Positions 1-64,000 of a stretch of DNA of 64,000 nucleotides are shown here, one piece after another (the stretch's first letter is position 1; each line of letters begins with the position of its first letter). The translations under genes were made by a program, and so were the position numbers. The notes below the pieces were generated by a model, which ran no database searches, had not been told where the DNA came from, and saw nothing but the letters and a program-made list of their open reading frames with translations. Where the stretch lies: positions 1,453,001 to 1,517,000 of the forward strand of contig NZ_CP051183.1 of NCBI RefSeq assembly GCF_012295615.1, in the 5' to 3' direction. The stretch is from Bermanella marisrubri. GTDB taxonomy: Bacteria > Pseudomonadota > Gammaproteobacteria > Pseudomonadales > Oceanobacteraceae.

Positions 1-607
1 AAGCGGTATTTTCAGATTCTAGTTTTACCGACTTAGTTACCGCATCTTCAATGCTTTCGGCAAAAATAAACTGCTCGCTTAATACGCGAATAGCTCTATT
101 GACAGCTTCTCTTGTGATGCTTAGGGTCAATTTACTAACTAGGCCATTAATGGCTTCTACAGGGTTATTGTGCTTGGGTTTCAGCATACGGCCGCTCAGA
201 GCCAGTCCCCAGCTGGCTGCATTTACCCAAAAGCTATCGCTTTTATTCAAATGGTGTTGCCAACCGCGATCAGAGATTTTGTCGACCAGTAGCTGATCGG
301 CTGTGGCTTTGTCAGGTACGCGTACGAGTGCCTCTGCTAAACACATTAGTGTAATACCTTCGTCCGTGCTGAGTTCGTATTCTTGCAATAGCTGATGTAA
401 AACGGATTGGCTGTGCTGCTTGCGGATAATCTCAACAAGGCTTTCTACGGTTTTATTGAATTGCTCATTACCGGACTCAGGAAAAGTTTCGAGCAAGTCT
501 TGAACATAGTCCTGCTCGTCGCAGAGATAGAGTTGGTTGATTTTTGCACGGAGTGATGGGGTGGATTCGTTATTAATACTGGAAGGGTCCAGTAAGAAGT
601 CCATCAT
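1..607 (-). CDS. putA: Bifunctional proline dehydrogenase / P5C dehydrogenase PutA, N-terminal part (runs off the window)
   Basis: The minus strand is open from an ATG at 607 (a second ATG follows at once) to the window edge, giving about 202 residues. An AGGA ribosome-binding site lies about 7 bases upstream. The residues match the PutA N-terminal region as I recall it: a stretch of the type YELSTDEGITLMCLAEAL, then RVPDKAT, a DKI-x-(D/N)-x-x-W segment, and FWVNAASWGLALSGR. PutA oxidises proline to glutamate in two steps. The proline dehydrogenase barrel and aldehyde dehydrogenase domain would lie beyond base 1. The start resembles long PutA proteins without an obvious N-terminal ribbon-helix-helix DNA-binding domain, so it is probably not the autoregulatory form; this is inference from the short segment seen. 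Confidence 0.85.
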   Translation of the reverse strand, partial: MMDFLLDPSSINNESTPSLRAKINQLYLCDEQDYVQDLLETFPESGNEQFNKTVESLVEIIRKQHSQSVLHQLLQEYELSTDEGITLMCLAEALVRVPDKATADQLLVDKISDRGWQHHLNKSDSFWVNAASWGLALSGRMLKPKHNNPVEAINGLVSKLTLSITREAVNRAIRVLSEQFIFAESIEDAVTKSVKLESENTA

Positions 608-714
608 GCAGGGTTCCTCGGGCAGTTAATCGCGAACAATAAAAGGGAATGAAGACAAGTATAGTCTCCAATTCCAGCGTGCCCAATTTGTTGGATCAAT
701 AAAGTGTCGTCTGT

Positions 715-1476
715 TTATTGAATTTGGCGTATTTTATCTAATTTGCGCAATACCTTTTGAGCGCGTGTGAGCTTTTCGTCAATAAGGCCTGGGGAAGGAT
801 GCCATTGCTTGGCTTCAGCCCAAAGTTCGATGGCTAGCTCGATTTCGCCGATGCGATAAGCTTGATCACCTTGTTCGTCTTTTTTCTGAGCTTGATCTTG
901 AATTAATTCGAGGCCAGCTCGCATTAAACGATTAAGCTCACGGTCTTTATAGGCGCGCGCTAGAATAGATTGGCGTAACCTGTGTATTTCTGAAAACGCT
1001 TGTTGTTCTATGGCCTGGCTCAGTTGTTTAGAATATGAACGAATCTCTGACTGCAGCTTACCCCGTTGCTGAAGATTGAGGCGCTTTGACATATCGAGCC
1101 AGTTTTTGTGTTGTTTCACCTCGGGGTTGAGTTCTAGGGCTTGCTCATGGGATAGACGGGCAAGGGAGTATTGTCGAGTCTCATAAGCCTGCTCGCTCAG
1201 CGTTTGCAACTGCTTTGCCAATGAAGCTTTTTTTAGCTCCACATCAACAAGATCGTCTTGCCACCAAGGAAGGTTGTGATGTTGCTTGAGATATTCTTGA
1301 GTTTTCTGTTTCTGCATTAACCAACTGCCTTGTGCCACAGTTTCGCGTATTTGCAATGCAATGACTTTGTTTTGTTGTTGGTCGTTGAGAGGTGGCGGTG
1401 CTTGCAGCAGCTTAGTTGAGCAGGCTGATAGCAGAAAAATAACAATTATAAGCGCAAAGCGATCCAGTCTAATCAT
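715..1476 (-). CDS. Lipoprotein with helical, TPR-like repeats
   Basis: This 253-residue protein begins with a lipoprotein signal: a hydrophobic run then LLSAC, with the cysteine at residue 19 followed by Ser, which favours outer-membrane sorting under the usual +2 rule. The rest is rich in Gln, Lys, Leu and Glu and reads as helical pairs, for example an ARLSHEQALELNPE segment typical of TPR motifs and an AIELWAEAKQWHP segment near the C-terminus. It overlaps the upstream cyclase gene by 8 bases, so the two are translationally linked and may form one signalling unit. Its function is unknown; a role in sensing or scaffolding near the cyclase is a guess. Confidence 0.75.
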   Translation of the reverse strand: MIRLDRFALIIVIFLLSACSTKLLQAPPPLNDQQQNKVIALQIRETVAQGSWLMQKQKTQEYLKQHHNLPWWQDDLVDVELKKASLAKQLQTLSEQAYETRQYSLARLSHEQALELNPEVKQHKNWLDMSKRLNLQQRGKLQSEIRSYSKQLSQAIEQQAFSEIHRLRQSILARAYKDRELNRLMRAGLELIQDQAQKKDEQGDQAYRIGEIELAIELWAEAKQWHPSPGLIDEKLTRAQKVLRKLDKIRQIQ

Positions 1477-2866
1477 TGGATTGCAATGCCTCCATTTCTC
1501 GTTCTTGCTCTTGCAATAGGCGGTTAAATTTGGGCGCTAAGTGAGATACTTGATAAGCGGTCACGGGGGCTTTCTTTCCTTTCACCAAGATTTCTGATCC
1601 CTTATCAGTAAATAAAGAATCTTTAGTAGATGGTTCTTTTAAAATCGCGTCACTGATCATGAGACCATTGGTGACACAGTGGTCACACAGTCGGGAAGCA
1701 AGGTTGACAGTATCGCCACTAATACTGAAGTGAAGACGTTCATGATCGCCAATAGTTCCCGCCATGACCTCGCCACAATGCACGCCAATGCGGATACCAA
1801 TGACTGGCTTGCCTTGTTCTTTTCTTTGAGCATTGGTCATATCAATTAAGCGTAGCAATATTTGGGCAGAACAAATGGCATTGATCGCGTGTTTCTGATC
1901 GTCTTTATGGACACCGAATGTCAGCATGGCGCCGTCGCCAATGAAGTTGTCGACACTTCCACGGTACATCTTGGCTGCCATGTGAACTAGAAAGTAGTAT
2001 TGATTGAGTAGTTCTGCAATTTCCTCATCGTCATGGCGCTCGCAAAATTGAGTGAACTTGACCAAGTCCACAAACAAGATTGAACCATAGGTTTTGGTGA
2101 TAGGGTGACGTTTGCGTGATAGGTCAGACAATATGCTATTGGCAATGTCCTTGGAGATATAAGTACTAAATTTGTGCTCAATGGCTTCTTTATCTTTCAG
2201 TCCCTGAATCATACTATCCATAGATCGCACAAGATCGCCCACCTCATCATGACTTGCGCGCGGTAAACTTGGGTTTAAATCCCCTTGCGCAACGCGTTCT
2301 GCTGCTTCTTGTAATTGATTGAGCGGACTGGCAACGCGGCGGGCAAAAATGGCCGACAAGATCAAAGCAAAGAAAGCTAAAGTTAAAGAAATTATCGTGA
2401 TGAGTTTAGCTAGACGTTTTAATGACTGAGTAACAATACTCAAATCGAGTTCGATTAATAAATAACCGGCTAATACATCATGAAAAAATATAGGTTGCTG
2501 GTATTCCTTTAGAACAGGTTGTAACGCTTTACGTTGTTCGGCAATTAAACTGTCGCTGGTAATGACGGTTTCTTCACTCAGTGATTTAATACTTAGACGT
2601 ACGACAGAATCGTGTTGATCGGTAATTCGGTCAAACATGATATTTAAAGCAAGTTTGTCGTCAGCCATCAGTGGCTCTGCACTAGAGTTGGCGATTTGTT
2701 GACCAAGCGCGCGAGCATAAGTGTCTGCTTGGTAGTTAAGAAGTGTATTAAGGTTGCTTTGAGCCCACCAAGCGAGAGAGCCTAGAGACAAGGCCAATAG
2801 TGCGACCATCGCTAGCAATATCTGCCAAAAAAGCGGAAAGCGATAATCAGATAATGGTCGCAACAA
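1469..2866 (-). CDS. Membrane class III adenylate/guanylate cyclase with HAMP domain
   Basis: The 465-residue protein has a membrane segment at about 13-35, a periplasmic sensor region of about 115 residues, and a second membrane segment at about 153-175. A HAMP domain (about 176-230, with the SPLNQLQEAAERVAQGDL core) and a C-terminal class III nucleotide cyclase domain (about 260-440) follow. The cyclase domain keeps the two metal-binding aspartates in FVDLVKFT and IGDGAM, and a SGDTVNLASRL segment. It should make cAMP (or cGMP) from ATP (or GTP) in response to an envelope signal. The lipoprotein gene downstream overlaps its 3' end. Substrate choice cannot be settled by eye. Confidence 0.9.
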   Translation of the reverse strand: MLRPLSDYRFPLFWQILLAMVALLALSLGSLAWWAQSNLNTLLNYQADTYARALGQQIANSSAEPLMADDKLALNIMFDRITDQHDSVVRLSIKSLSEETVITSDSLIAEQRKALQPVLKEYQQPIFFHDVLAGYLLIELDLSIVTQSLKRLAKLITIISLTLAFFALILSAIFARRVASPLNQLQEAAERVAQGDLNPSLPRASHDEVGDLVRSMDSMIQGLKDKEAIEHKFSTYISKDIANSILSDLSRKRHPITKTYGSILFVDLVKFTQFCERHDDEEIAELLNQYYFLVHMAAKMYRGSVDNFIGDGAMLTFGVHKDDQKHAINAICSAQILLRLIDMTNAQRKEQGKPVIGIRIGVHCGEVMAGTIGDHERLHFSISGDTVNLASRLCDHCVTNGLMISDAILKEPSTKDSLFTDKGSEILVKGKKAPVTAYQVSHLAPKFNRLLQEQEREMEALQSND

Positions 2867-2998
2867 AAGGATATCCCCGAGAGTTAATTGAGCAATTTAA
2901 CAATAAACAGCTCTGCCTCTTAAGGCAAAAATAATAGTGAGAGCTGTGAACTACGGCAGGTTTTAAGTGAATGAGTGTTCAGCTCTTATCTCTAGGTA

Positions 2999-3328
2999 TT
3001 AGTCCCAGTCTTCGCCGTAATCATGCAGTAACTCTTCACCTTTTTTGATGCTTCTTATAGACATGACCGTGTAATCATCGTAATAGGCCACGTTTGCGTG
3101 TTTATTGTGATTGATAAATTTTAAATCGTTACTGACTTTGAATTTTTTCTCGCCATCTTCCATCCACAAAACATGAGGGCCATCACGGGTGACTTCCTTG
3201 CCCTCGATGCGACCGATTAGGCAGTCTTTCTTAATGTTGACTTTGGCAAATAAGCCTTTGCCATGGACAGGGCTTTCTTTTACTTCAACTAATTCATTTA
3301 GCTTGTCACTGGACATTTGATTATTCAC
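2999..3328 (-). CDS. Small SET-domain protein (putative lysine methyltransferase)
   Basis: A 109-residue protein made almost entirely of a compact SET fold. The N-terminal half has SPVHGKGLFAKVNIKKD, the usual SET-I entry (G-x-G-[LI]-F-A). The C-terminal half has the knot motif: FINHNKHANV (normally [RF]-[FY]-x-N-H-x-x-x-x-N) and GEELLHDYGEDW (normally GEEL-x-x-[DN]-Y). Such small bacterial SET proteins could methylate lysines using S-adenosylmethionine, but few have a known target. It ends 29 bases before a 131-base spacer leading to the cyclase gene and starts 19 bases after the TetR gene stop, so it may be co-transcribed with the two regulators upstream. Confidence 0.8.
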   Translation of the reverse strand: MNNQMSSDKLNELVEVKESPVHGKGLFAKVNIKKDCLIGRIEGKEVTRDGPHVLWMEDGEKKFKVSNDLKFINHNKHANVAYYDDYTVMSIRSIKKGEELLHDYGEDWD

Positions 3329-3347
3329 TTATATTTCAGTGTTTCGT

Positions 3348-3992
3348 TTATTTGATACCTAGCAGGGCTTGCATACCTAATTGTACAAATCGCATCATAT
3401 TTTGAGTAGGGGGGTTAGGCGCAAAGCTTGCCAAGGAAATAGGGTGAGCTTGGCCGAATAAAATTTGTGCAAGCTCGCGAGCGGTTAATTGACTTTGCAT
3501 ATGACCGTTTTGTAAACCATTAGCAATGGTTGGTTCAATAATATCAAGCACCTCTTCTTGGAAGCGGAGATATTTTGGCCAGCAATCATCACGGACGGAC
3601 GCACCCCATTCCAACCAGATTTTTACTAAGTCAGGTTCACTGTGCGCGCAACCAATGAACGCCACGGCATGATCTTGTAGAACTCTTGCAGGATTATCTA
3701 CGGCTTCTTCTTTGTGATGAAAGCTTTTTGCTAAATCAATATAGTACGCAGCAACATAATCGAGAACAGCATCGACTAGCTCTTCTCTCGTATTGAAATA
3801 ATTAAATGCGGTTGCTACCGATACGCCACTTTTTTGCGCAACATCAGCGTGGGCAGCTCGACCAATCCCCCGGTTTGCGAAAACTGGAATAGCATCAAGT
3901 AATAATTGTTGTTTTCGTTGTTCTGGGGAAAGGCGTTTTGGGCTTTTCTTTGTGTTTGTTATTTCTATTTTATTATCGTTCAAGGTTTTCAT
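3348..3992 (-). CDS. TetR-family regulator of the LuxR/HapR (quorum-sensing master regulator) type
   Basis: About 214 residues. The N-terminal helix-turn-helix reads RGIGRAAHADVA...VSVATAFNYFNTREELVD, and the ligand/dimer domain has KIWLEWGASVRDDCWP. Both segments are close to HapR/LuxR/OpaR of Vibrio as I remember them (RGIGRGGHADIA, SVATVFNYFPTREDLVD, VWFEWSASTRDEVWP), much closer than to a generic TetR protein. It overlaps the end of the upstream AraC gene. The start is uncertain: an ATG at 3992 directly follows a GAGAAGGAG run, which leaves little spacing, while a GTG at 4010 would add six residues. Function as a density- or state-dependent regulator is inferred from family only. Confidence 0.8.
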   Translation of the reverse strand: MKTLNDNKIEITNTKKSPKRLSPEQRKQQLLLDAIPVFANRGIGRAAHADVAQKSGVSVATAFNYFNTREELVDAVLDYVAAYYIDLAKSFHHKEEAVDNPARVLQDHAVAFIGCAHSEPDLVKIWLEWGASVRDDCWPKYLRFQEEVLDIIEPTIANGLQNGHMQSQLTARELAQILFGQAHPISLASFAPNPPTQNMMRFVQLGMQALLGIK

Positions 3993-4992
3993 CTCCTTCT
4001 CGATAAGCACCTGGGGTAATCCCAGTCCATTTTTTAAAGGCTCGGTGAAAGGTACTGGATTCAGAGAACCCGAGTTTTTCAGCTACTTCTTGTATGGATA
4101 GATCGCCGCGTTCCAAATAGTAGACAGCGGTATCACGGCGCATCTGATCTTTTAATTCTTGATAGGTTAATCCCTCATCTTTTAGGCGTCGCCTCAAAGT
4201 TTGTACGCTCATGTGTAAGGCATCTGCAATGTCTTCAAAATTAGGAAGCTCTTGTGACAAATCACTACCGATAATTTTTCGAATTTGCGCCACGAGGCTA
4301 TTACCCTCGTCTGGCCTTGCGAGTAAATCGGCAGGGCTATGGATTAAAAACTGCCTCAGGGTGGTTTCCGTTTGTACTACTTTCTCTTGCAAAAATTTTA
4401 CAGGGAAAATGAAGCCCGTTTGCTTCGCATCGAATTCAATATCGCAATGGAATAAACGACGGTATTCCGATTGATGCTCAGGAGCAGGGTAGCGCAATTG
4501 GGTTTTTAATAAATGAATTCGTCTACCGATCAGCCAACTGGAATAGCGATGCCAAATCACCAAGAGGGATTCCACCAGAAAGTGATCTGGATCGTTGAGT
4601 TGTTCATCGTGCAACACAATTTGAGCTTCTTCGCCAAGGACGACGAGCTCCAGGCGTGGCAGATTGGTGAATAACCCATAAAAACGGAATGCTCGAGTAA
4701 TCGCCTTTTCTAAAGTCGGGCAATGAATCACCGCATGGCACATCATGGAGAACGTGCCAAGGATACTGGGTTCATGGGAGAACCCCATGTATTCATCTTC
4801 CATTGTGAGCCAAATGTGCTTAATAAGCATGGAATACTGAGCCGCTGTCACTGGAGCCATGGGTTCGGTTAGAACATCAGGGGATATGCCAGCTTGTTTT
4901 AGAAGTAATGCGACATCAAAACCGTTTTCTTTTGGACCGCGCAAAGCGGCCAAAACATAATGGTTGGGTATCGTGAAATCCTGTGTGCTCAT
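3973..4992 (-). CDS. AraC-family regulator with arabinose-binding-type N-terminal domain
   Basis: About 339 residues from an ATG at 4992 (MSTQDF); a TTG at 5052 would add 20 residues that do not look conserved. The N-terminal two thirds match the family in which a substrate-binding domain precedes the DNA-binding part, as in regulators of lipid or steroid use. The C-terminal 100 residues are a double helix-turn-helix: IADALHMSVQTLRRRLKDEGLTYQELKDQ, then VAEKLGFSESSTFHRAFKKWTGITPGAYR. It diverges from the acyl-CoA ligase gene at 5166, which it probably controls, and overlaps the TetR gene downstream by about 20 bases. It is a paralogue of the AraC protein at 8880. Confidence 0.9.
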   Translation of the reverse strand: MSTQDFTIPNHYVLAALRGPKENGFDVALLLKQAGISPDVLTEPMAPVTAAQYSMLIKHIWLTMEDEYMGFSHEPSILGTFSMMCHAVIHCPTLEKAITRAFRFYGLFTNLPRLELVVLGEEAQIVLHDEQLNDPDHFLVESLLVIWHRYSSWLIGRRIHLLKTQLRYPAPEHQSEYRRLFHCDIEFDAKQTGFIFPVKFLQEKVVQTETTLRQFLIHSPADLLARPDEGNSLVAQIRKIIGSDLSQELPNFEDIADALHMSVQTLRRRLKDEGLTYQELKDQMRRDTAVYYLERGDLSIQEVAEKLGFSESSTFHRAFKKWTGITPGAYREGDENLER

Positions 4993-5071
4993 GGAAATGT
5001 TTGAATTCCTTGTTTCGACGCTTTTTCTTACGCCATTTAGCGTTAGGAACAAGCATACACAAAGGCCGTAC

Positions 5072-5094
5072 CCTAGGCTATAAATGTCCTAGAC
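5072..5094. promoter_or_regulatory. Candidate regulator site: direct repeat CCTAGRC
   Basis: Between the divergent araC-type and acyl-CoA ligase genes the heptamer CCTAGGC (5072-5078) is followed 16 bases later by CCTAGAC (5088-5094). AraC proteins often bind two direct half-sites on one face of the helix, so this is a plausible binding site for the adjacent regulator. It is seen only once here and there is no independent support. Confidence 0.3.
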
Positions 5095-5165
5095 AAGTTA
5101 CGATGCCTATGGTGTATTGGATGTCGAGATGCCCTTAGATCAATAACAAAAAAAAAGAGGTTTAT

Positions 5166-6824
5166 ATGCTCACGCCACTTGCCGCATTTTATGCAGCTGT
5201 TAAAGAACAGCCAAACAAAGCGTATTTACGCCAACCTAAAAATGGTGTCTTTAAAGAATATACGTGGGCAGACGTTGAGCGCCGTGCGCGCAATATTGCG
5301 TTTCAACTGCGCAAGCTAGGCATTGAGAAGAACGACAAAGTTGCGCTGTGGTCAAAAAACTGTGCCGAGTGGATCATCACAGATATTGCCATCATGATGG
5401 CCGGTGCGGTTTCTGTACCCCTTTATCCCGGGCAGTCGAAAAAGAACGTTCGCTTCGTATTAGAGCACAGCGAAGCGAAAGTTATGTTTGTTGGTAAGCA
5501 TGATAATGATCAAGATGTTATCGATAGTATTCCGGAGAATTTTCCAACGGTAGGATTCCATGGTTATACAGGTCCAACCCACTACGATTTTGACCAACTG
5601 GTTAATGTACCTGCGGCGCAAGATTTTAAAGTAAACGAGCCGAGTCTCGAAGACATCATGACCATTGTTTATACCTCTGGCACAACAGGTCAGCCAAAGG
5701 GCACTGTACACAATTATCATGCCTATGCGTTTGCAGCTAGCAACGCAGTCGAGATTATAGGTCTGGGCACAAATGACCGTGGCATTAGTTTTTTACCCCT
5801 TGCTCACGTAGCAGAACGCGTTATCGTAGAGGGTCAAAGCTATTACGGTTGGTTTAGTATTTCTTTCGTCGAGTCCCTAGATTCTTTTCAGCGCGATTTA
5901 ACCAGTATTCGCCCCACTTTATTCTTCGCGGTACCAAGATTATGGTCCAAGTTCCAAGAGGGTATTTTAGCCAAGCTGGGTGGCATGAAAAAATTCAATA
6001 AACTAATAAAGATTCCACTTTTGGGCAGCTTGCTGAAATGGAAAATTCGTCGAGGCTTGGGTTTAGATCAAGCGCGCTTATGTGGCTGCGGCGCGTCGCC
6101 AATGCCAAAAGCGTTAATTGAGTGGTTCGACGAAATAGGTATACCCATTGTCGAAGGTTACGGCATGACGGAAAACATGGCTTATGGCACATTTAATTTT
6201 CCCGATGATCGCAATGTAGGCTCGGTGGGGAAACCGTTTGCTCACGTTGATGTGAAGATCAGTGAGCAGGGTGAAATTCTTTTTAAGAGTGAGGCCCTAA
6301 TGCTGGGCTACTACAAAGACGAAGAAAAAACTAAAGAAGCACTTGCTGGCGGGTATTACCATACGGGTGATAAAGGCCATATCGATGATCTTGGCTTCCT
6401 GCACATTACAGGCCGAGTAAAAGAGTTATTTAAGACCTCCAAAGGCAAGTACGTTGCGCCAGCACCCATAGAAGGTTTGTTAAGTGCTCACCCTCATATT
6501 GAACAGGTATGCGTCATGGGGTCTGGTAGAAATCAGCCGATTGCCGTTGTCGAACTTTCGGAAACGGCTCGCGGGCTAGATAAGGAGGCGCTAGAAGAAG
6601 AGCTTATTCAACACTTGGGAAAAGTTAATCAAGACCTTGAACATCATGAGCGTGTGGAGTGCCTAGTACTGACTCAAGAAACTTGGACGGTGGAGTCCGG
6701 TCTTATTACACCAACCTTGAAAATCCGTCGTGATACGGTAGAAGATCGATTCTATCAATATGTCGATGGCACTGTATCTTGGGCTCCTGCGCCAGAAGCC
6801 AATACTAGCTCGCAAGTAGCCTAA
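5166..6824 (+). CDS. Long-chain fatty-acid (or related carboxylate)-CoA ligase, AMP-forming
   Basis: A 552-residue ANL-superfamily enzyme. The phosphate-binding loop YTSGTTGQPKG lies near residue 168, the adenine/acyl motif GYGMTEN near 331, and the hinge region with YHTGDKGHIDDLGFLHITGR near 395. It would activate a fatty or other lipophilic acid to its acyl-CoA with ATP. The order and length match FadD15-like bacterial ligases rather than E. coli FadD. A start at 5166 is preceded by AAAAAAGAGG. It is the first gene of a plus-strand block about lipid metabolism and diverges from an AraC regulator. Exact substrate unknown. Confidence 0.9.
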   Translation: MLTPLAAFYAAVKEQPNKAYLRQPKNGVFKEYTWADVERRARNIAFQLRKLGIEKNDKVALWSKNCAEWIITDIAIMMAGAVSVPLYPGQSKKNVRFVLEHSEAKVMFVGKHDNDQDVIDSIPENFPTVGFHGYTGPTHYDFDQLVNVPAAQDFKVNEPSLEDIMTIVYTSGTTGQPKGTVHNYHAYAFAASNAVEIIGLGTNDRGISFLPLAHVAERVIVEGQSYYGWFSISFVESLDSFQRDLTSIRPTLFFAVPRLWSKFQEGILAKLGGMKKFNKLIKIPLLGSLLKWKIRRGLGLDQARLCGCGASPMPKALIEWFDEIGIPIVEGYGMTENMAYGTFNFPDDRNVGSVGKPFAHVDVKISEQGEILFKSEALMLGYYKDEEKTKEALAGGYYHTGDKGHIDDLGFLHITGRVKELFKTSKGKYVAPAPIEGLLSAHPHIEQVCVMGSGRNQPIAVVELSETARGLDKEALEEELIQHLGKVNQDLEHHERVECLVLTQETWTVESGLITPTLKIRRDTVEDRFYQYVDGTVSWAPAPEANTSSQVA

Positions 6825-6845
6825 AGCTATCTCTGTGTTGTTGCT

Positions 6846-6965
6846 ATCCCCGACGGGCAAGATGCTTTGTCGGGGGGCTAGCCGTCATCCCCGACGCGCA
6901 GAATGCTTTTGACCTGGGCCTAACCGTCATCCCCGACGCGCGAAGCGCTTTGATCGGGGATCCAT
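6846..6965. repeat. Three REP-like palindromic units (CCGTCATCCCCGAC type)
   Basis: The 230-base gap between the ligase and the metallo-hydrolase holds three related units. Unit 1 (6846-6876) pairs CCCCGAC with GTCGGGG. Unit 2 begins CCGTCATCCCCGACGCGC near 6882 but has a decayed right arm. Unit 3 (6924-6963) pairs ATCCCCGA with TCGGGGAT around GCGCGAAGCGC. The core and the GGATCCA right end recur in the block at 20703-21310, so this is a dispersed family. Unit 1 may also act as a transcription stop for the ligase gene. Confidence 0.75.
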
Positions 6966-7054
6966 TTGGCTTTTTTCGTCAGTCCTGGCGGCACTTTTTC
7001 CAATTGCTTCTACTTCGCTTGGTTGGCATTATTTGCCCATCAGAGGAATAAACC

Positions 7055-7897
7055 ATGCCAGTTAGAAAGCATTATCAATACGGTCCCGTAACCGGTATCA
7101 AAGTAGGGCGCTTGAACCAAGGCGTTAATACCCAGTTTATCGTTTACCACATCCAAGATACGCTCATTGATACTGGGCCAAGTAACCAGTGGAAACATGT
7201 TAAGCCCTTCATTGAAGCGAGCAACGTACGTCAGCTTTTATTGACTCATCATCATGAAGATCATGCAGGTAATGCCGAGTCTATTGCAAAAATGTTAAAG
7301 CTGATTCCCAAAGCTCCTAAGCTTGCGCATAAAAAGTTAAAAAGTGGTTACGCAACACCCTTCTTCCAACGTCTAGTGTGGGGTAGTCTCAAGCCTGTGT
7401 CTGAAGTACATGAATTAGGTGATAAAGAATTTCTGCAGGATGGTAGTGAAATCATTCCAATACATACACCTGGGCATGCTAAAGATTTAACGGTTTTCTA
7501 TCTACCTAAGCAAAAGTTTTTATTTAGTGGTGATCTATTTATCGCTAATCGATTAAAGATGCTGCGCAGTGATGAAAATCTTTACGATTTATTATCCAGC
7601 TTAAAAAAAGCGTTAGCATTAGATTTTGAAGTGATGTTCTGCCCCCATGGCGGTGTGATTGAAAATGGTAAAGTCGCATTAAAAGAAAAATACGATCATA
7701 TTCTTGCGACTTGTCATCAATCTCAGGCAGAAAAAGCAAATAACCAATCGTTAGCGGATATCACCAAAAAGGTGCTTGGTGATGAAACATTTGTTGGAAA
7801 ATTGAGTGGTGGTAATTTCTGTAAGGAAAATCTTATTAAGCAGGCGCTTGAAATTCCTGTGGCCGATTTTACTGGTGCCAATGCCCCTCAAGTTTAG
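7055..7897 (+). CDS. MBL-fold metallo-hydrolase
   Basis: A 280-residue metallo-beta-lactamase-fold protein. The zinc motif THHHEDHAGN is at about 63-72, with further ligands in HTPGHAKD (about 138), FSGDLF (about 163) and CPHGG (about 197). A GAGGAATAAACC site precedes the ATG. The spread of motifs resembles glyoxalase-II and thioesterase-like members; the lipid-gene neighbourhood makes an acyl-thioester hydrolase plausible, but the substrate is not visible. Its last 29 bases overlap the convergent MaoC-type gene. Confidence 0.85.
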   Translation: MPVRKHYQYGPVTGIKVGRLNQGVNTQFIVYHIQDTLIDTGPSNQWKHVKPFIEASNVRQLLLTHHHEDHAGNAESIAKMLKLIPKAPKLAHKKLKSGYATPFFQRLVWGSLKPVSEVHELGDKEFLQDGSEIIPIHTPGHAKDLTVFYLPKQKFLFSGDLFIANRLKMLRSDENLYDLLSSLKKALALDFEVMFCPHGGVIENGKVALKEKYDHILATCHQSQAEKANNQSLADITKKVLGDETFVGKLSGGNFCKENLIKQALEIPVADFTGANAPQV

Positions 7898-8741
7898 TTA
7901 TGCCATTTGTATCAAGTAGAGAAAAGCTTTGACTTTTTTCGTCTGTTAAATTGGCTTTTAATGCTACTTTATTTGGAAGATAGACAGGCTTTTTAAAAGT
8001 CAGAGATAGGGATTTAATATTTTCCGATTGGGTACATCTGTAAACGGCTAATAATCCCATGCACATACCATGAGCGATGGCCCGCTTGAAACCGAAGAGT
8101 TTAGCGCTTAGAGCACACAAATGAATCGGATTTGCATCTCCAGTTAAGGCTGCATATCGCCTTCCCAGGTTCGCAGGTACTTCCCAGTTTGCCTCAGTTT
8201 TAACAAACTCGCTGTTGCCGTTTTTGTTATTATGGCCAGATTGGGGCTGTTTTTTTGGTTGTGGAGTACGATATAAATAATCGTTGAAACTTTGCCAAAC
8301 CAAACGATCATTTTGATATGCCTGCGTCAGAATACATGTGCATATCCCTTTATCAGTGTGTTCAATACTTTCCACGCTGGATACAAAGTCAATGCTTTTC
8401 TGATGATGGATAGTTTTGAGTGTATCCATTTTACTGGAAAGATGAACCAATCCCATAACAGGAAAGGGCAGGCGCTTATCGAGTAACAGTTTTAATTGTA
8501 ATCGAAAAGACAGTAATTGAAGATAAGCAACAGGAATGTGATTGGATTCTTGTAACCCAACAAATGATTGGAACTTATATAAGTGTTGGGTTTCAATAAC
8601 ATTATCGTTGAGGCGAATGGCTAAACCAAGACATTGGCTTAAGTCTTTATTCTCTAGGCTTTTTTTTTCTTTCCCTTTAAAAAGGGCTGACCAATAAAGG
8701 CTAGGAATAGAAGGTGCGTGTTTTAATGTAGTAGCGTCCAT
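7869..8741 (-). CDS. MaoC-like hot-dog dehydratase/hydratase
   Basis: A 290-residue protein. The C-terminal half (about 175-290) has the MaoC/R-hydratase signature: LGRRYAALTGDANPIHL, with the catalytic D-x(4)-H, then FGFKRAIAHGMCMGLLAV. The N-terminal half resembles a second, degenerate hot-dog domain, the double-hot-dog arrangement of larger enoyl-CoA hydratases. It probably hydrates or dehydrates acyl-CoA thioesters, consistent with the ligase, FadL-type porin and regulators around it. It converges on and overlaps the MBL-fold gene and diverges from the AraC gene at 8880. Confidence 0.8.
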   Translation of the reverse strand: MDATTLKHAPSIPSLYWSALFKGKEKKSLENKDLSQCLGLAIRLNDNVIETQHLYKFQSFVGLQESNHIPVAYLQLLSFRLQLKLLLDKRLPFPVMGLVHLSSKMDTLKTIHHQKSIDFVSSVESIEHTDKGICTCILTQAYQNDRLVWQSFNDYLYRTPQPKKQPQSGHNNKNGNSEFVKTEANWEVPANLGRRYAALTGDANPIHLCALSAKLFGFKRAIAHGMCMGLLAVYRCTQSENIKSLSLTFKKPVYLPNKVALKANLTDEKSQSFSLLDTNGITKLEGHWHQ

Positions 8742-8879
8742 AAAACCTCAACTGCTGGTTAACAGTGTGTTCCTAGATTTAACGCATTAAATGCGACAAC
8801 TTTGTTACAGATGTTAATATATTTGGTATTTTAAGTACTGGGTCATTTAAGACAAAAAAATAATAATGGGGTTTGGCCA

Positions 8880-9902
8880 GTGAAGGATTCAGCCTATTTA
8901 TTGCGATTAGTGCATGAAGCAATGGTATCAATGGGCCTAGATACAGCCACGATCTACAGTCAGGTTGGCGTCAAGGACAAACATGTTAACGCATTGGATG
9001 CGCGCTTTAAGCATAATGCAACCCATCAGTTTTGGGCCGCAGCCGAACGTGTTACGGATAATGCTCACATTGGCTTAAATGTCGCCGAAAACTTACCACC
9101 GTATCGCGGACAGGTATTAGAGTATCTTTTCTTAAGTAGCCCAACATTTGGCGATGGCTTGAAACGCGCTCTTAATTATCAGCGTCTAATTTCAGATGTT
9201 TTTCAAAGCTATCTAGATGTCAAAGACAGTACCGCCAGCCTCGTCATAGACACTCCTTTGGGTAAGGATCTGAGTCATCATTATATTGTTTGCTTAACTT
9301 ATGGTGTTTGGCAATTTTTCTGCTGGATTACACGCAATCAATTCCAATTAAAACGCATGGATTTCATGTTCGATGCATTCGGCTACGAAGCAGAATATCA
9401 ACGTGTATTTGGTTGTGAAATACGCTTTAACCAGCCAAACACGACCATGGTGTTCGATTCATGTGCATTGTCGGTAGAAAGTGATCATGCTCAGCCAGAG
9501 CTACTCAAACTTCATGAACAGTTGGCTTCCGAGCAAGTGGCTAAGTTAGAACAGCAAGACTTAATTCATGATGTCCAGCGCGTATTGGGAGAGTTGTTAG
9601 ATAGCCAAGCAATTACACTTGATGCAGTAGCAGAACGTTTAGGCATGACTCAGCGCTATTTACGTAGTGCGTTATCACAAGCAGGTACGACGTTTAACCA
9701 AGTGGTGGCCGAATATCGCTGCATGTTGGCCAAGCATCTTCTGATGAAAACCAACGAGACGATTGATCAGATTGTCTATCTTACGGGCTTTTCCGAACCC
9801 AGCACTTTTTATCGGGCCTTCAAGCGTTGGACTGGTCTGACGCCCCTTGATTATCGCAAGCAGGCAAAAGTACAGAGAAAATCCATGGCGGTAATAGACT
9901 AG
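8880..9902 (+). CDS. AraC-family regulator with arabinose-binding-type N-terminal domain
   Basis: A 340-residue protein starting at a GTG at 8880; no strong ribosome-binding site is visible, so the start is moderately sure. The N-terminal part has the RGQVLEYLFLSSPTFGDGLKRAL segment of the same family as the regulator at 3973-4992. The C-terminal double helix-turn-helix ends VYLTGFSEPSTFYRAFKRWTGLTPLDYR. It lies between the divergent MaoC-type gene and the FadL/lipoprotein pair and probably controls one or both. The two AraC paralogues flanking one lipid-metabolism block suggest a shared type of effector. Confidence 0.88.
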   Translation: MKDSAYLLRLVHEAMVSMGLDTATIYSQVGVKDKHVNALDARFKHNATHQFWAAAERVTDNAHIGLNVAENLPPYRGQVLEYLFLSSPTFGDGLKRALNYQRLISDVFQSYLDVKDSTASLVIDTPLGKDLSHHYIVCLTYGVWQFFCWITRNQFQLKRMDFMFDAFGYEAEYQRVFGCEIRFNQPNTTMVFDSCALSVESDHAQPELLKLHEQLASEQVAKLEQQDLIHDVQRVLGELLDSQAITLDAVAERLGMTQRYLRSALSQAGTTFNQVVAEYRCMLAKHLLMKTNETIDQIVYLTGFSEPSTFYRAFKRWTGLTPLDYRKQAKVQRKSMAVID

Positions 9903-10027
9903 ATCAAAGAGAGTAATTGGCCGAGATGACATTTTCGCGGCCAACGGGAGCCAATTAAAACCAGATTGGCTTAGATTATCCTTTGCACTACCCAAACATA
10001 ATAAAAATAACACTCGGAGTAGCTGTA

Positions 10028-11404
10028 ATGATGACTCACACTGTCTCGCGGACCAATAGCGCCACAAAGAAGAAGTGGCTGGCCGCATCGTGTTTCGGTT
10101 TAACAATGGCTTCAGCCATATCTGGCCAGGTCCATGCATCGATGGGTAACCTTGCTACCACCTTTGGCATTTTGCCATCGGATATGGCCACTGCCCAAGC
10201 CTATTCATTGTTTAACGATCAAGTATCCGCTGCCTATTACAATCCAGCCGCTTTGGCATTATCTCCCCGGGGTGAACTCACCATTGGTGCTATGCAAGCA
10301 AGCCCAGAGCTGATTGTTGAATCCAAAGGCGGTGCTAACCCGCCAACACGTAGCGGTAAAGTATTGGAATCAACCAATACAGAAAATGTGCTTGTCGGCA
10401 TGAAAACCAATCTAACCAGTTTGACCAAATTTGAAACCCCTGTGTACCTAGGCCTAATTGCGGGCGTTGAAAAGTATGGCATGGAAATGCTGGCATTTGA
10501 TTCCAGCACCGAGCTACAAGGTCAATTCTTTCAATATGGCCAAAAGCCCTTGTTTCTTTCTATCGCTGGTGCTGCAAAAGTGATGGACGGTATAAATGTA
10601 GGTGCTGGCTTACGTGTGACACTTCACGCTAGTGCCACAATGGAACTTGAATCCGATCTCGCCGGTAATACCAATAGCGAGAAACTTTCTGTGAGTGCTG
10701 AACCTGTTTTAATTCCTGTTGCTGGTATTACTGCAGATATGGGCGAACTGCTTTGCTCTGAAGACGAAGCGTGTTTCTGGCAAGGATTAGACTTTGCATT
10801 CTCCTATCGAGGTGAAAGTGATACGCAGACCAAGGTCAACGCAAACGCAACGATTCCCGGTACGATTCCAGATCCTGGCTTGCCGTTAATTGTAACCACT
10901 CTGGATGCCTACCAGCCCATGATTCTATCCTTTGGTACTAAATACGACTTAACATCCGATTGGGATGTAAGTGGTACCATCGAATTTCAACAATGGTCAA
11001 CGCTAACGGATGAACTTAAAAAAGACACCATTAAAGACCAAGCGAATTTAGAGTTTAAAGACAGCTACATCCCTCGCATTGGCACTCGTTACAAGTGGAG
11101 TGATTTACTGACCTTAAATGCAGGTATTAGTTACGAAGAATCTCCATTAGAGAGCACTCAATCTGCCGATGTGAATGTTTTCGATAACGATCGATTAATC
11201 GGTGCATTAGGTTTAACCGCATATTATCGCGAAACCAAGTTCCTTGCGTACCCATTGCGGATAGATGCAGCGTATCAGTACCACCAACTGCAAGATCGCG
11301 AGTTTACATTAAGCTCTGATGAAGTTCCTGTATCACCGTATGAAGAAGTCAATACAAAAGGTTCCGCTCATGTAATCAGCCTGTCATTCTCAATGACATT
11401 CTAA
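10028..11404 (+). CDS. FadL-type outer-membrane transport protein
   Basis: About 458 residues from the ATG at 10028, which has a CGGAGT site 8 bases upstream; a TTG at 9983 is a poor alternative. The N-terminus is basic then hydrophobic with a plausible signal cleavage after GQVHA. The mature start (SMGNLATTFGILPSDMATAQAYSLFNDQVSAAYYNPAALA) carries the FadL-family plug signature with the NPA turn. The rest shows alternating beta-strand pattern and ends in a Phe (FSMTF), as outer-membrane barrels do. It likely imports fatty acids, alkanes or similar hydrophobic compounds. A 10-base gap links it to the large lipoprotein gene. Confidence 0.88.
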   Translation: MMTHTVSRTNSATKKKWLAASCFGLTMASAISGQVHASMGNLATTFGILPSDMATAQAYSLFNDQVSAAYYNPAALALSPRGELTIGAMQASPELIVESKGGANPPTRSGKVLESTNTENVLVGMKTNLTSLTKFETPVYLGLIAGVEKYGMEMLAFDSSTELQGQFFQYGQKPLFLSIAGAAKVMDGINVGAGLRVTLHASATMELESDLAGNTNSEKLSVSAEPVLIPVAGITADMGELLCSEDEACFWQGLDFAFSYRGESDTQTKVNANATIPGTIPDPGLPLIVTTLDAYQPMILSFGTKYDLTSDWDVSGTIEFQQWSTLTDELKKDTIKDQANLEFKDSYIPRIGTRYKWSDLLTLNAGISYEESPLESTQSADVNVFDNDRLIGALGLTAYYRETKFLAYPLRIDAAYQYHQLQDREFTLSSDEVPVSPYEEVNTKGSAHVISLSFSMTF

Positions 11405-11414
11405 GGAGGCGAGC

Positions 11415-14393
11415 ATGTATCAATTACTTATTTTTGTATTCAGTTTAATGTTGCTCGCCGGCTGCGATAAAACCGGTGAACAGCAAACCGTCAGCTTTGA
11501 TGGCTGGGAAAAATCCTACCTTGTTTATAGCTATCCATTTAATGGGCAGCAAAACGTATCTATCCAATCCAAAGTATCACTCATGTTTACTCATGCCATT
11601 GATACAGAGTTTATGGATAATCACATTAAGGTCTATGATAAAGATGGTAACCTGGTTCCTGGTCGAATCGAAGTTCAACCAGGTAACGACGCTGCCATTG
11701 ACTTTTACCCTAATGAACCACTCAGAACAGGCGAAACCTATCGCGTCCAATACGAAGGCTTAAGCAGTACCGAACGTGGCTTGGTGCAAAACCCCAATGT
11801 TATTGAGTTTTCAACTATTGGTGTTAGTCGTGACGCGCAAAGTGGTGATGATGCAACAGGCTTCGACCCAAGTGAGTTTCATGTCATGTCCGCATTTCCA
11901 ACGGATGATCTACCGTTTATGGATTTCTCGGTATTGCACTATACCTTTACACAACAAATAGACGTGAATAGCGTTAAGCTAGACGAGACATTTGCTTTCA
12001 AAAAAGCAGGCAGCACAGAAAGTGTTCCGGGCAAACTGCTAGTAAAAGACCGCTACATTATTTTTGACCCCGATGAAGACCTCACGCCGGGTCAAGCCTA
12101 TACCCTAGAAATGACATCGGGCATTAAAAGCAAAGCGGGTATTGCCTTAACGCCAGAAGGCTTTGCCAACAAAACCTATATTCCTAACGACAGCCAGCCA
12201 AGAACCACCATGGTTCAAAAAATCTATGGCGATCCAGAGGTAGTATCGCCATTGTCTGGCTTACCACGCAACAGTGTGCCCGTTAACTCAACTCTTATGG
12301 GTGACGTTATTAGTTTTGCGCGTGCTAACTACTATACTGAGCTCGCGTTTATTCCAAACTTCCCAGAAGCCTCGCCATTTGTTATTCGTAAGGGTTCTGT
12401 TATTAAAGGCACGAAAATGCCGGTCAATATTGGTGGTGAAGTCAGTGGTGGCTATGACACGGGTGAGATTTATTTAACCCTGATCACAGATGCCACGGGT
12501 TATTTAATCAATAACGCCAACACCACAGATAAAAATGCACCCAAACAGGTACGTTTAGTCATGGATGTGGCCATGACCGCAGAAGATCCTCGTGCCAATG
12601 GTGGTCTAAGCCAAGACGTATTGCATATCAACTTATTTGGTATTGCCCAGCGCGAAAACGGAGTGCTTATCGTTGATACACTAGGTGAAATCAATCCAAC
12701 ACTGTTAGGCGTCGAAAAAGCTCAAGGCTTGGTATCATTTTTTCTTGAAGCCTATGCCGATCAAGATAATGCGCCAGTAAAAATCGAAGACGAAACCGCG
12801 CCAACACTGCAAAGCTGGTTGCCTGGTGATATTATCGGTCGCGTTGATCCAGCGGATGCCATTCTTCTTATTTTTGATGAACCATTAGACCAAGCAAACT
12901 TGCAGCAAGAAATTCAACTATGGCGTAACGAAACCGAGCAAGTGGACATTCATGTTACCAATGATGGTAGCTCCGTCATTATTCGCCCAAGTGAGCCGTT
13001 AAAATACAACTCTGATTATCGAGTGAAGCTAGGTGCCAACTTAGAAGACCTAAATGGCAACACCATAGAAGCACCATTTGATCTAACGTTTACAACACTC
13101 AGCTTTAACGATAGCAAATTAGCCGCGCCATTAGTGGGCTCAGCCTATCCTGGCTATAACTGTAAACTTACTGGTGGTGACTTGACAGTCGGTGATGCTG
13201 GTCGCTGTGAAGGTGGCAAAGCGACGGATGATCGCTTCCCAATTTTTAAACTGCCATCGAACCGTCCAATCAATATTACATTCAATCAGTTGATGGATAC
13301 CGACACCTTTAAGCTAGGTGAAAACTGTGGTGAAGGCAGTATCCGAGTTGAAGTGATCAACGAACTGGGCGAATGCCAGTCAACGGTAGAAGGCAGTATT
13401 CAATATGATGGCTCACGCATTACCTTTGAGCCGCTAGTACCTTGGCAAGACGATACGCTTTATCGCTATACATTAAACAGTGCACAAAGCTCAGTGTGCG
13501 ATGGCAGCGATGAAGTATTGTGCAGTGCCAATGGCTTACCACTTCGCACCGTACCGCTCACGTTAACCGTCGATAATATTGCGCAGGGTAGTGGCCCAAT
13601 GAGCATACCGTTCGTAGCCATCGATCCAGATACCGAGCGAGTGTATAACCCATTAAGCAAACTGCCAGCGGCGGATGTAAACCGTAACTATATTCTCGAA
13701 GATAATGAGAATACCGAAGAAAGCCTAGAGCGTTTGTATAAAAACGCATCCAAACTTTCTGTTGCAGGTACAGGCGGACTGATCGGTGAAGCCAAAATCG
13801 GTTGCCGTTCAGGGGAATGTGAAGATGAGCAAAACATTTATGTATCCGGCTATTTACCAACCGTAGTTGGGCTTTACGATGCAGAAAACGACCGCATACC
13901 GGTAGAGCTTAACTCACAAGCGTTGGTGACCACGTCGGTTGCCATGCATACGCGCATACCACTGCTATTTAATACATGGCTAGTGAATGAAACTGGCCCA
14001 CAAATCATGCGCATGCGTTACCGCACGGACAATGAAGGTAATCGCATACCGGATATCGGATACATTACATGGGACCCTAATTACGAGCGCGAAGATGGCA
14101 CCATTGGTTCCGCTATGTTTGGTAGTACGATGAACGTCTATCTTGATGCACCAGGGTTAAAACCGGATGTCCCGATTTTAGGTGAAGAAGAAACCAATCT
14201 TCACAGCTACCCATTAACCGTAGAACTGTATGGCCCAATCGTATTCCTTCCCGATGGACGTATGGAAATACAGCTTAAAAACCAGAACAACGTACAACTC
14301 AATGTTGAAATCGGGGATAGTTCCAGTGTCAATTTAGAAATTCGACCACAGGACCTCTCCATCAATTTGGTATCCAAAATGGTTAAAAGCTAA
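11415..14393 (+). CDS. Large lipoprotein with several Big_5-type Ig-like domains
   Basis: A 992-residue lipoprotein with the lipobox LLAGC, cysteine at residue 17. Asp follows the cysteine, the classic signal for staying in the inner membrane in enterobacteria. At least three Ig-like units of the SbsA/Big_5 kind are visible, at about 35-130, 155-245 and 465-560. They share the pattern P-x-(n)-V...F-[DT]-x(2)-[IL]-D then IIFDP-x(4)-L-x(2)-G-x-x-Y-x-[VL]. A further repeat is near 610-700. The gene follows the FadL-type gene by 10 bases with an AAGGAGG site, so the two are one operon; it may scaffold transport of hydrophobic substrate across the periplasm. That role is inference. Confidence 0.85.
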   Translation: MYQLLIFVFSLMLLAGCDKTGEQQTVSFDGWEKSYLVYSYPFNGQQNVSIQSKVSLMFTHAIDTEFMDNHIKVYDKDGNLVPGRIEVQPGNDAAIDFYPNEPLRTGETYRVQYEGLSSTERGLVQNPNVIEFSTIGVSRDAQSGDDATGFDPSEFHVMSAFPTDDLPFMDFSVLHYTFTQQIDVNSVKLDETFAFKKAGSTESVPGKLLVKDRYIIFDPDEDLTPGQAYTLEMTSGIKSKAGIALTPEGFANKTYIPNDSQPRTTMVQKIYGDPEVVSPLSGLPRNSVPVNSTLMGDVISFARANYYTELAFIPNFPEASPFVIRKGSVIKGTKMPVNIGGEVSGGYDTGEIYLTLITDATGYLINNANTTDKNAPKQVRLVMDVAMTAEDPRANGGLSQDVLHINLFGIAQRENGVLIVDTLGEINPTLLGVEKAQGLVSFFLEAYADQDNAPVKIEDETAPTLQSWLPGDIIGRVDPADAILLIFDEPLDQANLQQEIQLWRNETEQVDIHVTNDGSSVIIRPSEPLKYNSDYRVKLGANLEDLNGNTIEAPFDLTFTTLSFNDSKLAAPLVGSAYPGYNCKLTGGDLTVGDAGRCEGGKATDDRFPIFKLPSNRPINITFNQLMDTDTFKLGENCGEGSIRVEVINELGECQSTVEGSIQYDGSRITFEPLVPWQDDTLYRYTLNSAQSSVCDGSDEVLCSANGLPLRTVPLTLTVDNIAQGSGPMSIPFVAIDPDTERVYNPLSKLPAADVNRNYILEDNENTEESLERLYKNASKLSVAGTGGLIGEAKIGCRSGECEDEQNIYVSGYLPTVVGLYDAENDRIPVELNSQALVTTSVAMHTRIPLLFNTWLVNETGPQIMRMRYRTDNEGNRIPDIGYITWDPNYEREDGTIGSAMFGSTMNVYLDAPGLKPDVPILGEEETNLHSYPLTVELYGPIVFLPDGRMEIQLKNQNNVQLNVEIGDSSSVNLEIRPQDLSINLVSKMVKS

Positions 14394-14466
14394 ACAGAAA
14401 CTGTTTTCTTAAGGCAAGGCATTAACGCCTCATAAGAATCTTTGTCGTCGCACAAAGTGGCCCGTT

Positions 14467-14502
14467 GCCCCTCTGGTCCCAATCCAGAGGGGCTTTTTTA
14501 TT
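14467..14502 (+). terminator. Rho-independent terminator after the FadL/lipoprotein operon
   Basis: A perfect 10-base-pair stem (GCCCCTCTGG with CCAGAGGGGC, 14467-14476 and 14484-14493) with a 7-base loop is followed directly by TTTTTTATTG. It sits 74 bases after the lipoprotein stop codon. Confidence 0.92.
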
Positions 14503-14589
14503 GTTTCTATTCCGAGACTGGGAAACCGAATTAATTCACTGTATTCTCCCCACATGTCTTAATGCTGAAGTCAGGGATTTGGAAGACCC

Positions 14590-16062
14590 ATGCAGGATAT
14601 AGAAGATCTTCATCGCGTCATTTCTCATCATTTGCCCATTATCGTCGTAGAGTCCTACGAAGAGCGCCGAGCGCTTGAGTTGATCACTCGTGTGGCGATA
14701 AAACGGTCCGATGCCATGTATCAATGGACGCTCAGCGATGGCTTAAAGCGTGGCCAATTTGGTGAAGAGGCCGACTCTGAGGGCACCAAGAAACCCCTTG
14801 AGGTACTGAGATACATCAAGTCGAGTCAATCTCCAGCAGGCATGTACGTTCTATGTGATATGCATCCGTTTATCGAAGAGCCCATAGTTGTGCGCATGCT
14901 AAAAGACATTGCACTATCACGGGAAGAAACGGGAAAGACGCTGATCCTGCTTAGTTATGAAATGGACATCCCACCAGAAATTAGCCGCTTATGTGCTCGG
15001 TTTAAGTTCAAGTTACCAGGTGAAACCCAGCTCATGCGTTTGGTACAAGAAGAAGCCAAGCGCTGGAGTTCCAATAGTAAGGTAAGGGTCAAATCCGATC
15101 CGGCAACACTCAAGCAAATGATTCAGCACTTGAAAGGTGTGACCTACAGTGATGCCCGTCGTTTGATCCGTGGTGCTATCACCGATGATGGTGCTATTAC
15201 CGAATCCGATCTTCCTCAAATCAATAAAGCCAAATTCGAACTCATGGATATGGATTCCGTATTGGCCTACGAATACGAGACTGCGCATTTCAGTGATGTG
15301 GCAGGCCTAAGCAAACTGAAAGAATGGCTATCCATTCGCAAGTCCTCCTTCCTGCACGAAAACGAATCCATGCGACCTAAAGGCTTATTGCTGTTAGGTG
15401 TGCAGGGCAGTGGTAAAAGTTTGGCAGCAAAAGCGATTGCGGGTAGCTGGCAGTTGCCCCTATTAAGACTGGATATGGGTGCCTTGTATAATAAATTCTT
15501 TGGTGAAACCGAAAAGAATTTAAGAGAAGCGCTTAACCTCGCCCAGCTCATGTCGCCCTGTGTTTTATGGCTAGATGAAATCGAAAAAGGCTTGGGTACT
15601 GACCAAAATGATTCTGGGGTATCACAGCGTATTTTAGGCACGCTATTAACGTGGATGGCTGAGCGCCCAGAGCCGGTATTCATGGTTGCCACTGCCAACG
15701 ATATTCAAAAACTACCCGCAGAAATGGTGCGTAAAGGTCGTTTCGATGAAGTCTTCTTTGTGGATTTACCAAAAGAAGAAAGCCGACAAGCCATTTTTGA
15801 AATTCATTTGAAGAAACGCAATATCGACCCAGAATCAGTCGAGCTAGATACCTGCATCATGCAAAGCGAAGGTTTCTCTGGTGCCGAAATCGAACAAGCC
15901 ATTGTATCTGCCATACACGTCGCAGAAGCAAGAGAAGAGCAGCTTGATGAAATGCACATTTTAGAAGAGCTAAACCGCACTCAACCGTTATCTGTGCTTA
16001 TGGGTGAAAAGATCGATGCCTTGCAAGCGTGGGCAGAGGGAAGGACGGTTCCTGCGGATTAG
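14590..16062 (+). CDS. Ycf46-like AAA+ ATPase
   Basis: A 490-residue AAA+ protein. The N-terminal 200 residues are a non-canonical domain (degenerate AAA region: IIVVESYEERRALELI, GMYVLCDMHPFIEEP). The C-terminal AAA+ module has Walker A GVQGSGKS at about 270-277, Walker B VLWLDEIEKG near 324 and an arginine-finger region MVRKGRFDEVFF near 381. This arrangement matches the Ycf46 family, known in plastids and cyanobacteria and common but poorly understood in proteobacteria. It stands alone between a terminator and an AT-rich gap. Remodelling of some protein complex is inferred from the family fold. Confidence 0.85.
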   Translation: MQDIEDLHRVISHHLPIIVVESYEERRALELITRVAIKRSDAMYQWTLSDGLKRGQFGEEADSEGTKKPLEVLRYIKSSQSPAGMYVLCDMHPFIEEPIVVRMLKDIALSREETGKTLILLSYEMDIPPEISRLCARFKFKLPGETQLMRLVQEEAKRWSSNSKVRVKSDPATLKQMIQHLKGVTYSDARRLIRGAITDDGAITESDLPQINKAKFELMDMDSVLAYEYETAHFSDVAGLSKLKEWLSIRKSSFLHENESMRPKGLLLLGVQGSGKSLAAKAIAGSWQLPLLRLDMGALYNKFFGETEKNLREALNLAQLMSPCVLWLDEIEKGLGTDQNDSGVSQRILGTLLTWMAERPEPVFMVATANDIQKLPAEMVRKGRFDEVFFVDLPKEESRQAIFEIHLKKRNIDPESVELDTCIMQSEGFSGAEIEQAIVSAIHVAEAREEQLDEMHILEELNRTQPLSVLMGEKIDALQAWAEGRTVPAD

Positions 16063-16335
16063 TTTAAAGATAATAATTGTTAGTGTAAGTCTTGGTGTTA
16101 GCCTGTAGTATTTTGCTTGTCTTGATTAAGTAACCATAAATTTTTCTACAATCCCAACTTTGTGTTATCAAAGCATCCTAAATTCTTAATTCAATAGATT
16201 TCTAGGATTTAGGTAAACGGGTTGGGAATAAATACTATAGATATACCGAGTGATAGGTTTAATAGGTTGTCGATTGGCCATTAGATTTAGTGGCATACTA
16301 TAAAGCCTTTTGAATAATTTTGAGGTAGAGAAATA
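16063..16335. other. AT-rich intergenic stretch, no gene seen
   Basis: This 273-base gap has no open frame of note and no clear terminator. A TACTATAAAG stretch near 16297-16306 could supply a -10 element for the small membrane-protein genes that follow. The stretch and those genes are visibly richer in A and T than the ATPase gene upstream. Confidence 0.4.
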
Positions 16336-16575
16336 ATGCTCTATTTTAACCTAATTGTAGCTTTGGTTTTTTCTTATGTTTGTTATATTTTCTTGAAGGA
16401 TGGGGTTTTAGAAAAAGAGCTGTCTTTTCCTAATGATGAGATTATTAGTTTAAAGGACAGGCCATTTTCATATACTTTTCTTATGCTCTTCTTTTTTTTA
16501 TGGGAAATCGCATTTTTAGTGGCTGCTGTTAGTTTTATTATAGAGATAATATCGCAATATTTAGATTTAGGTTGA
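16336..16575 (+). CDS. Small membrane protein, unknown family
   Basis: A 79-residue protein preceded by GAGGTAGAGAAATA. Two membrane segments are evident, at about 2-20 (LIVALVFSYVCYIFL) and 46-70 (FSYTFLMLFFFLWEIAFLVAAVSF), joined by a polar loop. I do not recognise the family. It is followed 22 bases later by another small two-helix protein, so the two form a likely pair. The AT-rich codon use differs from neighbours, which could mean recent acquisition. Confidence 0.6.
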   Translation: MLYFNLIVALVFSYVCYIFLKDGVLEKELSFPNDEIISLKDRPFSYTFLMLFFFLWEIAFLVAAVSFIIEIISQYLDLG

Positions 16576-16597
16576 AATTTCCATTTTTAGGTGTGAT

Positions 16598-16825
16598 ATG
16601 CCAAAGAAATTTTACTTATTGATATTTATCTTAATGTCGATTTATTGTACTACAAAGGGTGTATATTTTTTATATAAAGGAGAGTCAGCGACAACTGGTG
16701 GGAAGTATGACCCTTTGTATGCGATTTTTCCCAGTCACCTAGACGGTTTGGTTGATGTTTTTATTGGACTATTTTTAGCACTTTGCTTTGTCCTTCTTAG
16801 AAACAAAAGAGATATAGATGAGTAA
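16598..16825 (+). CDS. Small membrane protein, unknown family
   Basis: A 75-residue protein with membrane segments at about 5-26 and 49-67, the second followed by RNKRDIDE, a positive then acidic tail. The middle is a short exported or cytoplasmic loop with GESATTGGKYDP. No recognised domain. A GGTGTGATATG region gives a weak ribosome-binding site. It shares the AT-rich character of the preceding small gene and ends 47 bases before the convergent metallo-hydrolase gene. Confidence 0.6.
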   Translation: MPKKFYLLIFILMSIYCTTKGVYFLYKGESATTGGKYDPLYAIFPSHLDGLVDVFIGLFLALCFVLLRNKRDIDE

Positions 16826-16872
16826 TGTCTACTCCTGTAATCTTTTAGATGAGACCAGCCTATTGAAGGTCC

Positions 16873-17877
16873 TTATAAATAGAAACACCTCCCCGGCTGT
16901 GCCAAACTATACTCACTGTCGGGGCTGCTTTTCTTCACTCTTTCTTCCAGTAATTCATAATCGATTAACTTCAGTGGTTCGGCTTCTACGTCCTTTCCAT
17001 ACCAAGGTTTAAAAAAGTTTTCCCAGTGTACGGCGATGGCTTGTTGAGGTTGGTAGGCTTTTAAAAATCCGGTTGGGTAGTTTTCGACATTATCAAATGA
17101 GGCAGCAGCGAAAAACGTCATATCTACTGGTGCGTCGGATTCGATAAAACCAGCGGGGAATGGAGCGGCGCTGGACTGTATAAATACGCGTTTATGAATC
17201 TCATCGCTGTTAGGATGTTTCAATAAATCCAACATAAACGTCAGGTTCATGCCTTGCTTCCAGCTCCATACATATTTGGGCAATTCTTTTTTCGTTTGCT
17301 TAATGTGACCTTGATACAAATTGATGTTCCAAAGTTGCGGTGCATGTTTGGATGGAATGGCTTTTACTCGAATCCAGCCATTAGCGAGCGAAATCCAATC
17401 ACTGGTATCACTGTCTTTAGGCATGGCGTGATACATTGGCTCTGCGGCTTCAAGGGCGGTTTTCACCATGTTAATGCTGGTTTCGCTGGCGACGATGTCC
17501 ACTTTGGGTGTTAGGTATTCTGCCATAGCAGGCAGGTCAGCTAAGTGGTCATAATGTCCGTGGCCCACTAAAACTGCTTGGATATCGCCTTGCGGTTTAC
17601 CCAGAGCAGATTCAACAGATGCCATATCGGTTTTGTAGGAAGACAGCGTCAGCGTATCCCAAATCGAGAAGGGCGTGTAATAGGGGTCAGTGATAATGCG
17701 TTGGCCTTGGTAGCGAATATCCAAAGCCCCCACACCTAAATACCGAATGCTATTTGCCTGCTTGCACTCGTTGGCGTGAGTGCTAGAAGTGGTCAACACT
17801 ATTGTGGCCACAATCAGTACTAGTGTGAGCATTCCTACAAACAACGCGTTTAATGAGTGTGTCAGACGGTGCAGCAT
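16873..17877 (-). CDS. Exported MBL-fold hydrolase
   Basis: A 334-residue protein with a long hydrophobic N-terminus (about 12-32) and a likely signal cleavage after STHA. The zinc-binding motif is GHGHYDHLAD near residue 105, preceded by the usual ITDPYYTPF entry with its metal-proximal Asp. A late histidine in IAVHWENFF (about 285) completes the pattern seen in UlaG/RomA-like metallo-hydrolases. Its substrate is unknown. It is transcribed alone on the minus strand; the promoter region of 200 bases is shared with the divergent rluF gene. Confidence 0.82.
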   Translation of the reverse strand: MLHRLTHSLNALFVGMLTLVLIVATIVLTTSSTHANECKQANSIRYLGVGALDIRYQGQRIITDPYYTPFSIWDTLTLSSYKTDMASVESALGKPQGDIQAVLVGHGHYDHLADLPAMAEYLTPKVDIVASETSINMVKTALEAAEPMYHAMPKDSDTSDWISLANGWIRVKAIPSKHAPQLWNINLYQGHIKQTKKELPKYVWSWKQGMNLTFMLDLLKHPNSDEIHKRVFIQSSAAPFPAGFIESDAPVDMTFFAAASFDNVENYPTGFLKAYQPQQAIAVHWENFFKPWYGKDVEAEPLKLIDYELLEERVKKSSPDSEYSLAQPGRCFYL

Positions 17878-18079
17878 GGTTCGTCCTTTGATAAAAAAGC
17901 CTTCAGATTATTCTTATTGTTAGTGCGATATCCAGCATAACCTAGGGTGAATATAGGGTCTATTACGGGTTTATGACGTCGCTTTTATCAATGGCGCTGG
18001 TTTCATGTATACTCGCTGCCTATATTCGCCGCTCGTCGGCCAACCTTTATCATCGTCTTAACAGCGTTTATTAGTATCT

Positions 18080-19210
18080 ATGCTCAACGATTCCACAACC
18101 CGTCTCAATAAATACATCAGCGAAAGTGGTATCTGCTCTCGTCGTGAGGCCGATCGCTACATTGAACAAGGCAATGTCTATATCAATGGTAAGCGTGCCG
18201 AGGTTGGGGATCGGGTAGCGCCGGGTGATACGGTCAAAGTGAACGGTCAAATCATTGAACCGCAAGAGCCTGAAGATTTTGTTTTCATCGCCTTGAACAA
18301 ACCCGTAGGCATCGTGAGTACCACCGAAAGCAGCGAACGCAATAACATCGTACGCTTTGTGGGTCACAGCACTCGTATCTTTCCCATCGGTCGTTTAGAT
18401 AAAGACTCCCAAGGTCTGATCTTTTTAACCAATAACGGCGACCTGGTGAACAAGATTCTGCGCGCGGGTAACGACCACGAAAAAGAATACCTGGTGGAAG
18501 TGAACAAGCCCATTCGCGATAACTTCATCGAAGGCATGGCTAATGGCGTGCCGATTCTGGGCACCATGACCAAAAAATGTAAGGTGAAAAAAGAATCGCC
18601 TACGGTGTTTCGCATTACCTTGGTGGAAGGGCTTAACCGTCAAATCCGTCGCATGTGTGAATACTTTGGTTACGACGTGGTCGCCCTAGAGCGCGTTCGC
18701 ATTATGAATGTGGATTTGAAAGGCTTGGCCACAGGCGACTGGCGCGATCTCACGCAAAAAGAACTAAACGGCATATTCGACGCCATTAAAGATTCCTCCT
18801 CAGAAGCGCCAGCGGGACGTAAAACCACACAAAAGCGTGGTGGCAAACCGGGTGGGTCTGGACAGAATAAACCGGGCAATAAAACCAATAGTAAAAAGCC
18901 AGCGGCGAAAGCCTCAAAAAGTGGTCCTAAGCGCGGCGGCCCTCATAAAGCGAAAAAAACAAGCGGAAACCCTAATACCAAGCATCCACCGAAACCCCCC
19001 GGCGGCAAGCCATCCGGCAAGCCCAGCCCAAAAGGCAAAGCGGGTGGTAAGCCATCAGGCAAACCTATGAAAGGCGGCAAACCAAGCCCAAAAGGCAAAG
19101 CAGGCGGTAAGCCATTCGGCAAGCCAATGAAGGGCGGAAAACCCGGAGCGAAGGGAAAAGCAGGGGGCAAGCCAGCAGGAAAACCCGCTGGCAAAAAAGG
19201 GCGTCGCTAG
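18080..19210 (+). CDS. rluF: 23S rRNA pseudouridine synthase RluF with long basic tail
   Basis: A 376-residue protein. An S4 RNA-binding domain (about 6-53, [21 protein letters not shown]) precedes the RsuA/RluF catalytic domain, with the nucleophilic aspartate in GRLDKDSQG near residue 108 and the closing [15 protein letters not shown] motif. RluF modifies U2604 of 23S rRNA. The catalytic part ends near residue 240. The remaining 135 residues are a Lys/Gly/Pro/Ser repeat tail, longer than in E. coli RluF, which is about 290 residues in total. The tail likely binds RNA. The stop overlaps the convergent rlmE stop by 4 bases. Confidence 0.93.
18995..19200 (+). repeat. Coding tandem repeats in the RluF tail
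   Basis: The 3' end of rluF encodes imperfect repeats of about 20-22 residues built on the words [16 protein letters not shown] and MKGGKP. Three successive copies can be read between 19000 and 19200, with the third-position bases partly varied. The DNA is therefore a GC-rich, strongly strand-biased minisatellite that can gain or lose units. Confidence 0.75.
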
Positions 19211-19827
19211 CCCTTAAAGCCTTTGGCAACCACATACACCTCGCGCGAACGTGGGCGCGAGGCATCGGGTTTGCGAATCAAAACTTTATTAAACGAAGAA
19301 CGCACGTCTTTTAGATATTCCTCATAACCGGCACCCTGAAACACTTTGGCCACAAAACTGCCGTTTTGCTTCAAAACCTGACGGGCCATATCCAGCGCCA
19401 ACTCCACCAAATACATAGACGACGCTTGATCGGCTGCGTTCACACCACTGATGTTCGGTGCCATATCGGATACCACTAAATCCACCGGCGCGTTATCCAG
19501 CTTGGCCATGATCTCATCAAACACCTCATCTTCCGTGAAGTCCCCTTGAATGAAATCCACACCGGCCATGGCATCCATGGGCAAAATGTCCGAGGCAATC
19601 ACACGGCCTTTATCACCGACGATTGGGGCTAACACCTGCGACCAACCACCGGGGGCGCTACCTAAATCCATGGTCACCATGCCCGGGCGCACTAGCTTAT
19701 CCTTTTCAATAAGCTCAAGCAGTTTATAGCTGGCACGGGAGCGATAGCCATCGTTCTGCGCCCGTTTTACGTACACATCGTTCACGTGCTCGTTAAGCCA
19801 TTGCTTACTGCTTTTGGATCTTGCCAT
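19207..19827 (-). CDS. rlmE: 23S rRNA 2'-O-ribose U2552 methyltransferase RlmE (FtsJ/RrmJ)
   Basis: A 206-residue Rossmann methyltransferase. The S-adenosylmethionine site is [12 protein letters not shown]. The K-D-K-E catalytic set is present in [29 protein letters not shown] and SREVYVVA. Length matches RlmE (about 209 residues). It methylates U2552 of 23S rRNA late in 50S assembly. In many gammaproteobacteria this gene precedes ftsH; here the 3' neighbour is the convergent rluF, which it overlaps by 4 bases. Confidence 0.95.
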
Positions 19828-19952
19828 GGTTGAACTCTAAGTAACTGCGAGATAATGCGCTATTGTAACACTGACAAGGTGAGGGGCGAAGGGTACAATC
19901 CCCACCCAATAACCAGACCCCGTAAGATTCCGATAGCCTAGAAGTCGCGCCC

Positions 19953-20702
19953 ATGAAATTAGATGACATCAAAAAACTTCACCAGAAAAAGTATCGCAAC
20001 GAATACGGCTGCTTTTTGGTAGAAGGGGAGCATCTGATCTTAGAACTGGCCAAGGCTGCCAAGCACAACCCAGCCTTGCAAGCATCCACCGTGTACCTGA
20101 GTGAAAGCTATGGCGAGCTAGAGCAAAGCGCACTTAATGGTCTATCTCTCAAGCAAGTGCGCGTCACCGACAAGCAAATGCAAAAAATGGCGGATACCAA
20201 AACCCCGCAGGGCATCGTCGCGGTTGTGCCGTTTAATGATGAGCGAACACAACAAGCCATCGCCAGCGATAATGAGCGCACCGTCTACCTGTACGAAGTA
20301 CAAGACCCCGGCAACCTCGGTACTATTTTGCGCACGCTGGCTTGGTTTGGTGGTTTCCGCTGTGTGCTCAGCCCCAATAGCGTTGATCCTTACAACCCAA
20401 AAGTGGTGCGCGCCAGTATGGGAGCCATCTTCCATGTGCCCATCGAGCAAAATATCAGCATTGATGACATGCAAAACCGCTTTGATGAATTTGCCTGCTT
20501 GGATATCAACGGCAAACCGTTATCCAGTGAAGGCTTCAGCGAACAGCGTTGCTTTATATTTGGAAACGAAGCACGCGGCGTGCCTCACGAAGAACTGAGT
20601 AAACTGAAAACCACAGCGTATAGCATTCAAGGCGCGGGCGTCGTGGAATCGTTGAACTTAGCCACCGCCGTAAATATGTGCGCATACGAATTGAATCGGT
20701 AG
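19953..20702 (+). CDS. SpoU/TrmH-family RNA methyltransferase
   Basis: A 249-residue protein. The N-terminal 100 residues form the substrate-binding domain of TrmH-like enzymes (KLHQKKYRNEYGCFLVEGEHLI). The SPOUT domain follows, with motif 1 DPGNLGTILRT, motif 2 IFGNEARGVP and motif 3 VESLNLATAVNMCAYE. It should 2'-O-methylate a tRNA or rRNA nucleotide using S-adenosylmethionine in a knotted dimer. The specific target (RlmB, TrmH or YsgA type) cannot be fixed by eye; YsgA-like is likely from the short N-domain. Confidence 0.85.
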   Translation: MKLDDIKKLHQKKYRNEYGCFLVEGEHLILELAKAAKHNPALQASTVYLSESYGELEQSALNGLSLKQVRVTDKQMQKMADTKTPQGIVAVVPFNDERTQQAIASDNERTVYLYEVQDPGNLGTILRTLAWFGGFRCVLSPNSVDPYNPKVVRASMGAIFHVPIEQNISIDDMQNRFDEFACLDINGKPLSSEGFSEQRCFIFGNEARGVPHEELSKLKTTAYSIQGAGVVESLNLATAVNMCAYELNR

Positions 20703-21310
20703 GATTCTTTCGTCATCCTCCTGAGTTCATTCGATATTCTCCGACGTTCATTCGATATTCTCCGACGTTCATTCGTCATCCTCCGACTTGATCGGAGGAT
20801 CCACTAAGCGATCAATACAAAAAGCAACGGCGGACACTCAAATCAGACTCGCCGTAAATGCATCCGTGCAGGCTCGGCAAAAAGATCCCTCTTTTTGACG
20901 GTCTGATTTCAGTACCCACCATTGCTTTCTTTATCGTCATTCTCCGGCGTCGCGAAGCGACAGACCGGAGGATCCATTAAACGGGTTACAATGAATTAGA
21001 TGGATTCCCGCCTTCGCGGGAATGACGGTTTAGGAGCCCGTGCGGGAATGACGGTTTAGAAGCTTGTGGGAGAATGAACAATTTTCCCGTCATTCTCCGG
21101 CGTCGCGAAGCGACAGACCGGAGAACCCATTAAACGGATGACAATGAATTCCATGGATTCCCGCCTTCGCGGGAATGACGGTTTAGGAGACTACGGGGAA
21201 TGATGTTGAACTTGCCAGTGTGGGAATGACAGCTTAGTAGCTTGTAGGGGAATGAACAATTTTCCCGTCATTCTCCGGCGTCGCGAAGCGACAGACCGGA
21301 GAATCTATTA
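20703..21310. repeat. Block of REP-like palindromic repeats
   Basis: The 605-base gap between the methyltransferase and chrA is made almost wholly of repeats. A 22-base unit around TTCATTCGATATTCTCCGACG occurs twice in tandem at 20726-20770. The element CGTCATTCTCCGGCGTCGCG, continuing AAGCGACAGACCGGAG, starts at 20935, 21088 and 21266. Between them a second palindrome, TCCCGCCTTCGCGGGA, occurs near 21004 and 21157, each followed by ATGACGGTTTAGGA. Copies 2 and 3 share a longer leader (GGGAATGAACAATTTTCCCG). Spacings of 153 and 178 bases suggest serial duplication. The last copy contains the chrA stop codon. Confidence 0.88.
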
Positions 21311-22441
21311 AGTAGTCAAAGCAAATCGAATTAAACTCGCCACAATCGTAATGGCAATGAGCCACAAAATCTTCAAGCCCACAAACTTCAACAACGCATA
21401 ACCCGCGACTACCCATGCAAAATCCAATGGCGACATCACACTGCTCGTAAAGATCGGGTTGTAAAGCGTGGCACCCAACAAACCCACCACGCTAGCATTA
21501 ATCGCCATCACCATATTATTGATGCGATTATGATGGGAAAGGTTATTCCAAAGCTTATGGAACGTCAGCAACAACAAAAAGCCCGGTAAGAAAATACCCG
21601 CCGTTGCCAATAGCGCACCCAAAACCGGAGACTCATGACTTAACGCGCCCAAGAAAGTAGCAAAGGTAAACATAGGGCCAGGGATCGCCTGCGCCGCCGC
21701 ATAACCCGTAATGAAAGCAGACTCACCCACGCTGGCCGCAAAATAATCTTGTAATAAAGGTAATACCACATGGCCGCCACCAAATACCAAACTACCGGCG
21801 GTATAGCTCTGATTAAAAATAGGATTTAGCGGAATAAACAAAAACGCCACAAAGATCGCACCAAAGATCCAGGCGGATTTTGGCACCTTCCATTCAACAT
21901 TGTTGCTCGCTTCAGCCTGTTGCGATAAACCAATGGCCGCCGCAACAGCAATACAAATCAACGGAATATAAGCCACCGGCGCGAGCAACACCGCAATGGC
22001 CGTGGCCACCGCAATCAATTGCTTGGTTTTGGTATTGCAGAAGTTTTTACCCATGCCCAAAACCGCATCCAACACCACAACCACAGCCAACAACTTAAAA
22101 CCATGAATGATGCTCTGTAACCAATCCTGCTCAGAAAGCTGAATAAAGCCCATGGCCAACACCAGCATCATCAAAAACGAAGGCAGCGTAAACGCCACAA
22201 ATGCAATGATGCCGCCCAATAAACCCATGCGATTTAAACCAATGGCAAAACCCACTTGGCTTGAACCCGGGCCCGGTAAAAACTGACTTAAGGCCAGTAA
22301 TTTGCCGTACTCATCTTCCGTCAGCCATTGCTTCTCTTTCACAAAGCGCTGATGAAAATACCCCAAATGGGCAGCAGGCCCACCAAAGCTCGTGCAACCC
22401 AAAACAAAAAACGTAGCAAACAAAGACAGTGCTGATTTCAT
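21308..22441 (-). CDS. chrA: Chromate-transporter-family (CHR/ChrA) membrane protein
   Basis: A 377-residue protein with about ten membrane segments in two homologous halves. The N-half has FGGPAAHLGYFHQRFV and LPGPGSSQVGFAIG, the C-half FGGGHVVLPLLQDY and AIPGPMFTFATFLGAL. These duplicated GGGH/PGP motifs define the two-domain (LCHR) CHR superfamily. It probably exports chromate; other anions have been suggested for some members. The stop codon lies inside a REP-like repeat, so repeat insertion may have reset the C-terminus. Start at 22441 is the first in-frame ATG. Confidence 0.9.
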   Translation of the reverse strand: MKSALSLFATFFVLGCTSFGGPAAHLGYFHQRFVKEKQWLTEDEYGKLLALSQFLPGPGSSQVGFAIGLNRMGLLGGIIAFVAFTLPSFLMMLVLAMGFIQLSEQDWLQSIIHGFKLLAVVVVLDAVLGMGKNFCNTKTKQLIAVATAIAVLLAPVAYIPLICIAVAAAIGLSQQAEASNNVEWKVPKSAWIFGAIFVAFLFIPLNPIFNQSYTAGSLVFGGGHVVLPLLQDYFAASVGESAFITGYAAAQAIPGPMFTFATFLGALSHESPVLGALLATAGIFLPGFLLLLTFHKLWNNLSHHNRINNMVMAINASVVGLLGATLYNPIFTSSVMSPLDFAWVVAGYALLKFVGLKILWLIAITIVASLIRFALTT

Positions 22442-22620
22442 AGCCGTAATCGTTCAATCGTGAGTAAAAGATGGCGGCTATGATAGCAAGAATGAGACAG
22501 GATGAAAGATGGGTTTATGAGGCTCAATATTATATTCAACAAGACAGCTGTGAACTATACTCGCTGAGAAAACCGACTAAGTGCCGCCCAGTGTGGATAC
22601 CCAATTAACAAGGACTAGAA

Positions 22621-23217
22621 ATGCTCAAATACTTAATCAATAAACTAAGTACCGATCTATATGTTCAAATTTGGGAAAATAGGATCAAGGTTACCGATAT
22701 TCGTACATGCAAGGTTTTTGACGAAGCCCCTTTATTAGCTACCAGAACAGAAAAGGGCGGGCGTAAGGTAGTTGTGGCAGTAGGCGATGAAGTAAACAAA
22801 ATACCTTCTAATGAAAATATAGAGATCACAAACCCTTTTTCCCATCCTCGCGCATTACTAAATGACTTTTTTGTGGCAGAAAAGCTCCTTCAATACATCG
22901 TTCGAACACTCCTTGGCAAAAAATGGATATCACCTTCACCTAGAGTGGTTATTCATCCAATGGAAAAAGACGAGGGTGGTTTAACGATGATAGAGCGTAA
23001 AGCTTTCAGGGAACTAGCCCTAGGAGCAGGAGCCCATAAAGTTGTTCTGTATCAAGGCCGAGCATTGTCAACGGCACTATTCGATTTTGAAAAAATAAAA
23101 AAAGAAAATGAAGAACCCACCTCACATCAAATTGAATCAAGCAATGAGAATGTCTTAAGCATAGTGATTATTGTTGTGCTGCTTTTAGTAATGTTTTGGT
23201 TCTCGGGGGCTAAATAA
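22621..23217 (+). CDS. Truncated MreB-like protein with C-terminal membrane anchor
   Basis: A 198-residue protein with an AAGGACTAGAA site before its ATG. Residues 1-150 follow the start of MreB: MLKYLINKLSTDLYVQI where MreB has the Asp-Leu-Gly-Thr-Ala phosphate loop, then VVVAVGDEVNKI, NDFFVAEKLLQYIVRTLLGKKW, SPRVVIHP and ERKAFRELALGAGAHKVVL. The DLGTAN nucleotide loop is absent and everything after subdomain IA is missing. Residues 176-195 are a single hydrophobic helix (LSIVIIVVLLLVMFWF), a tail anchor. It cannot bind nucleotide as MreB does, but could cap or tether MreB filaments at the membrane. That role is inference. Similarity was judged from memory. Confidence 0.7.
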   Translation: MLKYLINKLSTDLYVQIWENRIKVTDIRTCKVFDEAPLLATRTEKGGRKVVVAVGDEVNKIPSNENIEITNPFSHPRALLNDFFVAEKLLQYIVRTLLGKKWISPSPRVVIHPMEKDEGGLTMIERKAFRELALGAGAHKVVLYQGRALSTALFDFEKIKKENEEPTSHQIESSNENVLSIVIIVVLLLVMFWFSGAK

Positions 23218-23292
23218 CGGCAAAGCATTATTTCATGGCATCTGACCCCCTAGCTACTATCCTAAACTGAAGCAGGCATGTAAGAGGTCACC

Positions 23293-24354
23293 ATGCGTTT
23301 CAGTTTTGGCATTCAAACTACCGCCCCCAAATTAATAGCAGCACTAACAGCAATACTATTATTAGCCCTAACTGGCTGCGGCAGTGACTCAAGCAGTAAT
23401 GATGATGTCGACGAAGAAACCACTCTAACGCTAGAAGAAGCCATCCCACAATGCAGTGGTGACCCATGGGAAAACTTCTCGGTATCGTCCATCAGTGCAC
23501 CATCGCCCAATTCCCAAGCCTATGTAGTGCCCGCCAATGCGCAACGCACCGCCATCACCAATTCACTCAATGCCTTCTTTGATGCCTCATACGAATCCGC
23601 CGTAAGCCAAAGTACAGATGCCGCCTATGACATCTGCCATATGGAAAGCACAATCGGGCCATTAGTCTTTTGGTATCCACAAACCGCAGGGGAAGGGCAC
23701 GCCCGTTGGGTGATCAGAGCCAGCGATACGGCAACACCTTTAATGGTCCAAGCACCCCATAGTTTTTTTGAATCCCACACCATGCAGCAAGCCGTGGAAA
23801 TCTTTACCGATTTAAACGCCAGAGCCGTCATTGTTAATGGTGGTCATCGCTGTGCCAATACAGGGTACTCAAGCTGCTCGGGCACAACATCGGTTTGTGG
23901 TGAAAGCGAGCCTTTTCGTGAATCCGACATGGCCCATGTAGTGGACTCCTTTTTCCAAGTCGTTCATCAAACAATTGCCCAAGCCTATACCGATGTATTA
24001 ACCATCAACTTACACGGCATGAGCCGAGACGGTTTTAGTCTATCCAACGGGACAACCAACGACACCAATGCACAAAGCCCAGTGGCAAAACTCTATACTG
24101 AATTAATAAACGAATTTCCTAATGAAACTGTCACAATATGCAATGCATTTGATTCTATAACTGCCACGAATCACTTATGCGGAACCACCAATGTACAAGG
24201 GCGTTTTTTAAACGACTCCACCAACGCCTGCACAGCTTCCGCATCAATCGCCTCTGATCGCTTTATTCATATAGAACAAAACCTTTCAATTCGTGAAAGT
24301 GAAGCCAATAGAGATAAAATCATTAAAGCTTTAGGTGTCATGCTGAGTCGATAA
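23293..24354 (+). CDS. Lipoprotein, unknown; possible metal-dependent hydrolase
   Basis: A 353-residue lipoprotein (lipobox ALTGC, cysteine 29) with a Ser/Asp-rich linker GSDSSSNDDVDEE. The body has several His/Glu clusters: MVQAPHSFFESHTM, IVNGGHRCANTG, INLHGMSRDGF and FIHIEQNLSIRES. These resemble metal-ligand patterns of N-formylglutamate-amidohydrolase or poly-gamma-glutamate-hydrolase-like folds, but I cannot assign a family with confidence. Six or more cysteines suggest disulfides in the periplasm or outside. An AAGAGGTCACC site precedes the ATG. It is the last ordinary gene before the cassette cluster. Confidence 0.65.
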   Translation: MRFSFGIQTTAPKLIAALTAILLLALTGCGSDSSSNDDVDEETTLTLEEAIPQCSGDPWENFSVSSISAPSPNSQAYVVPANAQRTAITNSLNAFFDASYESAVSQSTDAAYDICHMESTIGPLVFWYPQTAGEGHARWVIRASDTATPLMVQAPHSFFESHTMQQAVEIFTDLNARAVIVNGGHRCANTGYSSCSGTTSVCGESEPFRESDMAHVVDSFFQVVHQTIAQAYTDVLTINLHGMSRDGFSLSNGTTNDTNAQSPVAKLYTELINEFPNETVTICNAFDSITATNHLCGTTNVQGRFLNDSTNACTASASIASDRFIHIEQNLSIRESEANRDKIIKALGVMLSR

Positions 24355-24716
24355 CAAACGGATCTGAAATTAATTATTAATTGAAATACATGCTTACTAA
24401 GCCGAAGTGTTTTTGGTAATGCGAATCGGGCCGCATATCACGAAATATCATTGAGCTGGCAAAGTCAATGATCAGGGGGCTTACAGGCATCTGTACACAA
24501 GACCATTGGATTATGCGGCCCTGTGGATGAGTTATGCGAACCGGCGTTCCAAAAAGAAAATTACCATGGTATCGTTGTGGATAACATTAACCCGGCTAAT
24601 GGATATAGCGGTAACTCATTGAGAAGAAAGGGAAATTCAATCCCACCTCCAAGCCGCATATAGTTTATTAACAGTATCTAGGCCGTATAACACGCTGTTA
24701 TAACTCAGGATAGATC
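24355..24716. other. Gap before the cassette cluster; no gene, cassette boundary at the right end
   Basis: No convincing gene lies in these 362 bases. A 63-codon frame without a start (ending near 24663) may be a gene remnant. An inverted repeat pairs GGGCCGCATA (24428-24437) with TATGCGGCCC (24512-24521). At the right end TATAAC (24686-24691), five bases, then GTTATA (24697-24702) form a palindrome that resembles the two outer core boxes of an attC collapsed together, so 24697/24698 is the likely left boundary of the first cassette. No integrase gene is present. Confidence 0.5.
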
Positions 24717-25175
24717 ATGAACGAATCTGAGAAAAAGATAATAAAAAATATCGAAGAATATGGCTGCCATGTAACCTCGGTCTTTGATCCAGAAGAAAAA
24801 GATCCTGATTTCACTTATTCCATTGGGATTCATAAGGTAGAGAGTCAGCCAGAATTAATTATTCTTGGCTTACGGCATGAACTAAGCTCTTGGATTGTTA
24901 ATGAATATAACCGAAGAATAAAGGAAGGCGAGAGGTTTGTACCTGGCGAGTACTATGAAGGCTTTATCGAGGGATTTCAGATTACCTTTCAAGAAGTAGC
25001 AGATAAATATAAAGAAGAGTTCATGTTATCGTGCAATTGGCTTTATGGCAGCATTAACTACCCTGTTATGCAGCTGATATTCCCTAGTGTAAAAGGTGTT
25101 TGGCCATGGGAAAAAGAAGCAAGCGAAGGCTTTAAAAAACTTCAGCCTAGCTTTCAAGAAAAAGTTGCATGGTAG
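24717..25175 (+). CDS. DUF4262-family protein (cassette 1)
   Basis: A 152-residue protein with an AGGA site 6 bases before its ATG. The pattern I-x-x-x-G-C-H-V-x-x-V, DPDFTYSIGIHK, QPELIILGLRH, F-VPGEYYEGF is that of DUF4262, small cytoplasmic proteins of unknown function often found in cassettes or near toxin-immunity loci. Tryptophan- and glutamate-rich C-terminus (GVWPWEKEASEGF). The stop codon abuts the attC at 25176. A cassette gene with no promoter of its own in sight. Confidence 0.8.
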   Translation: MNESEKKIIKNIEEYGCHVTSVFDPEEKDPDFTYSIGIHKVESQPELIILGLRHELSSWIVNEYNRRIKEGERFVPGEYYEGFIEGFQITFQEVADKYKEEFMLSCNWLYGSINYPVMQLIFPSVKGVWPWEKEASEGFKKLQPSFQEKVAW

Positions 25176-25290
25176 TTATAACAAGCGCAAGCACATCAGG
25201 ACTGCCAACTGCTTGCGCCTTTTGGCATGGCTTCGCCATTATATGCCAAAAGCCACAATCAATTGTCAGCCCGTGTTGCGGGCGTTATGA
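25176..25290 (+). repeat. attC site of cassette 1
   Basis: The left box TTATAAC (25176-25182) and right box GTTATGA (25284-25290) bound 115 bases. Inside, GCGCAAGCA pairs with TGCTTGCGC and TTTTGGCAT pairs with ATGCCAAAA. Near the right end CCCG and CGGG pair just before the GCGTTATG core. The start codon of cassette 2 overlaps the right box. Confidence 0.8.
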
Positions 25291-25751
25291 GTAAAGTCAT
25301 GTATCCGATCACACCTACAAAAGCATCTGAGATCAAGGAGGGAGAATATTTTTATATCCCTCTAAATGATGGTCGTTTTGCATGTGGGAGAATTCTTCTA
25401 ATCGAAAAGAAAAACGGTAGAAAGACTAAATTGCTATTGGTCGGATTGCATGATTGGTCTGGTAGCAAGCACCCATCACAAGTTGACATTCATGAGTGCC
25501 CAATCATTGAACAAGGGGTTCTACATATTAATTCAATAAGCCATGTGGGGGGTGAAATCATAGGCTTTAAGCCTTTGCAGGAAGATGGCTTAAAGCCCTT
25601 TTTGCAAGTTGAGGCTGGCTATCTTCTGGATGGTTTTGAAAACCTTGGTAGTATTCCTTCAGAAGAATATTGTAACTACACCCGTAGAACGACTTACGGG
25701 TTAAATTCTATAAGTTTAAAGGCCAACAAATATTTTGCTAAAAACTCATAA
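25287..25751 (+). CDS. Imm26-like protein (cassette 2)
   Basis: About 154 residues from an ATG within the attC right box (25287), or 150 from the ATG at 25299. The opening segment KEGEYFYIPLNDGRFACGRIL matches the first strand pair of the Immunity protein 26 family, which neutralises polymorphic toxins. A later GGEIIGFKPLQEDGLKPFLQ motif supports it moderately. No partner toxin lies nearby, so here it would be an orphan immunity or housekeeping-like cassette. The stop TAA is part of the next attC box (CATAAC at 25747). Confidence 0.6.
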   Translation: MSKVMYPITPTKASEIKEGEYFYIPLNDGRFACGRILLIEKKNGRKTKLLLVGLHDWSGSKHPSQVDIHECPIIEQGVLHINSISHVGGEIIGFKPLQEDGLKPFLQVEAGYLLDGFENLGSIPSEEYCNYTRRTTYGLNSISLKANKYFAKNS

Positions 25752-25837
25752 CAAGTCAATCAACTACGCGCCTACGGCGCCGGAGAGAGCTCACCCTATA
25801 AAGTAGACGCCTATCTAAACCAAAAGGTAGGTCGTAA

Positions 25838-26197
25838 ATGCCAAAAATACTCAGCCCAGAGCGAGTCATTGAGTACTCTGTAGAATTTAAAATCAGAGTA
25901 ATCAAACTTACATTTGAACTCGATGTAAAAGCCATGGATATCGCTAAGGTTCTCAATCTTCACCCAATGATGATTTATCGATGGCGACAGGAGTATAGAG
26001 AAGGTAAGTTTGTAGAAGAGCCTTCAAGAAGAATTAGTATGACTAAAGAGACATCTACGCCTAAGGAAGATCGAGACAAAGACGATGAGATCAAGCGTCT
26101 TAGGAAAGAATTGGCAGAAGCAAAAAAGGAAAATGACTTTCTAAAAAAGTGGGATCGGTATCTGAAGGACCAAAAGAATTCCGATTTAGATTCATAA
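25838..26197 (+). CDS. IS3-family transposase OrfA (helix-turn-helix part)
   Basis: A 119-residue protein. Residues about 14-55 are a helix-turn-helix (EFKIRVIKLTFELDVKAMDIAKVLNLHPMMIYRWRQEYREG), followed by a Lys/Glu leucine-zipper-like helix (DDEIKRLRKELAEAKKENDFLKK). It binds the inverted repeats. The gene overlaps orfB by 49 bases; the fused OrfAB transposase would come from -1 frameshifting at the A6G run. Confidence 0.9.
   Translation: MPKILSPERVIEYSVEFKIRVIKLTFELDVKAMDIAKVLNLHPMMIYRWRQEYREGKFVEEPSRRISMTKETSTPKEDRDKDDEIKRLRKELAEAKKENDFLKKWDRYLKDQKNSDLDS
26143..26149 (+). promoter_or_regulatory. Programmed -1 frameshift site AAAAAAG
   Basis: The codons AAA AAG of orfA (residues FLKK) sit in A-AAA-AAG, the standard IS3-family slippery heptamer. 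Slipping back one base gives the next codon GTG at 26149, the first codon of the orfB frame. The fusion joins ENDFLKK to VGSVSEGPKEF without a gap. Confidence 0.85.
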
Positions 26198-27036
26198 AAG
26201 ATCATCGCGAATATTTTGGTGTCAGATACCTTTGCCGGAAACTTTTTGTATCATTTTCTGGTTTCTATAAGTGGTTAAGTCGGCCTGTAGAACTAAAATC
26301 GGATAAGAATGATGAGCTCACCCGCTTAATTAAGAAGATATTTGAGAGGCATGAAGGGAACTATGGAAGCCCTAGAATTCATCGTGAATTAGTGAATTTA
26401 GGGCTGGTTGTTAATCATAAGCGTGTTGCAAGAATTATGCGGGAAGAGCGGTTGATAGCTAAAGCGGCGAAATTGTACCGTAGGAAGGCATTGCCGGATA
26501 ATTCATGTATAACTGTTGGGAACCTTAGACATAATATTCCGCCACCATCTGGTCCTAATCAGCAGTGGGCAGGTGATGTTAGCTATCTTAAAGTCAACGG
26601 CGAATGGATTTATTTATCCGTTATTCTAGATCTTTACTCTCGGAAGATAATTGGTTGGTCATTGAGTAGAAACAGGACTACTGAACTAACTTTGCAATCA
26701 TTGGATATGGCGATTGAATCGAGACAGTTCGAGCCTGGATTGATTTTTCATAGTGACAAGGGTGCTGAATATGGCGCGCATGTTTTTCAAAATAGACTTC
26801 GATCATCTGGGATAAGGCCGAGCATGAATCGTCATAAAACAATGACGGATAACATTCACGTGGAATCATTCTTTCGTACATTTAAGACGGAAGTGTTCCA
26901 TGGTGAAATTTTCGAAGATGCAGAGCATCTCCGTGATGTCACGAAATGGTATCTGGAGGATTATTATAACTGTGTTCGAATGCATACTTCGTTAAACTTT
27001 AAATCACCAGTGCAGTATGAAAGAATGGCTGCTTAA
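26149..27036 (+). CDS. IS3-family transposase OrfB (DDE integrase domain)
   Basis: A 295-residue frame with the HTH_21 region (HEGNYGSPRIHRELVNLG) and the rve integrase core. The catalytic triad is present: D in WAGDVSYLKV, D in FHSDKGAEY and E in HVESFFRTFKTE, with the closing EDYYNCVRMHTSLNFKSPVQYE. It appears intact, so the element may still be active. Translation is expected mainly as the OrfAB fusion. Confidence 0.92.
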   Translation: MGSVSEGPKEFRFRFIKDHREYFGVRYLCRKLFVSFSGFYKWLSRPVELKSDKNDELTRLIKKIFERHEGNYGSPRIHRELVNLGLVVNHKRVARIMREERLIAKAAKLYRRKALPDNSCITVGNLRHNIPPPSGPNQQWAGDVSYLKVNGEWIYLSVILDLYSRKIIGWSLSRNRTTELTLQSLDMAIESRQFEPGLIFHSDKGAEYGAHVFQNRLRSSGIRPSMNRHKTMTDNIHVESFFRTFKTEVFHGEIFEDAEHLRDVTKWYLEDYYNCVRMHTSLNFKSPVQYERMAA

Positions 27037-27138
27037 TATGAATCAGTATAAGCGTCTACTTTTAGGGGTGAGCTCTCCTGTCGCTCCACAAAACGGCCCG
27101 TTACGCCGGCGTTATATCTCAAGGGATGCTAAAGATAT

Positions 27139-27669
27139 ATGAGTCATAAAGTACAAATCTACCCACATAATGACCTTTTCAATCTCGCGTATTATCAACT
27201 TGGAGTGATTAATAAAAAGGTACAAGACGGTATCGAAGATGCTGTTGGACTTGATTGTATGAGCTGTTTGATCTCGTTAGCCTTTACAACAGAGGCGTTG
27301 GTTAATTTCATCGGTAAAAAAAGAGTTCAACGATGGAAAGAGCGAGATTTCTACAAAAGCAAGATGGAGAAAGTTTGTGCGCAAGCTGGTGTAGCTTTTA
27401 GTAAGCATACAGAGCCCTATAAAACGCTATGGGAACTAAAGGAACTACGAGATTCAATTGCTCATGGTAAGCCTGTTGAGCTTCAAACCGAAATAAAAGA
27501 TAGAGATGAGTTGCGAAAAGCCATGGAGTGCGAGTGGGATAAAAAGCTAGTCCCAGATTATGTGAATTCAGCCTATGATCAAGTAAAAGAGTTTGAGCGA
27601 CTATTGTTTGAAAACTGCAAAATATCAGTAGGTGAAACAATTACATCGGCTGTTCTTTTACCGAAATGA
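27139..27669 (+). CDS. HEPN-like protein (cassette 3)
   Basis: A 176-residue helical protein. The segment LKELRDSIAHGKPVEL (R104, H109) is the R-x4-H motif of HEPN nucleases and related HEPN folds. Helices before it (LISLAFTTEALVNFIGKK) and after it (VPDYVNSAYDQVKEFERLLFE) give the four-helix bundle expected. Many HEPN proteins cut RNA in defence or toxin-antitoxin systems. No MNT-type nucleotidyltransferase partner is adjacent, so it is either a single-gene system or non-catalytic. The cassette begins at the attC GTTATAT box (27111). Confidence 0.6.
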   Translation: MSHKVQIYPHNDLFNLAYYQLGVINKKVQDGIEDAVGLDCMSCLISLAFTTEALVNFIGKKRVQRWKERDFYKSKMEKVCAQAGVAFSKHTEPYKTLWELKELRDSIAHGKPVELQTEIKDRDELRKAMECEWDKKLVPDYVNSAYDQVKEFERLLFENCKISVGETITSAVLLPK

Positions 27670-27670
27670 G

Positions 27671-27729
27671 ATATAACAATAACATCAAGATCGCCTTCAA
27701 GCTGCGCCCCCTTATGTAAGGCGTTATAA
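27671..27729 (+). repeat. attC site of cassette 3 (short)
   Basis: The left box ATATAAC (27671-27677) and right box GTTATAA (27723-27729) bound only 59 bases, the length of the classic 59-base element. The right half reads AAGGCGTTATAA. Inner pairing is weak (GCGCCC with a GGCGT segment). Confidence 0.72.
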
Positions 27730-27745
27730 GGAGTAATCGTAGATA

Positions 27746-28567
27746 GTGAATTTTGAAATTGATGGAATACTAGAGTTTGAAGATTCTTTTCATGAAGAGT
27801 GGGAAAAGGAAGCTGAAAAATTTATTCCTGTATTATGTGGTTCAGATTATCTCCATACGGCTTCAGCGTTAGTAGGATTAACAGCGAGTATTACGTCTAT
27901 AAAACTTGGAATCTATGCGCTGGCTGAAGATTGCGAAACCAATCTATATCCTGCAAAAGTTTTACATAGAACATTAATTGAGCATTACCTAAAATTTAAT
28001 TATATTTTGGCAAGGTTTCTAACTGAAAAGACTGATGAGGTAGGCTATGAATACATTAAGTACATGTGCATTAGTGAGGCATTGTCATATATAAAGGCCT
28101 CTGATGTTGCGAAATCTATGCTCGGCACTAGCACAGATTCACAGGTCTTGAAAAAGTTAAAAAAAGAACACCCTGAATTGAACATTAGCCAGAAAGAGCT
28201 TGGAAGAATAACTTCAAAATGGAAGCACCGGAGTATAATTAGGTATCTTAAGGGTAACCCATCAAGTTTAGGTGGTGACAATAATTACCTTCTTAAATTA
28301 ATTCCTGAGTACGCCGAGCTTTCGAGTTTTATACATGGTGGAAGGTCTGCCGAAGAATATTGCCATGGACAATTTGAACATGGTCTTGCTAAAGAAATGT
28401 ATATAGAAGTTGCTGAAACATGCTTTCTTTCAAACTCAATAAGAGTTCATTTAATGTTAGCGGCCATAGAAGTTGATGATCAGTTTGTAACTGGAATGGT
28501 TCGCCTAGCTCAAAAGATGTGCGAATTTATTGATAAATACCCATTTCACCCAGATCAGCTTAAATAG
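27746..28567 (+). CDS. DUF5677-like helical protein (cassette 4)
   Basis: A 273-residue protein starting at GTG 27746, with an AAGGAG site 12 bases upstream that belongs to the attC right box region. It is nearly all helical; LYPAKVLHRTLIEHYLKFNYILARF and PEYAELSSFIHGGRSAEEY (His 197) resemble DUF5677, a family of unknown function found in mobile and defence-rich DNA. The match is from memory and moderate. No signal peptide or membrane helix. The stop codon is 9 bases before the last attC. Confidence 0.6.
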   Translation: MNFEIDGILEFEDSFHEEWEKEAEKFIPVLCGSDYLHTASALVGLTASITSIKLGIYALAEDCETNLYPAKVLHRTLIEHYLKFNYILARFLTEKTDEVGYEYIKYMCISEALSYIKASDVAKSMLGTSTDSQVLKKLKKEHPELNISQKELGRITSKWKHRSIIRYLKGNPSSLGGDNNYLLKLIPEYAELSSFIHGGRSAEEYCHGQFEHGLAKEMYIEVAETCFLSNSIRVHLMLAAIEVDDQFVTGMVRLAQKMCEFIDKYPFHPDQLK

Positions 28568-28575
28568 ATGGCAGC

Positions 28576-28672
28576 TCATAACAAGTGGCAGCAAACGACC
28601 GTCAAAACTGTCACTTAAATTACTGTCGCAATTACGCGCCAGTTTTGCCGGCGGCTGTGCAAGGCGCTAGGT
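28576..28672 (+). repeat. attC site of cassette 4, with altered right core
   Basis: The left box CATAAC (28577-28582) is intact. The middle pairs CAAAACTG (28603-28610) with CAGTTTTG (28640-28647). The right end is AAGGCGCTAGGT where GTTAGGT is expected, a T-to-C change at the second position of the crossover triplet. It closes the cluster. Confidence 0.65.
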
Positions 28673-28759
28673 CAGCTTGAAAATACTATTGAAATTCACC
28701 GCACATTTTATTGTATTGGTCTCTCTTGTCCCGTTAATTTAGATTTTTTAACCAAAACC

Positions 28760-28783
28760 AAAAAAGCCCGCACTATGGCGGGC
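28760..28783 (-). terminator. Terminator of ompW
   Basis: On the minus strand GCCCGC, 6-base loop, GCGGGC is followed by CTTTTTTGG. The stem lies at 28766-28771 and 28778-28783, about 70 bases after the ompW stop. Confidence 0.85.
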
Positions 28784-28803
28784 AATCCAGTCGAACTTCT
28801 GGT

Positions 28804-28843
28804 AACCCAATGAACGCTTGCAACCGTTTGTTGGGTTTTTATT
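28804..28843 (+). terminator. Terminator on the plus strand, end of cassette cluster
   Basis: AACCCAA (28804-28810) pairs with TTGGGTT (28831-28837), with a partly paired inner part, and runs into TTTATT. It would stop transcription coming through the cassettes before ompW. Confidence 0.65.
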
Positions 28844-28854
28844 GTAGTGGGCTA

Positions 28855-29535
28855 TTAAAACTTGTAGCCAAAGTTAACGCGATAGACTAATGGGTCTAGG
28901 TCGTAGTTAACGGTTAGGTCTGGAGCAGTGCCTGTGCTATCACTTAGCGTGGCTTCTGTGCCGATCTTGGCATACATAACAGATGCGTTAACAAACATCT
29001 TCTCATCAAATGCGTAATCCACACCCGCTTGTACAGCAAGACCAACAGAGTTATCTAAAGACAATTCGTCGTAACCTAAACCTTCTGCACCTGCGCCTGT
29101 TTCTTCATCGAAGAATACGGTGATGTTTAAGCCAGCACCTACGTATGGTTGTAGCTTGCTGTTTTTATCCATCGGGTAGTATTGCGCACTAATGGTGGGT
29201 GGTAGGTGTTTGATTTCACCAATGGCAGCACCTTCGGCTCCAAGCGTTCCCGCTTTGGCTTCAATATCGTGACTAAAAGGCGTCGCACCTAATACTTCAA
29301 CACCGAGTTGATCGGTGATCATGTAGGTACCAGAAATACCCAGTTGCGTATTGTCGTTGGCTTCTACTGCTTGGCCAGCTATTTGATCAATATCATCGCT
29401 AGTTTTTTCTGGCGCGACGGTTGCTGTACCTACACGCAATAAAATATCACCTGCTTCATAGGCCATGGCCGGTGTAGAAAAAGCCAATGCAATAGAAGTG
29501 GCTAGTACAGAAGGGGCTAAGGTTTTTTTCAACAT
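28855..29535 (-). CDS. ompW: OmpW-family outer-membrane protein
   Basis: A 226-residue protein with a signal peptide cleaved after TPAMA. The mature start YEAGDILLRVGTATVAP is the OmpW signature, as are LPPTISAQYYPM, LQPYVGAGLNIT and a C-terminal VNFGYKF with aromatic end. OmpW is an 8-strand barrel with a hydrophobic channel. It is regulated by oxygen in E. coli; a matching FNR-type site lies upstream here. AAGGAAACG precedes the start. It is flanked downstream by two terminators that separate it from the cassettes. Confidence 0.92.
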   Translation of the reverse strand: MLKKTLAPSVLATSIALAFSTPAMAYEAGDILLRVGTATVAPEKTSDDIDQIAGQAVEANDNTQLGISGTYMITDQLGVEVLGATPFSHDIEAKAGTLGAEGAAIGEIKHLPPTISAQYYPMDKNSKLQPYVGAGLNITVFFDEETGAGAEGLGYDELSLDNSVGLAVQAGVDYAFDEKMFVNASVMYAKIGTEATLSDSTGTAPDLTVNYDLDPLVYRVNFGYKF

Positions 29536-29575
29536 ACTTCGTTTCCTTTATGTTGCACGTTTATTAGATGCGTCC

Positions 29576-29616
29576 ATAGTAAGAAACGAGAAAAGGGCTG
29601 AAGTGATCTAAATCAA
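29576..29616 (-). promoter_or_regulatory. FNR/Anr-type site and -10 element of ompW
   Basis: On the minus strand TTGATTTAGATCAC (29603-29616) matches the FNR consensus TTGAT-N4-ATCAA at nine of ten positions. A -10 hexamer TACTAT lies at 29576-29581. With a start near 29569 the site is centred about 40.5 bases upstream, the usual class II activator position. This predicts induction when oxygen is low. Confidence 0.7.
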
Positions 29617-29737
29617 CTTAGGTAGGCTAAATAAATTTATTTGAGTAGTCGGTTAAAAACCTGATTTAAGACAAGGCCCGCATTTTTGTCTTATCGTAAA
29701 TTACAAAATACTGGGCCTTTATATCTTTTGCTTTTGT

Positions 29738-29869
29738 GCTGCTTTTATTGCTGCTTTTATTGCTGTTTTAGTTAGTCGGTTGCGATTGGTTTGTATGTTT
29801 ATTGATCTTTGATTACTTAACCGCTAATTATTTGATAGCAGACTATTTAATAGCTGACTATTTAATAGC
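29738..29869. repeat. Two short tandem repeats
   Basis: GCTGCTTTTATT repeats twice exactly with a decayed third copy (29738-29770). A 15-base unit around ATTTAATAGC repeats three times (29830-29869) and runs into the last codons of the TetR gene. The 320-base gap 29536-29857 otherwise holds only the ompW control region and a long inverted repeat AAGGCCC/GGGCCTT (29674-29719). Confidence 0.7.
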
Positions 29870-30493
29870 AAGCAATAAAGTCTGTTTTGCCAGGTCTTCC
29901 AAACTTAAATTACCATCTGGGCGATACCAGGTGGTGGTCCAACCAATGGCCCCGGTTAATAATCGCCGTAAAATAAACGCGTCGTGCTGAATCAGTCCCT
30001 GCTGTTTACATTCTTCGATGGTATTGAGCCATAAGGTTTCGTATTCATCCCGCAATTGCAGTACGTACTTTTGCTTGTCTGGCGAAAGGCTGCGCCATTC
30101 ATATACCAATACGCTCATGGCTTCGCCGGTATCTGTGTGTACGCTGTCCAGTTCGCAGCGAATTAATGCGTGCAGTTTTTCGCCAGCGTCTTTGCTATCA
30201 CTTAAAGCGGCGTTCATGCGGGCCATGTTAATGATGATGGTTTCTTCCATCACGGCCAGTAGGATTTCTTCTTTGCTTTTAAAGTGGTGGAACAGGCTTC
30301 CGCTTTGTATGCCCACGGCAGCACCCAGTTCACGCACGGTGGTGCGCTCGTAGCCTTTGCTCTTAAATAGGTGGGCGGCAGCACGCATCAGTTTACCCTT
30401 GGCCGAGTGCGGATCGGTGACTTGGCCTTTATGGATTAAGTCTTTAAGGACGGGGTCGCGGGTATCAACAGTATCGAGTGCGTCTAAATTCAT
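29858..30493 (-). CDS. TetR-family regulator of the acyl-CoA operon (AtuR-like)
   Basis: A 211-residue protein. The helix-turn-helix is at about 30-78 (KGKLMRAAAHLFKSKGYERTTVRELGAAVGIQSGSLFHHFKSKEEIL). The C-terminal ligand domain ends GAIGWTTTWYRPDGNLSLEDLAKQ, common in regulators of fatty or branched acyl-CoA degradation. It diverges from the operon starting at 30639, with a perfect palindrome between them. The position matches atuR of Pseudomonas, where the repressor lies divergent to the atu operon. The last codons fall in a tandem repeat. Confidence 0.88.
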   Translation of the reverse strand: MNLDALDTVDTRDPVLKDLIHKGQVTDPHSAKGKLMRAAAHLFKSKGYERTTVRELGAAVGIQSGSLFHHFKSKEEILLAVMEETIIINMARMNAALSDSKDAGEKLHALIRCELDSVHTDTGEAMSVLVYEWRSLSPDKQKYVLQLRDEYETLWLNTIEECKQQGLIQHDAFILRRLLTGAIGWTTTWYRPDGNLSLEDLAKQTLLLAIK

Positions 30494-30563
30494 TCACGTT
30501 TCCTAAGCGAAAAGGCCTTGCTGGAGTATTTGGTCATTATTTCTGAAACATTTTGCATTGTAA

Positions 30564-30581
30564 ACCAAGCGCTTGCTTGGT
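30564..30581. promoter_or_regulatory. TetR operator palindrome
   Basis: ACCAAGC-GCTT-GCTTGGT is a perfect inverted repeat of 7 bases with a 4-base centre, in the middle of the 145-base divergent region. Size and symmetry fit a TetR dimer site. It lies 58 bases before the first operon gene and 71 bases before the regulator start, so one site can control both directions. Confidence 0.8.
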
Positions 30582-30638
30582 ATGTTGTGATTTATAGACT
30601 GATTAGTGATGTATGCCATAGGAATAGGGTGGCCATAG

Positions 30639-31517
30639 ATGGGTTATAACAGCGTATTTAAAGACAGTTTGTTTGCAGGTCAGGTCCATGTAGTGACAGG
30701 CGGCGGCAGTGGTATTGGCCGTTGCTGTGCCCACGAGCTAGCCAGCTTAGGGGCCCATGTGGTACTGATTGGCCGAAAGGAAGAGAAGTTGCAAACGGTC
30801 GCGGCAGAAATTCAAGAAGACGGCGGCAACGCTAGCTTCCACGCCTGTGATATCCGCGATGAAGAAAGCGTGAAAGCCGTGGTGAAGGCCATTGTGGCGG
30901 ATAACGGTGCGGTTCATGGCTTACTCAATAATGCTGGCGGTCAGTATCCATCGCCATTGGCGGCCATCAATCAAAAAGGGTTTGAAACCGTTATGCGCAC
31001 CAATCTTGTAGGTGGTTTTTTATTCGCCCGCGAAGTGTATAACCAGAGCATGGTGAAAACCGGCGGCAGCATCGTCAATATCATTGCCGATATGTGGGGC
31101 GGTATGCCGGGCATGGGGCACTCGGGTGCGGCCCGCGCAGGCATGGATAATTTCACTAAGACGGCTGCCTATGAATGGGGCCAGTCTGGCGTGCGTGTGA
31201 ATGCCATTGCTCCAGGTTGGATTATTTCTAGCGGTATGGACACCTACGACGGTGCGTTTAAAGCCATTATTCCTAAATTAGAGGATGCAGTGCCGCTTAA
31301 GCGTATGGGCACCGAATCGGAAATCAGTAGTGCCGTGTGCTTTTTATTAAGTGAAGGCAGTAAGTTTGTGAGCGGTGCCACCTTACGTATTGATGGCGCG
31401 GCGTCCTTGGGTAATCGCATGTGGCCATTACCGAAAGCCAAAAACAACGAGCCTTACAATGGTTTTCACCGAGCGGTTATGCCCGAGGTGTTAAAGCAAG
31501 CAAAGGAAGAGGCGTAA
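30639..31517 (+). CDS. SDR-family oxidoreductase, AtuB position, trans-2-enoyl-CoA-reductase-like
   Basis: A 292-residue Rossmann protein. The dinucleotide motif is TGGGSGIG near residue 20 and the structural motif NNAGG near 97. The usual active-site Y-x3-K is replaced: the segment reads GHSGAARAGMDNFTK. That HSGAARAG word is typical of peroxisomal trans-2-enoyl-CoA reductase (PECR) and its bacterial relatives, as I recall, rather than of alcohol dehydrogenases. It is first in the operon, 3 bases before the carboxylase beta gene, the place of atuB in Pseudomonas. It may reduce an enoyl-CoA or an isoprenoid intermediate. Confidence 0.8.
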   Translation: MGYNSVFKDSLFAGQVHVVTGGGSGIGRCCAHELASLGAHVVLIGRKEEKLQTVAAEIQEDGGNASFHACDIRDEESVKAVVKAIVADNGAVHGLLNNAGGQYPSPLAAINQKGFETVMRTNLVGGFLFAREVYNQSMVKTGGSIVNIIADMWGGMPGMGHSGAARAGMDNFTKTAAYEWGQSGVRVNAIAPGWIISSGMDTYDGAFKAIIPKLEDAVPLKRMGTESEISSAVCFLLSEGSKFVSGATLRIDGAASLGNRMWPLPKAKNNEPYNGFHRAVMPEVLKQAKEEA

Positions 31518-31520
31518 ATT

Positions 31521-33140
31521 ATGACTCCTATCGCAAGCCAAGTGGATGTGCATTCGCCGCAGTTTGAGGCCAATAAAGAGGCCATGCAGTCTTACCTGAG
31601 CGAGTTTCGCAGCATCGAGCAAAAGGTCATCGACAAAGAATTGGCCAGTGCCGAAAAATTTGCCAAGCGTGAAAAATTATTACCCCGTGAACGTTTGAAC
31701 CGTTTGCTTGATCCCGGTTCGCCATTTATGGAGTTGATGTCATTAGCCGGATACAAAATGCACGACGATAAAGACGGCAGCGGTGCTGGCGGTGGTGTGA
31801 TCGGCGGCATTGGTTATGTGCAAGGTGTGCGCTGCATGATTGTGGTGAACAACTGCGCTATTAAAGGCGGCACTATTTCACCTGCGGGTTTAGATAAGTC
31901 TTTGCGCTTACAAGAGATCGCCCAGCAAAATAAATTGCCTGTGGTGAGCTTATCGGAAAGCGGCGGCGCTAATTTAAATTACGCTACCGATGTATTTGTA
32001 AAAGGTGCAAAAGCCTTTGCTAACCAAGCTCGTTTATCGGCCCAAGGTATTCCGCAAATTACAGTGGTACATGGTAATGCAACAGCGGGCGGTGCCTATC
32101 AACCCGGCTTAAGTGATTGGGTGGTATTGGTCCGTGACAAAGCCAAAATGTTTTTAGCCGGGCCACCACTTTTAAAAGCGGCCACTGGTGAGATCGCTAC
32201 CGATGAAGAATTGGGCGGTGCCGAAATGCACGCGCAAACCCCAGGCACAGGTGAATATTTAGCGGAAGACGATGCCGATGGCATTCGCATTGCGCGCAAT
32301 ATTGTGCAAAGCCTGCCATGGAATGAACAACTTGTTCAGAACGAAAAACCAGCCTTATATCAAGCACCGCTTTATGATGAAGACGAACTCTTAGGCATTG
32401 TACCGGCTGATAGTAAGCAGCCTTACGATGTGCGTGAAATTGTTGCACGCATCGCGGATGGCTCTGAGTTTTTAGATTTCAAAAACGATTTTGATTCACA
32501 AACCGTGTGTGGTCGCATCAAGATCGAAGGTCATGCTGTGGGCATCATTGGTAATAATGGTCCGATTACTCCGCAAGGTGCCTCGAAAGCTGCGCAATTT
32601 ATTCAGTTATGTGAGCAAAGCAATACGCCGCTTTTATTCTTGCACAATACCACAGGCTTTATGGTGGGTACGCAAAGTGAGCAGCAGGGCGTGATCAAAC
32701 ATGGCTCGAAAATGATTCAGGCGGTGGCCAATGCCCGCGTTCCTAAAATCAGTATTAACGTGGGCGGTTCTTATGGTGCCGGTAACTATGCCATGTGCGG
32801 TCGCGGTTTAGATCCTGATTTTATTTTTGCATGGCCGAACAGTAAAACCGCGGTAATGGGTGGCGCACAAGCCGGTAAAGTGCTGCGCATCGTCACCGAA
32901 GAAAAGCAGCGCAAGATGGGCATGGAACCCGACCCTAAAGTGCTGGATACCATTGAAGAAGCGACCAAGCAAAAGCTGGAAGCAGGCAGTACCAGTTTGT
33001 TTGGCACGGCGCGGTTATGGGATGACGGTTTAATCGACCCAAGAGATACCCGCCGTGTATTGGGCTTTTGCTTGAGTATTTGTAAGGAAGCCCAGCAACG
33101 CAAACTCAATAGCAACTCGTTTGGCGTAGCGCGATTATAG
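31521..33140 (+). CDS. Acyl-CoA carboxylase beta subunit (geranyl-CoA or methylcrotonyl-CoA carboxylase type)
   Basis: A 539-residue carboxyltransferase. The acyl-CoA pocket shows GAGGGVIGGIG and LSESGGANLNYATDVFV; the C-half has the biotin-side GNNGPITPQGASKAAQFIQLC and FLHNTTGFMVG, and GGSYGAGNYAMCGRGLDPDF. This arrangement belongs to the AtuC/LiuB group that carboxylates branched enoyl-CoAs (geranyl-CoA, 3-methylcrotonyl-CoA). The two cannot be told apart here by eye. With the biotin-carrying alpha subunit at 35507 it forms one enzyme. Gene order favours AtuC. Confidence 0.88.
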   Translation: MTPIASQVDVHSPQFEANKEAMQSYLSEFRSIEQKVIDKELASAEKFAKREKLLPRERLNRLLDPGSPFMELMSLAGYKMHDDKDGSGAGGGVIGGIGYVQGVRCMIVVNNCAIKGGTISPAGLDKSLRLQEIAQQNKLPVVSLSESGGANLNYATDVFVKGAKAFANQARLSAQGIPQITVVHGNATAGGAYQPGLSDWVVLVRDKAKMFLAGPPLLKAATGEIATDEELGGAEMHAQTPGTGEYLAEDDADGIRIARNIVQSLPWNEQLVQNEKPALYQAPLYDEDELLGIVPADSKQPYDVREIVARIADGSEFLDFKNDFDSQTVCGRIKIEGHAVGIIGNNGPITPQGASKAAQFIQLCEQSNTPLLFLHNTTGFMVGTQSEQQGVIKHGSKMIQAVANARVPKISINVGGSYGAGNYAMCGRGLDPDFIFAWPNSKTAVMGGAQAGKVLRIVTEEKQRKMGMEPDPKVLDTIEEATKQKLEAGSTSLFGTARLWDDGLIDPRDTRRVLGFCLSICKEAQQRKLNSNSFGVARL

Positions 33141-33220
33141 GACGACTGTAGCCCAACTATTGGCTAACTGAATTCACTGAATACAAAAAGAATAAACAGA
33201 TTTAAGAATAGGACATCATC

Positions 33221-34378
33221 ATGCATTTAACTCACGAACATAAAGAACTCTTTAAAACCGTTAAGAACTTCATTGAAAAAGAAGTGAACCCGAATGCCCA
33301 AGAATGGGAAAAAGCCGGTGCGTTCCCAGCACACGAAGTATTCAAAAAGATGGGTGACCTGGGTTTATTGGGCATCAATAAAGAAGAAAAATACGGCGGC
33401 ATGGGCCTAGACCATTCTTACAATATTTATGCAGCAGAAGCCTTGGGTTATGCAAGTATTGGCGGTGTGCCGCTGGCCATTGGCGTACAAACTGATATGG
33501 CCACACCGGCGATTTCGAAATTTGGTAGTGAAGAACTCAAGCAAGAGTTTTTGGCCCCAGCCATTGCAGGTGAATTTGTTGCAGCGATTGCGGTATCCGA
33601 AACCGGTGCGGGTTCGGATGTGGCGGGTCTAAAGACTACGGCGAAAAAAGACGGTGACGATTACATCATTAACGGCGCAAAAATGTGGATCACCAACTCC
33701 ACACAAGCAGACTTTTTCTGTGTGCTCGCCAATACCAGTGACGATAAGCCCCATAAGAATAAATCTTTGATTGTAGTACCAGCCAATACACCGGGCGTAA
33801 GTGTGGGCGAAAAGATCGACAAGATTGGTATGCGCTGCAGCGATACGGCCCCTGTGTATTTTGATGATGTGCGTGTACCTCAACGCTATCGCATTGGTGC
33901 AGAAGGTATGGGCTTTATGCTGCAAATGCTGCAATTCCAAGAAGAGCGTTTGTGGGGTGCGGCGAGCGGTTTAATTACGCTTGAGCGCTGTATTGAGCAA
34001 ACCGTTGAATACACCAAAGAACGTAAAACCTTTGGTCAGCCTTTAATTGAAAACCAGTCTATTCATTTCCGGTTAGCTGAATTGCAAACCGAAATCGAAG
34101 CTCTGCGTGCACTGACGTATCGTGCTACTGAATTGATGATGGAAAACAAAGACGTCACCAAGCTGGCGTCCATGTGTAAATTGAAAGGTGGTCGCTTAAC
34201 CCGTGAAGTAGCGGATAGCTGCTTGCAGTATTGGGGCGGTATGGGCTTTACGTGGGATAACCCAGTTTCTCAGGTATATCGCGATGGGCGTATTGCCTCC
34301 ATCGGCGGCGGGGCGGATGAAATTATGTTGGGAATTATTTGTAAGTATATGGATATCCTCCCGAAGAAAACGAAATAA
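33221..34378 (+). CDS. Acyl-CoA dehydrogenase (AtuD-like)
   Basis: A 385-residue FAD enzyme. FAD/substrate motifs include AIAVSETGAGSDVAGLKTTA, MWITNSTQADFF and IASIGGGADEIM. The MCAD-type catalytic Glu is replaced in that last segment by Gly; the base is probably the Glu in QFQEERLWGA, the placing used by isovaleryl-CoA dehydrogenase. In atu clusters AtuD oxidises citronellyl-CoA. Start at 33221 follows AATAGGACATCATC. It is separated from the next gene by a 283-base repeat region. Confidence 0.88.
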   Translation: MHLTHEHKELFKTVKNFIEKEVNPNAQEWEKAGAFPAHEVFKKMGDLGLLGINKEEKYGGMGLDHSYNIYAAEALGYASIGGVPLAIGVQTDMATPAISKFGSEELKQEFLAPAIAGEFVAAIAVSETGAGSDVAGLKTTAKKDGDDYIINGAKMWITNSTQADFFCVLANTSDDKPHKNKSLIVVPANTPGVSVGEKIDKIGMRCSDTAPVYFDDVRVPQRYRIGAEGMGFMLQMLQFQEERLWGAASGLITLERCIEQTVEYTKERKTFGQPLIENQSIHFRLAELQTEIEALRALTYRATELMMENKDVTKLASMCKLKGGRLTREVADSCLQYWGGMGFTWDNPVSQVYRDGRIASIGGGADEIMLGIICKYMDILPKKTK

Positions 34379-34488
34379 GAGCTACCTGCGTTGTTTGGAC
34401 GGCGTTAGATTTTTGCCATCAATATCCTCATGTATAAAACATACACTGCGGTATTTCGGAAAAATCTGCCTTGTCCAAACTTCCTCGC

Positions 34489-34613
34489 AAAACGCTCTTA
34501 TGATTGAGCAAGGGTTTTGAAAAACGTTGCTATGAGCCAGCGTTTACGGATTACGAGAAAACGCTCTTATGATTTACAAGGGTTTTGAAAAACGTTGCTA
34601 TGAGAAAGCATTT
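34489..34613 (+). repeat. Direct repeat pair inside the operon
   Basis: Two copies of a roughly 56-base unit (34489-34545 and 34558-34613) begin AAAACGCTCTTATGATT and continue AAGGGTTTTG and AAAACGTTGCTATGAG. The first copy also has AAACGCT and AGCGTTT at its ends, so each unit can form a hairpin. It lies between the dehydrogenase and hydratase genes, a gap much longer than others in this operon. Confidence 0.8.
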
Positions 34614-34661
34614 GAGAGCTTTCGAAGGTAAGAGATCAGCTCGATTATAAAGGGTTTAAGT

Positions 34662-35483
34662 ATGATCGAAGAATTATTAGAAAAAGAATATACCAGCATC
34701 GCCTTGCAGCAAGACGGTTGGGTATTGCATGTGACCTTGAATCGTCCTGAGTCTCGCAATGCTATGAGTTTGGCCATGGTCAATGAGCTAGGCAGTGTGT
34801 TTGATGCCATTGAAGGGAAACGTGAGATTCGTGCGATTATTTTACGTGGTGCCGATGGTCATTTTTGTGCTGGCGGTGATATTAAAGATATGGCCAATGC
34901 ACGTGCAGAGGCAGCGAAGTCTGATACCGATCCTTACTACCAGTTAAATAAACAGTTTGGTGAGCTAATCGCCAAAGTGAACGCTGCACCGCAAGTGGTA
35001 ATTGCGGTTTTAGAAGGTGCGGTATTAGGCGGTGGTTTTGGTTTGGCTTGTGTCAGTGATGTGGCCATTGCCACAGACTCGGCGAAGTTCGGTTTACCAG
35101 AAACATCCTTGGGTATTCCACCGGCTCAGATCGCACCGTTTGTCGTAAAGCGCATTGGTTTAACACAAGCCCGCCGTTTAGCGTTATTAGGTGCGCGCTT
35201 TGATGGCAAAACCAGTGTGGAGCTGGGCATCAGTCATTTTTATGCAGCGGATGAATCCCAGTTAAACGATACCTTAAAAGACGTGCTGTCGAGCATTCAG
35301 AAATGCGCGCCCGAAGCCAATGCCATGACCAAGTCGTTAGTTTTGCGCGCGGCAGAAGAAAACGCAAGAGACTTAATTGATGATGCGGCCAAACTCTTTA
35401 GCCAAGCGGTACAGGGTAAAGAGGGCATGGCTGGCACCATGGCTTTTGTACAAAAGAAAAGCGCCCCTTGGGACAGTGAATAG
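34662..35483 (+). CDS. Enoyl-CoA hydratase/isomerase family (AtuE/LiuC-like)
   Basis: A 273-residue crotonase. The oxyanion hole segments HFCAGGDIKDM and GAVLGGGFGLACVSDVAIATDSAKFGLPETSLGIPP are intact, including Glu in LPETSLG. AtuE hydrates isohexenylglutaconyl-CoA and LiuC methylglutaconyl-CoA; this gene lies between dehydrogenase and alpha subunit, as in both clusters. AAGGGTTTAAGT precedes the ATG. Twenty-three bases separate it from the next gene's start. Confidence 0.87.
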   Translation: MIEELLEKEYTSIALQQDGWVLHVTLNRPESRNAMSLAMVNELGSVFDAIEGKREIRAIILRGADGHFCAGGDIKDMANARAEAAKSDTDPYYQLNKQFGELIAKVNAAPQVVIAVLEGAVLGGGFGLACVSDVAIATDSAKFGLPETSLGIPPAQIAPFVVKRIGLTQARRLALLGARFDGKTSVELGISHFYAADESQLNDTLKDVLSSIQKCAPEANAMTKSLVLRAAEENARDLIDDAAKLFSQAVQGKEGMAGTMAFVQKKSAPWDSE

Positions 35484-35506
35484 GCGACACAGGAGTGAAG
35501 AACACC

Positions 35507-37513
35507 ATGAAAGACTTTACAAAAATCCTAGTTGCTAACCGAGGCGAAATTGCACTTAGGGTCATGAAAACCGCCAAGGCATTGGGCTATGAAACCGTGG
35601 CGGTTTATAGCGAAGCCGATGCCGACGCCCCCCATGTGAGCTTTGCTGATGAAGCGGTTTGCATTGGCCCTGCGCAAGTGAATCAAAGCTATTTGAATAT
35701 CAGCCGCATTGTTGAAGCCTGCAAACAAACCGGTGCTAATGCGGTACACCCGGGTTATGGCTTTTTATCCGAGAACACAGATTTTTGCCAAGCCTGTCAA
35801 GACAATAACATCACCTTTATTGGCCCAGACCCAAAAGCCATTAATTTAATGGGCAGCAAGCGTTTATCCAAAATTGAAATGCTGAAAGCCAAAGTACCGT
35901 GTATTCCAGGTTATGAAGGCAGCGATCAATCGGACGAAACCCTATTTAAAGAAGCAAAAGCCATTGGTTTTCCGGTGATGATCAAAGCCAGCGCCGGTGG
36001 CGGTGGTCGCGGTATGCGCATCGTCAAAAACGAAGCCGAATTTGCAGCGCAATTAAAAACCGCCAAATCCGAAGCATTGAATGCCTTTGGCAGCGACGAA
36101 ATGATTTTAGAAAAAGCCATTATGGAGCCGCGCCATATTGAGATTCAGATTTTTGCCGATCGCCATGGCAATTGTATTTATTTAGGTGAGCGTGATTGCA
36201 GTGTGCAGCGCCGCCATCAAAAAGTGGTGGAAGAAGCACCGTCACCGTTTGTTAGTGAAGCCATGCGTCAGTCCATGGGTGAAGCGGCCGTGAATGCAGC
36301 GAAAGCCTGTGATTATGTGGGCGCAGGTACAGTAGAGTTTTTAGCGGATAAAAACGGTGATTTTTATTTCTTAGAAATGAATACCCGCTTGCAAGTAGAG
36401 CACCCTGTAACCGAGTTAGTGACAGGGACCGACTTAGTCGCTTGGCAAATTCAAGTAGCGGCAGGACAAACTCTGCCCATGACGCAAGAGCAAGTGCAGA
36501 TTAAAGGTCACGCTGTTGAAGTGCGTTTATATGCAGAAGACCCAAGCAATGCGTTTATGCCGCAAACCGGAAAAATCTTGCAATGGCAGTATAAAGATTT
36601 AGATGGCTTACGTATGGATGCGGGCATTCAGCAAGGGCAAATGGTGACACCGTTTTATGACCCCATGTTAGCCAAAGTAATTGCCTATGGGGAAAACCGT
36701 GACATTGCCCGCCGCAAATTAATGAAAGCTCTGAAGTCCATGACCTTGCTGGGCGTAAAAAGTAATCGCGGATTTTTGTATAACATTCTGGCTCATCAAA
36801 GCTTTGCCAACGGCGATGCGACCACAGCGTTTATAGAAGAAGACTTCGCTGATGATATGAGCATGGAGATCGCGGGCTTAACCAAGTTCGAGCAAGCGCT
36901 GGCAGCGTGGATTCAATACCTGCATTACGCACAAGCGCAAGATGCAGAACGTCGGTTTTGGCGTAACTCCAATCCTGCACCTACGTGGTTGAGTTTTGAA
37001 TCACCGGTGGCGTCGGAAAAACAAAACTTTGATGTGGCCATTCATATTGAAGATAGCCGCAAGCAAGCGTTTGTATTGCAAGTAGAAGATGAGCGCTTCC
37101 CCGTCAGTTTGTTGGAAATGGCAGACAACGAAGTGATGTATGAATACCAGGGTATTAAGCGCAGCTTGGCTTACGCCATAGAAGATCAGCGCTTGTTTAT
37201 GGCGACCCATGGCGGTTGCTGTGAAGTGCTGGATATCACCCATGCACCACGCAATGCTGCTGGTTCAGCCGGTGACGGCAAGATTAAAGCGTCGATGGAC
37301 GGTGCCATTGTCGATGTACAAATCGAAGTGGGCCAGAAAGTTACCGTAGGCGATACACTCGTCGTGCTAGAGGCTATGAAAATGGAACACAGTATGAAAG
37401 CTGATTGCGAGGGCGAAGTCACTGCTGTGAATGTGAGCATTGGCGATCAGGTAAAAGGCCAACAATTATTGGTGGAGATCGCATTAGCTAGTGAAGAAGC
37501 TGAGACCGCTTAA
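35507..37513 (+). CDS. Acyl-CoA carboxylase alpha subunit with biotin carboxylase and BCCP (AtuF/LiuD type)
   Basis: About 668 residues from the ATG at 35507, which has AGGAG 11 bases upstream; a GTG at 35495 is an alternative. The biotin carboxylase domain (1-450) has ILVANRGEIALRVM, the ATP-grasp loop KASAGGGGRGMRIV and EMNTRLQVEHPVTELVTG. A linker of 130 residues precedes the biotin carrier domain, with biotin-lysine in EAMKMEHS near 624. It pairs with the beta subunit at 31521. Confidence 0.92.
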   Translation: MKDFTKILVANRGEIALRVMKTAKALGYETVAVYSEADADAPHVSFADEAVCIGPAQVNQSYLNISRIVEACKQTGANAVHPGYGFLSENTDFCQACQDNNITFIGPDPKAINLMGSKRLSKIEMLKAKVPCIPGYEGSDQSDETLFKEAKAIGFPVMIKASAGGGGRGMRIVKNEAEFAAQLKTAKSEALNAFGSDEMILEKAIMEPRHIEIQIFADRHGNCIYLGERDCSVQRRHQKVVEEAPSPFVSEAMRQSMGEAAVNAAKACDYVGAGTVEFLADKNGDFYFLEMNTRLQVEHPVTELVTGTDLVAWQIQVAAGQTLPMTQEQVQIKGHAVEVRLYAEDPSNAFMPQTGKILQWQYKDLDGLRMDAGIQQGQMVTPFYDPMLAKVIAYGENRDIARRKLMKALKSMTLLGVKSNRGFLYNILAHQSFANGDATTAFIEEDFADDMSMEIAGLTKFEQALAAWIQYLHYAQAQDAERRFWRNSNPAPTWLSFESPVASEKQNFDVAIHIEDSRKQAFVLQVEDERFPVSLLEMADNEVMYEYQGIKRSLAYAIEDQRLFMATHGGCCEVLDITHAPRNAAGSAGDGKIKASMDGAIVDVQIEVGQKVTVGDTLVVLEAMKMEHSMKADCEGEVTAVNVSIGDQVKGQQLLVEIALASEEAETA

Positions 37514-37558
37514 AAAACGAATAACAATAATATAAAAAATTGAGGTAAAGGTGAGACC

Positions 37559-38710
37559 ATGACGCATCCCTATTTTGATGAAACGCATCACGCGCTACGT
37601 GACAGTGTTAAACGATTTGTCGATCAGGAAATTTTACCTCATGTAAACGACTGGGAAGAGCAAGGCAGTTTCCCCCGTGAGCTTTATAAAAAAGCAGGGG
37701 ATGCTGGCTTTTTAGGTTTAGGCTATGCCGAAGAGTTTGGCGGCACGCCCGGTGATGTATTCCATAAGCTGGTATTCTCAGAAGAAATCATGCGCAGCAC
37801 CAGTGGTGGTCTAGTGGCCAGCTTAGGCTCCCATGATATTGCGTTGCCTCCCATTGCCAAATGGGCCAGTAAAGAACTGAAAGAACGCGTTGTACCGCAA
37901 GTATTAAGTGGCGATAAAATTGCGGCCTTAGCGATTACCGAACCCAGTGGTGGCTCGGACGTAGCGAATATTAAAACCCGTGCCGAAAAAGTCGAAGTTG
38001 ACGGCAAAGCCTTTTACAAAGTCAATGGCAGTAAAACGTTTATTACCTCGGGCGAACGTGCCGACTTTTATACGGTAGCCGTGCGCACCGGCGGCGATGG
38101 CTATGGTGGTGTGTCTTTAATCCTGATTGAAAAGGGCACACCGGGTTTTAGCGTCGGCCGAAATCTCAAAAAAATGTGCTGGTGGGCATCGGATACTGCT
38201 GAGTTATTTTTTGAGGATTGTTTGGTGCCTGCGGAAAATTTAATTGGTGCAGAGAATACTGGCTTCTTCGCCATAATGACCAACTTCCAAAGTGAACGTC
38301 TGATGTTAACCTCCATGGCCAACATGACCGCTGAACTGGCCCTTGATCAAGTGATGCAATACAGTAAAGAGCGTGAGGCATTTGGTCGGCCTATTGGCAA
38401 ATACCAAGTGACCAAACATAAGCTAGTGGAAATGGCGACCAAACTGGAAGTCAGCAAAACCATGATGTATCAGGTAGCGGCGCAAATGCATCGCGGCGTG
38501 GATCAAGTGAAAGAAGTGAGCATGGCCAAAAACTTTGCTACGGATACCAGTGATTATATCACTCATCAAGCAGTACAAATCATGGGTGGTATGGGTTTAA
38601 TGCGCGAATGTGTAGTAGAACGCTTATATCGTGATAACCGCATCCTGTCTATTGGCGGCGGTACCCGTGAAATCATGAATGAAATTATCGCAAAACAATT
38701 AAAGTTATGA
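37559..38710 (+). CDS. Second acyl-CoA dehydrogenase of the operon
   Basis: A 383-residue FAD enzyme: AALAITEPSGGSDVANIKTRA, KTFITSGERADFYTV, and LSIGGGTREIM at the end. As in the first dehydrogenase, Gly replaces the MCAD-type Glu and the base is likely the Glu in NFQSERLML. It shares about a third of positions with the 33221 enzyme, so it is a distant paralogue with another chain-length or branching preference. It overlaps the DUF2007 gene by 4 bases (ATGA). Confidence 0.88.
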   Translation: MTHPYFDETHHALRDSVKRFVDQEILPHVNDWEEQGSFPRELYKKAGDAGFLGLGYAEEFGGTPGDVFHKLVFSEEIMRSTSGGLVASLGSHDIALPPIAKWASKELKERVVPQVLSGDKIAALAITEPSGGSDVANIKTRAEKVEVDGKAFYKVNGSKTFITSGERADFYTVAVRTGGDGYGGVSLILIEKGTPGFSVGRNLKKMCWWASDTAELFFEDCLVPAENLIGAENTGFFAIMTNFQSERLMLTSMANMTAELALDQVMQYSKEREAFGRPIGKYQVTKHKLVEMATKLEVSKTMMYQVAAQMHRGVDQVKEVSMAKNFATDTSDYITHQAVQIMGGMGLMRECVVERLYRDNRILSIGGGTREIMNEIIAKQLKL

Positions 38711-38937
38711 GTATCAGACTAGCTTACGAAGCGACCAATTCCATTGAGGCCAACTTGCTAGCTGATGTATTACGCCAACACGATATAGCAGTACGTGTGG
38801 ACGGTGAAATGCTGCAAGGTGGCGTGGGTGAAATTCAAACCATGGGCATTGTACGTGTGCTCGTAGACGAGGCGGATTATGCGTCCGCCCGTGAGGTCAT
38901 CAAACAGTGGGAGAACGGTGAGTTCACCGCCTCCTGA
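38707..38937 (+). CDS. DUF2007-family small protein
   Basis: A 76-residue protein. The pattern LAYEATNSIEANLLADVLRQHDIAVRVDGE...LLQGGVGEIQ...RVLVDEADYASAREVIKQWE is the DUF2007 (putative signal-transducing, PII-like fold) signature. Function is unknown. Start overlaps the stop of the second dehydrogenase, so it is the end of the catabolic operon. It converges on atzF with a 21-base gap and no clear terminator. Confidence 0.82.
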   Translation: MSIRLAYEATNSIEANLLADVLRQHDIAVRVDGEMLQGGVGEIQTMGIVRVLVDEADYASAREVIKQWENGEFTAS

Positions 38938-38958
38938 TGTTTTACGCTTTTATAAAGC

Positions 38959-40770
38959 CTACAAGCTTTTCATATAGGCGCGCCAGCCGCCAAACTCGGT
39001 AATGTCTTTTGCATCACTGATGCCATAGGGTTCGCAAATGAACCCTGACACCACTGAACCATCTTCAAGTTTCACTTTACCGATGCCCAAAGGTGCAGGT
39101 ATGCCTGCCACAAAACTACCAAATTCTTGTTTGGGTACCGACCAAATTTCACATTCGATGTGGGTGCCGTTGGCTTCATCCAAAACGAGCCCAGGTCTAA
39201 ACGGCGGGCCACCAGCCAATGCATACATGCGATAGCAAGGTGCCGTTCGCGTTGCTTTTTTGAATTGCGCATTGCGTTCTTTTAATTGCCAATTGAGCGG
39301 TAGACCATCTAAGTGTGCACCGCATACCATGACGTCAATGCTATGCGAATGCTGAACGGTGGCGAGTTCAGGGTAATTCATTTTCACATCGCTTGTGCCT
39401 AATGGCAATTTGCTTTCACCATGAAAACGACGGGCAATGGAAAGCAGTTTGCGATCTTCCATGGCGTTGCCAACTAGCGTTAAACCAAACGGAAAACCTG
39501 AGCTGGTGAACGTGGTTGGAAAGGCCACGGCACTGTAATCCAATAGGTTCATGTAATTGGTGTAGTAGCCCAATTCATTATTGTATTGAATGGGTTCTTC
39601 CAATAATTCTTGAATGGTGTAGGGGCGACCAGCCGTTGGAGTTAATAAACAATCGACGCTATTCAAAATCTCATCACAGATGGTTTTAAGGGCGGCCAAT
39701 TTGTATTGGGCTTTAAAGCAATCGGTTGCGGTAAGGCTACCACCGGGTTCGATGATTTTGCGCACCGCAGGGTGTATGGCATCCGGTTGGGTTTGGATCA
39801 TATTCTCGATGGCCACATAGCGTTCGGCCACCCAAGGGCCTTGATACAATAATTGTGCAGCTTGCAAGAAAGGTGAGAAGTCTACTTCGACCAATTCAAT
39901 ATTTGGGTTTGAGGCAATTTTATCAATAGATTGCCAATAGGCTTCTTCATACTCCTTTGAGCCAAAGAAATTCAAATCGGATTTAGCAACGATGCCGATT
40001 TTAAGCGCTTGTGCATTTTGGCCGTAATGTCGTGGTTTGTTATCGTAAACATTGTGACGACTGTAGGCATCGGTTTCATCATAGCCCTCGGCTGCGCTTA
40101 AAACGGTATTGGCATCATCGGTATTCAAGGAAAAGATCGTCATGCAATCGAGGCTTTTACATGCGGGCAACATGCCTGTCGCTGATAATAGACCGATGCT
40201 GGGTTTGGTGCCCACTAAATTGTTAAAGCAGGCGGGTACTCGACCTGAGCCAGCGGTATCCGTGCCTAAACTAAAACTGACTAAACCTAAAGCAACGGCA
40301 ACACTGGAACCGGAGCTAGAGCCGCCACTAATATAGTCTGGCTTAAATGAATTTTTAACCGGACCATAAGGGGAGCGCGTACCGTTTAATCCTGTCGCGA
40401 ATTGATCCAGATTGGTTTTACCAATGGGTATCGCTCCTGCCTCAATTAGCTTGCTGACCACATAAGCAGAGCTGTCTGGTAAAAAAGCAAATTCAGGGCA
40501 GGCTGCCGTGGTTTTAATACCTGCTAAATCAATATTATCTTTTATGGCAAAGGGAATGCCCCAAAGCGGATAGTCTTCTGGCTTTTTATTCTTCAATGCG
40601 TCGATATAGGGCGCAATTTCTTGTTTTGAAAGTAAGTGCGTCCAAATATTGTAGTCTTGATAGCCTTCGCACTTTTCTAAAATGCTATCGATAAGTGCAT
40701 CAGGGGTTATTTGGCCTTTCAAATACTCTTGGCGCAGTGATTCGATGCTCATGTTGGTTGTGGTATTCAT
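38959..40770 (-). CDS. atzF: Allophanate hydrolase AtzF
   Basis: A 603-residue amidase. The amidase-signature triad is present: Lys in FAIKDNIDL and the two serines in GGSSSGSSVAVALG and GTDTAGSGRVPA. Residues about 470-603 are the C-terminal allophanate hydrolase domain (VMVCGAHLDGLPLNWQL, APCYRMYALAGGPPFRPGL). The enzyme splits allophanate to ammonia and CO2. It is last in the operon and its start overlaps the carboxylase stop by 4 bases, so the two are made together. Confidence 0.93.
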   Translation of the reverse strand: MNTTTNMSIESLRQEYLKGQITPDALIDSILEKCEGYQDYNIWTHLLSKQEIAPYIDALKNKKPEDYPLWGIPFAIKDNIDLAGIKTTAACPEFAFLPDSSAYVVSKLIEAGAIPIGKTNLDQFATGLNGTRSPYGPVKNSFKPDYISGGSSSGSSVAVALGLVSFSLGTDTAGSGRVPACFNNLVGTKPSIGLLSATGMLPACKSLDCMTIFSLNTDDANTVLSAAEGYDETDAYSRHNVYDNKPRHYGQNAQALKIGIVAKSDLNFFGSKEYEEAYWQSIDKIASNPNIELVEVDFSPFLQAAQLLYQGPWVAERYVAIENMIQTQPDAIHPAVRKIIEPGGSLTATDCFKAQYKLAALKTICDEILNSVDCLLTPTAGRPYTIQELLEEPIQYNNELGYYTNYMNLLDYSAVAFPTTFTSSGFPFGLTLVGNAMEDRKLLSIARRFHGESKLPLGTSDVKMNYPELATVQHSHSIDVMVCGAHLDGLPLNWQLKERNAQFKKATRTAPCYRMYALAGGPPFRPGLVLDEANGTHIECEIWSVPKQEFGSFVAGIPAPLGIGKVKLEDGSVVSGFICEPYGISDAKDITEFGGWRAYMKSL

Positions 40771-43700
40771 TGTACTTCCTCACTGGCAGGTGTTTCTTTT
40801 TGCTGCTGTTCTGAATCTTCTTGAATGGTTGCTTGGTCATCAATGACCACTAAGGGTTGTCCGGCACTGACACCTTGGCCGCTATCCAAAAGAACATGGG
40901 TCACTTTGCCACTACATGGCGCAACCACTGGGATTTCCATTTTCATGGATTCTAAAATCATGAGTTCTTGACCGGCTTTCACGGTATCGCCAACGGCCAC
41001 TTGGTTTTGCCATACGCTACCGGATACCGAGCTATCAATAACGGTGTGATCTTCTGGCCAATCGTGTTCTTGATCAGTGGCAACCACTTCCTGTGCCTTG
41101 TAATTAAACTGACCTGTGCGATGCCATTCCGCTAATTCGTCAGCAAAGGCGTTCTGTCGTTTTTGTTGAAACTCAAGAATGCTACTTTCATTGTTTTCAA
41201 GGAATTTGTTGTATGACGTTAAGCTGAATTCTGTTTCTTCGATTTTTATCGGGTACTGACCCAGAGGAAAATCTTTGCGAATACGCTGTAGTTCTTCGCT
41301 GGAGACTTCGTAAAAACGAATTTGATCAAAAAAGCGCAATAGCCAAGGTTGAGTGAATTCTTTGGTATTGCGATAGCGATTCCACATTTGCAATGTGCGG
41401 CCGACGAATTGATAACCGCCGGGGCCTTCCATGCCGTATACACACATATACGAACCGCCAATGCCGACCGAGTTTTCAGCTGTCCATGTGCGAGCCGGGT
41501 TGTACTTGGTTGTCACCAAACGATGGCGCGGATCAATAGGCGTTGACACAGGCGCCCCTAAATAAACATCCCCTAAGCCCATTACTAAATACGATGCGTT
41601 AAAGACGATATCTTTTACTTCGTCGATGCTATCCAGTCCGTTGATGCGGCGAATAAACTCTAAGTTGCTTGGGCACCAAGGAGCGTCCTTGCGCACGCTT
41701 TGATCGTATTTTTCAATGGCTTTCTTGCAAGCTTCGTCATCCCACGATAGTGGAATATGAACAATGCGAGAGGGCACACTGAGCTCACTCAGTTGCGTGA
41801 GCAAATAGCGTTCGCCTTCCATTAAATGATCGATCAGGGATTGATGATTGATTATTTGGCTATCGTAATGGACCTGTAGTGATCGAATACCTGGCGTTAA
41901 TTCTTTAATGCCATCGATGCTGTTTTTTTGCAGCCATTGCATTAATGCGTGGGCGCGAAAACGCAATTCAATATCCAAAATTTGTTCGCCATACTCCACC
42001 AATAAAAAGTGATCACCGGCTGCGCGATAAGTAATATCAATACCAGTCTCAGTGGCAGGTGTACTGGCTAATATGGGCGAACTAATGGCTGTCGTTTGAA
42101 AATGCGGCTCATGGCCAACTAGATTCTGAATACTTTCCAGCTGCTGTGCCTCCAATGTGTTAGCGGTTTGCAAAGAAACCGGTACAAAGCGAATGCGATC
42201 ACCTGCTCGTAATTGTCCGAGTTTCCATAAGTCTGCTTGAATGACCGTGGCGGGACACACAAATCCACCTAGGGAGGGACCATCCGGCCCTAATATCACT
42301 GGCATATCGCCGGTGAAATCCACGGTGCCAAAAGCATAGGCATTATCGTGAATATTGGAGGGATGTAAGCCTGCTTCGCCGCCATCTTTGCGTGCCCATT
42401 CGGGTTTAGGTCCGATTAAGCGAATGCCCGTGCGGCTGGAGTTGTAATGCACTTCCCATTGATGTTCAAAGAAGGTTTCAATGTCTTGCTCGGTAAAAAA
42501 GTCTGGCGCGCCGTGGGGACCATAAATGACTTTAAGCTCCCACGTATTTTGAATACTAGGTAGAGAATTTTCCGTTAGCGATTGACCGCTTTTCGCTTGA
42601 TTACTTTCGTTCAGTGGCGTTAGTGCAAGACAGTCCCCTGTATTTAGTGCGCGCCCATTATGGCCACCGAATTGTCCTAGGGTAAAGGTGGAGCGAGAGC
42701 CAAGATATTCAGGGCATTGAATACCACCATGGACACATAAATAACTGCGCGCCCCTTGATCTTTGATTCGACCCAGTTCTAGACATTGCTGAGGTTGGAT
42801 ATTAATGACGGTCCATAGCGGAATTGGTTGCTCATCCAATTTGGCCTCAATGTCGGCACCAGTGATAACGATCTGTGTGGCGCTACTGAACACTAATTTT
42901 GGACCTTGCATGGTGATTTCTAAACCAGCGGCATGGCTTGGGTTATTTAATAGCTCATTACCTAATCGGAACGATTGATTATCAAACGGACCTGAGGGTG
43001 GAACGCCAACATCCCAGTAGCCTTGGCGAGCAGGATAATCTTGTATGGTGGTTTGCGTACCGCCGCTTACTACATCAATGCGGTTTGGATGGAATGCATA
43101 ATCGTTTAAATAGCGAGTGGTCATTTCGCCGTTTAATAACACAGGCTCCTGCGTCAGTGCGATAAGATAGTCTAGGTTCGTTTGTGAGCCATAAAGGCAT
43201 GTATCTTTAAGTGACTGAGTTAAGCGAGAGAACGCTTGCGCTCGATCGTCTCCATGCACAATGACTTTGGCCAGCATAGGATCAAAATAGGGTGGCACTT
43301 GTATGCCGGCTTCTATCCAATGGTCAATGCGAAGGTGGTCGGCTTCAGGAAAATCCACTTGTGTTAACAAACCCGGGCAGGGCTGAAAGTTTTTATAAGG
43401 ATCTTCTGCATAAATACGAACCTGAACAGAATGGCCTTTCGCGGTTAGTTGCTGGCGCTTTTCGTTTAAGGCCAGTTGTTCACCACTGGCTAAACGCAGC
43501 ATCCATTCCACAAGGTCAATATCGTAAACCGTTTCTGTTACACCGTGTTCGACTTGTAAACGGGTATTAACCTCTAAAAAGTAAAACTGTTCTTCATCGC
43601 TATCGTATATAAATTCCACCGTGCCTGCGTTGCGATAATTCACACTGGCAAGTAAGGCCTCGGCGGTATTGTGTAACTGCTCGCGAATAGATTGGGATAA

Positions 43701-44441
43701 GTTGGGAGCTGGGCATTCTTCCACTACTTTTTGGTTACGGCGCTGACTGGAACAATCACGCTCACCTATGGCGAGGGCGTTGCCTTTACCATCGGCAAAT
43801 ACCTGAACTTCGATATGACGTGCATTGGTGATGTATTTTTCTAGAAAAATACCATCGTTGGAAAAGTTATTGCTGCCTAAGCGCTTTACGCTATCAAATG
43901 CGTTTTCTAAATCCGATTGGTTTTGGCATAGCTGCATACCAATACCGCCACCGCCAGCGGTGCTTTTTAGCATAACCGGATAGCCAATCTGTTGTGCGGT
44001 TTCAATGGCGGCAGCTAGGTCTTTCAATAAACCACTGCCAGGGGCTAATGGGACATTTGCTTTTTCTGCTAGATCCCGTGCTTCGTGTTTTAAACCGAAG
44101 ACTTGAATTTGATCAGTAGTAGGGCCAATGAAGGCGATGTCGTTTTGTTCGCACAGGTTTACGAATTCGCTATTTTCACTTAAAAAACCATAGCCCGGAT
44201 GAATGGCTTGGGCGCCGCACTTTTTCGCGATGGCGATAATTTTTTTCATATCAAGGTAGGTGGCAGCGGCATTGCCTTCACCAAGACTGTAAGCTTCATC
44301 TGCATGGCGTACATGCAAGCTTTGATGGTCGCTTTCTGCATAAATAGCGACACTGGTTACATTGAGTTTATTTAGAGTGCGGATAATGCGTGTAGCGATG
44401 GCACCGCGATTCGCAATTAGGACTTTTGAAAACATGTTCAC
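40767..44441 (-). CDS. Urea-carboxylase-family enzyme, predicted guanidine carboxylase
   Basis: A 1224-residue biotin enzyme. Biotin carboxylase (1-450: VLIANRGAIATRII, STAGGGGIGMQLC, EVNTRLQVEHGVTE) is followed by the urea-carboxylase central region built of KipA/KipI-like halves (about 460-1060). The biotin carrier domain has LESMKMEIPV near 1165, then an unusual Gln/Glu-rich tail of about 20 residues. By fold alone it would be called urea carboxylase. The guanidine-I riboswitch and two DUF1989 genes upstream make guanidine the more likely substrate, giving carboxyguanidine. Confidence 0.88.
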   Translation of the reverse strand: MNMFSKVLIANRGAIATRIIRTLNKLNVTSVAIYAESDHQSLHVRHADEAYSLGEGNAAATYLDMKKIIAIAKKCGAQAIHPGYGFLSENSEFVNLCEQNDIAFIGPTTDQIQVFGLKHEARDLAEKANVPLAPGSGLLKDLAAAIETAQQIGYPVMLKSTAGGGGIGMQLCQNQSDLENAFDSVKRLGSNNFSNDGIFLEKYITNARHIEVQVFADGKGNALAIGERDCSSQRRNQKVVEECPAPNLSQSIREQLHNTAEALLASVNYRNAGTVEFIYDSDEEQFYFLEVNTRLQVEHGVTETVYDIDLVEWMLRLASGEQLALNEKRQQLTAKGHSVQVRIYAEDPYKNFQPCPGLLTQVDFPEADHLRIDHWIEAGIQVPPYFDPMLAKVIVHGDDRAQAFSRLTQSLKDTCLYGSQTNLDYLIALTQEPVLLNGEMTTRYLNDYAFHPNRIDVVSGGTQTTIQDYPARQGYWDVGVPPSGPFDNQSFRLGNELLNNPSHAAGLEITMQGPKLVFSSATQIVITGADIEAKLDEQPIPLWTVINIQPQQCLELGRIKDQGARSYLCVHGGIQCPEYLGSRSTFTLGQFGGHNGRALNTGDCLALTPLNESNQAKSGQSLTENSLPSIQNTWELKVIYGPHGAPDFFTEQDIETFFEHQWEVHYNSSRTGIRLIGPKPEWARKDGGEAGLHPSNIHDNAYAFGTVDFTGDMPVILGPDGPSLGGFVCPATVIQADLWKLGQLRAGDRIRFVPVSLQTANTLEAQQLESIQNLVGHEPHFQTTAISSPILASTPATETGIDITYRAAGDHFLLVEYGEQILDIELRFRAHALMQWLQKNSIDGIKELTPGIRSLQVHYDSQIINHQSLIDHLMEGERYLLTQLSELSVPSRIVHIPLSWDDEACKKAIEKYDQSVRKDAPWCPSNLEFIRRINGLDSIDEVKDIVFNASYLVMGLGDVYLGAPVSTPIDPRHRLVTTKYNPARTWTAENSVGIGGSYMCVYGMEGPGGYQFVGRTLQMWNRYRNTKEFTQPWLLRFFDQIRFYEVSSEELQRIRKDFPLGQYPIKIEETEFSLTSYNKFLENNESSILEFQQKRQNAFADELAEWHRTGQFNYKAQEVVATDQEHDWPEDHTVIDSSVSGSVWQNQVAVGDTVKAGQELMILESMKMEIPVVAPCSGKVTHVLLDSGQGVSAGQPLVVIDDQATIQEDSEQQQKETPASEEVQ

Positions 44442-44510
44442 CTGAGCCGGGCCGTCCCGGTGTGTACTTTCAACGATGGCCGTCCATCGAGGTTATTGAT
44501 CTTGACGTTG

Positions 44511-45149
44511 TTACTCAGCCCAAACGATGAACTCTATGGGAGTTGGGTTAAAACCATTACAAGGGTTGTTCAACTGCGGACAGTTGGAAATCAAGACGAT
44601 GGTATCCATGTGGGCGACCAGCTCGACGTATTTACCCGCGCCAGAAATGCCATCAGCAAAGGTGAGTCCGCCATCTTCGGTCACTGGCACATTCATAAAA
44701 AAGTTAATGTTATGGCCAATGTCGCGTTTGGTGATGCCGTATTCAGGGTGTTCGGCGATGGCAAGCATCCAGCTGTCCCGACAAGAGTGCATACAGCGTT
44801 TTTCTAAATCGTAACGCACGGTATTGCTTTCAGTAGAGCACGCACCACCCAAAGTATCATGGCGGCCACAGATGTCTGCGGTAATTTCCAACATGACATT
44901 GTTCAGGTTGGAGCGAAGCTTAGTGCCGGTTGTTAAATACACATTAGCTTGTTCGCGCATGGTATCCATGGCGCTGTAGCGCTCACTGGCATTGTGGGCA
45001 TTGAAGAATAAAGTGTCCGCTGCTTGATTGCCTTTGAGATCCAAAATCCGAAAGGTTTCACCTTTTAAAACAACGCCAATGAAATAATCACCAGCATCAA
45101 TCACTTTACGAAAGCTGGCATTACTGATTTTTAAATTAGAACTTTGCAT
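44511..45149 (-). CDS. DUF1989 protein, carboxyguanidine deiminase subunit (CgdA/CgdB pair)
   Basis: A 212-residue protein of the urea-carboxylase-associated family. Conserved parts are [53 protein letters not shown] and [14 protein letters not shown]. His, Asp and Cys in [11 protein letters not shown] likely hold a metal. In known operons two DUF1989 paralogues together convert carboxyguanidine to allophanate. Which is CgdA and which CgdB I cannot say. An AAGGAAAC site precedes the ATG. It ends 69 bases before the carboxylase start; that gap has a CGATGG/CCATCG hairpin. Confidence 0.88.
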
Positions 45150-45159
45150 GATGGTTTCC

Positions 45160-45894
45160 TTACGCGATCAGACCGAGATGGTAAAGCTGATTATTTTTGA
45201 AGCCCCGTAAATTTTCTTCGCGGAAGTTCATACAATAATCGTCCTCTTGAATGTCATGGGCGGTGCCCAATTCAATTTGTATGGATTCTCTAGGATAGAT
45301 CTCGGCTGTATTCAATGGGTGAGGGCAGGTATGCAGTAGCACTAACGTGTCCATTTCAAAACGCAGTGTAACAGTTTGTCCAGGTGCCTTATTGTCTTGA
45401 GCAAGTATGAGTCCACCATTTTGATCGGTAACAACTTGGCTAAACCAATTGAGGTTAGAAGCAATGTCTTTGCCGTTGAGACCGTATTTGGCGAGCTCGA
45501 CCAAAAATGCGTCGTAACCATTTTGCATCCATTGGTTGCGGTCGTTCTGATAGTCCCTTTTGCCCCAGCGCTCTTCGATATGCTCTGCATGGCTATTTCC
45601 CATGACGGTGTCATGCCAACCGAAACTGTCTTCCACGATAGAAGCGAAGATACGTCCCATGTCGGAGTACAGGCAATTGCCTTGGGTGAGCTTAAAGGTA
45701 TGCTGACATTTTAAGGTGTCGGGCGCGTTGTAACGCTCTAATAGATTTTCCGGGTTATAAAATAACATTCCAACATTGCCTAAACCGGCGGTATCGGTCA
45801 GTCGCATGATGGTGCCGCGTCGAACACGCAGCGACCAATGACTGCCAGATGGAATGTGAGTTGTGTAATCAATAGAACGGATAATCTCGCTCAT
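45160..45894 (-). CDS. DUF1989 protein, carboxyguanidine deiminase subunit (CgdA/CgdB pair)
   Basis: About 244 residues from the ATG at 45894, which has an AAGGAG site 6 bases upstream; upstream in-frame Met codons lie inside the ATPase gene and lack a site. It parallels its neighbour: [47 protein letters not shown] and [15 protein letters not shown]. The metal-type His-Asp pair is kept (GWHDTV), but the Cys is not. It ends 10 bases before the partner gene. The two are presumably one heteromeric enzyme. Confidence 0.87.
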
Positions 45895-45919
45895 CTTGAT
45901 CTCCTTTACTAGCGATTTG

Positions 45920-46705
45920 TTACGATGCATTCGCGGTAATAGGGCGAATTTCATCATCAATGGTTTCGTATAAAGCAGGGTCGGTTTGCCCTACGGGAAT
46001 GTCATAAGTGATGGAGGCGCCATAGCGATTCGGTGCTTGATGATCGACTCGCAATTTATCGAAAACCCAAAGGCGGGTGCCTAAATAGAATCCTTCTTTT
46101 AAATCATGGGTGACCATGAAAACCGTGAGTTTGTGTTCTTTACAAAGTCCTAAAACCAATTCATGCATGTCAGCACGAATACCTGGGTCCAATGCTCCAA
46201 AGGGTTCGTCTAATAAGAGAATCCGTGGCTTACCCAAAAGGGCTTGCGCAATAGCCAAGCGCTGCTTCATCCCGCCAGAAAGTTCATGAGGGTATTTGTT
46301 GAGCGCATGATCTAAGCCGACTTTTTCTAAAATACTGGTGGCTTCTTGTTTGGCTTGCTGTTTTTTCTTGCCAAACAAATAACCGGTAATGCCTTTGGCT
46401 TGAAAGCCTTTGGTGGCCATGACGTTTTCCAATACGGTCATGTGTGGGAAAACAGAGTATTGTTGAAAAACAATACCGCGATCCGGGCCAGGTTCGTCTG
46501 AAATGGGTTTACCATCCAGTAGGATTTCTCCTTTGCTTGGATTGACGGTGCCCAATAGCATGTTTAGGAACGTGCTTTTACCACAACCCGATGTGCCCAC
46601 GAGCGTGATAAATTCACCTTCGTAAACTGTGGTAGAAAGGTTTTCTAAAATGACGTTGTCGCCGTATTGTTTCCAGACGTTTTTGACTTCAATCATAGGA
46701 TTCAT
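45920..46705 (-). CDS. ABC importer ATP-binding protein (nitrate/taurine/guanidine type)
   Basis: A 261-residue ATPase. Walker A GTSGCGKST is near 38, the Q-loop is FQQYSVFPH, the signature is LSGGMKQR, Walker B is ILLLDEPFGALD and the H-loop MVTHD. An extra segment of about 20 residues (KGITGYLFGKKKQQAKQE) separates Q-loop and signature. Its stop precedes the DUF1989 gene by 25 bases and its start overlaps the permease stop by 4 bases. It powers import of the operon's substrate. Confidence 0.92.
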   Translation of the reverse strand: MNPMIEVKNVWKQYGDNVILENLSTTVYEGEFITLVGTSGCGKSTFLNMLLGTVNPSKGEILLDGKPISDEPGPDRGIVFQQYSVFPHMTVLENVMATKGFQAKGITGYLFGKKKQQAKQEATSILEKVGLDHALNKYPHELSGGMKQRLAIAQALLGKPRILLLDEPFGALDPGIRADMHELVLGLCKEHKLTVFMVTHDLKEGFYLGTRLWVFDKLRVDHQAPNRYGASITYDIPVGQTDPALYETIDDEIRPITANAS

Positions 46706-47535
46706 GACTTACCTCCTTGTTTCGAATTGAGGTCGTGCCATGGGAATAAAAGCTGACTCATTTGACGCAATGACAGATCAATTAGAAAAGCCAACAGAGT
46801 AATCCAGGCAACATAGGGCAGAATCACATCCATTGCCATGTAGCGGCGTACCAAGAAGATTCGGTAACCCAAACCATCGGTTGCAGCTACGGCTTCGGCA
46901 GCAATCAAAAACAACCAACCAGCACCTAGCGATAAGCGCACGGCGTCAATAAGCTTGGGCATGATTTGAGGCAGTAAAACGCGAATCAGAATTTGCGATG
47001 TATTGGCACCAAGGGTTTGTGCCTTAACGAGTTGCTCGCTTGGCACCTCTTGCGTACGACGTAAAATATCGCGGGCGATAAATGGGGTAATACCAATGGC
47101 AATGAGCATTACTTTGGATAGTTCACCCAAGCCAAATACGATAAATAATATTGGTAAAATAGCCAGAGGCGGAATTAAAGATACCACAGTTAATAATGGC
47201 GAAAGCCAAGACGAGAATAGTGGTAACGATCCCGCTAAGAGACCAATCATTAAACCGATGGTAGCGGCAATGGCAACACCTAAAGCTAAGCGCGTTAAGC
47301 TGCTGGCAGTATCCTGCCAAAACACATAATCACCGGTACGTCGGCTGGGCTCGAAAGCCATGCGAGAAAAGCCATCACTAATTTGTGCAAAGCTGGGTAG
47401 TAGTTTGTCGTTGGGATTGGCTTCCAAGCGCAAGTCTGAACTCACTAGATAAATAACGAGTAAAAGTGCGAAGGGCAATAACCCTAGGAAAATACCCAAG
47501 GGTTTATTGGGTTGCCAATTAATAAGTCGTTTCAT
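46702..47535 (-). CDS. ABC importer permease
   Basis: About 277 residues from the ATG at 47535, with AAAGG 7-8 bases upstream. Six membrane segments and the binding-protein-dependent transport motif are visible: ARDILRRTQEVPSEQLVKAQTLGANTSQILIRVLLPQIMPKLIDA, whose EAA loop contacts the ATPase. It belongs to the TauC/SsuC/NrtB family. The spot in the operon between binding protein and ATPase is standard. Confidence 0.9.
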   Translation of the reverse strand: MKRLINWQPNKPLGIFLGLLPFALLLVIYLVSSDLRLEANPNDKLLPSFAQISDGFSRMAFEPSRRTGDYVFWQDTASSLTRLALGVAIAATIGLMIGLLAGSLPLFSSWLSPLLTVVSLIPPLAILPILFIVFGLGELSKVMLIAIGITPFIARDILRRTQEVPSEQLVKAQTLGANTSQILIRVLLPQIMPKLIDAVRLSLGAGWLFLIAAEAVAATDGLGYRIFLVRRYMAMDVILPYVAWITLLAFLIDLSLRQMSQLLFPWHDLNSKQGGKS

Positions 47536-47600
47536 ATCGGGGCCTTTGTTCTCGTAGTAGTTGCAACTAAGAATGGCGCCACAGAAGAGGCGCATTCGAA

Positions 47601-48641
47601 TTACAAACTTCCGTCGGCGGCCATCTGCATGTAGGTTGGATCGAAACGAAGTTGAACATTGCTGCTATTACCAAAGGTACCTGCTGGCGTTTCAATGCCT
47701 ATGTAACCAGCATCAGGAGCACCTTCTCCTAGCAAACCATGAGTGAATGAAAACTCAGCCACGTTTTTCATGGTTTTAACAAGATCGGCACTGTTGGTTA
47801 ATTCAAGTGCTGCTTTGGGTGTGTAGAACATTTCTGTGCTGGCTAATTGTGCTTCATAACCGGCAAGGTCGGTACCAGAGGCTTCGGCCATATAGGTTTT
47901 CGCTTTGGTTGCAGCTGAATCAGAGCCGCTCATTTTTGACATAATTTCATACCATGCACCTGTTAGCGCTTTCCCTAGTTTAGGGTTAGCTTTCAGGGTT
48001 TCGGTATTGATAACTAACAAGTCTATAATTTCACCAGGGATTTTTGATGAGTCGAAAACTTTGGTGCTGTTTGGCATGGATTCGATTTCGCTTAGCAGTG
48101 GGTTCCATGTAGCAACGGCAGTTACGTCGTCTGTGCTGTATGCAGCCACCATGTCGGCATCTGAGGTATTTACAACGGTTAGATCTTTTTCACTTAAACC
48201 AACGCTATCTAAACCACGGGCTAATAAGTAGTGAGAAACGCTAAGCTCAACAAGATTTACTTGCTGACCTTTAAGATCTTTCAGGCTGTCGCCGTCTTTT
48301 AATACAACACCATCGTTGCCGTTGGAGAAGTCACCCACGATAAGTGCTGTGCTATCAACACCACCCGCGGCTGGAATCGTAAGCGCATCCATGTTGGTCA
48401 TGGTGCAAGCATCGAATTCGCCAGCAGTGTATTGGTTAATAGACTCAATGTAGTCGTTGATTTGAACTACTTCGATATCGATGTCGTATTTGTCGGCCCA
48501 TTTATCGACGATACCTTGCTCTGCGCCATAGGCCCATGGCATCCAGCCAACGTATATGGACCAACATACTTTGAAGCTGTCAGAAGCATGGCTAAATGAT
48601 GTAAGCGATAAGGTAAAAAGAAGTGCTAAAAAGCGTTTCAT
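47601..48641 (-). CDS. ABC importer substrate-binding protein, guanidine-operon
   Basis: A 346-residue periplasmic protein with a signal peptide cleaved after FSHA. It follows the NrtA/TauA/NMT1 fold: FKVCWSIYVGWMPWAYGAEQGIVDKW, FDACTMTNMDALTIPAAGGVDS, and TAVATWNPLLSEIE. Acidic and aromatic residues in the opening segment (W, Y, W, W) could cage a flat cation. It is the first gene behind the guanidine-I riboswitch, the usual place of the guanidine importer. A GAGAGGG site precedes the ATG and sits in the loop of a short AGAC/GTCT hairpin. Confidence 0.9.
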   Translation of the reverse strand: MKRFLALLFTLSLTSFSHASDSFKVCWSIYVGWMPWAYGAEQGIVDKWADKYDIDIEVVQINDYIESINQYTAGEFDACTMTNMDALTIPAAGGVDSTALIVGDFSNGNDGVVLKDGDSLKDLKGQQVNLVELSVSHYLLARGLDSVGLSEKDLTVVNTSDADMVAAYSTDDVTAVATWNPLLSEIESMPNSTKVFDSSKIPGEIIDLLVINTETLKANPKLGKALTGAWYEIMSKMSGSDSAATKAKTYMAEASGTDLAGYEAQLASTEMFYTPKAALELTNSADLVKTMKNVAEFSFTHGLLGEGAPDAGYIGIETPAGTFGNSSNVQLRFDPTYMQMAADGSL

Positions 48642-48696
48642 GGAAGACCCTCTCAGTCTGCTCAGTTACACGGAGTACCCTCGGCATTAAGGCCAA

Positions 48697-48829
48697 GATC
48701 TTCTCCCGGGCTTTTGTCCCGCCGTGTAACCTATGCCTTAACGAAAAGGGGGAGGTCGAATGCTCTTGGACCAGTCATCAAGGCTATCTCTTCAATTATG
48801 TGCGAGCCTGATCGGAACCCTAGCGTTCT
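48697..48829 (-). promoter_or_regulatory. Guanidine-I (ykkC) riboswitch aptamer
   Basis: On the minus strand the conserved words of the guanidine-I class occur in order: GAACGCTAGGGTTCCG (48829-48813 side), GACTGGTCCAAGAG, then TACACGGCGGGACAAAAG and GCCCGGGAGA (ending at 48702). These match CUAGGGUUCCG, CUGGUCCGAGAG, ACACGGCGGGAYAAAAGCCCGGGAGA as I remember the family. The class senses guanidinium and turns genes on. Downstream, CCGTGTAAC (48665-48673 on the plus strand as GTTACACGG) is a perfect 9-base complement of the aptamer's GTTACACGG, and GCCTTAA pairs with TTAAGGC, so a switch helix is visible. No terminator run of U follows, so control is probably translational. Confidence 0.93.
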
Positions 48830-48834
48830 ATTTC

Positions 48835-48862
48835 AAATTATTTTGTCTGTCCTATATGACAA
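48835..48862 (-). promoter_or_regulatory. Promoter of the guanidine operon
   Basis: Minus-strand TTGTCA (48857-48862) and TAATTT (48835-48840) are 16 bases apart. The start would fall near 48828, at the first base of the riboswitch aptamer. Confidence 0.6.
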
Positions 48863-49020
48863 GGGTACGGACGATTATGGTTTTGCAAAGCGAGTGCCAA
48901 ATCTGTGCAAACCTAGGTTTATCAGGGGCTTCTCTGTAAGTTGATTAGAAAATAGGCGCCATCAAATATATTAATGCACCCATGTTGGGCGATAAGTCGC
49001 TTGCGTGCTTCTTATTGGGT

Positions 49021-49116
49021 TTAAAACCCTGCCGTATCGTGCAAATAGTATTTAGCGATGGCCAAAACCAGCATAAGGGTAATCAAAACTCTCAGTAGTA
49101 AATGCATGTTGTTCAT
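49021..49116 (-). CDS. Small single-helix membrane peptide
   Basis: A 31-residue frame: M-N-N-M-H, then a hydrophobic helix LLLRVLITLMLVLAIAKYYL, then HDTAGF. An AGAGAGG site lies 8 bases before the ATG, with good spacing. It follows the LysR gene by 47 bases on the same strand and precedes the operon promoter. Size, spacing and hydrophobicity suggest a real small membrane protein. No family is recognised. Confidence 0.5.
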   Translation of the reverse strand: MNNMHLLLRVLITLMLVLAIAKYYLHDTAGF

Positions 49117-49163
49117 AATGGCTACCTCTCTTTTTTCGTTTGTTTGTTAGATAGCTGCAAAGA

Positions 49164-50021
49164 TCAGGTTGGCTGACAGCATTCGATAAAGTCCTCAATC
49201 GTACTATCTGTATTGTCTTTTCGCCAAATGCAATGGGTTACTGAGTCACTCCATTTTTTGGGAAGTGTATGGATTTTCAAATTGTGTTTGTGCGGATAGG
49301 CATCAACCAAGCTTCTTGGAATCATACCCACACCCATACCCGCGGCGGCGCAACCCAATAGCGTATGGTATGACTGTATTTCGATCACGTTGGGGATATT
49401 ACTGCCTTGTGCGAGCCAGCCAGTTAATCGTTTACGGTAAGCGCATTTATGATTAAAGCCTAGTACTGTGGGCGTTTCTCCCAAGTCTTTTGGGGAGCGT
49501 ATCGGTTTGTGGTTTAAGCTAGAGACTAACACCAAGGATTCTTTATATAGCGCTTTGCTTTGTATTCTGGAATCACTGACGTTTCCATCAATGAAGCCTA
49601 AATCGATCTCGCCTTCGATGACCTTTTCTATTAGTGCGCCAGTTGGGGCGGACGCTACGCTGAGTTCAACATCAGAAAATTGCTGATGAAAGGCGTTGAG
49701 TGGATCACTTAAACGAGTGGCCATTACTGCTTCCATGGCGCCTACTTTCAATGAGCCTCTTGTTTGCTGATCTATTAGATCGGATTTAGCTCGTTCCACT
49801 AAGTTTAGAATGTCGTCGCAATAGCTTAAGAGTTGTTTGCCAGCAGCGGAAATATTCAAACGGTTCTTGTGTCGAATAAATAAAGGTTTGCCCAGTTCGC
49901 TCTCCAGTTTTTGAATACGAGCGGTCACGTTGGAAGGCACACGATTAAGTACCTCGGCCGCCTTGGTAATGCCGCCACTGAGGACGACTTGTCTAAATAC
50001 CGTGAGATCAGAAATTTCCAT
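49164..50021 (-). CDS. LysR-family regulator
   Basis: A 285-residue protein. The winged helix-turn-helix (1-60: LTVFRQVVLSGGITKAAEVLNRVPSNVTARIQKLESELGKPLF) is followed by a substrate-binding domain (90-285). It diverges from the EamA-family transporter at 50166, with a symmetrical site between them; the usual arrangement is that LysR controls the exporter and itself. No link to the guanidine operon is evident apart from adjacency. Confidence 0.92.
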   Translation of the reverse strand: MEISDLTVFRQVVLSGGITKAAEVLNRVPSNVTARIQKLESELGKPLFIRHKNRLNISAAGKQLLSYCDDILNLVERAKSDLIDQQTRGSLKVGAMEAVMATRLSDPLNAFHQQFSDVELSVASAPTGALIEKVIEGEIDLGFIDGNVSDSRIQSKALYKESLVLVSSLNHKPIRSPKDLGETPTVLGFNHKCAYRKRLTGWLAQGSNIPNVIEIQSYHTLLGCAAAGMGVGMIPRSLVDAYPHKHNLKIHTLPKKWSDSVTHCIWRKDNTDSTIEDFIECCQPT

Positions 50022-50124
50022 GGCATACCTTTTAATACTTGTGGCGTCACAACGCGTTGGCAGTTGTACCGCCTAAATACGCTATGACTATATTTCTATA
50101 TTTATGAACGATAAATTCACAATT

Positions 50125-50141
50125 ATTCACTATTAATGAAT
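50125..50141. promoter_or_regulatory. Candidate LysR box
   Basis: ATTCA-N7-TGAAT is a perfect 5-base inverted repeat of the T-N11-A form used by LysR proteins, in the 144-base divergent region between regulator and transporter. Confidence 0.55.
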
Positions 50142-50165
50142 ATATTTTGGACTTAAACTGACGCT

Positions 50166-51092
50166 ATGACAATCAGTAATGGATTTAAAATGTCGATAGA
50201 TTCAAAAGCGAAAGGGTATGTCTTTGGTCTTACCGCTGTATTGATTTGGTCTGGGTTCGTTTTAGCCTCTCGCCAAGGTGGTTTAAGCGAGCTGAATCAT
50301 TTTGATGTCATTGCACTTCGCTATGGCACCTGTGCTTTGTTGTTGCTGCCTTTGTGGTGGTTTAAGTATCGCTTTAATGTTTTTCAAACTAAATATATCG
50401 CTATCGCTTTAGTCGGTGGGTTGGCTTATGCATTGTGTACATTTCAGGGCTTTCAACTAGCGCCTGCGTCACATGGGGCACTGTTGCTGCCCGGCACTAT
50501 GCCTCTATTTATATTTATTCTGGCCGTTATCGTTGGGCAAATACGCGTCGAGGCAATCAAGCTTTTCGGAATTGTGTTAATTTCATCGGGTGTGGCTTTG
50601 TTATTTACCCAGCAACTAATGATGGATGGTGACAACAATAGTGTATTGAAGGGAGATGTTCTGTTCTTACTAGGCGCTTTGTGCTGGGGAGTTTTTTCAA
50701 TACTTATAAAGCATTGGAATATCCCACCATGGCATGCTGTGATTAGTTTGGCTTTACTGACGTGCTTAGTTTATTTGCCTTGGTACGTAATGTTTTCTCC
50801 AAAAAACATCGACGTTGCCGGGGCAAATTCAATTCTATTGCAAATGTTTTATCAGGGTTTTTTAGCAACGATTGTGCAACTCTATTTTTACGGCCGTGCC
50901 GTTGCGGTTTTAGGCGCAAGTGGTATGGGAAGCCTGATGGCACTGGTCCCTGTCATTGCAGGCGTATCGGCTATTTTTGTGTTTGACGAGCCAGTGACCT
51001 TGTATCTTATCGTTGGCTTGTGCGTAGTGACGATCGGCGCTTGGTTGACGCAACTGGAGAAAATTCAATGGAAGCGAAAATTCGCTTCTTAA
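50166..51092 (+). CDS. EamA/DMT-family exporter
   Basis: A 308-residue membrane protein with ten hydrophobic segments in two EamA repeats. The N-repeat has VLIWSGFVLASR and LRYGTCALLLLPLW; the C-repeat has GALCWGVFSILIKHW and SLMALVPVIAGVSAIFVFDEP. Members export metabolites such as amino acids. A start at 50190 is also possible since neither ATG has a strong site. It is followed 33 bases later by a tautomerase gene; they may be co-transcribed and share a LysR regulator. Confidence 0.9.
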   Translation: MTISNGFKMSIDSKAKGYVFGLTAVLIWSGFVLASRQGGLSELNHFDVIALRYGTCALLLLPLWWFKYRFNVFQTKYIAIALVGGLAYALCTFQGFQLAPASHGALLLPGTMPLFIFILAVIVGQIRVEAIKLFGIVLISSGVALLFTQQLMMDGDNNSVLKGDVLFLLGALCWGVFSILIKHWNIPPWHAVISLALLTCLVYLPWYVMFSPKNIDVAGANSILLQMFYQGFLATIVQLYFYGRAVAVLGASGMGSLMALVPVIAGVSAIFVFDEPVTLYLIVGLCVVTIGAWLTQLEKIQWKRKFAS

Positions 51093-51125
51093 ATGTGATG
51101 TTGCAAAATAGAAAGGGAAAACTGG

Positions 51126-51335
51126 ATGCCGTACGTAAATATTAAAATTACTGATGAAGATGTGACACCGGAGCAGAAAGCGCAATTAATCAAAGGTGCA
51201 ACGCAATTACTGGTGGATGTATTGGATAAAAACCCAGCGACAACGGTTGTCGTCATCGACGAAGTGAACACAGATAATTGGGGTGTCGGAGGCGAAGTAG
51301 TGACGGATTTGCGAGCGAGTCAGCAGAAAAAGTAA
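51126..51335 (+). CDS. 4-oxalocrotonate-tautomerase-family enzyme
   Basis: A 69-residue protein with Pro directly after the initiator Met, the catalytic N-terminal proline of the family. The rest fits: PYVNIKITDEDVTPEQKAQLIKGATQLLVDVLDKNPATTVVVIDEV, then the DNWGVGG turn. It probably shifts a keto-enol pair in a catabolic product; the substrate is unknown. An AAAGGGAAAACTGG segment precedes the start. Confidence 0.9.
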   Translation: MPYVNIKITDEDVTPEQKAQLIKGATQLLVDVLDKNPATTVVVIDEVNTDNWGVGGEVVTDLRASQQKK

Positions 51336-51358
51336 ATTATTTTCAAGCGAAAATCGAA

Positions 51359-51382
51359 TGCTTAGTTGTGATCAACTAAGCA
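51359..51382. terminator. Bidirectional terminator-like hairpin between convergent genes
   Basis: TGCTTAGTTG-TGAT-CAACTAAGCA is a perfect 10-base-pair stem with a 4-base loop, between the tautomerase and the convergent BCCT gene. T-runs are weak on either side. A second hairpin, GCAAGTAAA/TTTACTTGC (51405-51429), overlaps the last codons of the BCCT gene. Confidence 0.7.
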
Positions 51383-51421
51383 CTCAACGCAACACTAAAA
51401 GTGAGCAAGTAAAACTAAAAT

Positions 51422-52987
51422 TTACTTGCCTTGTTCTTTTTGCATTTGTTTTGCAATACGCGGTGCAGTCCAAAGGCTAGGTAATAGAATCAAAGAAACC
51501 GGCACAGCGGTTACAACAATAAATTTCTGAAGTGCAGAAATACCGCCAGAGCCCATGCTGATGAGAATCGCAGCGATCACACCCATCATGATACCCCAGA
51601 AAATACGAACACCTGTGTGCGGATGATCGTGTCCTGTCATAACCATAGAGACTGCATAGGTCATGGAATCACCTGTGGTGGCGACGAACACTGTGGTTAA
51701 AATCAAAAACAGTACCGACATGATAAAGCCCATGGGTAGATTCTCGGTAATCGCCAATAGAGCCGCAGGCAAGTTGAAGCCTGTAAAGGGCTCTGAAATC
51801 ACCCCTGGGTTTTCTAATTCATAGAATAAACCTGAGCCACCCACGATGGTGAACCAAATACAGGTAATCACGGGAGCCAATACAGAAATCAGCAAAATCA
51901 TGTCACGAATGGTGCGACCACGGGAAATGCGCGCCACGAACATGGCCATGAGCGGGCCATAACCTAAGAACCAACCCCAGAAGAATACCGTCCACCAATC
52001 TAGCCAGGCAGGATTCGCACGAAAGGTAGCCATAGGAATGAACTGATCAATGTAGGTGCCAAAGCTTTGTAAGAAGCCATCTACTAAAAATGCAGTTGGA
52101 CCAAACACCAAAATCACCAACATCAAAACAACCGCCAAAATGACGTTGAAGCGACTCAGGATTTGTATGCCTTTTGTCACGCCGGTAACCGATGAAATGG
52201 TATAGAGCGTGATTAAGCTGCCTAAGATCACGAGCTGCGTGGAATAGGTATCGGGAATGCCAAATAATTTGTCGAGGCCAAAGCTGACTTGCAGACCTAA
52301 GAAACCAATGGGGCCAACTGTACCTGCTACCACTGCAAGTACACATGCCGCATCGGTAAAAGTGCCGATTGGGCCTTTTAAAGCGCGTTCTCCAAATACA
52401 GGATAAAGCAGAGTACGAGGCTTTAATGGTAAGCCTTTTTCATAATGCAGGTACATGAACACAATACCCGTTAGACTGCCTAAAATGGCCCATGCTAAGA
52501 AGCCCCAGTGCATGAAGCTTTGTGCCAGTGCGTTATGGGCCGCCGCTAAAGAGCCAGCTTCGGCATCGCTAAATAAAGGTGGTTGAGATGTGAAGTGCGC
52601 CATGGGTTCGGCCGCTGCCCAAAACACGCCACCACCGGCGAGCAGGGTACACATAATAATGGACGTCCAGCGGAAGGTGGACATCTCAGGTTGATCGGTA
52701 CCACCCAGAACCACATGACCTGTGCGACCAAAAGCGAGATACAAACCAATAAAAAACGTGAATAGTAATAGAACCTGCCAATAAGCTCCAAAAAGTTTGG
52801 TTGAAACAGCAAAGCTTTGATTGACGGTAGTGGATACCAAGTCTAAATCGTAAAGGGCAAGAAGAGCGAAAAGTAAAAGAAGGCCGCCACTGATGGCAAA
52901 TACCGGAAGGTCGACAAGTTGATACCAAGCCTTGGGTGGACCTTGAGCCGCAGGTGTGCGGATCGATTCTTGTTTAATATTTTCCAT
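51422..52987 (-). CDS. BCCT-family (betaine/choline/carnitine) transporter
   Basis: A 521-residue protein with twelve membrane segments. The family words are GGGVFWAAAEPMAHF, WTVFFWGWFLGYGPLMAMFVARISRGRTIRDM, and YAVSMVMTGHDHPHTGVRIFWGIMMG. The second segment is at the usual substrate-site helix. It imports a quaternary amine or similar solute driven by H+ or Na+. The basic, Gln-rich N-terminus lies in the cytoplasm. It is downstream of the lpxH terminator and has its own promoter region of 40-plus bases. Osmoprotectant or nitrogen-source uptake are both possible. Confidence 0.93.
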   Translation of the reverse strand: MENIKQESIRTPAAQGPPKAWYQLVDLPVFAISGGLLLLFALLALYDLDLVSTTVNQSFAVSTKLFGAYWQVLLLFTFFIGLYLAFGRTGHVVLGGTDQPEMSTFRWTSIIMCTLLAGGGVFWAAAEPMAHFTSQPPLFSDAEAGSLAAAHNALAQSFMHWGFLAWAILGSLTGIVFMYLHYEKGLPLKPRTLLYPVFGERALKGPIGTFTDAACVLAVVAGTVGPIGFLGLQVSFGLDKLFGIPDTYSTQLVILGSLITLYTISSVTGVTKGIQILSRFNVILAVVLMLVILVFGPTAFLVDGFLQSFGTYIDQFIPMATFRANPAWLDWWTVFFWGWFLGYGPLMAMFVARISRGRTIRDMILLISVLAPVITCIWFTIVGGSGLFYELENPGVISEPFTGFNLPAALLAITENLPMGFIMSVLFLILTTVFVATTGDSMTYAVSMVMTGHDHPHTGVRIFWGIMMGVIAAILISMGSGGISALQKFIVVTAVPVSLILLPSLWTAPRIAKQMQKEQGK

Positions 52988-53029
52988 GCTAGACCAAATA
53001 ATGGATGAGTGTTTAGGTTGTATAAAAAA

Positions 53030-53057
53030 ACGGCCTGTCTCATATGAGGCAGGCCGT
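53030..53057 (-). terminator. Terminator of the ppiB-lpxH transcript
   Basis: ACGGCCTG pairs with CAGGCCGT (53030-53037 and 53050-53057), and inside it CTCAT with ATGAG. On the minus strand the stem is followed by TTTTTTTATAC. It ends transcription before the BCCT gene. Confidence 0.88.
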
Positions 53058-53145
53058 CCTTAATGGCTAAAAGGATTTCATAAAACGCGCTTATGCTCAA
53101 GCTGAAATCCTGGAATTTTTGATGAGATTTGTAACAGAACGAATC

Positions 53146-53931
53146 CTAATTAGATTCGTCGATTCTGGGTAAATCAAACTGCACAAAATCGAATCCGTCA
53201 GCATCAACTTTCAAATACCAACCCTTGCGATACCAATCGCCCAAGACGAGGCGCTGGCGCAGCTCACCTTGGTTTTCCCACTGGTGAATGTTGGGACGGT
53301 GGGTGTGACCATGAATCATGTGACGGCAATGGTTTTGCGTTAATGCGAGATCCACTTCCTCCGGCGTCACATCCATAATCGCTTCGTCTTTCATGCTATT
53401 GCTGCTTTGGCTTTCATCGCGCGCTTGGTTGGCAAATGCCATGCGTTCTTCAATGCTTTTGCTCAGGAATTCCGCTTGCCAGCTTGGGTTGCGGGCCATT
53501 TGACGAAATTCCATATACGCTTCATCAAGCGTACATAGACTATCGCCATGCATGAGCAGAGTCGGTTCGCCATTAAGTTCAATCACAGTCGGGTCTTCTA
53601 GCAATTCACAGCCGCTTTCTTCACAAAAGCGCTCGCCGATGAGGAAGTCGCGATTGCCGTGCATGATGTAAATTTTCACACCGCGCTCGGAAGTGGCTTT
53701 TAACAACTGTTTGATTTTTTCGGAAAAGGGATGAGGTACGTCATCGCCAATCCAATAGTTGAAGAAATCGCCTAGGATGAATAGGGTGTCGCCCGCTTGC
53801 GGTTGAAGCATGAAATCGTAGAAACCCGCGGTAATGCGGGTTTCTTCCGGTGCAAGGTGCAAATCACTGATAAACCAGGATGTACCTTGGGGCGCGAATG
53901 CAGAGTTTTGTGTTTTATAATTATTCGACAT
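53146..53931 (-). CDS. lpxH: UDP-2,3-diacylglucosamine hydrolase LpxH
   Basis: About 261 residues from the ATG at 53931; a start at 53967 would overlap ppiB. The calcineurin-type metal motifs are complete: FISDLHLAPEE, LGDFFNYWIGDD, MHGNRDFLIG, LMHGDSLC and HGHTHRPNIH. LpxH removes UMP from UDP-diacylglucosamine to form lipid X in lipid A synthesis. It lies 10 bases after ppiB, forming a two-gene transcript ended by the hairpin at 53030. Confidence 0.95.
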   Translation of the reverse strand: MSNNYKTQNSAFAPQGTSWFISDLHLAPEETRITAGFYDFMLQPQAGDTLFILGDFFNYWIGDDVPHPFSEKIKQLLKATSERGVKIYIMHGNRDFLIGERFCEESGCELLEDPTVIELNGEPTLLMHGDSLCTLDEAYMEFRQMARNPSWQAEFLSKSIEERMAFANQARDESQSSNSMKDEAIMDVTPEEVDLALTQNHCRHMIHGHTHRPNIHQWENQGELRQRLVLGDWYRKGWYLKVDADGFDFVQFDLPRIDESN

Positions 53932-53941
53932 ACTGCAGACG

Positions 53942-54445
53942 TTACTCGACGATTTCTGCGCTTTCAATTAAAACTGGTTCAGCAGGAACGTCTTGGTGGC
54001 CTGCAGCCATAGTTGTGCGCACGCCTTTGATGCGGTTGACCACATCCATGCCTTCTACTACTTCACCAAACACGCAGTAACCCCAGCCTTCAGCGGTTTT
54101 ACTCGTGTGATCTAAAAAGCCGTTGTCTTTCACGTTAATGAAGAATTGGCTAGATGCACTGTGCGGATCCATGGTACGAGCCATAGCGATCGCACCGACT
54201 TTGTTGCTTAAGCCGTTGTCTGCTTCGTTTTCAATGCTGTCTTGAGTGGTTGGCTTTTGTGACATGTCTTCATTCATGCCGCCACCCTGAATCATGAAGC
54301 CATCGATAACGCGATGAAAGATAGTGCCGTTGTAGAAACCGTCCTTCACGTAGTTGACGAAATTTTCAACAGTTTTAGGCGCTTTTTCCGCGTTTAGTTC
54401 AAGCTTGATGTCGCCAAAGCTGGTTTTTAATACCACTTGTGTCAT
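53942..54445 (-). CDS. ppiB: Peptidyl-prolyl cis-trans isomerase B
   Basis: About 167 residues from the ATG at 54445, with AAAGG 7 bases upstream. It is a cytoplasmic cyclophilin: [43 protein letters not shown], and [18 protein letters not shown] with the catalytic-groove residues. No signal peptide. The ppiB/glnS divergent pair is common in gammaproteobacteria. Confidence 0.95.
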
Positions 54446-54507
54446 AGGAATACCTTTCAATTTGGGATTCAGTTGCTTTTAAGGATGATTGCTGTATTAA
54501 GGATGGC

Positions 54508-54513
54508 TATAAT
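54508..54513 (+). promoter_or_regulatory. -10 element upstream of glnS
   Basis: A perfect TATAAT lies 87 bases before the glnS start. No good -35 sits at the right distance (TTGCTG is 13 bases upstream). Confidence 0.4.
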
Positions 54514-54599
54514 ACGGCTTTTGCGCCTTGGCCGCCAGAATCCGAAAACCCAATTGTTTATCAGGATATTCTGGCCGAATACGAGATTTGAGAGCATAC

Positions 54600-56270
54600 A
54601 TGACAGAAGCAACGGCTAAACCAGTCAACTTTATTGCCAAAGTAATTACCGAAGACCTAGAGAACGGCAAGCACAGCAACATCGTTACCCGTTTTCCTCC
54701 TGAGCCAAATGGCTACTTACACATTGGTCACGCCAAATCCATCTGCTTGAACTTCGGCCTAGCCGAACAGTTTGGCGGTCAATGTAACTTGCGCTTTGAC
54801 GATACCAACCCAGAGAAAGAAGAAGACGAGTACGTTAACTCCATTAAGGAAGACGTGTCTTGGTTGGGCTTTCAATGGGCCGGGGAAATTCATTACACGT
54901 CAGATTATTTCGACCAGCTACACGACTGGGCTGTGCATTTAATTAAAGAGGGTAAAGCGTACGTTTGTGAACTAAGCCCTGAACAAGCGAAAGAGTATCG
55001 TGGCAGCTTTGATGAGCCAGGTAAAAATAGCCCGTTCCGCGACCGCAGTGTCGAAGAGAATCTTGAGCTGTTTGCGAAAATGCGCGCTGGAGACTTCGAT
55101 GAGGGTAAAGCGTCTTTGCGTGCCAAGATTGATATGGCGTCACCGAACATGAACATGCGTGACCCTGTTATCTACCGTATTAAGAAAGCTCATCATCACC
55201 AAACGGGTGATAAGTGGTGTATTTACCCAAGCTATGACTTTGCTCATGGTCAGTCAGATGCCATTGAAGGCATTACCCATTCTGTGTGTACGCTGGAATT
55301 TGCTGATCACCGTCCGTTGTACGATTGGTTTATTGAAAACCTACCCACACCAGCGGAGCCGCATCAGTATGAGTTCGGTCGCTTGAACATCAATTACATG
55401 GTGACCAGTAAACGTAAATTGCGTGCATTGGTTGAAGGCGGTGTGGTTGCCGGTTGGGATGATCCTCGTATGCCAACCATCAGCGGTATGCGTCGTCGCG
55501 GTTATACACCGACTGCGATTCGTAATTTCTGCGATAGTTTGGCCGTAGCAAAAACCGACGGTACCGTGGACATTGCACAGTTAGAGCACTTCATTCGTGA
55601 TGACTTAAATCAAAACGCGCCGCGTGCTATGTGTGTGATCAACCCACTTAAAGTGGTGATCTCAAATTTATCTGATGATCATGAAGAAACCTTTTCTGTG
55701 CCTTACATGCAAGATCGTGAAGACTTAGGTCAGCGCGAGATGCCGTTTACAAAAGAGTTATTCATTGATCAGGCTGACTTTAAAGAAGAGTACAGCAAGA
55801 AATTCAAGAAAAAATTCTGTGTCGGTAAGCGTATTCGTTTACGTCACGGTTATGTGTTAGAAGCTGACGGTTTTGAAAAAGATGCCGACGGTAATATCAC
55901 TCAAGTGAATGCAACTTTGATTGAAGATACCTTGGGGAAAGATCCAGCCGATGGTGATAAGCCTAAGGGCGTGGTGCATTGGGTAAGCGCTAAGCATGCA
56001 AAAGAAGCTGAGCTGCGTACCTATGATCGCTTGTTCTTGGATGCCAATCCAGACAGCGGCAAAAAAGACTTTATGGAAAGCATTAATCCAGAGTCTTTAA
56101 TTGTAAAAACCGGTTTGATTGAACCTGCGTTGGCCAACGTAGAAAGTGAAACCGTGTTCCAGTTTGAACGTGAAGGTTATTATGTAGCTGATCGTAAAGA
56201 TCATACTGCGGATAAGCCTGTGTTCAACTTAACTATTGGTCTACGTGCAGATAAGGCACTAAGTAATTAA
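54600..56270 (+). CDS. glnS: Glutaminyl-tRNA synthetase
   Basis: About 556 residues from the ATG at 54600. Class Ia motifs: HIGH in [16 protein letters not shown] and the KMSKS counterpart VTSKRKLR. The C-terminal anticodon-binding beta-barrels are present. Length matches E. coli GlnS (554). It joins glutamine to tRNA-Gln, so this organism uses direct charging. Two bases separate it from cysS. A weak GAGAGC site precedes the start; earlier in-frame Met codons are not conserved. Confidence 0.97.
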
Positions 56271-56272
56271 TT

Positions 56273-57655
56273 ATGGCATTACAGATTTACAACACCTTAA
56301 GTCGACAGAAAGAAGAATTTAAACCGTTACAACCGGGTAAAATCGGTATGTATGTGTGTGGTATGACGGTTTACGATTTCTGTCACATGGGCCATGCCCG
56401 CGTAATGGTGTCGTTTGATGTCATCGTACGTTATCTGCGTCACAAAGGATTTGATGTTAACTATATTCGTAACATTACAGATATAGACGATAAAATTATT
56501 CAGCGTGCTGCGGAAAATGGCGAGCCGTTTGAGCAGCTGGTGGATCGCATGGTTGATGCCATGAACGAGGATTTCGCCAAGCTAAATATACTAACGCCAA
56601 ATAGCGAACCGCGAGCAACTCAGCATATCGATGGCATTATTAAAATGGTCGAAACCTTGATCGAAAAAGGTTTCGCTTACGCTGCCAAGAACGGCGATGT
56701 TTATTATCGTGTTCGCAAGTTTGATGGCTATGGCAAGCTTTCAGGAAAGATTTTAGAAGAGTTAGAAAGCGGTGCACGCATCGCAGTCGAAGAAGAAAAA
56801 GAAGATCCTTTAGACTTCGTACTCTGGAAATCAGCCAAGCCTGAAGAGCCTTCTTGGGACAGTCCATGGGGTCAAGGTCGTCCTGGTTGGCATATTGAAT
56901 GTTCAGTTATGTCCACATGCTGCTTGGGCAATAATTTCGATATTCATGGTGGTGGTCCGGATTTAAAATTCCCGCACCATGAAAACGAAATTGCACAAAG
57001 TGAAGCAGCTACAGGAGAGCACTATGCCAACACCTGGATGCACGCCGGTGCATTGCGTATTGATGGTGAGAAGATGTCTAAGTCCTTAGGCAACTTCTTT
57101 ACTATTCGCGATATCCTTGAAAAGTACGATGCGGAAGTGATTCGCTTCTTCTTAAGCTCGGTTCAATATCGCAGCGCAATCAACTACAGCGAAGACGGTT
57201 TGAAAGACGCAGAAGCCAAATTAGATCGTCTATACAACGCAATTCATGGTTGCGACTTAAGTGCGGTTATTGATGAGCAAGATGCAGTCGTTCAAGATAC
57301 TCGGGAACGCTTTGAAGCGGCCATGGACGATGACTTTAATACACCGAAAGCCATTGCGGTATTGTTTGATCTGGTTAACGAGATCAACAAAAAAGAAGGT
57401 GCCGAGAAGAATCCATTAGCCGCTTTGTTGGTTGAACTATCGTCAATTCTTGGTTGCTTGCAAAGCGATCCAGATAATTACCTTCAGCGTGGTGTGACAT
57501 TGGACGATGCCTATATTCAAGGCAAAATCCAAGAACGCGCGCAAGCGAAAAAAGATAAGGATTTTGCTTTGGCCGATAAGATTCGTGAAGACTTAGATGC
57601 GCAAGGCATTATTCTTCAAGATTCTCGTGAAGGCACTACTTGGGTGAAAAAGTAG
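56273..57655 (+). CDS. cysS: Cysteinyl-tRNA synthetase
   Basis: A 460-residue class Ia enzyme. HIGH-like motif CHMGHARVMVSFD with zinc ligand Cys in VCGMTVYDFC, zinc Cys/His in IECSVMSTCCLG and HHENEIAQSEA, and KMSKSLGNFF. Standard length (461 in E. coli). It starts 2 bases after the glnS stop and is co-transcribed with it. Confidence 0.97.
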   Translation: MALQIYNTLSRQKEEFKPLQPGKIGMYVCGMTVYDFCHMGHARVMVSFDVIVRYLRHKGFDVNYIRNITDIDDKIIQRAAENGEPFEQLVDRMVDAMNEDFAKLNILTPNSEPRATQHIDGIIKMVETLIEKGFAYAAKNGDVYYRVRKFDGYGKLSGKILEELESGARIAVEEEKEDPLDFVLWKSAKPEEPSWDSPWGQGRPGWHIECSVMSTCCLGNNFDIHGGGPDLKFPHHENEIAQSEAATGEHYANTWMHAGALRIDGEKMSKSLGNFFTIRDILEKYDAEVIRFFLSSVQYRSAINYSEDGLKDAEAKLDRLYNAIHGCDLSAVIDEQDAVVQDTRERFEAAMDDDFNTPKAIAVLFDLVNEINKKEGAEKNPLAALLVELSSILGCLQSDPDNYLQRGVTLDDAYIQGKIQERAQAKKDKDFALADKIREDLDAQGIILQDSREGTTWVKK

Positions 57656-57739
57656 TTGCTAGCCCAAGTAATACAATTAAAAAATAAACTGCAAATAAAA
57701 CGCTGTACAAGAATGATGCTGTAGAAGGAGTTGTGCACT

Positions 57740-59434
57740 ATGCCCCATGAAATTGGATTAATTACGATTCTCGCTGCGGGTTTTGGTTTAGCTCTTGTTC
57801 TTGGTTTTATTGTACAGCGTTTGGGGTTGCCTACACTTGTGGGTTACTTGCTCGCGGGTATCGTCATTGGCCCACACACTCCTGGCTTTACGGCTGATAT
57901 CGGCTTAGCCGGTCAGCTCGCTGAAATCGGCGTCATGCTTTTAATGTTTGGTGTCGGTTTACATTTCTCCCTCAATGATCTTCTTTCCGTAAAACGTATC
58001 GCTGTTCCAGGCGCTATCGTGCAAATTCTGGTTGCTCTTTCCATGGGCATGGGCCTAGCGATTGCTTGGGGATGGAGTATCGGTGAAGCGATCGTCTTTG
58101 GTTTTTGTTTAAGCGTTGCCAGTACCGTGGTCTTGCTGCGAGCGTTGGAGAGCGGCGGTATTTTAAACTCTATGAATGGACGAATTGCTGTTGGCTGGTT
58201 GGTTGTCGAAGATCTCGTCATGGTATTGCTACTGGTTTTATTGCCAGCGTTTGCAGCACCAGTAGCGGAAGGCGAGAGCCTCAATCTTGTTTCTGTCAGC
58301 CAAGTGGTTGGTATCACGTTATTAAAAGTCGCTGCGTTCATTATTTTTATGTTGGTGGTCGGTAAGCGCCTTTTCCCAAAGATTCTTTGGATGGTTGCCT
58401 CCAGTGGTTCTCGCGAACTTTTTACACTATGTGTCGTAGCTGCTGCCGTTGCTTTCGCTTATGGTGCTTCAATTTTGTTTGATGTGTCGTTCGCATTGGG
58501 AGCATTCTTTGCTGGCATGATGATGCGTGAATCCGAATTTGCCCATCGTGCGGCGGATGAGTCTTTGCCATTGCGAGATGCGTTTGCAGTTTTATTCTTT
58601 GTGTCTGTCGGTATGTTGTTCGACCCAATGGTGCTGATTGAGCATCCTGTACATGTCTTGCTAACCACTCTTGTTGTAATTTTGGGAAAAACATTGGCTG
58701 CTGTTGCGTTGGTTTTATTGTTCCGCTATCCGTTGAGCACAGCGCTTACGGTTGGTGTGAGTCTTGCGCAAATAGGCGAATTTAGCTTTATTCTAGCTGG
58801 GCTTGGGATGAGCCTAGGGCTAGTGTCTGATGAGGCAATGAGTTTAGTGCTAGCAGCCGCTATGTTATCTATTGCTTTAAATCCTGCGTTATTTGTTGTG
58901 ATAAAACCGTTGCGAGAATGGGTATTAAAACGCAGTTTTTGGGCACGTAAGTTAGATGCTCGAGATGACCCATTGGCTCAGCTTCCTTTGAGTGTTGATC
59001 AGTCGCTTCTAAAGGGGCAAGCCGTTTTAGTGGGTTACGGGACGATAGGTCGCCCAATTGCAAAAGCGTTTGATGAGCACGATGTCAAAGTGGTTATTGC
59101 AGAGGCTCAGCGCGAACGGGTTGATGCTCTGCGAGAAAAAGGGCGTTTAGCTGTAACTGGTGATGCAGGCGAGCCCGTGGTATTGGTGCAAGCCCATATT
59201 ATGCATGCATCGCTCTTAATTATTACCATTAAAGACTTAATTAAAGTTCGCCAAATGATTGATACAGCACGAACCTTGAATCCAGAAATTAAAATCCTTT
59301 TGTGTGCGCAAAGTGATGAAGAAGCAGAGCTTATGCGTAAGCAATATGATGTGGAAACCTTCTTAGCGGAAAATGAATTGGCGAATGCCATTAGTAATCG
59401 TGCTTTGCAGCATTGGAAGTCAATTTCCCACTGA
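57740..59434 (+). CDS. Kef/YbaL-type monovalent cation:proton antiporter
   Basis: About 564 residues from the ATG at 57740, with AAGGAG 9 bases upstream. The N-terminal 390 residues are the CPA2 exchanger with about twelve helices (LPTLVGYLLAGIVIGPHTPG, ESEFAHRAADESLPLRDAFAVLFFVSVGM). A cytoplasmic TrkA-N/RCK domain follows (about 415-535: AVLVGYGTIGRPIAKAFDEHDVKVVIAE). E. coli YbaL has this layout. It probably couples K+ export to H+ import under NAD(H) or thiol control. It is followed by two hairpins at 59491-59555. Confidence 0.92.
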   Translation: MPHEIGLITILAAGFGLALVLGFIVQRLGLPTLVGYLLAGIVIGPHTPGFTADIGLAGQLAEIGVMLLMFGVGLHFSLNDLLSVKRIAVPGAIVQILVALSMGMGLAIAWGWSIGEAIVFGFCLSVASTVVLLRALESGGILNSMNGRIAVGWLVVEDLVMVLLLVLLPAFAAPVAEGESLNLVSVSQVVGITLLKVAAFIIFMLVVGKRLFPKILWMVASSGSRELFTLCVVAAAVAFAYGASILFDVSFALGAFFAGMMMRESEFAHRAADESLPLRDAFAVLFFVSVGMLFDPMVLIEHPVHVLLTTLVVILGKTLAAVALVLLFRYPLSTALTVGVSLAQIGEFSFILAGLGMSLGLVSDEAMSLVLAAAMLSIALNPALFVVIKPLREWVLKRSFWARKLDARDDPLAQLPLSVDQSLLKGQAVLVGYGTIGRPIAKAFDEHDVKVVIAEAQRERVDALREKGRLAVTGDAGEPVVLVQAHIMHASLLIITIKDLIKVRQMIDTARTLNPEIKILLCAQSDEEAELMRKQYDVETFLAENELANAISNRALQHWKSISH

Positions 59435-59490
59435 TCATGATTAACGACTTCATTGTCTCATTTAATGTAAAGACCGTAGCAAAAAGACCT

Positions 59491-59555
59491 CTATTCATTG
59501 CAACAATGCAATGACAGAATAGCGCCTCTTTTCTTCTGACTCATGAAGAGGTGCT
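59491..59555 (+). promoter_or_regulatory. Two hairpins between the antiporter and DUF2798 genes
   Basis: CTATTC and GAATAG (59491-59496, 59517-59522) enclose CATTGC/GCAATG and are followed by a T-rich run, a possible terminator. The second, AGCGCCTCTT with AAGAGGTGCT (59521-59530 and 59546-59555), places the GAGG ribosome-binding site of the next gene in its 3' arm. Confidence 0.55.
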
Positions 59556-59560
59556 ATCCA

Positions 59561-59782
59561 ATGATTCCTGCCAAATACCAGCGCTTTGTTTTTGCTTTTT
59601 TCATGGCGCTATTTATGTCCGGCTTTATGTCTCTCGTGATCAGTGTATTCAACGTGGGGTTTGTCGCTGATATCGGTGTTATTTGGTTGAAGGCGTGGAG
59701 TTTTGCTTTTGTCGTTGCATTTCCGACGGTGATTTTTGTCGCGCCTATTGTGCAAAAAATCACTGCAAGGCTTGTGAATTAA
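59561..59782 (+). CDS. DUF2798 small membrane protein
   Basis: About 73 residues from the ATG at 59561 (GAGG about 9 bases upstream). Two membrane helices, FVFAFFMALFMSGFMSLVISVFN and WLKAWSFAFVVAFPTVIFVAPIVQKI, with the P-x-x-x-x-x-P-x-V-x-x-I end, match DUF2798. Function is unknown. Its ribosome-binding site is in a stem, so translation may be controlled. A hairpin (59811-59833) follows. Confidence 0.82.
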   Translation: MIPAKYQRFVFAFFMALFMSGFMSLVISVFNVGFVADIGVIWLKAWSFAFVVAFPTVIFVAPIVQKITARLVN

Positions 59783-59810
59783 TCTAGGTGAGTAGGGGTG
59801 GGTAGTAAGC

Positions 59811-59833
59811 GCTACTCTCATTACAAGAGTAGC
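59811..59833 (+). terminator. Probable terminator after the DUF2798 gene
   Basis: GCTACTCT pairs with AGAGTAGC around a 7-base loop and is followed by TTTACAT, a short T-run. Confidence 0.5.
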
Positions 59834-59875
59834 TTTACATATTAAGAATGAGCTTTAGATTGCTATATTGATTTA

Positions 59876-59911
59876 ACCGCCCATTTCTAATTTACGCTAA
59901 ATATGGGCGGT
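59876..59911. terminator. Hairpin after the TonB-receptor gene
   Basis: ACCGCCCAT (59876-59884) and ATGGGCGGT (59903-59911) form a perfect 9-base-pair stem, 31 bases beyond the receptor stop codon on its strand. T-runs are poor. Confidence 0.45.
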
Positions 59912-59941
59912 CTACTCGTGACAAGCTGGTTTAGATAAGTA

Positions 59942-62311
59942 TCACCACATGCTGGCCTGCAGTGTGACAGAATATGTGCGAGGAGCACCAATGACTTCTG
60001 AGGCAGTGCGTTGTGATGGATCTCGACTAGCAGCCAGTACATATTCTTCGTCAAGTAGATTGTCTACTGCCAGTGTTATTTTGAACTTACTCCATTCATA
60101 TCCGATTGATGTGTTGACGATTGTACGAGCGTCATTTTTAGGGTCGAATGTAGTACCTTGACCTAAATTAGGGTTAACTCGCACATAGGAAGAATCCTGA
60201 TAATTGGCGTTAGCATTCAATATAAAGCCGTTTAAGGTTCGATATGTAGCACCAATGTTTGCAGTCCATTCGGGAGCATTGGTAAAGCTGCGACCTTCTA
60301 GATTGTCTTCATCATCCATGAACTTGGTAAATTCAGTTCGACTATGGCCTAAGCCGAAATAGCTGCTGAACATACCGTCATAATACATCAATTCGATTTC
60401 CGCACCTTTTACGTTGGATTCACCTGCATTCACAGTGTCTGTATCGAACTGACCTTTGTCGCCTCTTATTTCTACCTGTTGATCGGTCCAGTCTAAATAG
60501 AAGATATTTGTGTTGGCACTTAACATGCCGTCAAGCCACATGGTTCTCGTAGAGAATTCATAGTTGTTGACGTATTCCGGGTCATAGGTAAATACACGGC
60601 CCTCGGCTAAGTTGACGCCAACGCCACCAGAACGATAGGCTCGTTGAGCGACAAAGCTACTCGATACGTCATCGGTAAAATGGTAGGTCACACCAAGCTT
60701 GGGTAGCCAAGCAGCAAAATCGTCGTCGACGGGAGGTTTGGTACCATTGGCACCATCAACAAAGTTAACCAAGTAGCCGTTGATTAATTGTATGGCTCCT
60801 GCAGCTTGTTGACCTGCGGCTGCGCCCTGACTCTGTTCAACTTGAGCGCCGACTGCTGCAGGATCGGGTAAATCCGTCTCAAGTGTTACGACATCGCTAC
60901 TTTGGTTTCCTTGCTCTTCAGTGTCGTAGCGAACTCCGGCTAAGATATCGATGTTTTGATTTAGACTGTAAGTAAAGTCTGCAAAGAGGGCTTGTGTAGT
61001 AACGTCAGTCTCGAAACCACTTTCGTAATATAATTCACCATATTCAGGGTATTGGCTGGTCAAAAACGCGGCAGTATTCTCGTCAAGAGTTACGCCTTGG
61101 CTTGCACCTAAGGCTATCAAAGCGTCGGCGTTGATACCGTATTCCGCTAGGTTAATGAGACGGTTACCCTTAGAAAAATCGTCAACAGCCAAGTCGGAAT
61201 AATAGGCACCTACGACACCCGTTAAGTTGTCATAGCTGATGTTAATGCGAAATTCTTGGGTGAGAGTTTCTTCGTTGCGATCGTCAATTAGTACAGCATT
61301 TAAATCGGCGCCGGTGTCTCCATCCCAATCGTAGTGATAGTCAACATCGCTGTGTGAAGTGATGGCATTAAACGTTAGGTTGTTGTTTATACGATAACTA
61401 GCGTCCAAAATATTATGCTGTCCTTTCACCTTTTCTCGTGTGCGATCATTGAAATACACTTGGGGGTCGTCATAGCGATCTGGAGAATTCAATGATTGCC
61501 AAGGTACGCCCACTTCGTCATCGTTTTGATGGTGGGTGAATAAGACTTTTAAATTCTCGATGGCATTTGGTTCAAAAAGCACTTTTGCTCTTACATTATG
61601 GCCCTCAGAGTAGTTGGCATTTTCATCGCGATTCGGGTTTTCGATGTAACCATCAAACTCGCGCTTTTCCGCCGCAATACGAAAAGCGAGTTCGTCATCA
61701 ATAATTGAACCACCAGCGGCAACCGCTACTTCTTTGCGGCCATGACTACCAGCTATTAAACGGGCTTTTGCGTCGGTGTCGTATGTTGGATCTTCCGTAC
61801 GGATTAATATGGCACCCGCAAGTGAGTTACGCCCTTGCAATGTCGATTGTGGACCACGCAGAATCTCTACTTGTGAGACATCCCACACGGATGTTCCTTG
61901 TTTGAGAGCGCGATACGATAGAGGCGCGCCGTCTAAGTACATACTTGCTAGATAACTGTTACCTCCGCCAGAAACACCAAGAGCGTCGATTCCACGAATT
62001 GTGAAGCTATTACCTGTACCGGTTACTTGTGCCACGTTTGGAGAACGATCAAACACATCGTAAATATCTGTTAAGCGTTCATCTTCTAATTGCTCGGCAT
62101 CTATGATTTTTACGCTATCAACCGTGTCTTGAAGGCTACGTTCTGTTTTTTGGCCAGTTACGACAACACTTTCAAAATACGCTGTGGCTTGATCATTGGA
62201 AGTATCGTTTTCTTGATCAGGAGAGGTCTGATCTGCACTCACTTGAGCACTGAAAGCGGCACTAATTGCTAGCGCAAGAGGTGCGTGAATAAAACATTCT
62301 TTCAAATTCAT
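59942..62311 (-). CDS. TonB-dependent outer-membrane receptor (siderophore/iron type)
   Basis: A 789-residue receptor. Signal peptide ends in SAQVSA. The TonB-box-like VVVTGQKTERS is followed by the plug (LTDIYDVFDRSPNVAQVTG, FTIRGIDALG, QVEILRGPQSTLQGRNSLAGAILI) and a 22-strand barrel ending TYSVTLQASMW, with the required final aromatic. A Fur-box match lies 67-85 bases upstream, and iron-uptake-type genes diverge from it, so a ferric siderophore or haem cargo is likely. Exact ligand unknown. Confidence 0.92.
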   Translation of the reverse strand: MNLKECFIHAPLALAISAAFSAQVSADQTSPDQENDTSNDQATAYFESVVVTGQKTERSLQDTVDSVKIIDAEQLEDERLTDIYDVFDRSPNVAQVTGTGNSFTIRGIDALGVSGGGNSYLASMYLDGAPLSYRALKQGTSVWDVSQVEILRGPQSTLQGRNSLAGAILIRTEDPTYDTDAKARLIAGSHGRKEVAVAAGGSIIDDELAFRIAAEKREFDGYIENPNRDENANYSEGHNVRAKVLFEPNAIENLKVLFTHHQNDDEVGVPWQSLNSPDRYDDPQVYFNDRTREKVKGQHNILDASYRINNNLTFNAITSHSDVDYHYDWDGDTGADLNAVLIDDRNEETLTQEFRINISYDNLTGVVGAYYSDLAVDDFSKGNRLINLAEYGINADALIALGASQGVTLDENTAAFLTSQYPEYGELYYESGFETDVTTQALFADFTYSLNQNIDILAGVRYDTEEQGNQSSDVVTLETDLPDPAAVGAQVEQSQGAAAGQQAAGAIQLINGYLVNFVDGANGTKPPVDDDFAAWLPKLGVTYHFTDDVSSSFVAQRAYRSGGVGVNLAEGRVFTYDPEYVNNYEFSTRTMWLDGMLSANTNIFYLDWTDQQVEIRGDKGQFDTDTVNAGESNVKGAEIELMYYDGMFSSYFGLGHSRTEFTKFMDDEDNLEGRSFTNAPEWTANIGATYRTLNGFILNANANYQDSSYVRVNPNLGQGTTFDPKNDARTIVNTSIGYEWSKFKITLAVDNLLDEEYVLAASRDPSQRTASEVIGAPRTYSVTLQASMW

Positions 62312-62377
62312 TTAATGCGACTCATTCTTATTTGCAGGTAGGGCCGTACTATAGTGTCAAATACAATAAAATCAAGT

Positions 62378-62396
62378 AATGATATTGATTTGTATT
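62378..62396. promoter_or_regulatory. Fur-box match upstream of the TonB receptor
   Basis: AATGATATTGATTTGTATT agrees with the Fur core AATGATAATCATTATCATT at 14 of 19 positions, 67-85 bases before the receptor start codon. Confidence 0.55.
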
Positions 62397-62527
62397 AACT
62401 TTATTATTTGAGGGTAGGGAAGATACTACCGTGATAACGGCATTGTTGCTGATACAAACCGAATCCTTGCCATAGCCGATCGATGCCAGTGATGGAGGTG
62501 CAAAAAGGTATCGATATTGTTTATATC

Positions 62528-62546
62528 AATGATAATCGTTTGCATT
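62528..62546. promoter_or_regulatory. Fur-box match upstream of DUF3325 gene
   Basis: AATGATAATCGTTTGCATT agrees with the Fur core at 16 of 19 positions. It lies about 112-130 bases before the DUF3325 start, in the 346-base divergent region 62312-62657, which holds no gene. Confidence 0.72.
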
Positions 62547-62657
62547 TATCTTTATGTGTGACTATAGTGCCTGAGTTTTTCTATCCAAATAGAAGCTAAG
62601 CAAAACCCTGCTTGGTTTTTTCGGAAATATAGATCGATTACTACGAATGGTTAGGGT

Positions 62658-62993
62658 ATGACCACATATTTTTTTCTAGTGCCTCTTCATTGGCTTGCAG
62701 GCGTTCTTTTTTATGCATCGAGCAATCGCCAAAAGATTAAGGCAGGGCAGGGACCGTTAATAAAAAAATGGCAATCATGGCTATGTTTTTCAATAGTATG
62801 TGCCGTCTCGTTTTATTGTGTTTATCAGATTTCTGGTTATGTTGCGGAAAGTTTAGTCATCGTTTTGGTCGCGACTATGCTATCTGTTCCGGCTCCTGCT
62901 ATTTTACTTGGGCATAGACCTCAGTGGGCTCTTTCAAGTGTCGTTGTAGTTGTATGTTTGAGTGTTGCTTGCGAATACGCGGGGAGGCTTTAA
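62658..62993 (+). CDS. DUF3325 membrane protein
   Basis: A 111-residue protein with four membrane segments and the opening FFLVPLHWLAGVLFYASSNRQ. The last segment ends EYAGRL. It matches DUF3325, small membrane proteins that precede DUF3649 and PepSY genes in Fur-regulated iron operons. It ends 2 bases before the next gene. Confidence 0.75.
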   Translation: MTTYFFLVPLHWLAGVLFYASSNRQKIKAGQGPLIKKWQSWLCFSIVCAVSFYCVYQISGYVAESLVIVLVATMLSVPAPAILLGHRPQWALSSVVVVVCLSVACEYAGRL

Positions 62994-62995
62994 TC

Positions 62996-63262
62996 GTGTG
63001 GAATAAAACATTTGCAGGCCTTATTGGGGGGATTATTTTTATCATCTTCACTCCTAGTGCTTTCTCTCTGCTTTTTTATCAACAAATACCTCTTATGCTT
63101 GCGCTAACTGTGGTGTTGGGTTTGAGCGCTTGGGCTGGGATTATGACTTGGTGTTACGCTGCACCAAACGGCAAAACAGCATGGTTGCGCAGCAGCTATT
63201 TTATATTAGGGTCGCTGGCCTTTTATGGATTACTATTTTTGACCGTGGGTATGCCAAAATGA
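62996..63262 (+). CDS. DUF3649 membrane protein
   Basis: About 88 residues from a GTG at 62996 with a GGAGG site 8 bases upstream. Three membrane segments and a MTWCYAAPNGKTAWLRS turn match DUF3649. It overlaps the following PepSY gene by 4 bases (ATGA). In iron operons this trio is linked to reduction or handling of iron from siderophores, but the role of this member is not known. Confidence 0.75.
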   Translation: MWNKTFAGLIGGIIFIIFTPSAFSLLFYQQIPLMLALTVVLGLSAWAGIMTWCYAAPNGKTAWLRSSYFILGSLAFYGLLFLTVGMPK

Positions 63263-64000
63263 AAACTCAAACATCAAAGAACCTAATTGATGCCCACGGC
63301 TGGTTAGGTGTTATTATCTCGGGCGTATTAATGATTGTTTTTGCCTGTGGCACAGCATCATTTTTCCGAGACAATATTGTCAATTGGGATAAACACTACA
63401 ACCCTGAAAAAGTGATAGAAAAAGATGAACTTAACATAGCTGGGGTCGTTCAATATGTTCAGGATAATTACAGCAATATCCCAAATGATCACTCTGTGTT
63501 CATTTCCATGCCGAAGGACACATTCCCTTACTATCGTATTCATTTAGAAGTAGAAAAAGAAGTTGACGAATCAGAGCTTGGAAAAAACAAGCATGCGGAA
63601 GTCGTTAATGGTAGAACCATAATCCATGAACAAGTGAATGAATACCTAGATCCTTATACCCTTAGCCCAATCGATGAAAATGCAGATAATCATTATCTAG
63701 GCCATATGTTTTATAAATTGCATATTAATCTCAAACTTGGTGCTATTGGTGCGTATATTGTCGGATTTGTATCACTTTTCTTTTTTGTTATTTTGATCAG
63801 TGGCGTGCTTATTCACTTCAAGCGCATTGTTTCACGGTTCTATATGTATCGTTTGAACAAATCTAGAAGCACTTATTTGGATGGACATAACCTTATAGGT
63901 ATTACAACTTTACCTTACACAGTAATGTATGCGTTGACGGGTATATTGTTTAACCTGGGCATTATTTTTCAGGCTGGTTTTGGGTATGCGGTTTTTAACG
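63259..64000 (+). CDS. PepSY-associated membrane protein, N-terminal part (runs off the window)
   Basis: At least 247 residues. The first helix (WLGVIISGVLMIVFACGTASFF) follows a short basic start with HGWLG, which is typical of PepSY-TM proteins. A periplasmic domain (about 50-150) and helices (GAIGAYIVGFVSLFFFVILISGVLIHFK, LPYTVMYALTGILFN) follow. The HGWLG and LIHFK/GHNL segments supply histidines for haem or metal. Members such as FoxB/PiuB reduce or release siderophore iron in the periplasm. Third gene of the Fur-linked operon. Confidence 0.82.
   Translation, partial: MKTQTSKNLIDAHGWLGVIISGVLMIVFACGTASFFRDNIVNWDKHYNPEKVIEKDELNIAGVVQYVQDNYSNIPNDHSVFISMPKDTFPYYRIHLEVEKEVDESELGKNKHAEVVNGRTIIHEQVNEYLDPYTLSPIDENADNHYLGHMFYKLHINLKLGAIGAYIVGFVSLFFFVILISGVLIHFKRIVSRFYMYRLNKSRSTYLDGHNLIGITTLPYTVMYALTGILFNLGIIFQAGFGYAVFN

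Follow-up and report, generated by a model that had tools for sequence, protein, structure and literature searches.

A membrane-tailed half-MreB gene in Bermanella marisrubri and its apparent kinship with Escherichia coli YjaA

What is left of a bacterial actin when its nucleotide site and its second domain are gone, and what might such a protein do at the membrane? The question is raised by a short gene in a 64,000-nucleotide stretch of Bermanella marisrubri DNA (the window, whose numbering is used below). The open reading frame occupies positions 22621–23217 of the forward (+) strand, as do all features of the gene described here; it starts with ATG, specifies 198 amino acids and is preceded, 6 nt upstream of the start codon, by AAGGA (22610–22614), a likely ribosome-binding site. 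Its product corresponds to MreB domain I (subdomains IA and IB) followed by a C-terminal hydrophobic helix, while domain II and the nucleotide-site residues are missing; we refer to the gene as a half-MreB gene of the tail-anchored form.

The protein has a single Pfam match (up to E 10), to MreB_Mbl (PF06723), covering residues 31–145 with 36.3 bits (E 3.6e-9), above the cut-off of 27. All five matches in a sequence search of the PDB (up to E 1) are MreB, among them that of C. crescentus [3.2e-7]. The protein scored 62.7 bits against a profile built from seven MreBs, on which none of 2000 shuffles of the same sequence exceeded 4.3. Together with the Pfam and PDB matches this makes the similarity real and far beyond chance, and the descent from MreB proposed in the initial annotation, which had suggested a search with an MreB profile, is confirmed. 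Relatives of the protein comprise long forms, like our own, and short forms of the YjaA type. A profile of the long forms matches that of MreB with 99.2% probability (E 2.3e-19), the match stopping at MreB column 140. The scores of curated MreB families are not reached (TIGR00904, 34.4 bits with a cut-off of 365.75; PRK13927, 39.3 bits with a cut-off of 293). We consider descent from MreB, and a domain I architecture, to be almost certain.

A structure prediction, likewise suggested earlier, agrees with this. The AlphaFold2 model, for which nine native sequences of the family were aligned as input, has a pLDDT of 84.4 and a pTM of 0.73, and that of a second, tail-less family member (86.5 and 0.82) contains much the same elements. 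The best 25 rows of a Foldseek search of the PDB with the first model are all MreB or Mbl. VIA-align ranks an integrative Mbl-MreB model first (Z 18.1), and T. maritima MreB follows with a Z of 17.1 and an rmsd of 2.4 Å over 147 residues; MamK (Z 13.4) and the actins (Z about 12) lie below MreB. The best rows for the second model are again MreB or Mbl, with Z up to 17.8. The MreB-like part had been taken for subdomain IA: IA is indeed there, but not alone, for the model keeps the whole of domain I. By alignment and model the IB segment comprises residues 31–70 (22711–22830; approximate borders) and is mostly absent from the short YjaA-type forms. Towards the other end of the domain, both models have a helix at residues 156–163 (23086–23109) that seems to close subdomain IA. 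Where the alignment runs out, at model residues 155–166, the MreB chain has likewise reached its C-terminus (residue 164 lies opposite 333 of 1jcf, for instance); helix 156–163 appears to replace the C-terminal helix of MreB, a closure read from the range ends that the alignment tool gives as its only output. Apparently, then, the protein is a self-contained domain I (IA+IB) from which domain II has been removed.

The losses are extensive. Residues 16–21 (22666–22683) read QIWENR where MreB has its phosphate-binding loop, DLGTAN, and in the alignment Asp16, Gly18 and Asn21 are found in none of 34 family proteins as against all of 52 MreBs, so that on this point the initial annotation was correct. 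The catalytic glutamate (E140 of C. crescentus MreB) falls in a gap opposite residues 142–144 (EEP) of E. coli MreB, and the hinge is deleted. Domain II is absent together with the second phosphate loop and, with it, the residues that contact RodZ and FtsZ, as given in a passage of PMC5624674; the missing part also includes the longitudinal contact S283/S284 named in a passage of PMC4051119. With the DLGTAN loop, the EEP hinge and domain II gone, it is very unlikely that the protein binds ATP or polymerises in the ordinary way.

Three elements could bring this protein to the membrane. The membrane tail of the initial annotation is present, as a predicted transmembrane helix of residues 173–196 (23137–23208; model and hydrophobicity) whose hydrophobic segment, 178–196, has a mean Kyte-Doolittle value of 2.86 and stops two residues before the end of the protein. 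The tail anchor is atypical, a minority trait found in six of 37 family members (5/36 plus one, at locus L126, recognized later); in L008, which is cut by a contig end, this part of the protein lies outside the sequence. GspL of type II secretion also combines a degenerate actin-like cytoplasmic part with a transmembrane helix, which is followed by a periplasmic domain; our protein resembles it in having an actin-related part and a membrane helix, but ends two residues after the latter. Profiles of the GspL/PilM type are not among the five NCBIfam matches listed for it (up to E 10), a search whose filters can drop weak matches. The second element is an N-terminal amphipathic helix like that of Gram-negative MreB (residues 2–9, 22624–22647; a helix in the model), with a hydrophobic moment of 0.70. 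Values are 0.55–0.92 in the long forms and 0.44–0.76 in seven MreBs; the helix is weak in the short forms (0.16–0.62), a point that speaks against our main reading given below. The third is the pair W102-I103 (22924–22929), which aligns with F103-M104 of the hydrophobic membrane loop of E. coli MreB (numbering verified against the K-12 gene), a loop whose role is described in part of PMC4051119. Of 28 family proteins, 26 have at least two large hydrophobic residues in this loop, as do six of the seven MreBs examined. Held by the two elements kept from MreB and by its tail anchor, the protein would quite probably have its active place at the inner membrane.

The flat face of MreB is also retained. 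F83 (22867–22869) aligns with the flat-side residue F84 of E. coli MreB, the role of which is given in an excerpt of PMC5624674; 33 of the 34 family proteins have Phe there. In model and alignment, residues 123–135 (22987–23025) form the counterpart of the MreB dimerisation helix (alpha-3), I124 corresponding to V121 of the E. coli protein. Position 124 is hydrophobic in all 34 family proteins and Val in 52/52 MreBs, and E125 (E122 of E. coli MreB) is found in 34/34. According to passages of PMC4051119, the change V118E in C. crescentus MreB results in single protofilaments, and E. coli MreB carrying V121E does not restore rod shape. The small toxin CbtA has been placed on the flat face (part of PMC5624674), which implies that a small protein is able to control MreB from there. 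CbtA, unlike our protein, is the toxic half of a toxin-antitoxin pair, and the two are likened only by their proposed site of action. Part of the alpha-3 helix may be conserved purely for packing, which counts against a role in pairing.

The initial annotation knew of no described function for a protein of this form, and in this it overlooked a relative. The best NCBIfam match is to NF041448, the YjaA family stress response protein (65.9 bits, E 3.6e-18); as the cut-off of that family is 125 bits, our protein is a sister and not a member of the curated subfamily. E. coli YjaA (b4011) has the same core and the same E-G-G-L motif; at 127 amino acids it lacks most of IB, as the short forms do, and the tail, both of which are present in the B. 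marisrubri protein. A profile of the short forms, YjaA included, matches that of the long forms with 99.9% probability (E 7.9e-35) and that of MreB with 97.2% (E 2.9e-11), and YjaA is recovered at 1.2e-15 by a profile made from long forms only, as against 0.21 for the best among 2000 shuffles. A Pfam search with YjaA alone returned no match to MreB, and on the profile of seven MreBs it scored 14.6 bits (best of 2000 shuffles, 6.5), so that its link to MreB rests mainly on intermediates and profiles. A search of 28 family proteins with an MreB profile reported 26, the exceptions being two short forms (L038 and L046). From these comparisons E. coli YjaA appears to be a half-MreB as well. Its gene (L052, 5235–5618) serves as a marker in phylogroup typing; of 5426 complete genomes of E. 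coli, 2583 carry it.

A tree was calculated from 21 long and 13 short family proteins, 34 in all, together with 52 MreBs, all of the latter proteobacterial. Broken or cut copies (L009, L019, L048/L057, L058, L083) were left out, as were L013 (the same contig as L006) and L049 (a chance match); L126 was found afterwards. In the unrooted file one branch, of length 1.40 and label 100, separates the family from the MreBs; the re-rooted print carries 87 on the family clade and the value of 100 belongs to the branch leading to MreB. Eleven of the 13 short forms group together (78), and YjaA and one other short form are placed elsewhere (68, weak).

A passage of PMC3050900, citing earlier work, has both YjaA and YodD involved when cells respond to H2O2, cadmium and acid, and similar stress annotations of YjaA appear in parts of PMC13313352 and PMC4906195. 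In mainly open-access literature we found, among the matches listed, no paper treating YjaA and MreB as related proteins, none on a half-actin regulating MreB and none for "truncated MreB" in combination with further terms; the one text listed that names both YjaA and MreB has them as separate table entries. Matches listed for YjaA and actin included none whose title or opening of the abstract was about the YjaA protein itself, and the portions of the literature examined give no molecular mechanism for it.

Our main reading, to which we give a probability of roughly 0.4, is that of a membrane-bound, nucleotide-free half-actin that would pair with MreB or with itself and tune filaments. Presumably unable to polymerise or to hydrolyse ATP, such a protein could use its retained flat face (F83 and the alpha-3 helix with I124) to pair sideways with MreB protofilaments; alternatively, its partner may be a second copy of itself, in a small antiparallel dimer. 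Sideways pairing would block or cap the antiparallel pairing of MreB locally and so tune wall growth. The setting would probably be envelope or oxidative stress, as suggested by the statements on YjaA alone. The filament cap, tether or regulator of the initial annotation is still plausible, and we would narrow it to a regulator that pairs sideways. Direct action on MreB we put forward tentatively, at a little under even odds. It seems rather doubtful that half-actins are in general a separate class of mobile, membrane-bound MreB regulators which pair with the flat side and switch double filaments off, with YjaA as a member ready for laboratory work and its stress phenotype arising through control of MreB. 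The kinship offers yjaA a structural origin and a mechanism that can be tested; if our main reading is true, bacteria carry natural half-actins that regulate MreB.

The strongest rival accepts the ancestry and dispenses with the partner. It supposes a stand-alone, neofunctionalised protein whose domain I scaffold now serves for binding or sensing at the membrane, through a new site made up of R77 and the E-G-G insertion, and which no longer contacts MreB. While the family shares with MreB the domain I fold, the amphipathic helix, the membrane loop and the alpha-3 face, it differs not only by its losses and, in some members, by the tail anchor, but also by residues of its own. R77 (22849–22851) is invariant (34/34), and residues 113–120 (PMEKDEGG, 22957–22980) contain a four-residue insertion relative to MreB, PMEK, before an EGG in which G119 and G120 are each found in 34/34 proteins and E/D118 in 32/34. 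In all 52 MreBs the alignment is empty opposite R77 and the insertion. Since the strictest invariants of the family include residues that are absent from MreB, they fit a changed function and form the main argument for this rival, and the long branch in the tree and the short forms lacking most of IB favour the same view. Against it, the pairing positions 124 and 83 and the membrane loop would not have to be so well kept in a protein that had left MreB behind. We regard it as possible, at odds clearly below even, and retain pairing through the flat face as our main reading.

The half-MreB family is patchy and mostly gammaproteobacterial, its shorter branch including E. coli YjaA. With membership judged by the length of the open frame, members are present in at least 16 of the 390 genomes searched in the order, at least nine of 369 of the class (two cut or broken) and at least 13 of 398 of the phylum (one with an internal stop); among the phylum matches one member lies outside the class, in a genome that is 57% complete. 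All 16 member genomes of the order have a second match, but as 383 of the 390 genomes have some match, co-occurrence with MreB is uninformative. The genome's own mreB is about 640 kb from our gene, which, like the lack of conserved neighbours described below, counts against our main reading. The one genome of the same genus that was searched contains no family member, and a genome of the same taxonomic family carries a tailed copy in a different setting. Same-family synteny, sought through the adjoining chromate transporter gene, was among the ideas set aside; eight of 13 genomes matched that gene, the other seven at 39–49%. Among ten loci, several of them on short contigs, no neighbour is common to our gene and any of nine relatives, and one other gene family recurs, in two loci only; the gene therefore seems to travel alone, and an operon partner was rejected. 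Carriage by plasmids was likewise discarded: 20 matches in a plasmid collection are 28.9–32.4% identical, as MreB itself is, and those annotated are MreB or rod shape-determining proteins, with the exception of one short match of 44.4% in a Salinivibrio record. Carriage by phages was dismissed as well, no relative being confirmed in viral contigs; four matches in a phage collection are 28.6–36% identical and three of them are annotated as MreB.

Our gene borders a region of low GC (22500–28800, 0.36–0.46 in 600-base windows), within which GC rises to about 0.50 over the ORF at 23293; at 18000–21300 the values are 0.48–0.54. The low-GC region holds DUF4262, Imm26, an IS3-type element, a weak HEPN-like match and DUF5677. 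An integron cassette is not supported for the B. marisrubri copy, as the window has no attC-like GCGTTAGNC. The Marinimicrobium relative (L006, 1–9570) is found among small accessory genes and three GGCGTTAGCC sites (0.08 expected) of the attC motif, and its locus looks like an integron cassette array.

Such surroundings, an accessory gene of patchy occurrence beside Imm26, DUF4262 and an IS, with one relative in a cassette-like array, might suggest a decoy or immunity factor that imitates the flat face of MreB and so titrates toxins or phage proteins directed against MreB, the more so as part of the CbtA-binding face is kept (excerpt of PMC5624674). We consider this improbable. PADLOC and PHROGs searches with the ORF gave no match, no viral relative was confirmed, and YjaA is reported in chemical stress. 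Four of six substitutions that disrupt CbtA binding (V173, D192, E196 and E262; passage of PMC5624674) fall beyond the retained part. That the gene is merely a functionless, decaying fragment of mreB is barely credible: there are internal stops in a copy from genome G703, one in L083 (genome G934) and a broken frame in L009, but the family is coherent over many genera, has invariant residues and a single origin in the tree, and shares new features not expected from decay.

Family copies that are interrupted, frame-broken or start-less are those at L083, L009, L019 and L048. Another tailed half-MreB, at L126 (691–1258), adjoins a pair of genes which by eye we take to be ParE/ParD-like. A search for RNA features between 18000 and 31000 of the window gave none at the gathering score. 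Upstream of our gene are two copies, 86% alike, of a 116-nt direct repeat (21018–21311) with smaller units of the type AATGACGGTTTAG. The IS element (25785–27077) has two ORFs, the second with integrase-core matches, and is bounded by 30-nt inverted ends (25785–25814 and 27048–27077) which are 87% complementary.
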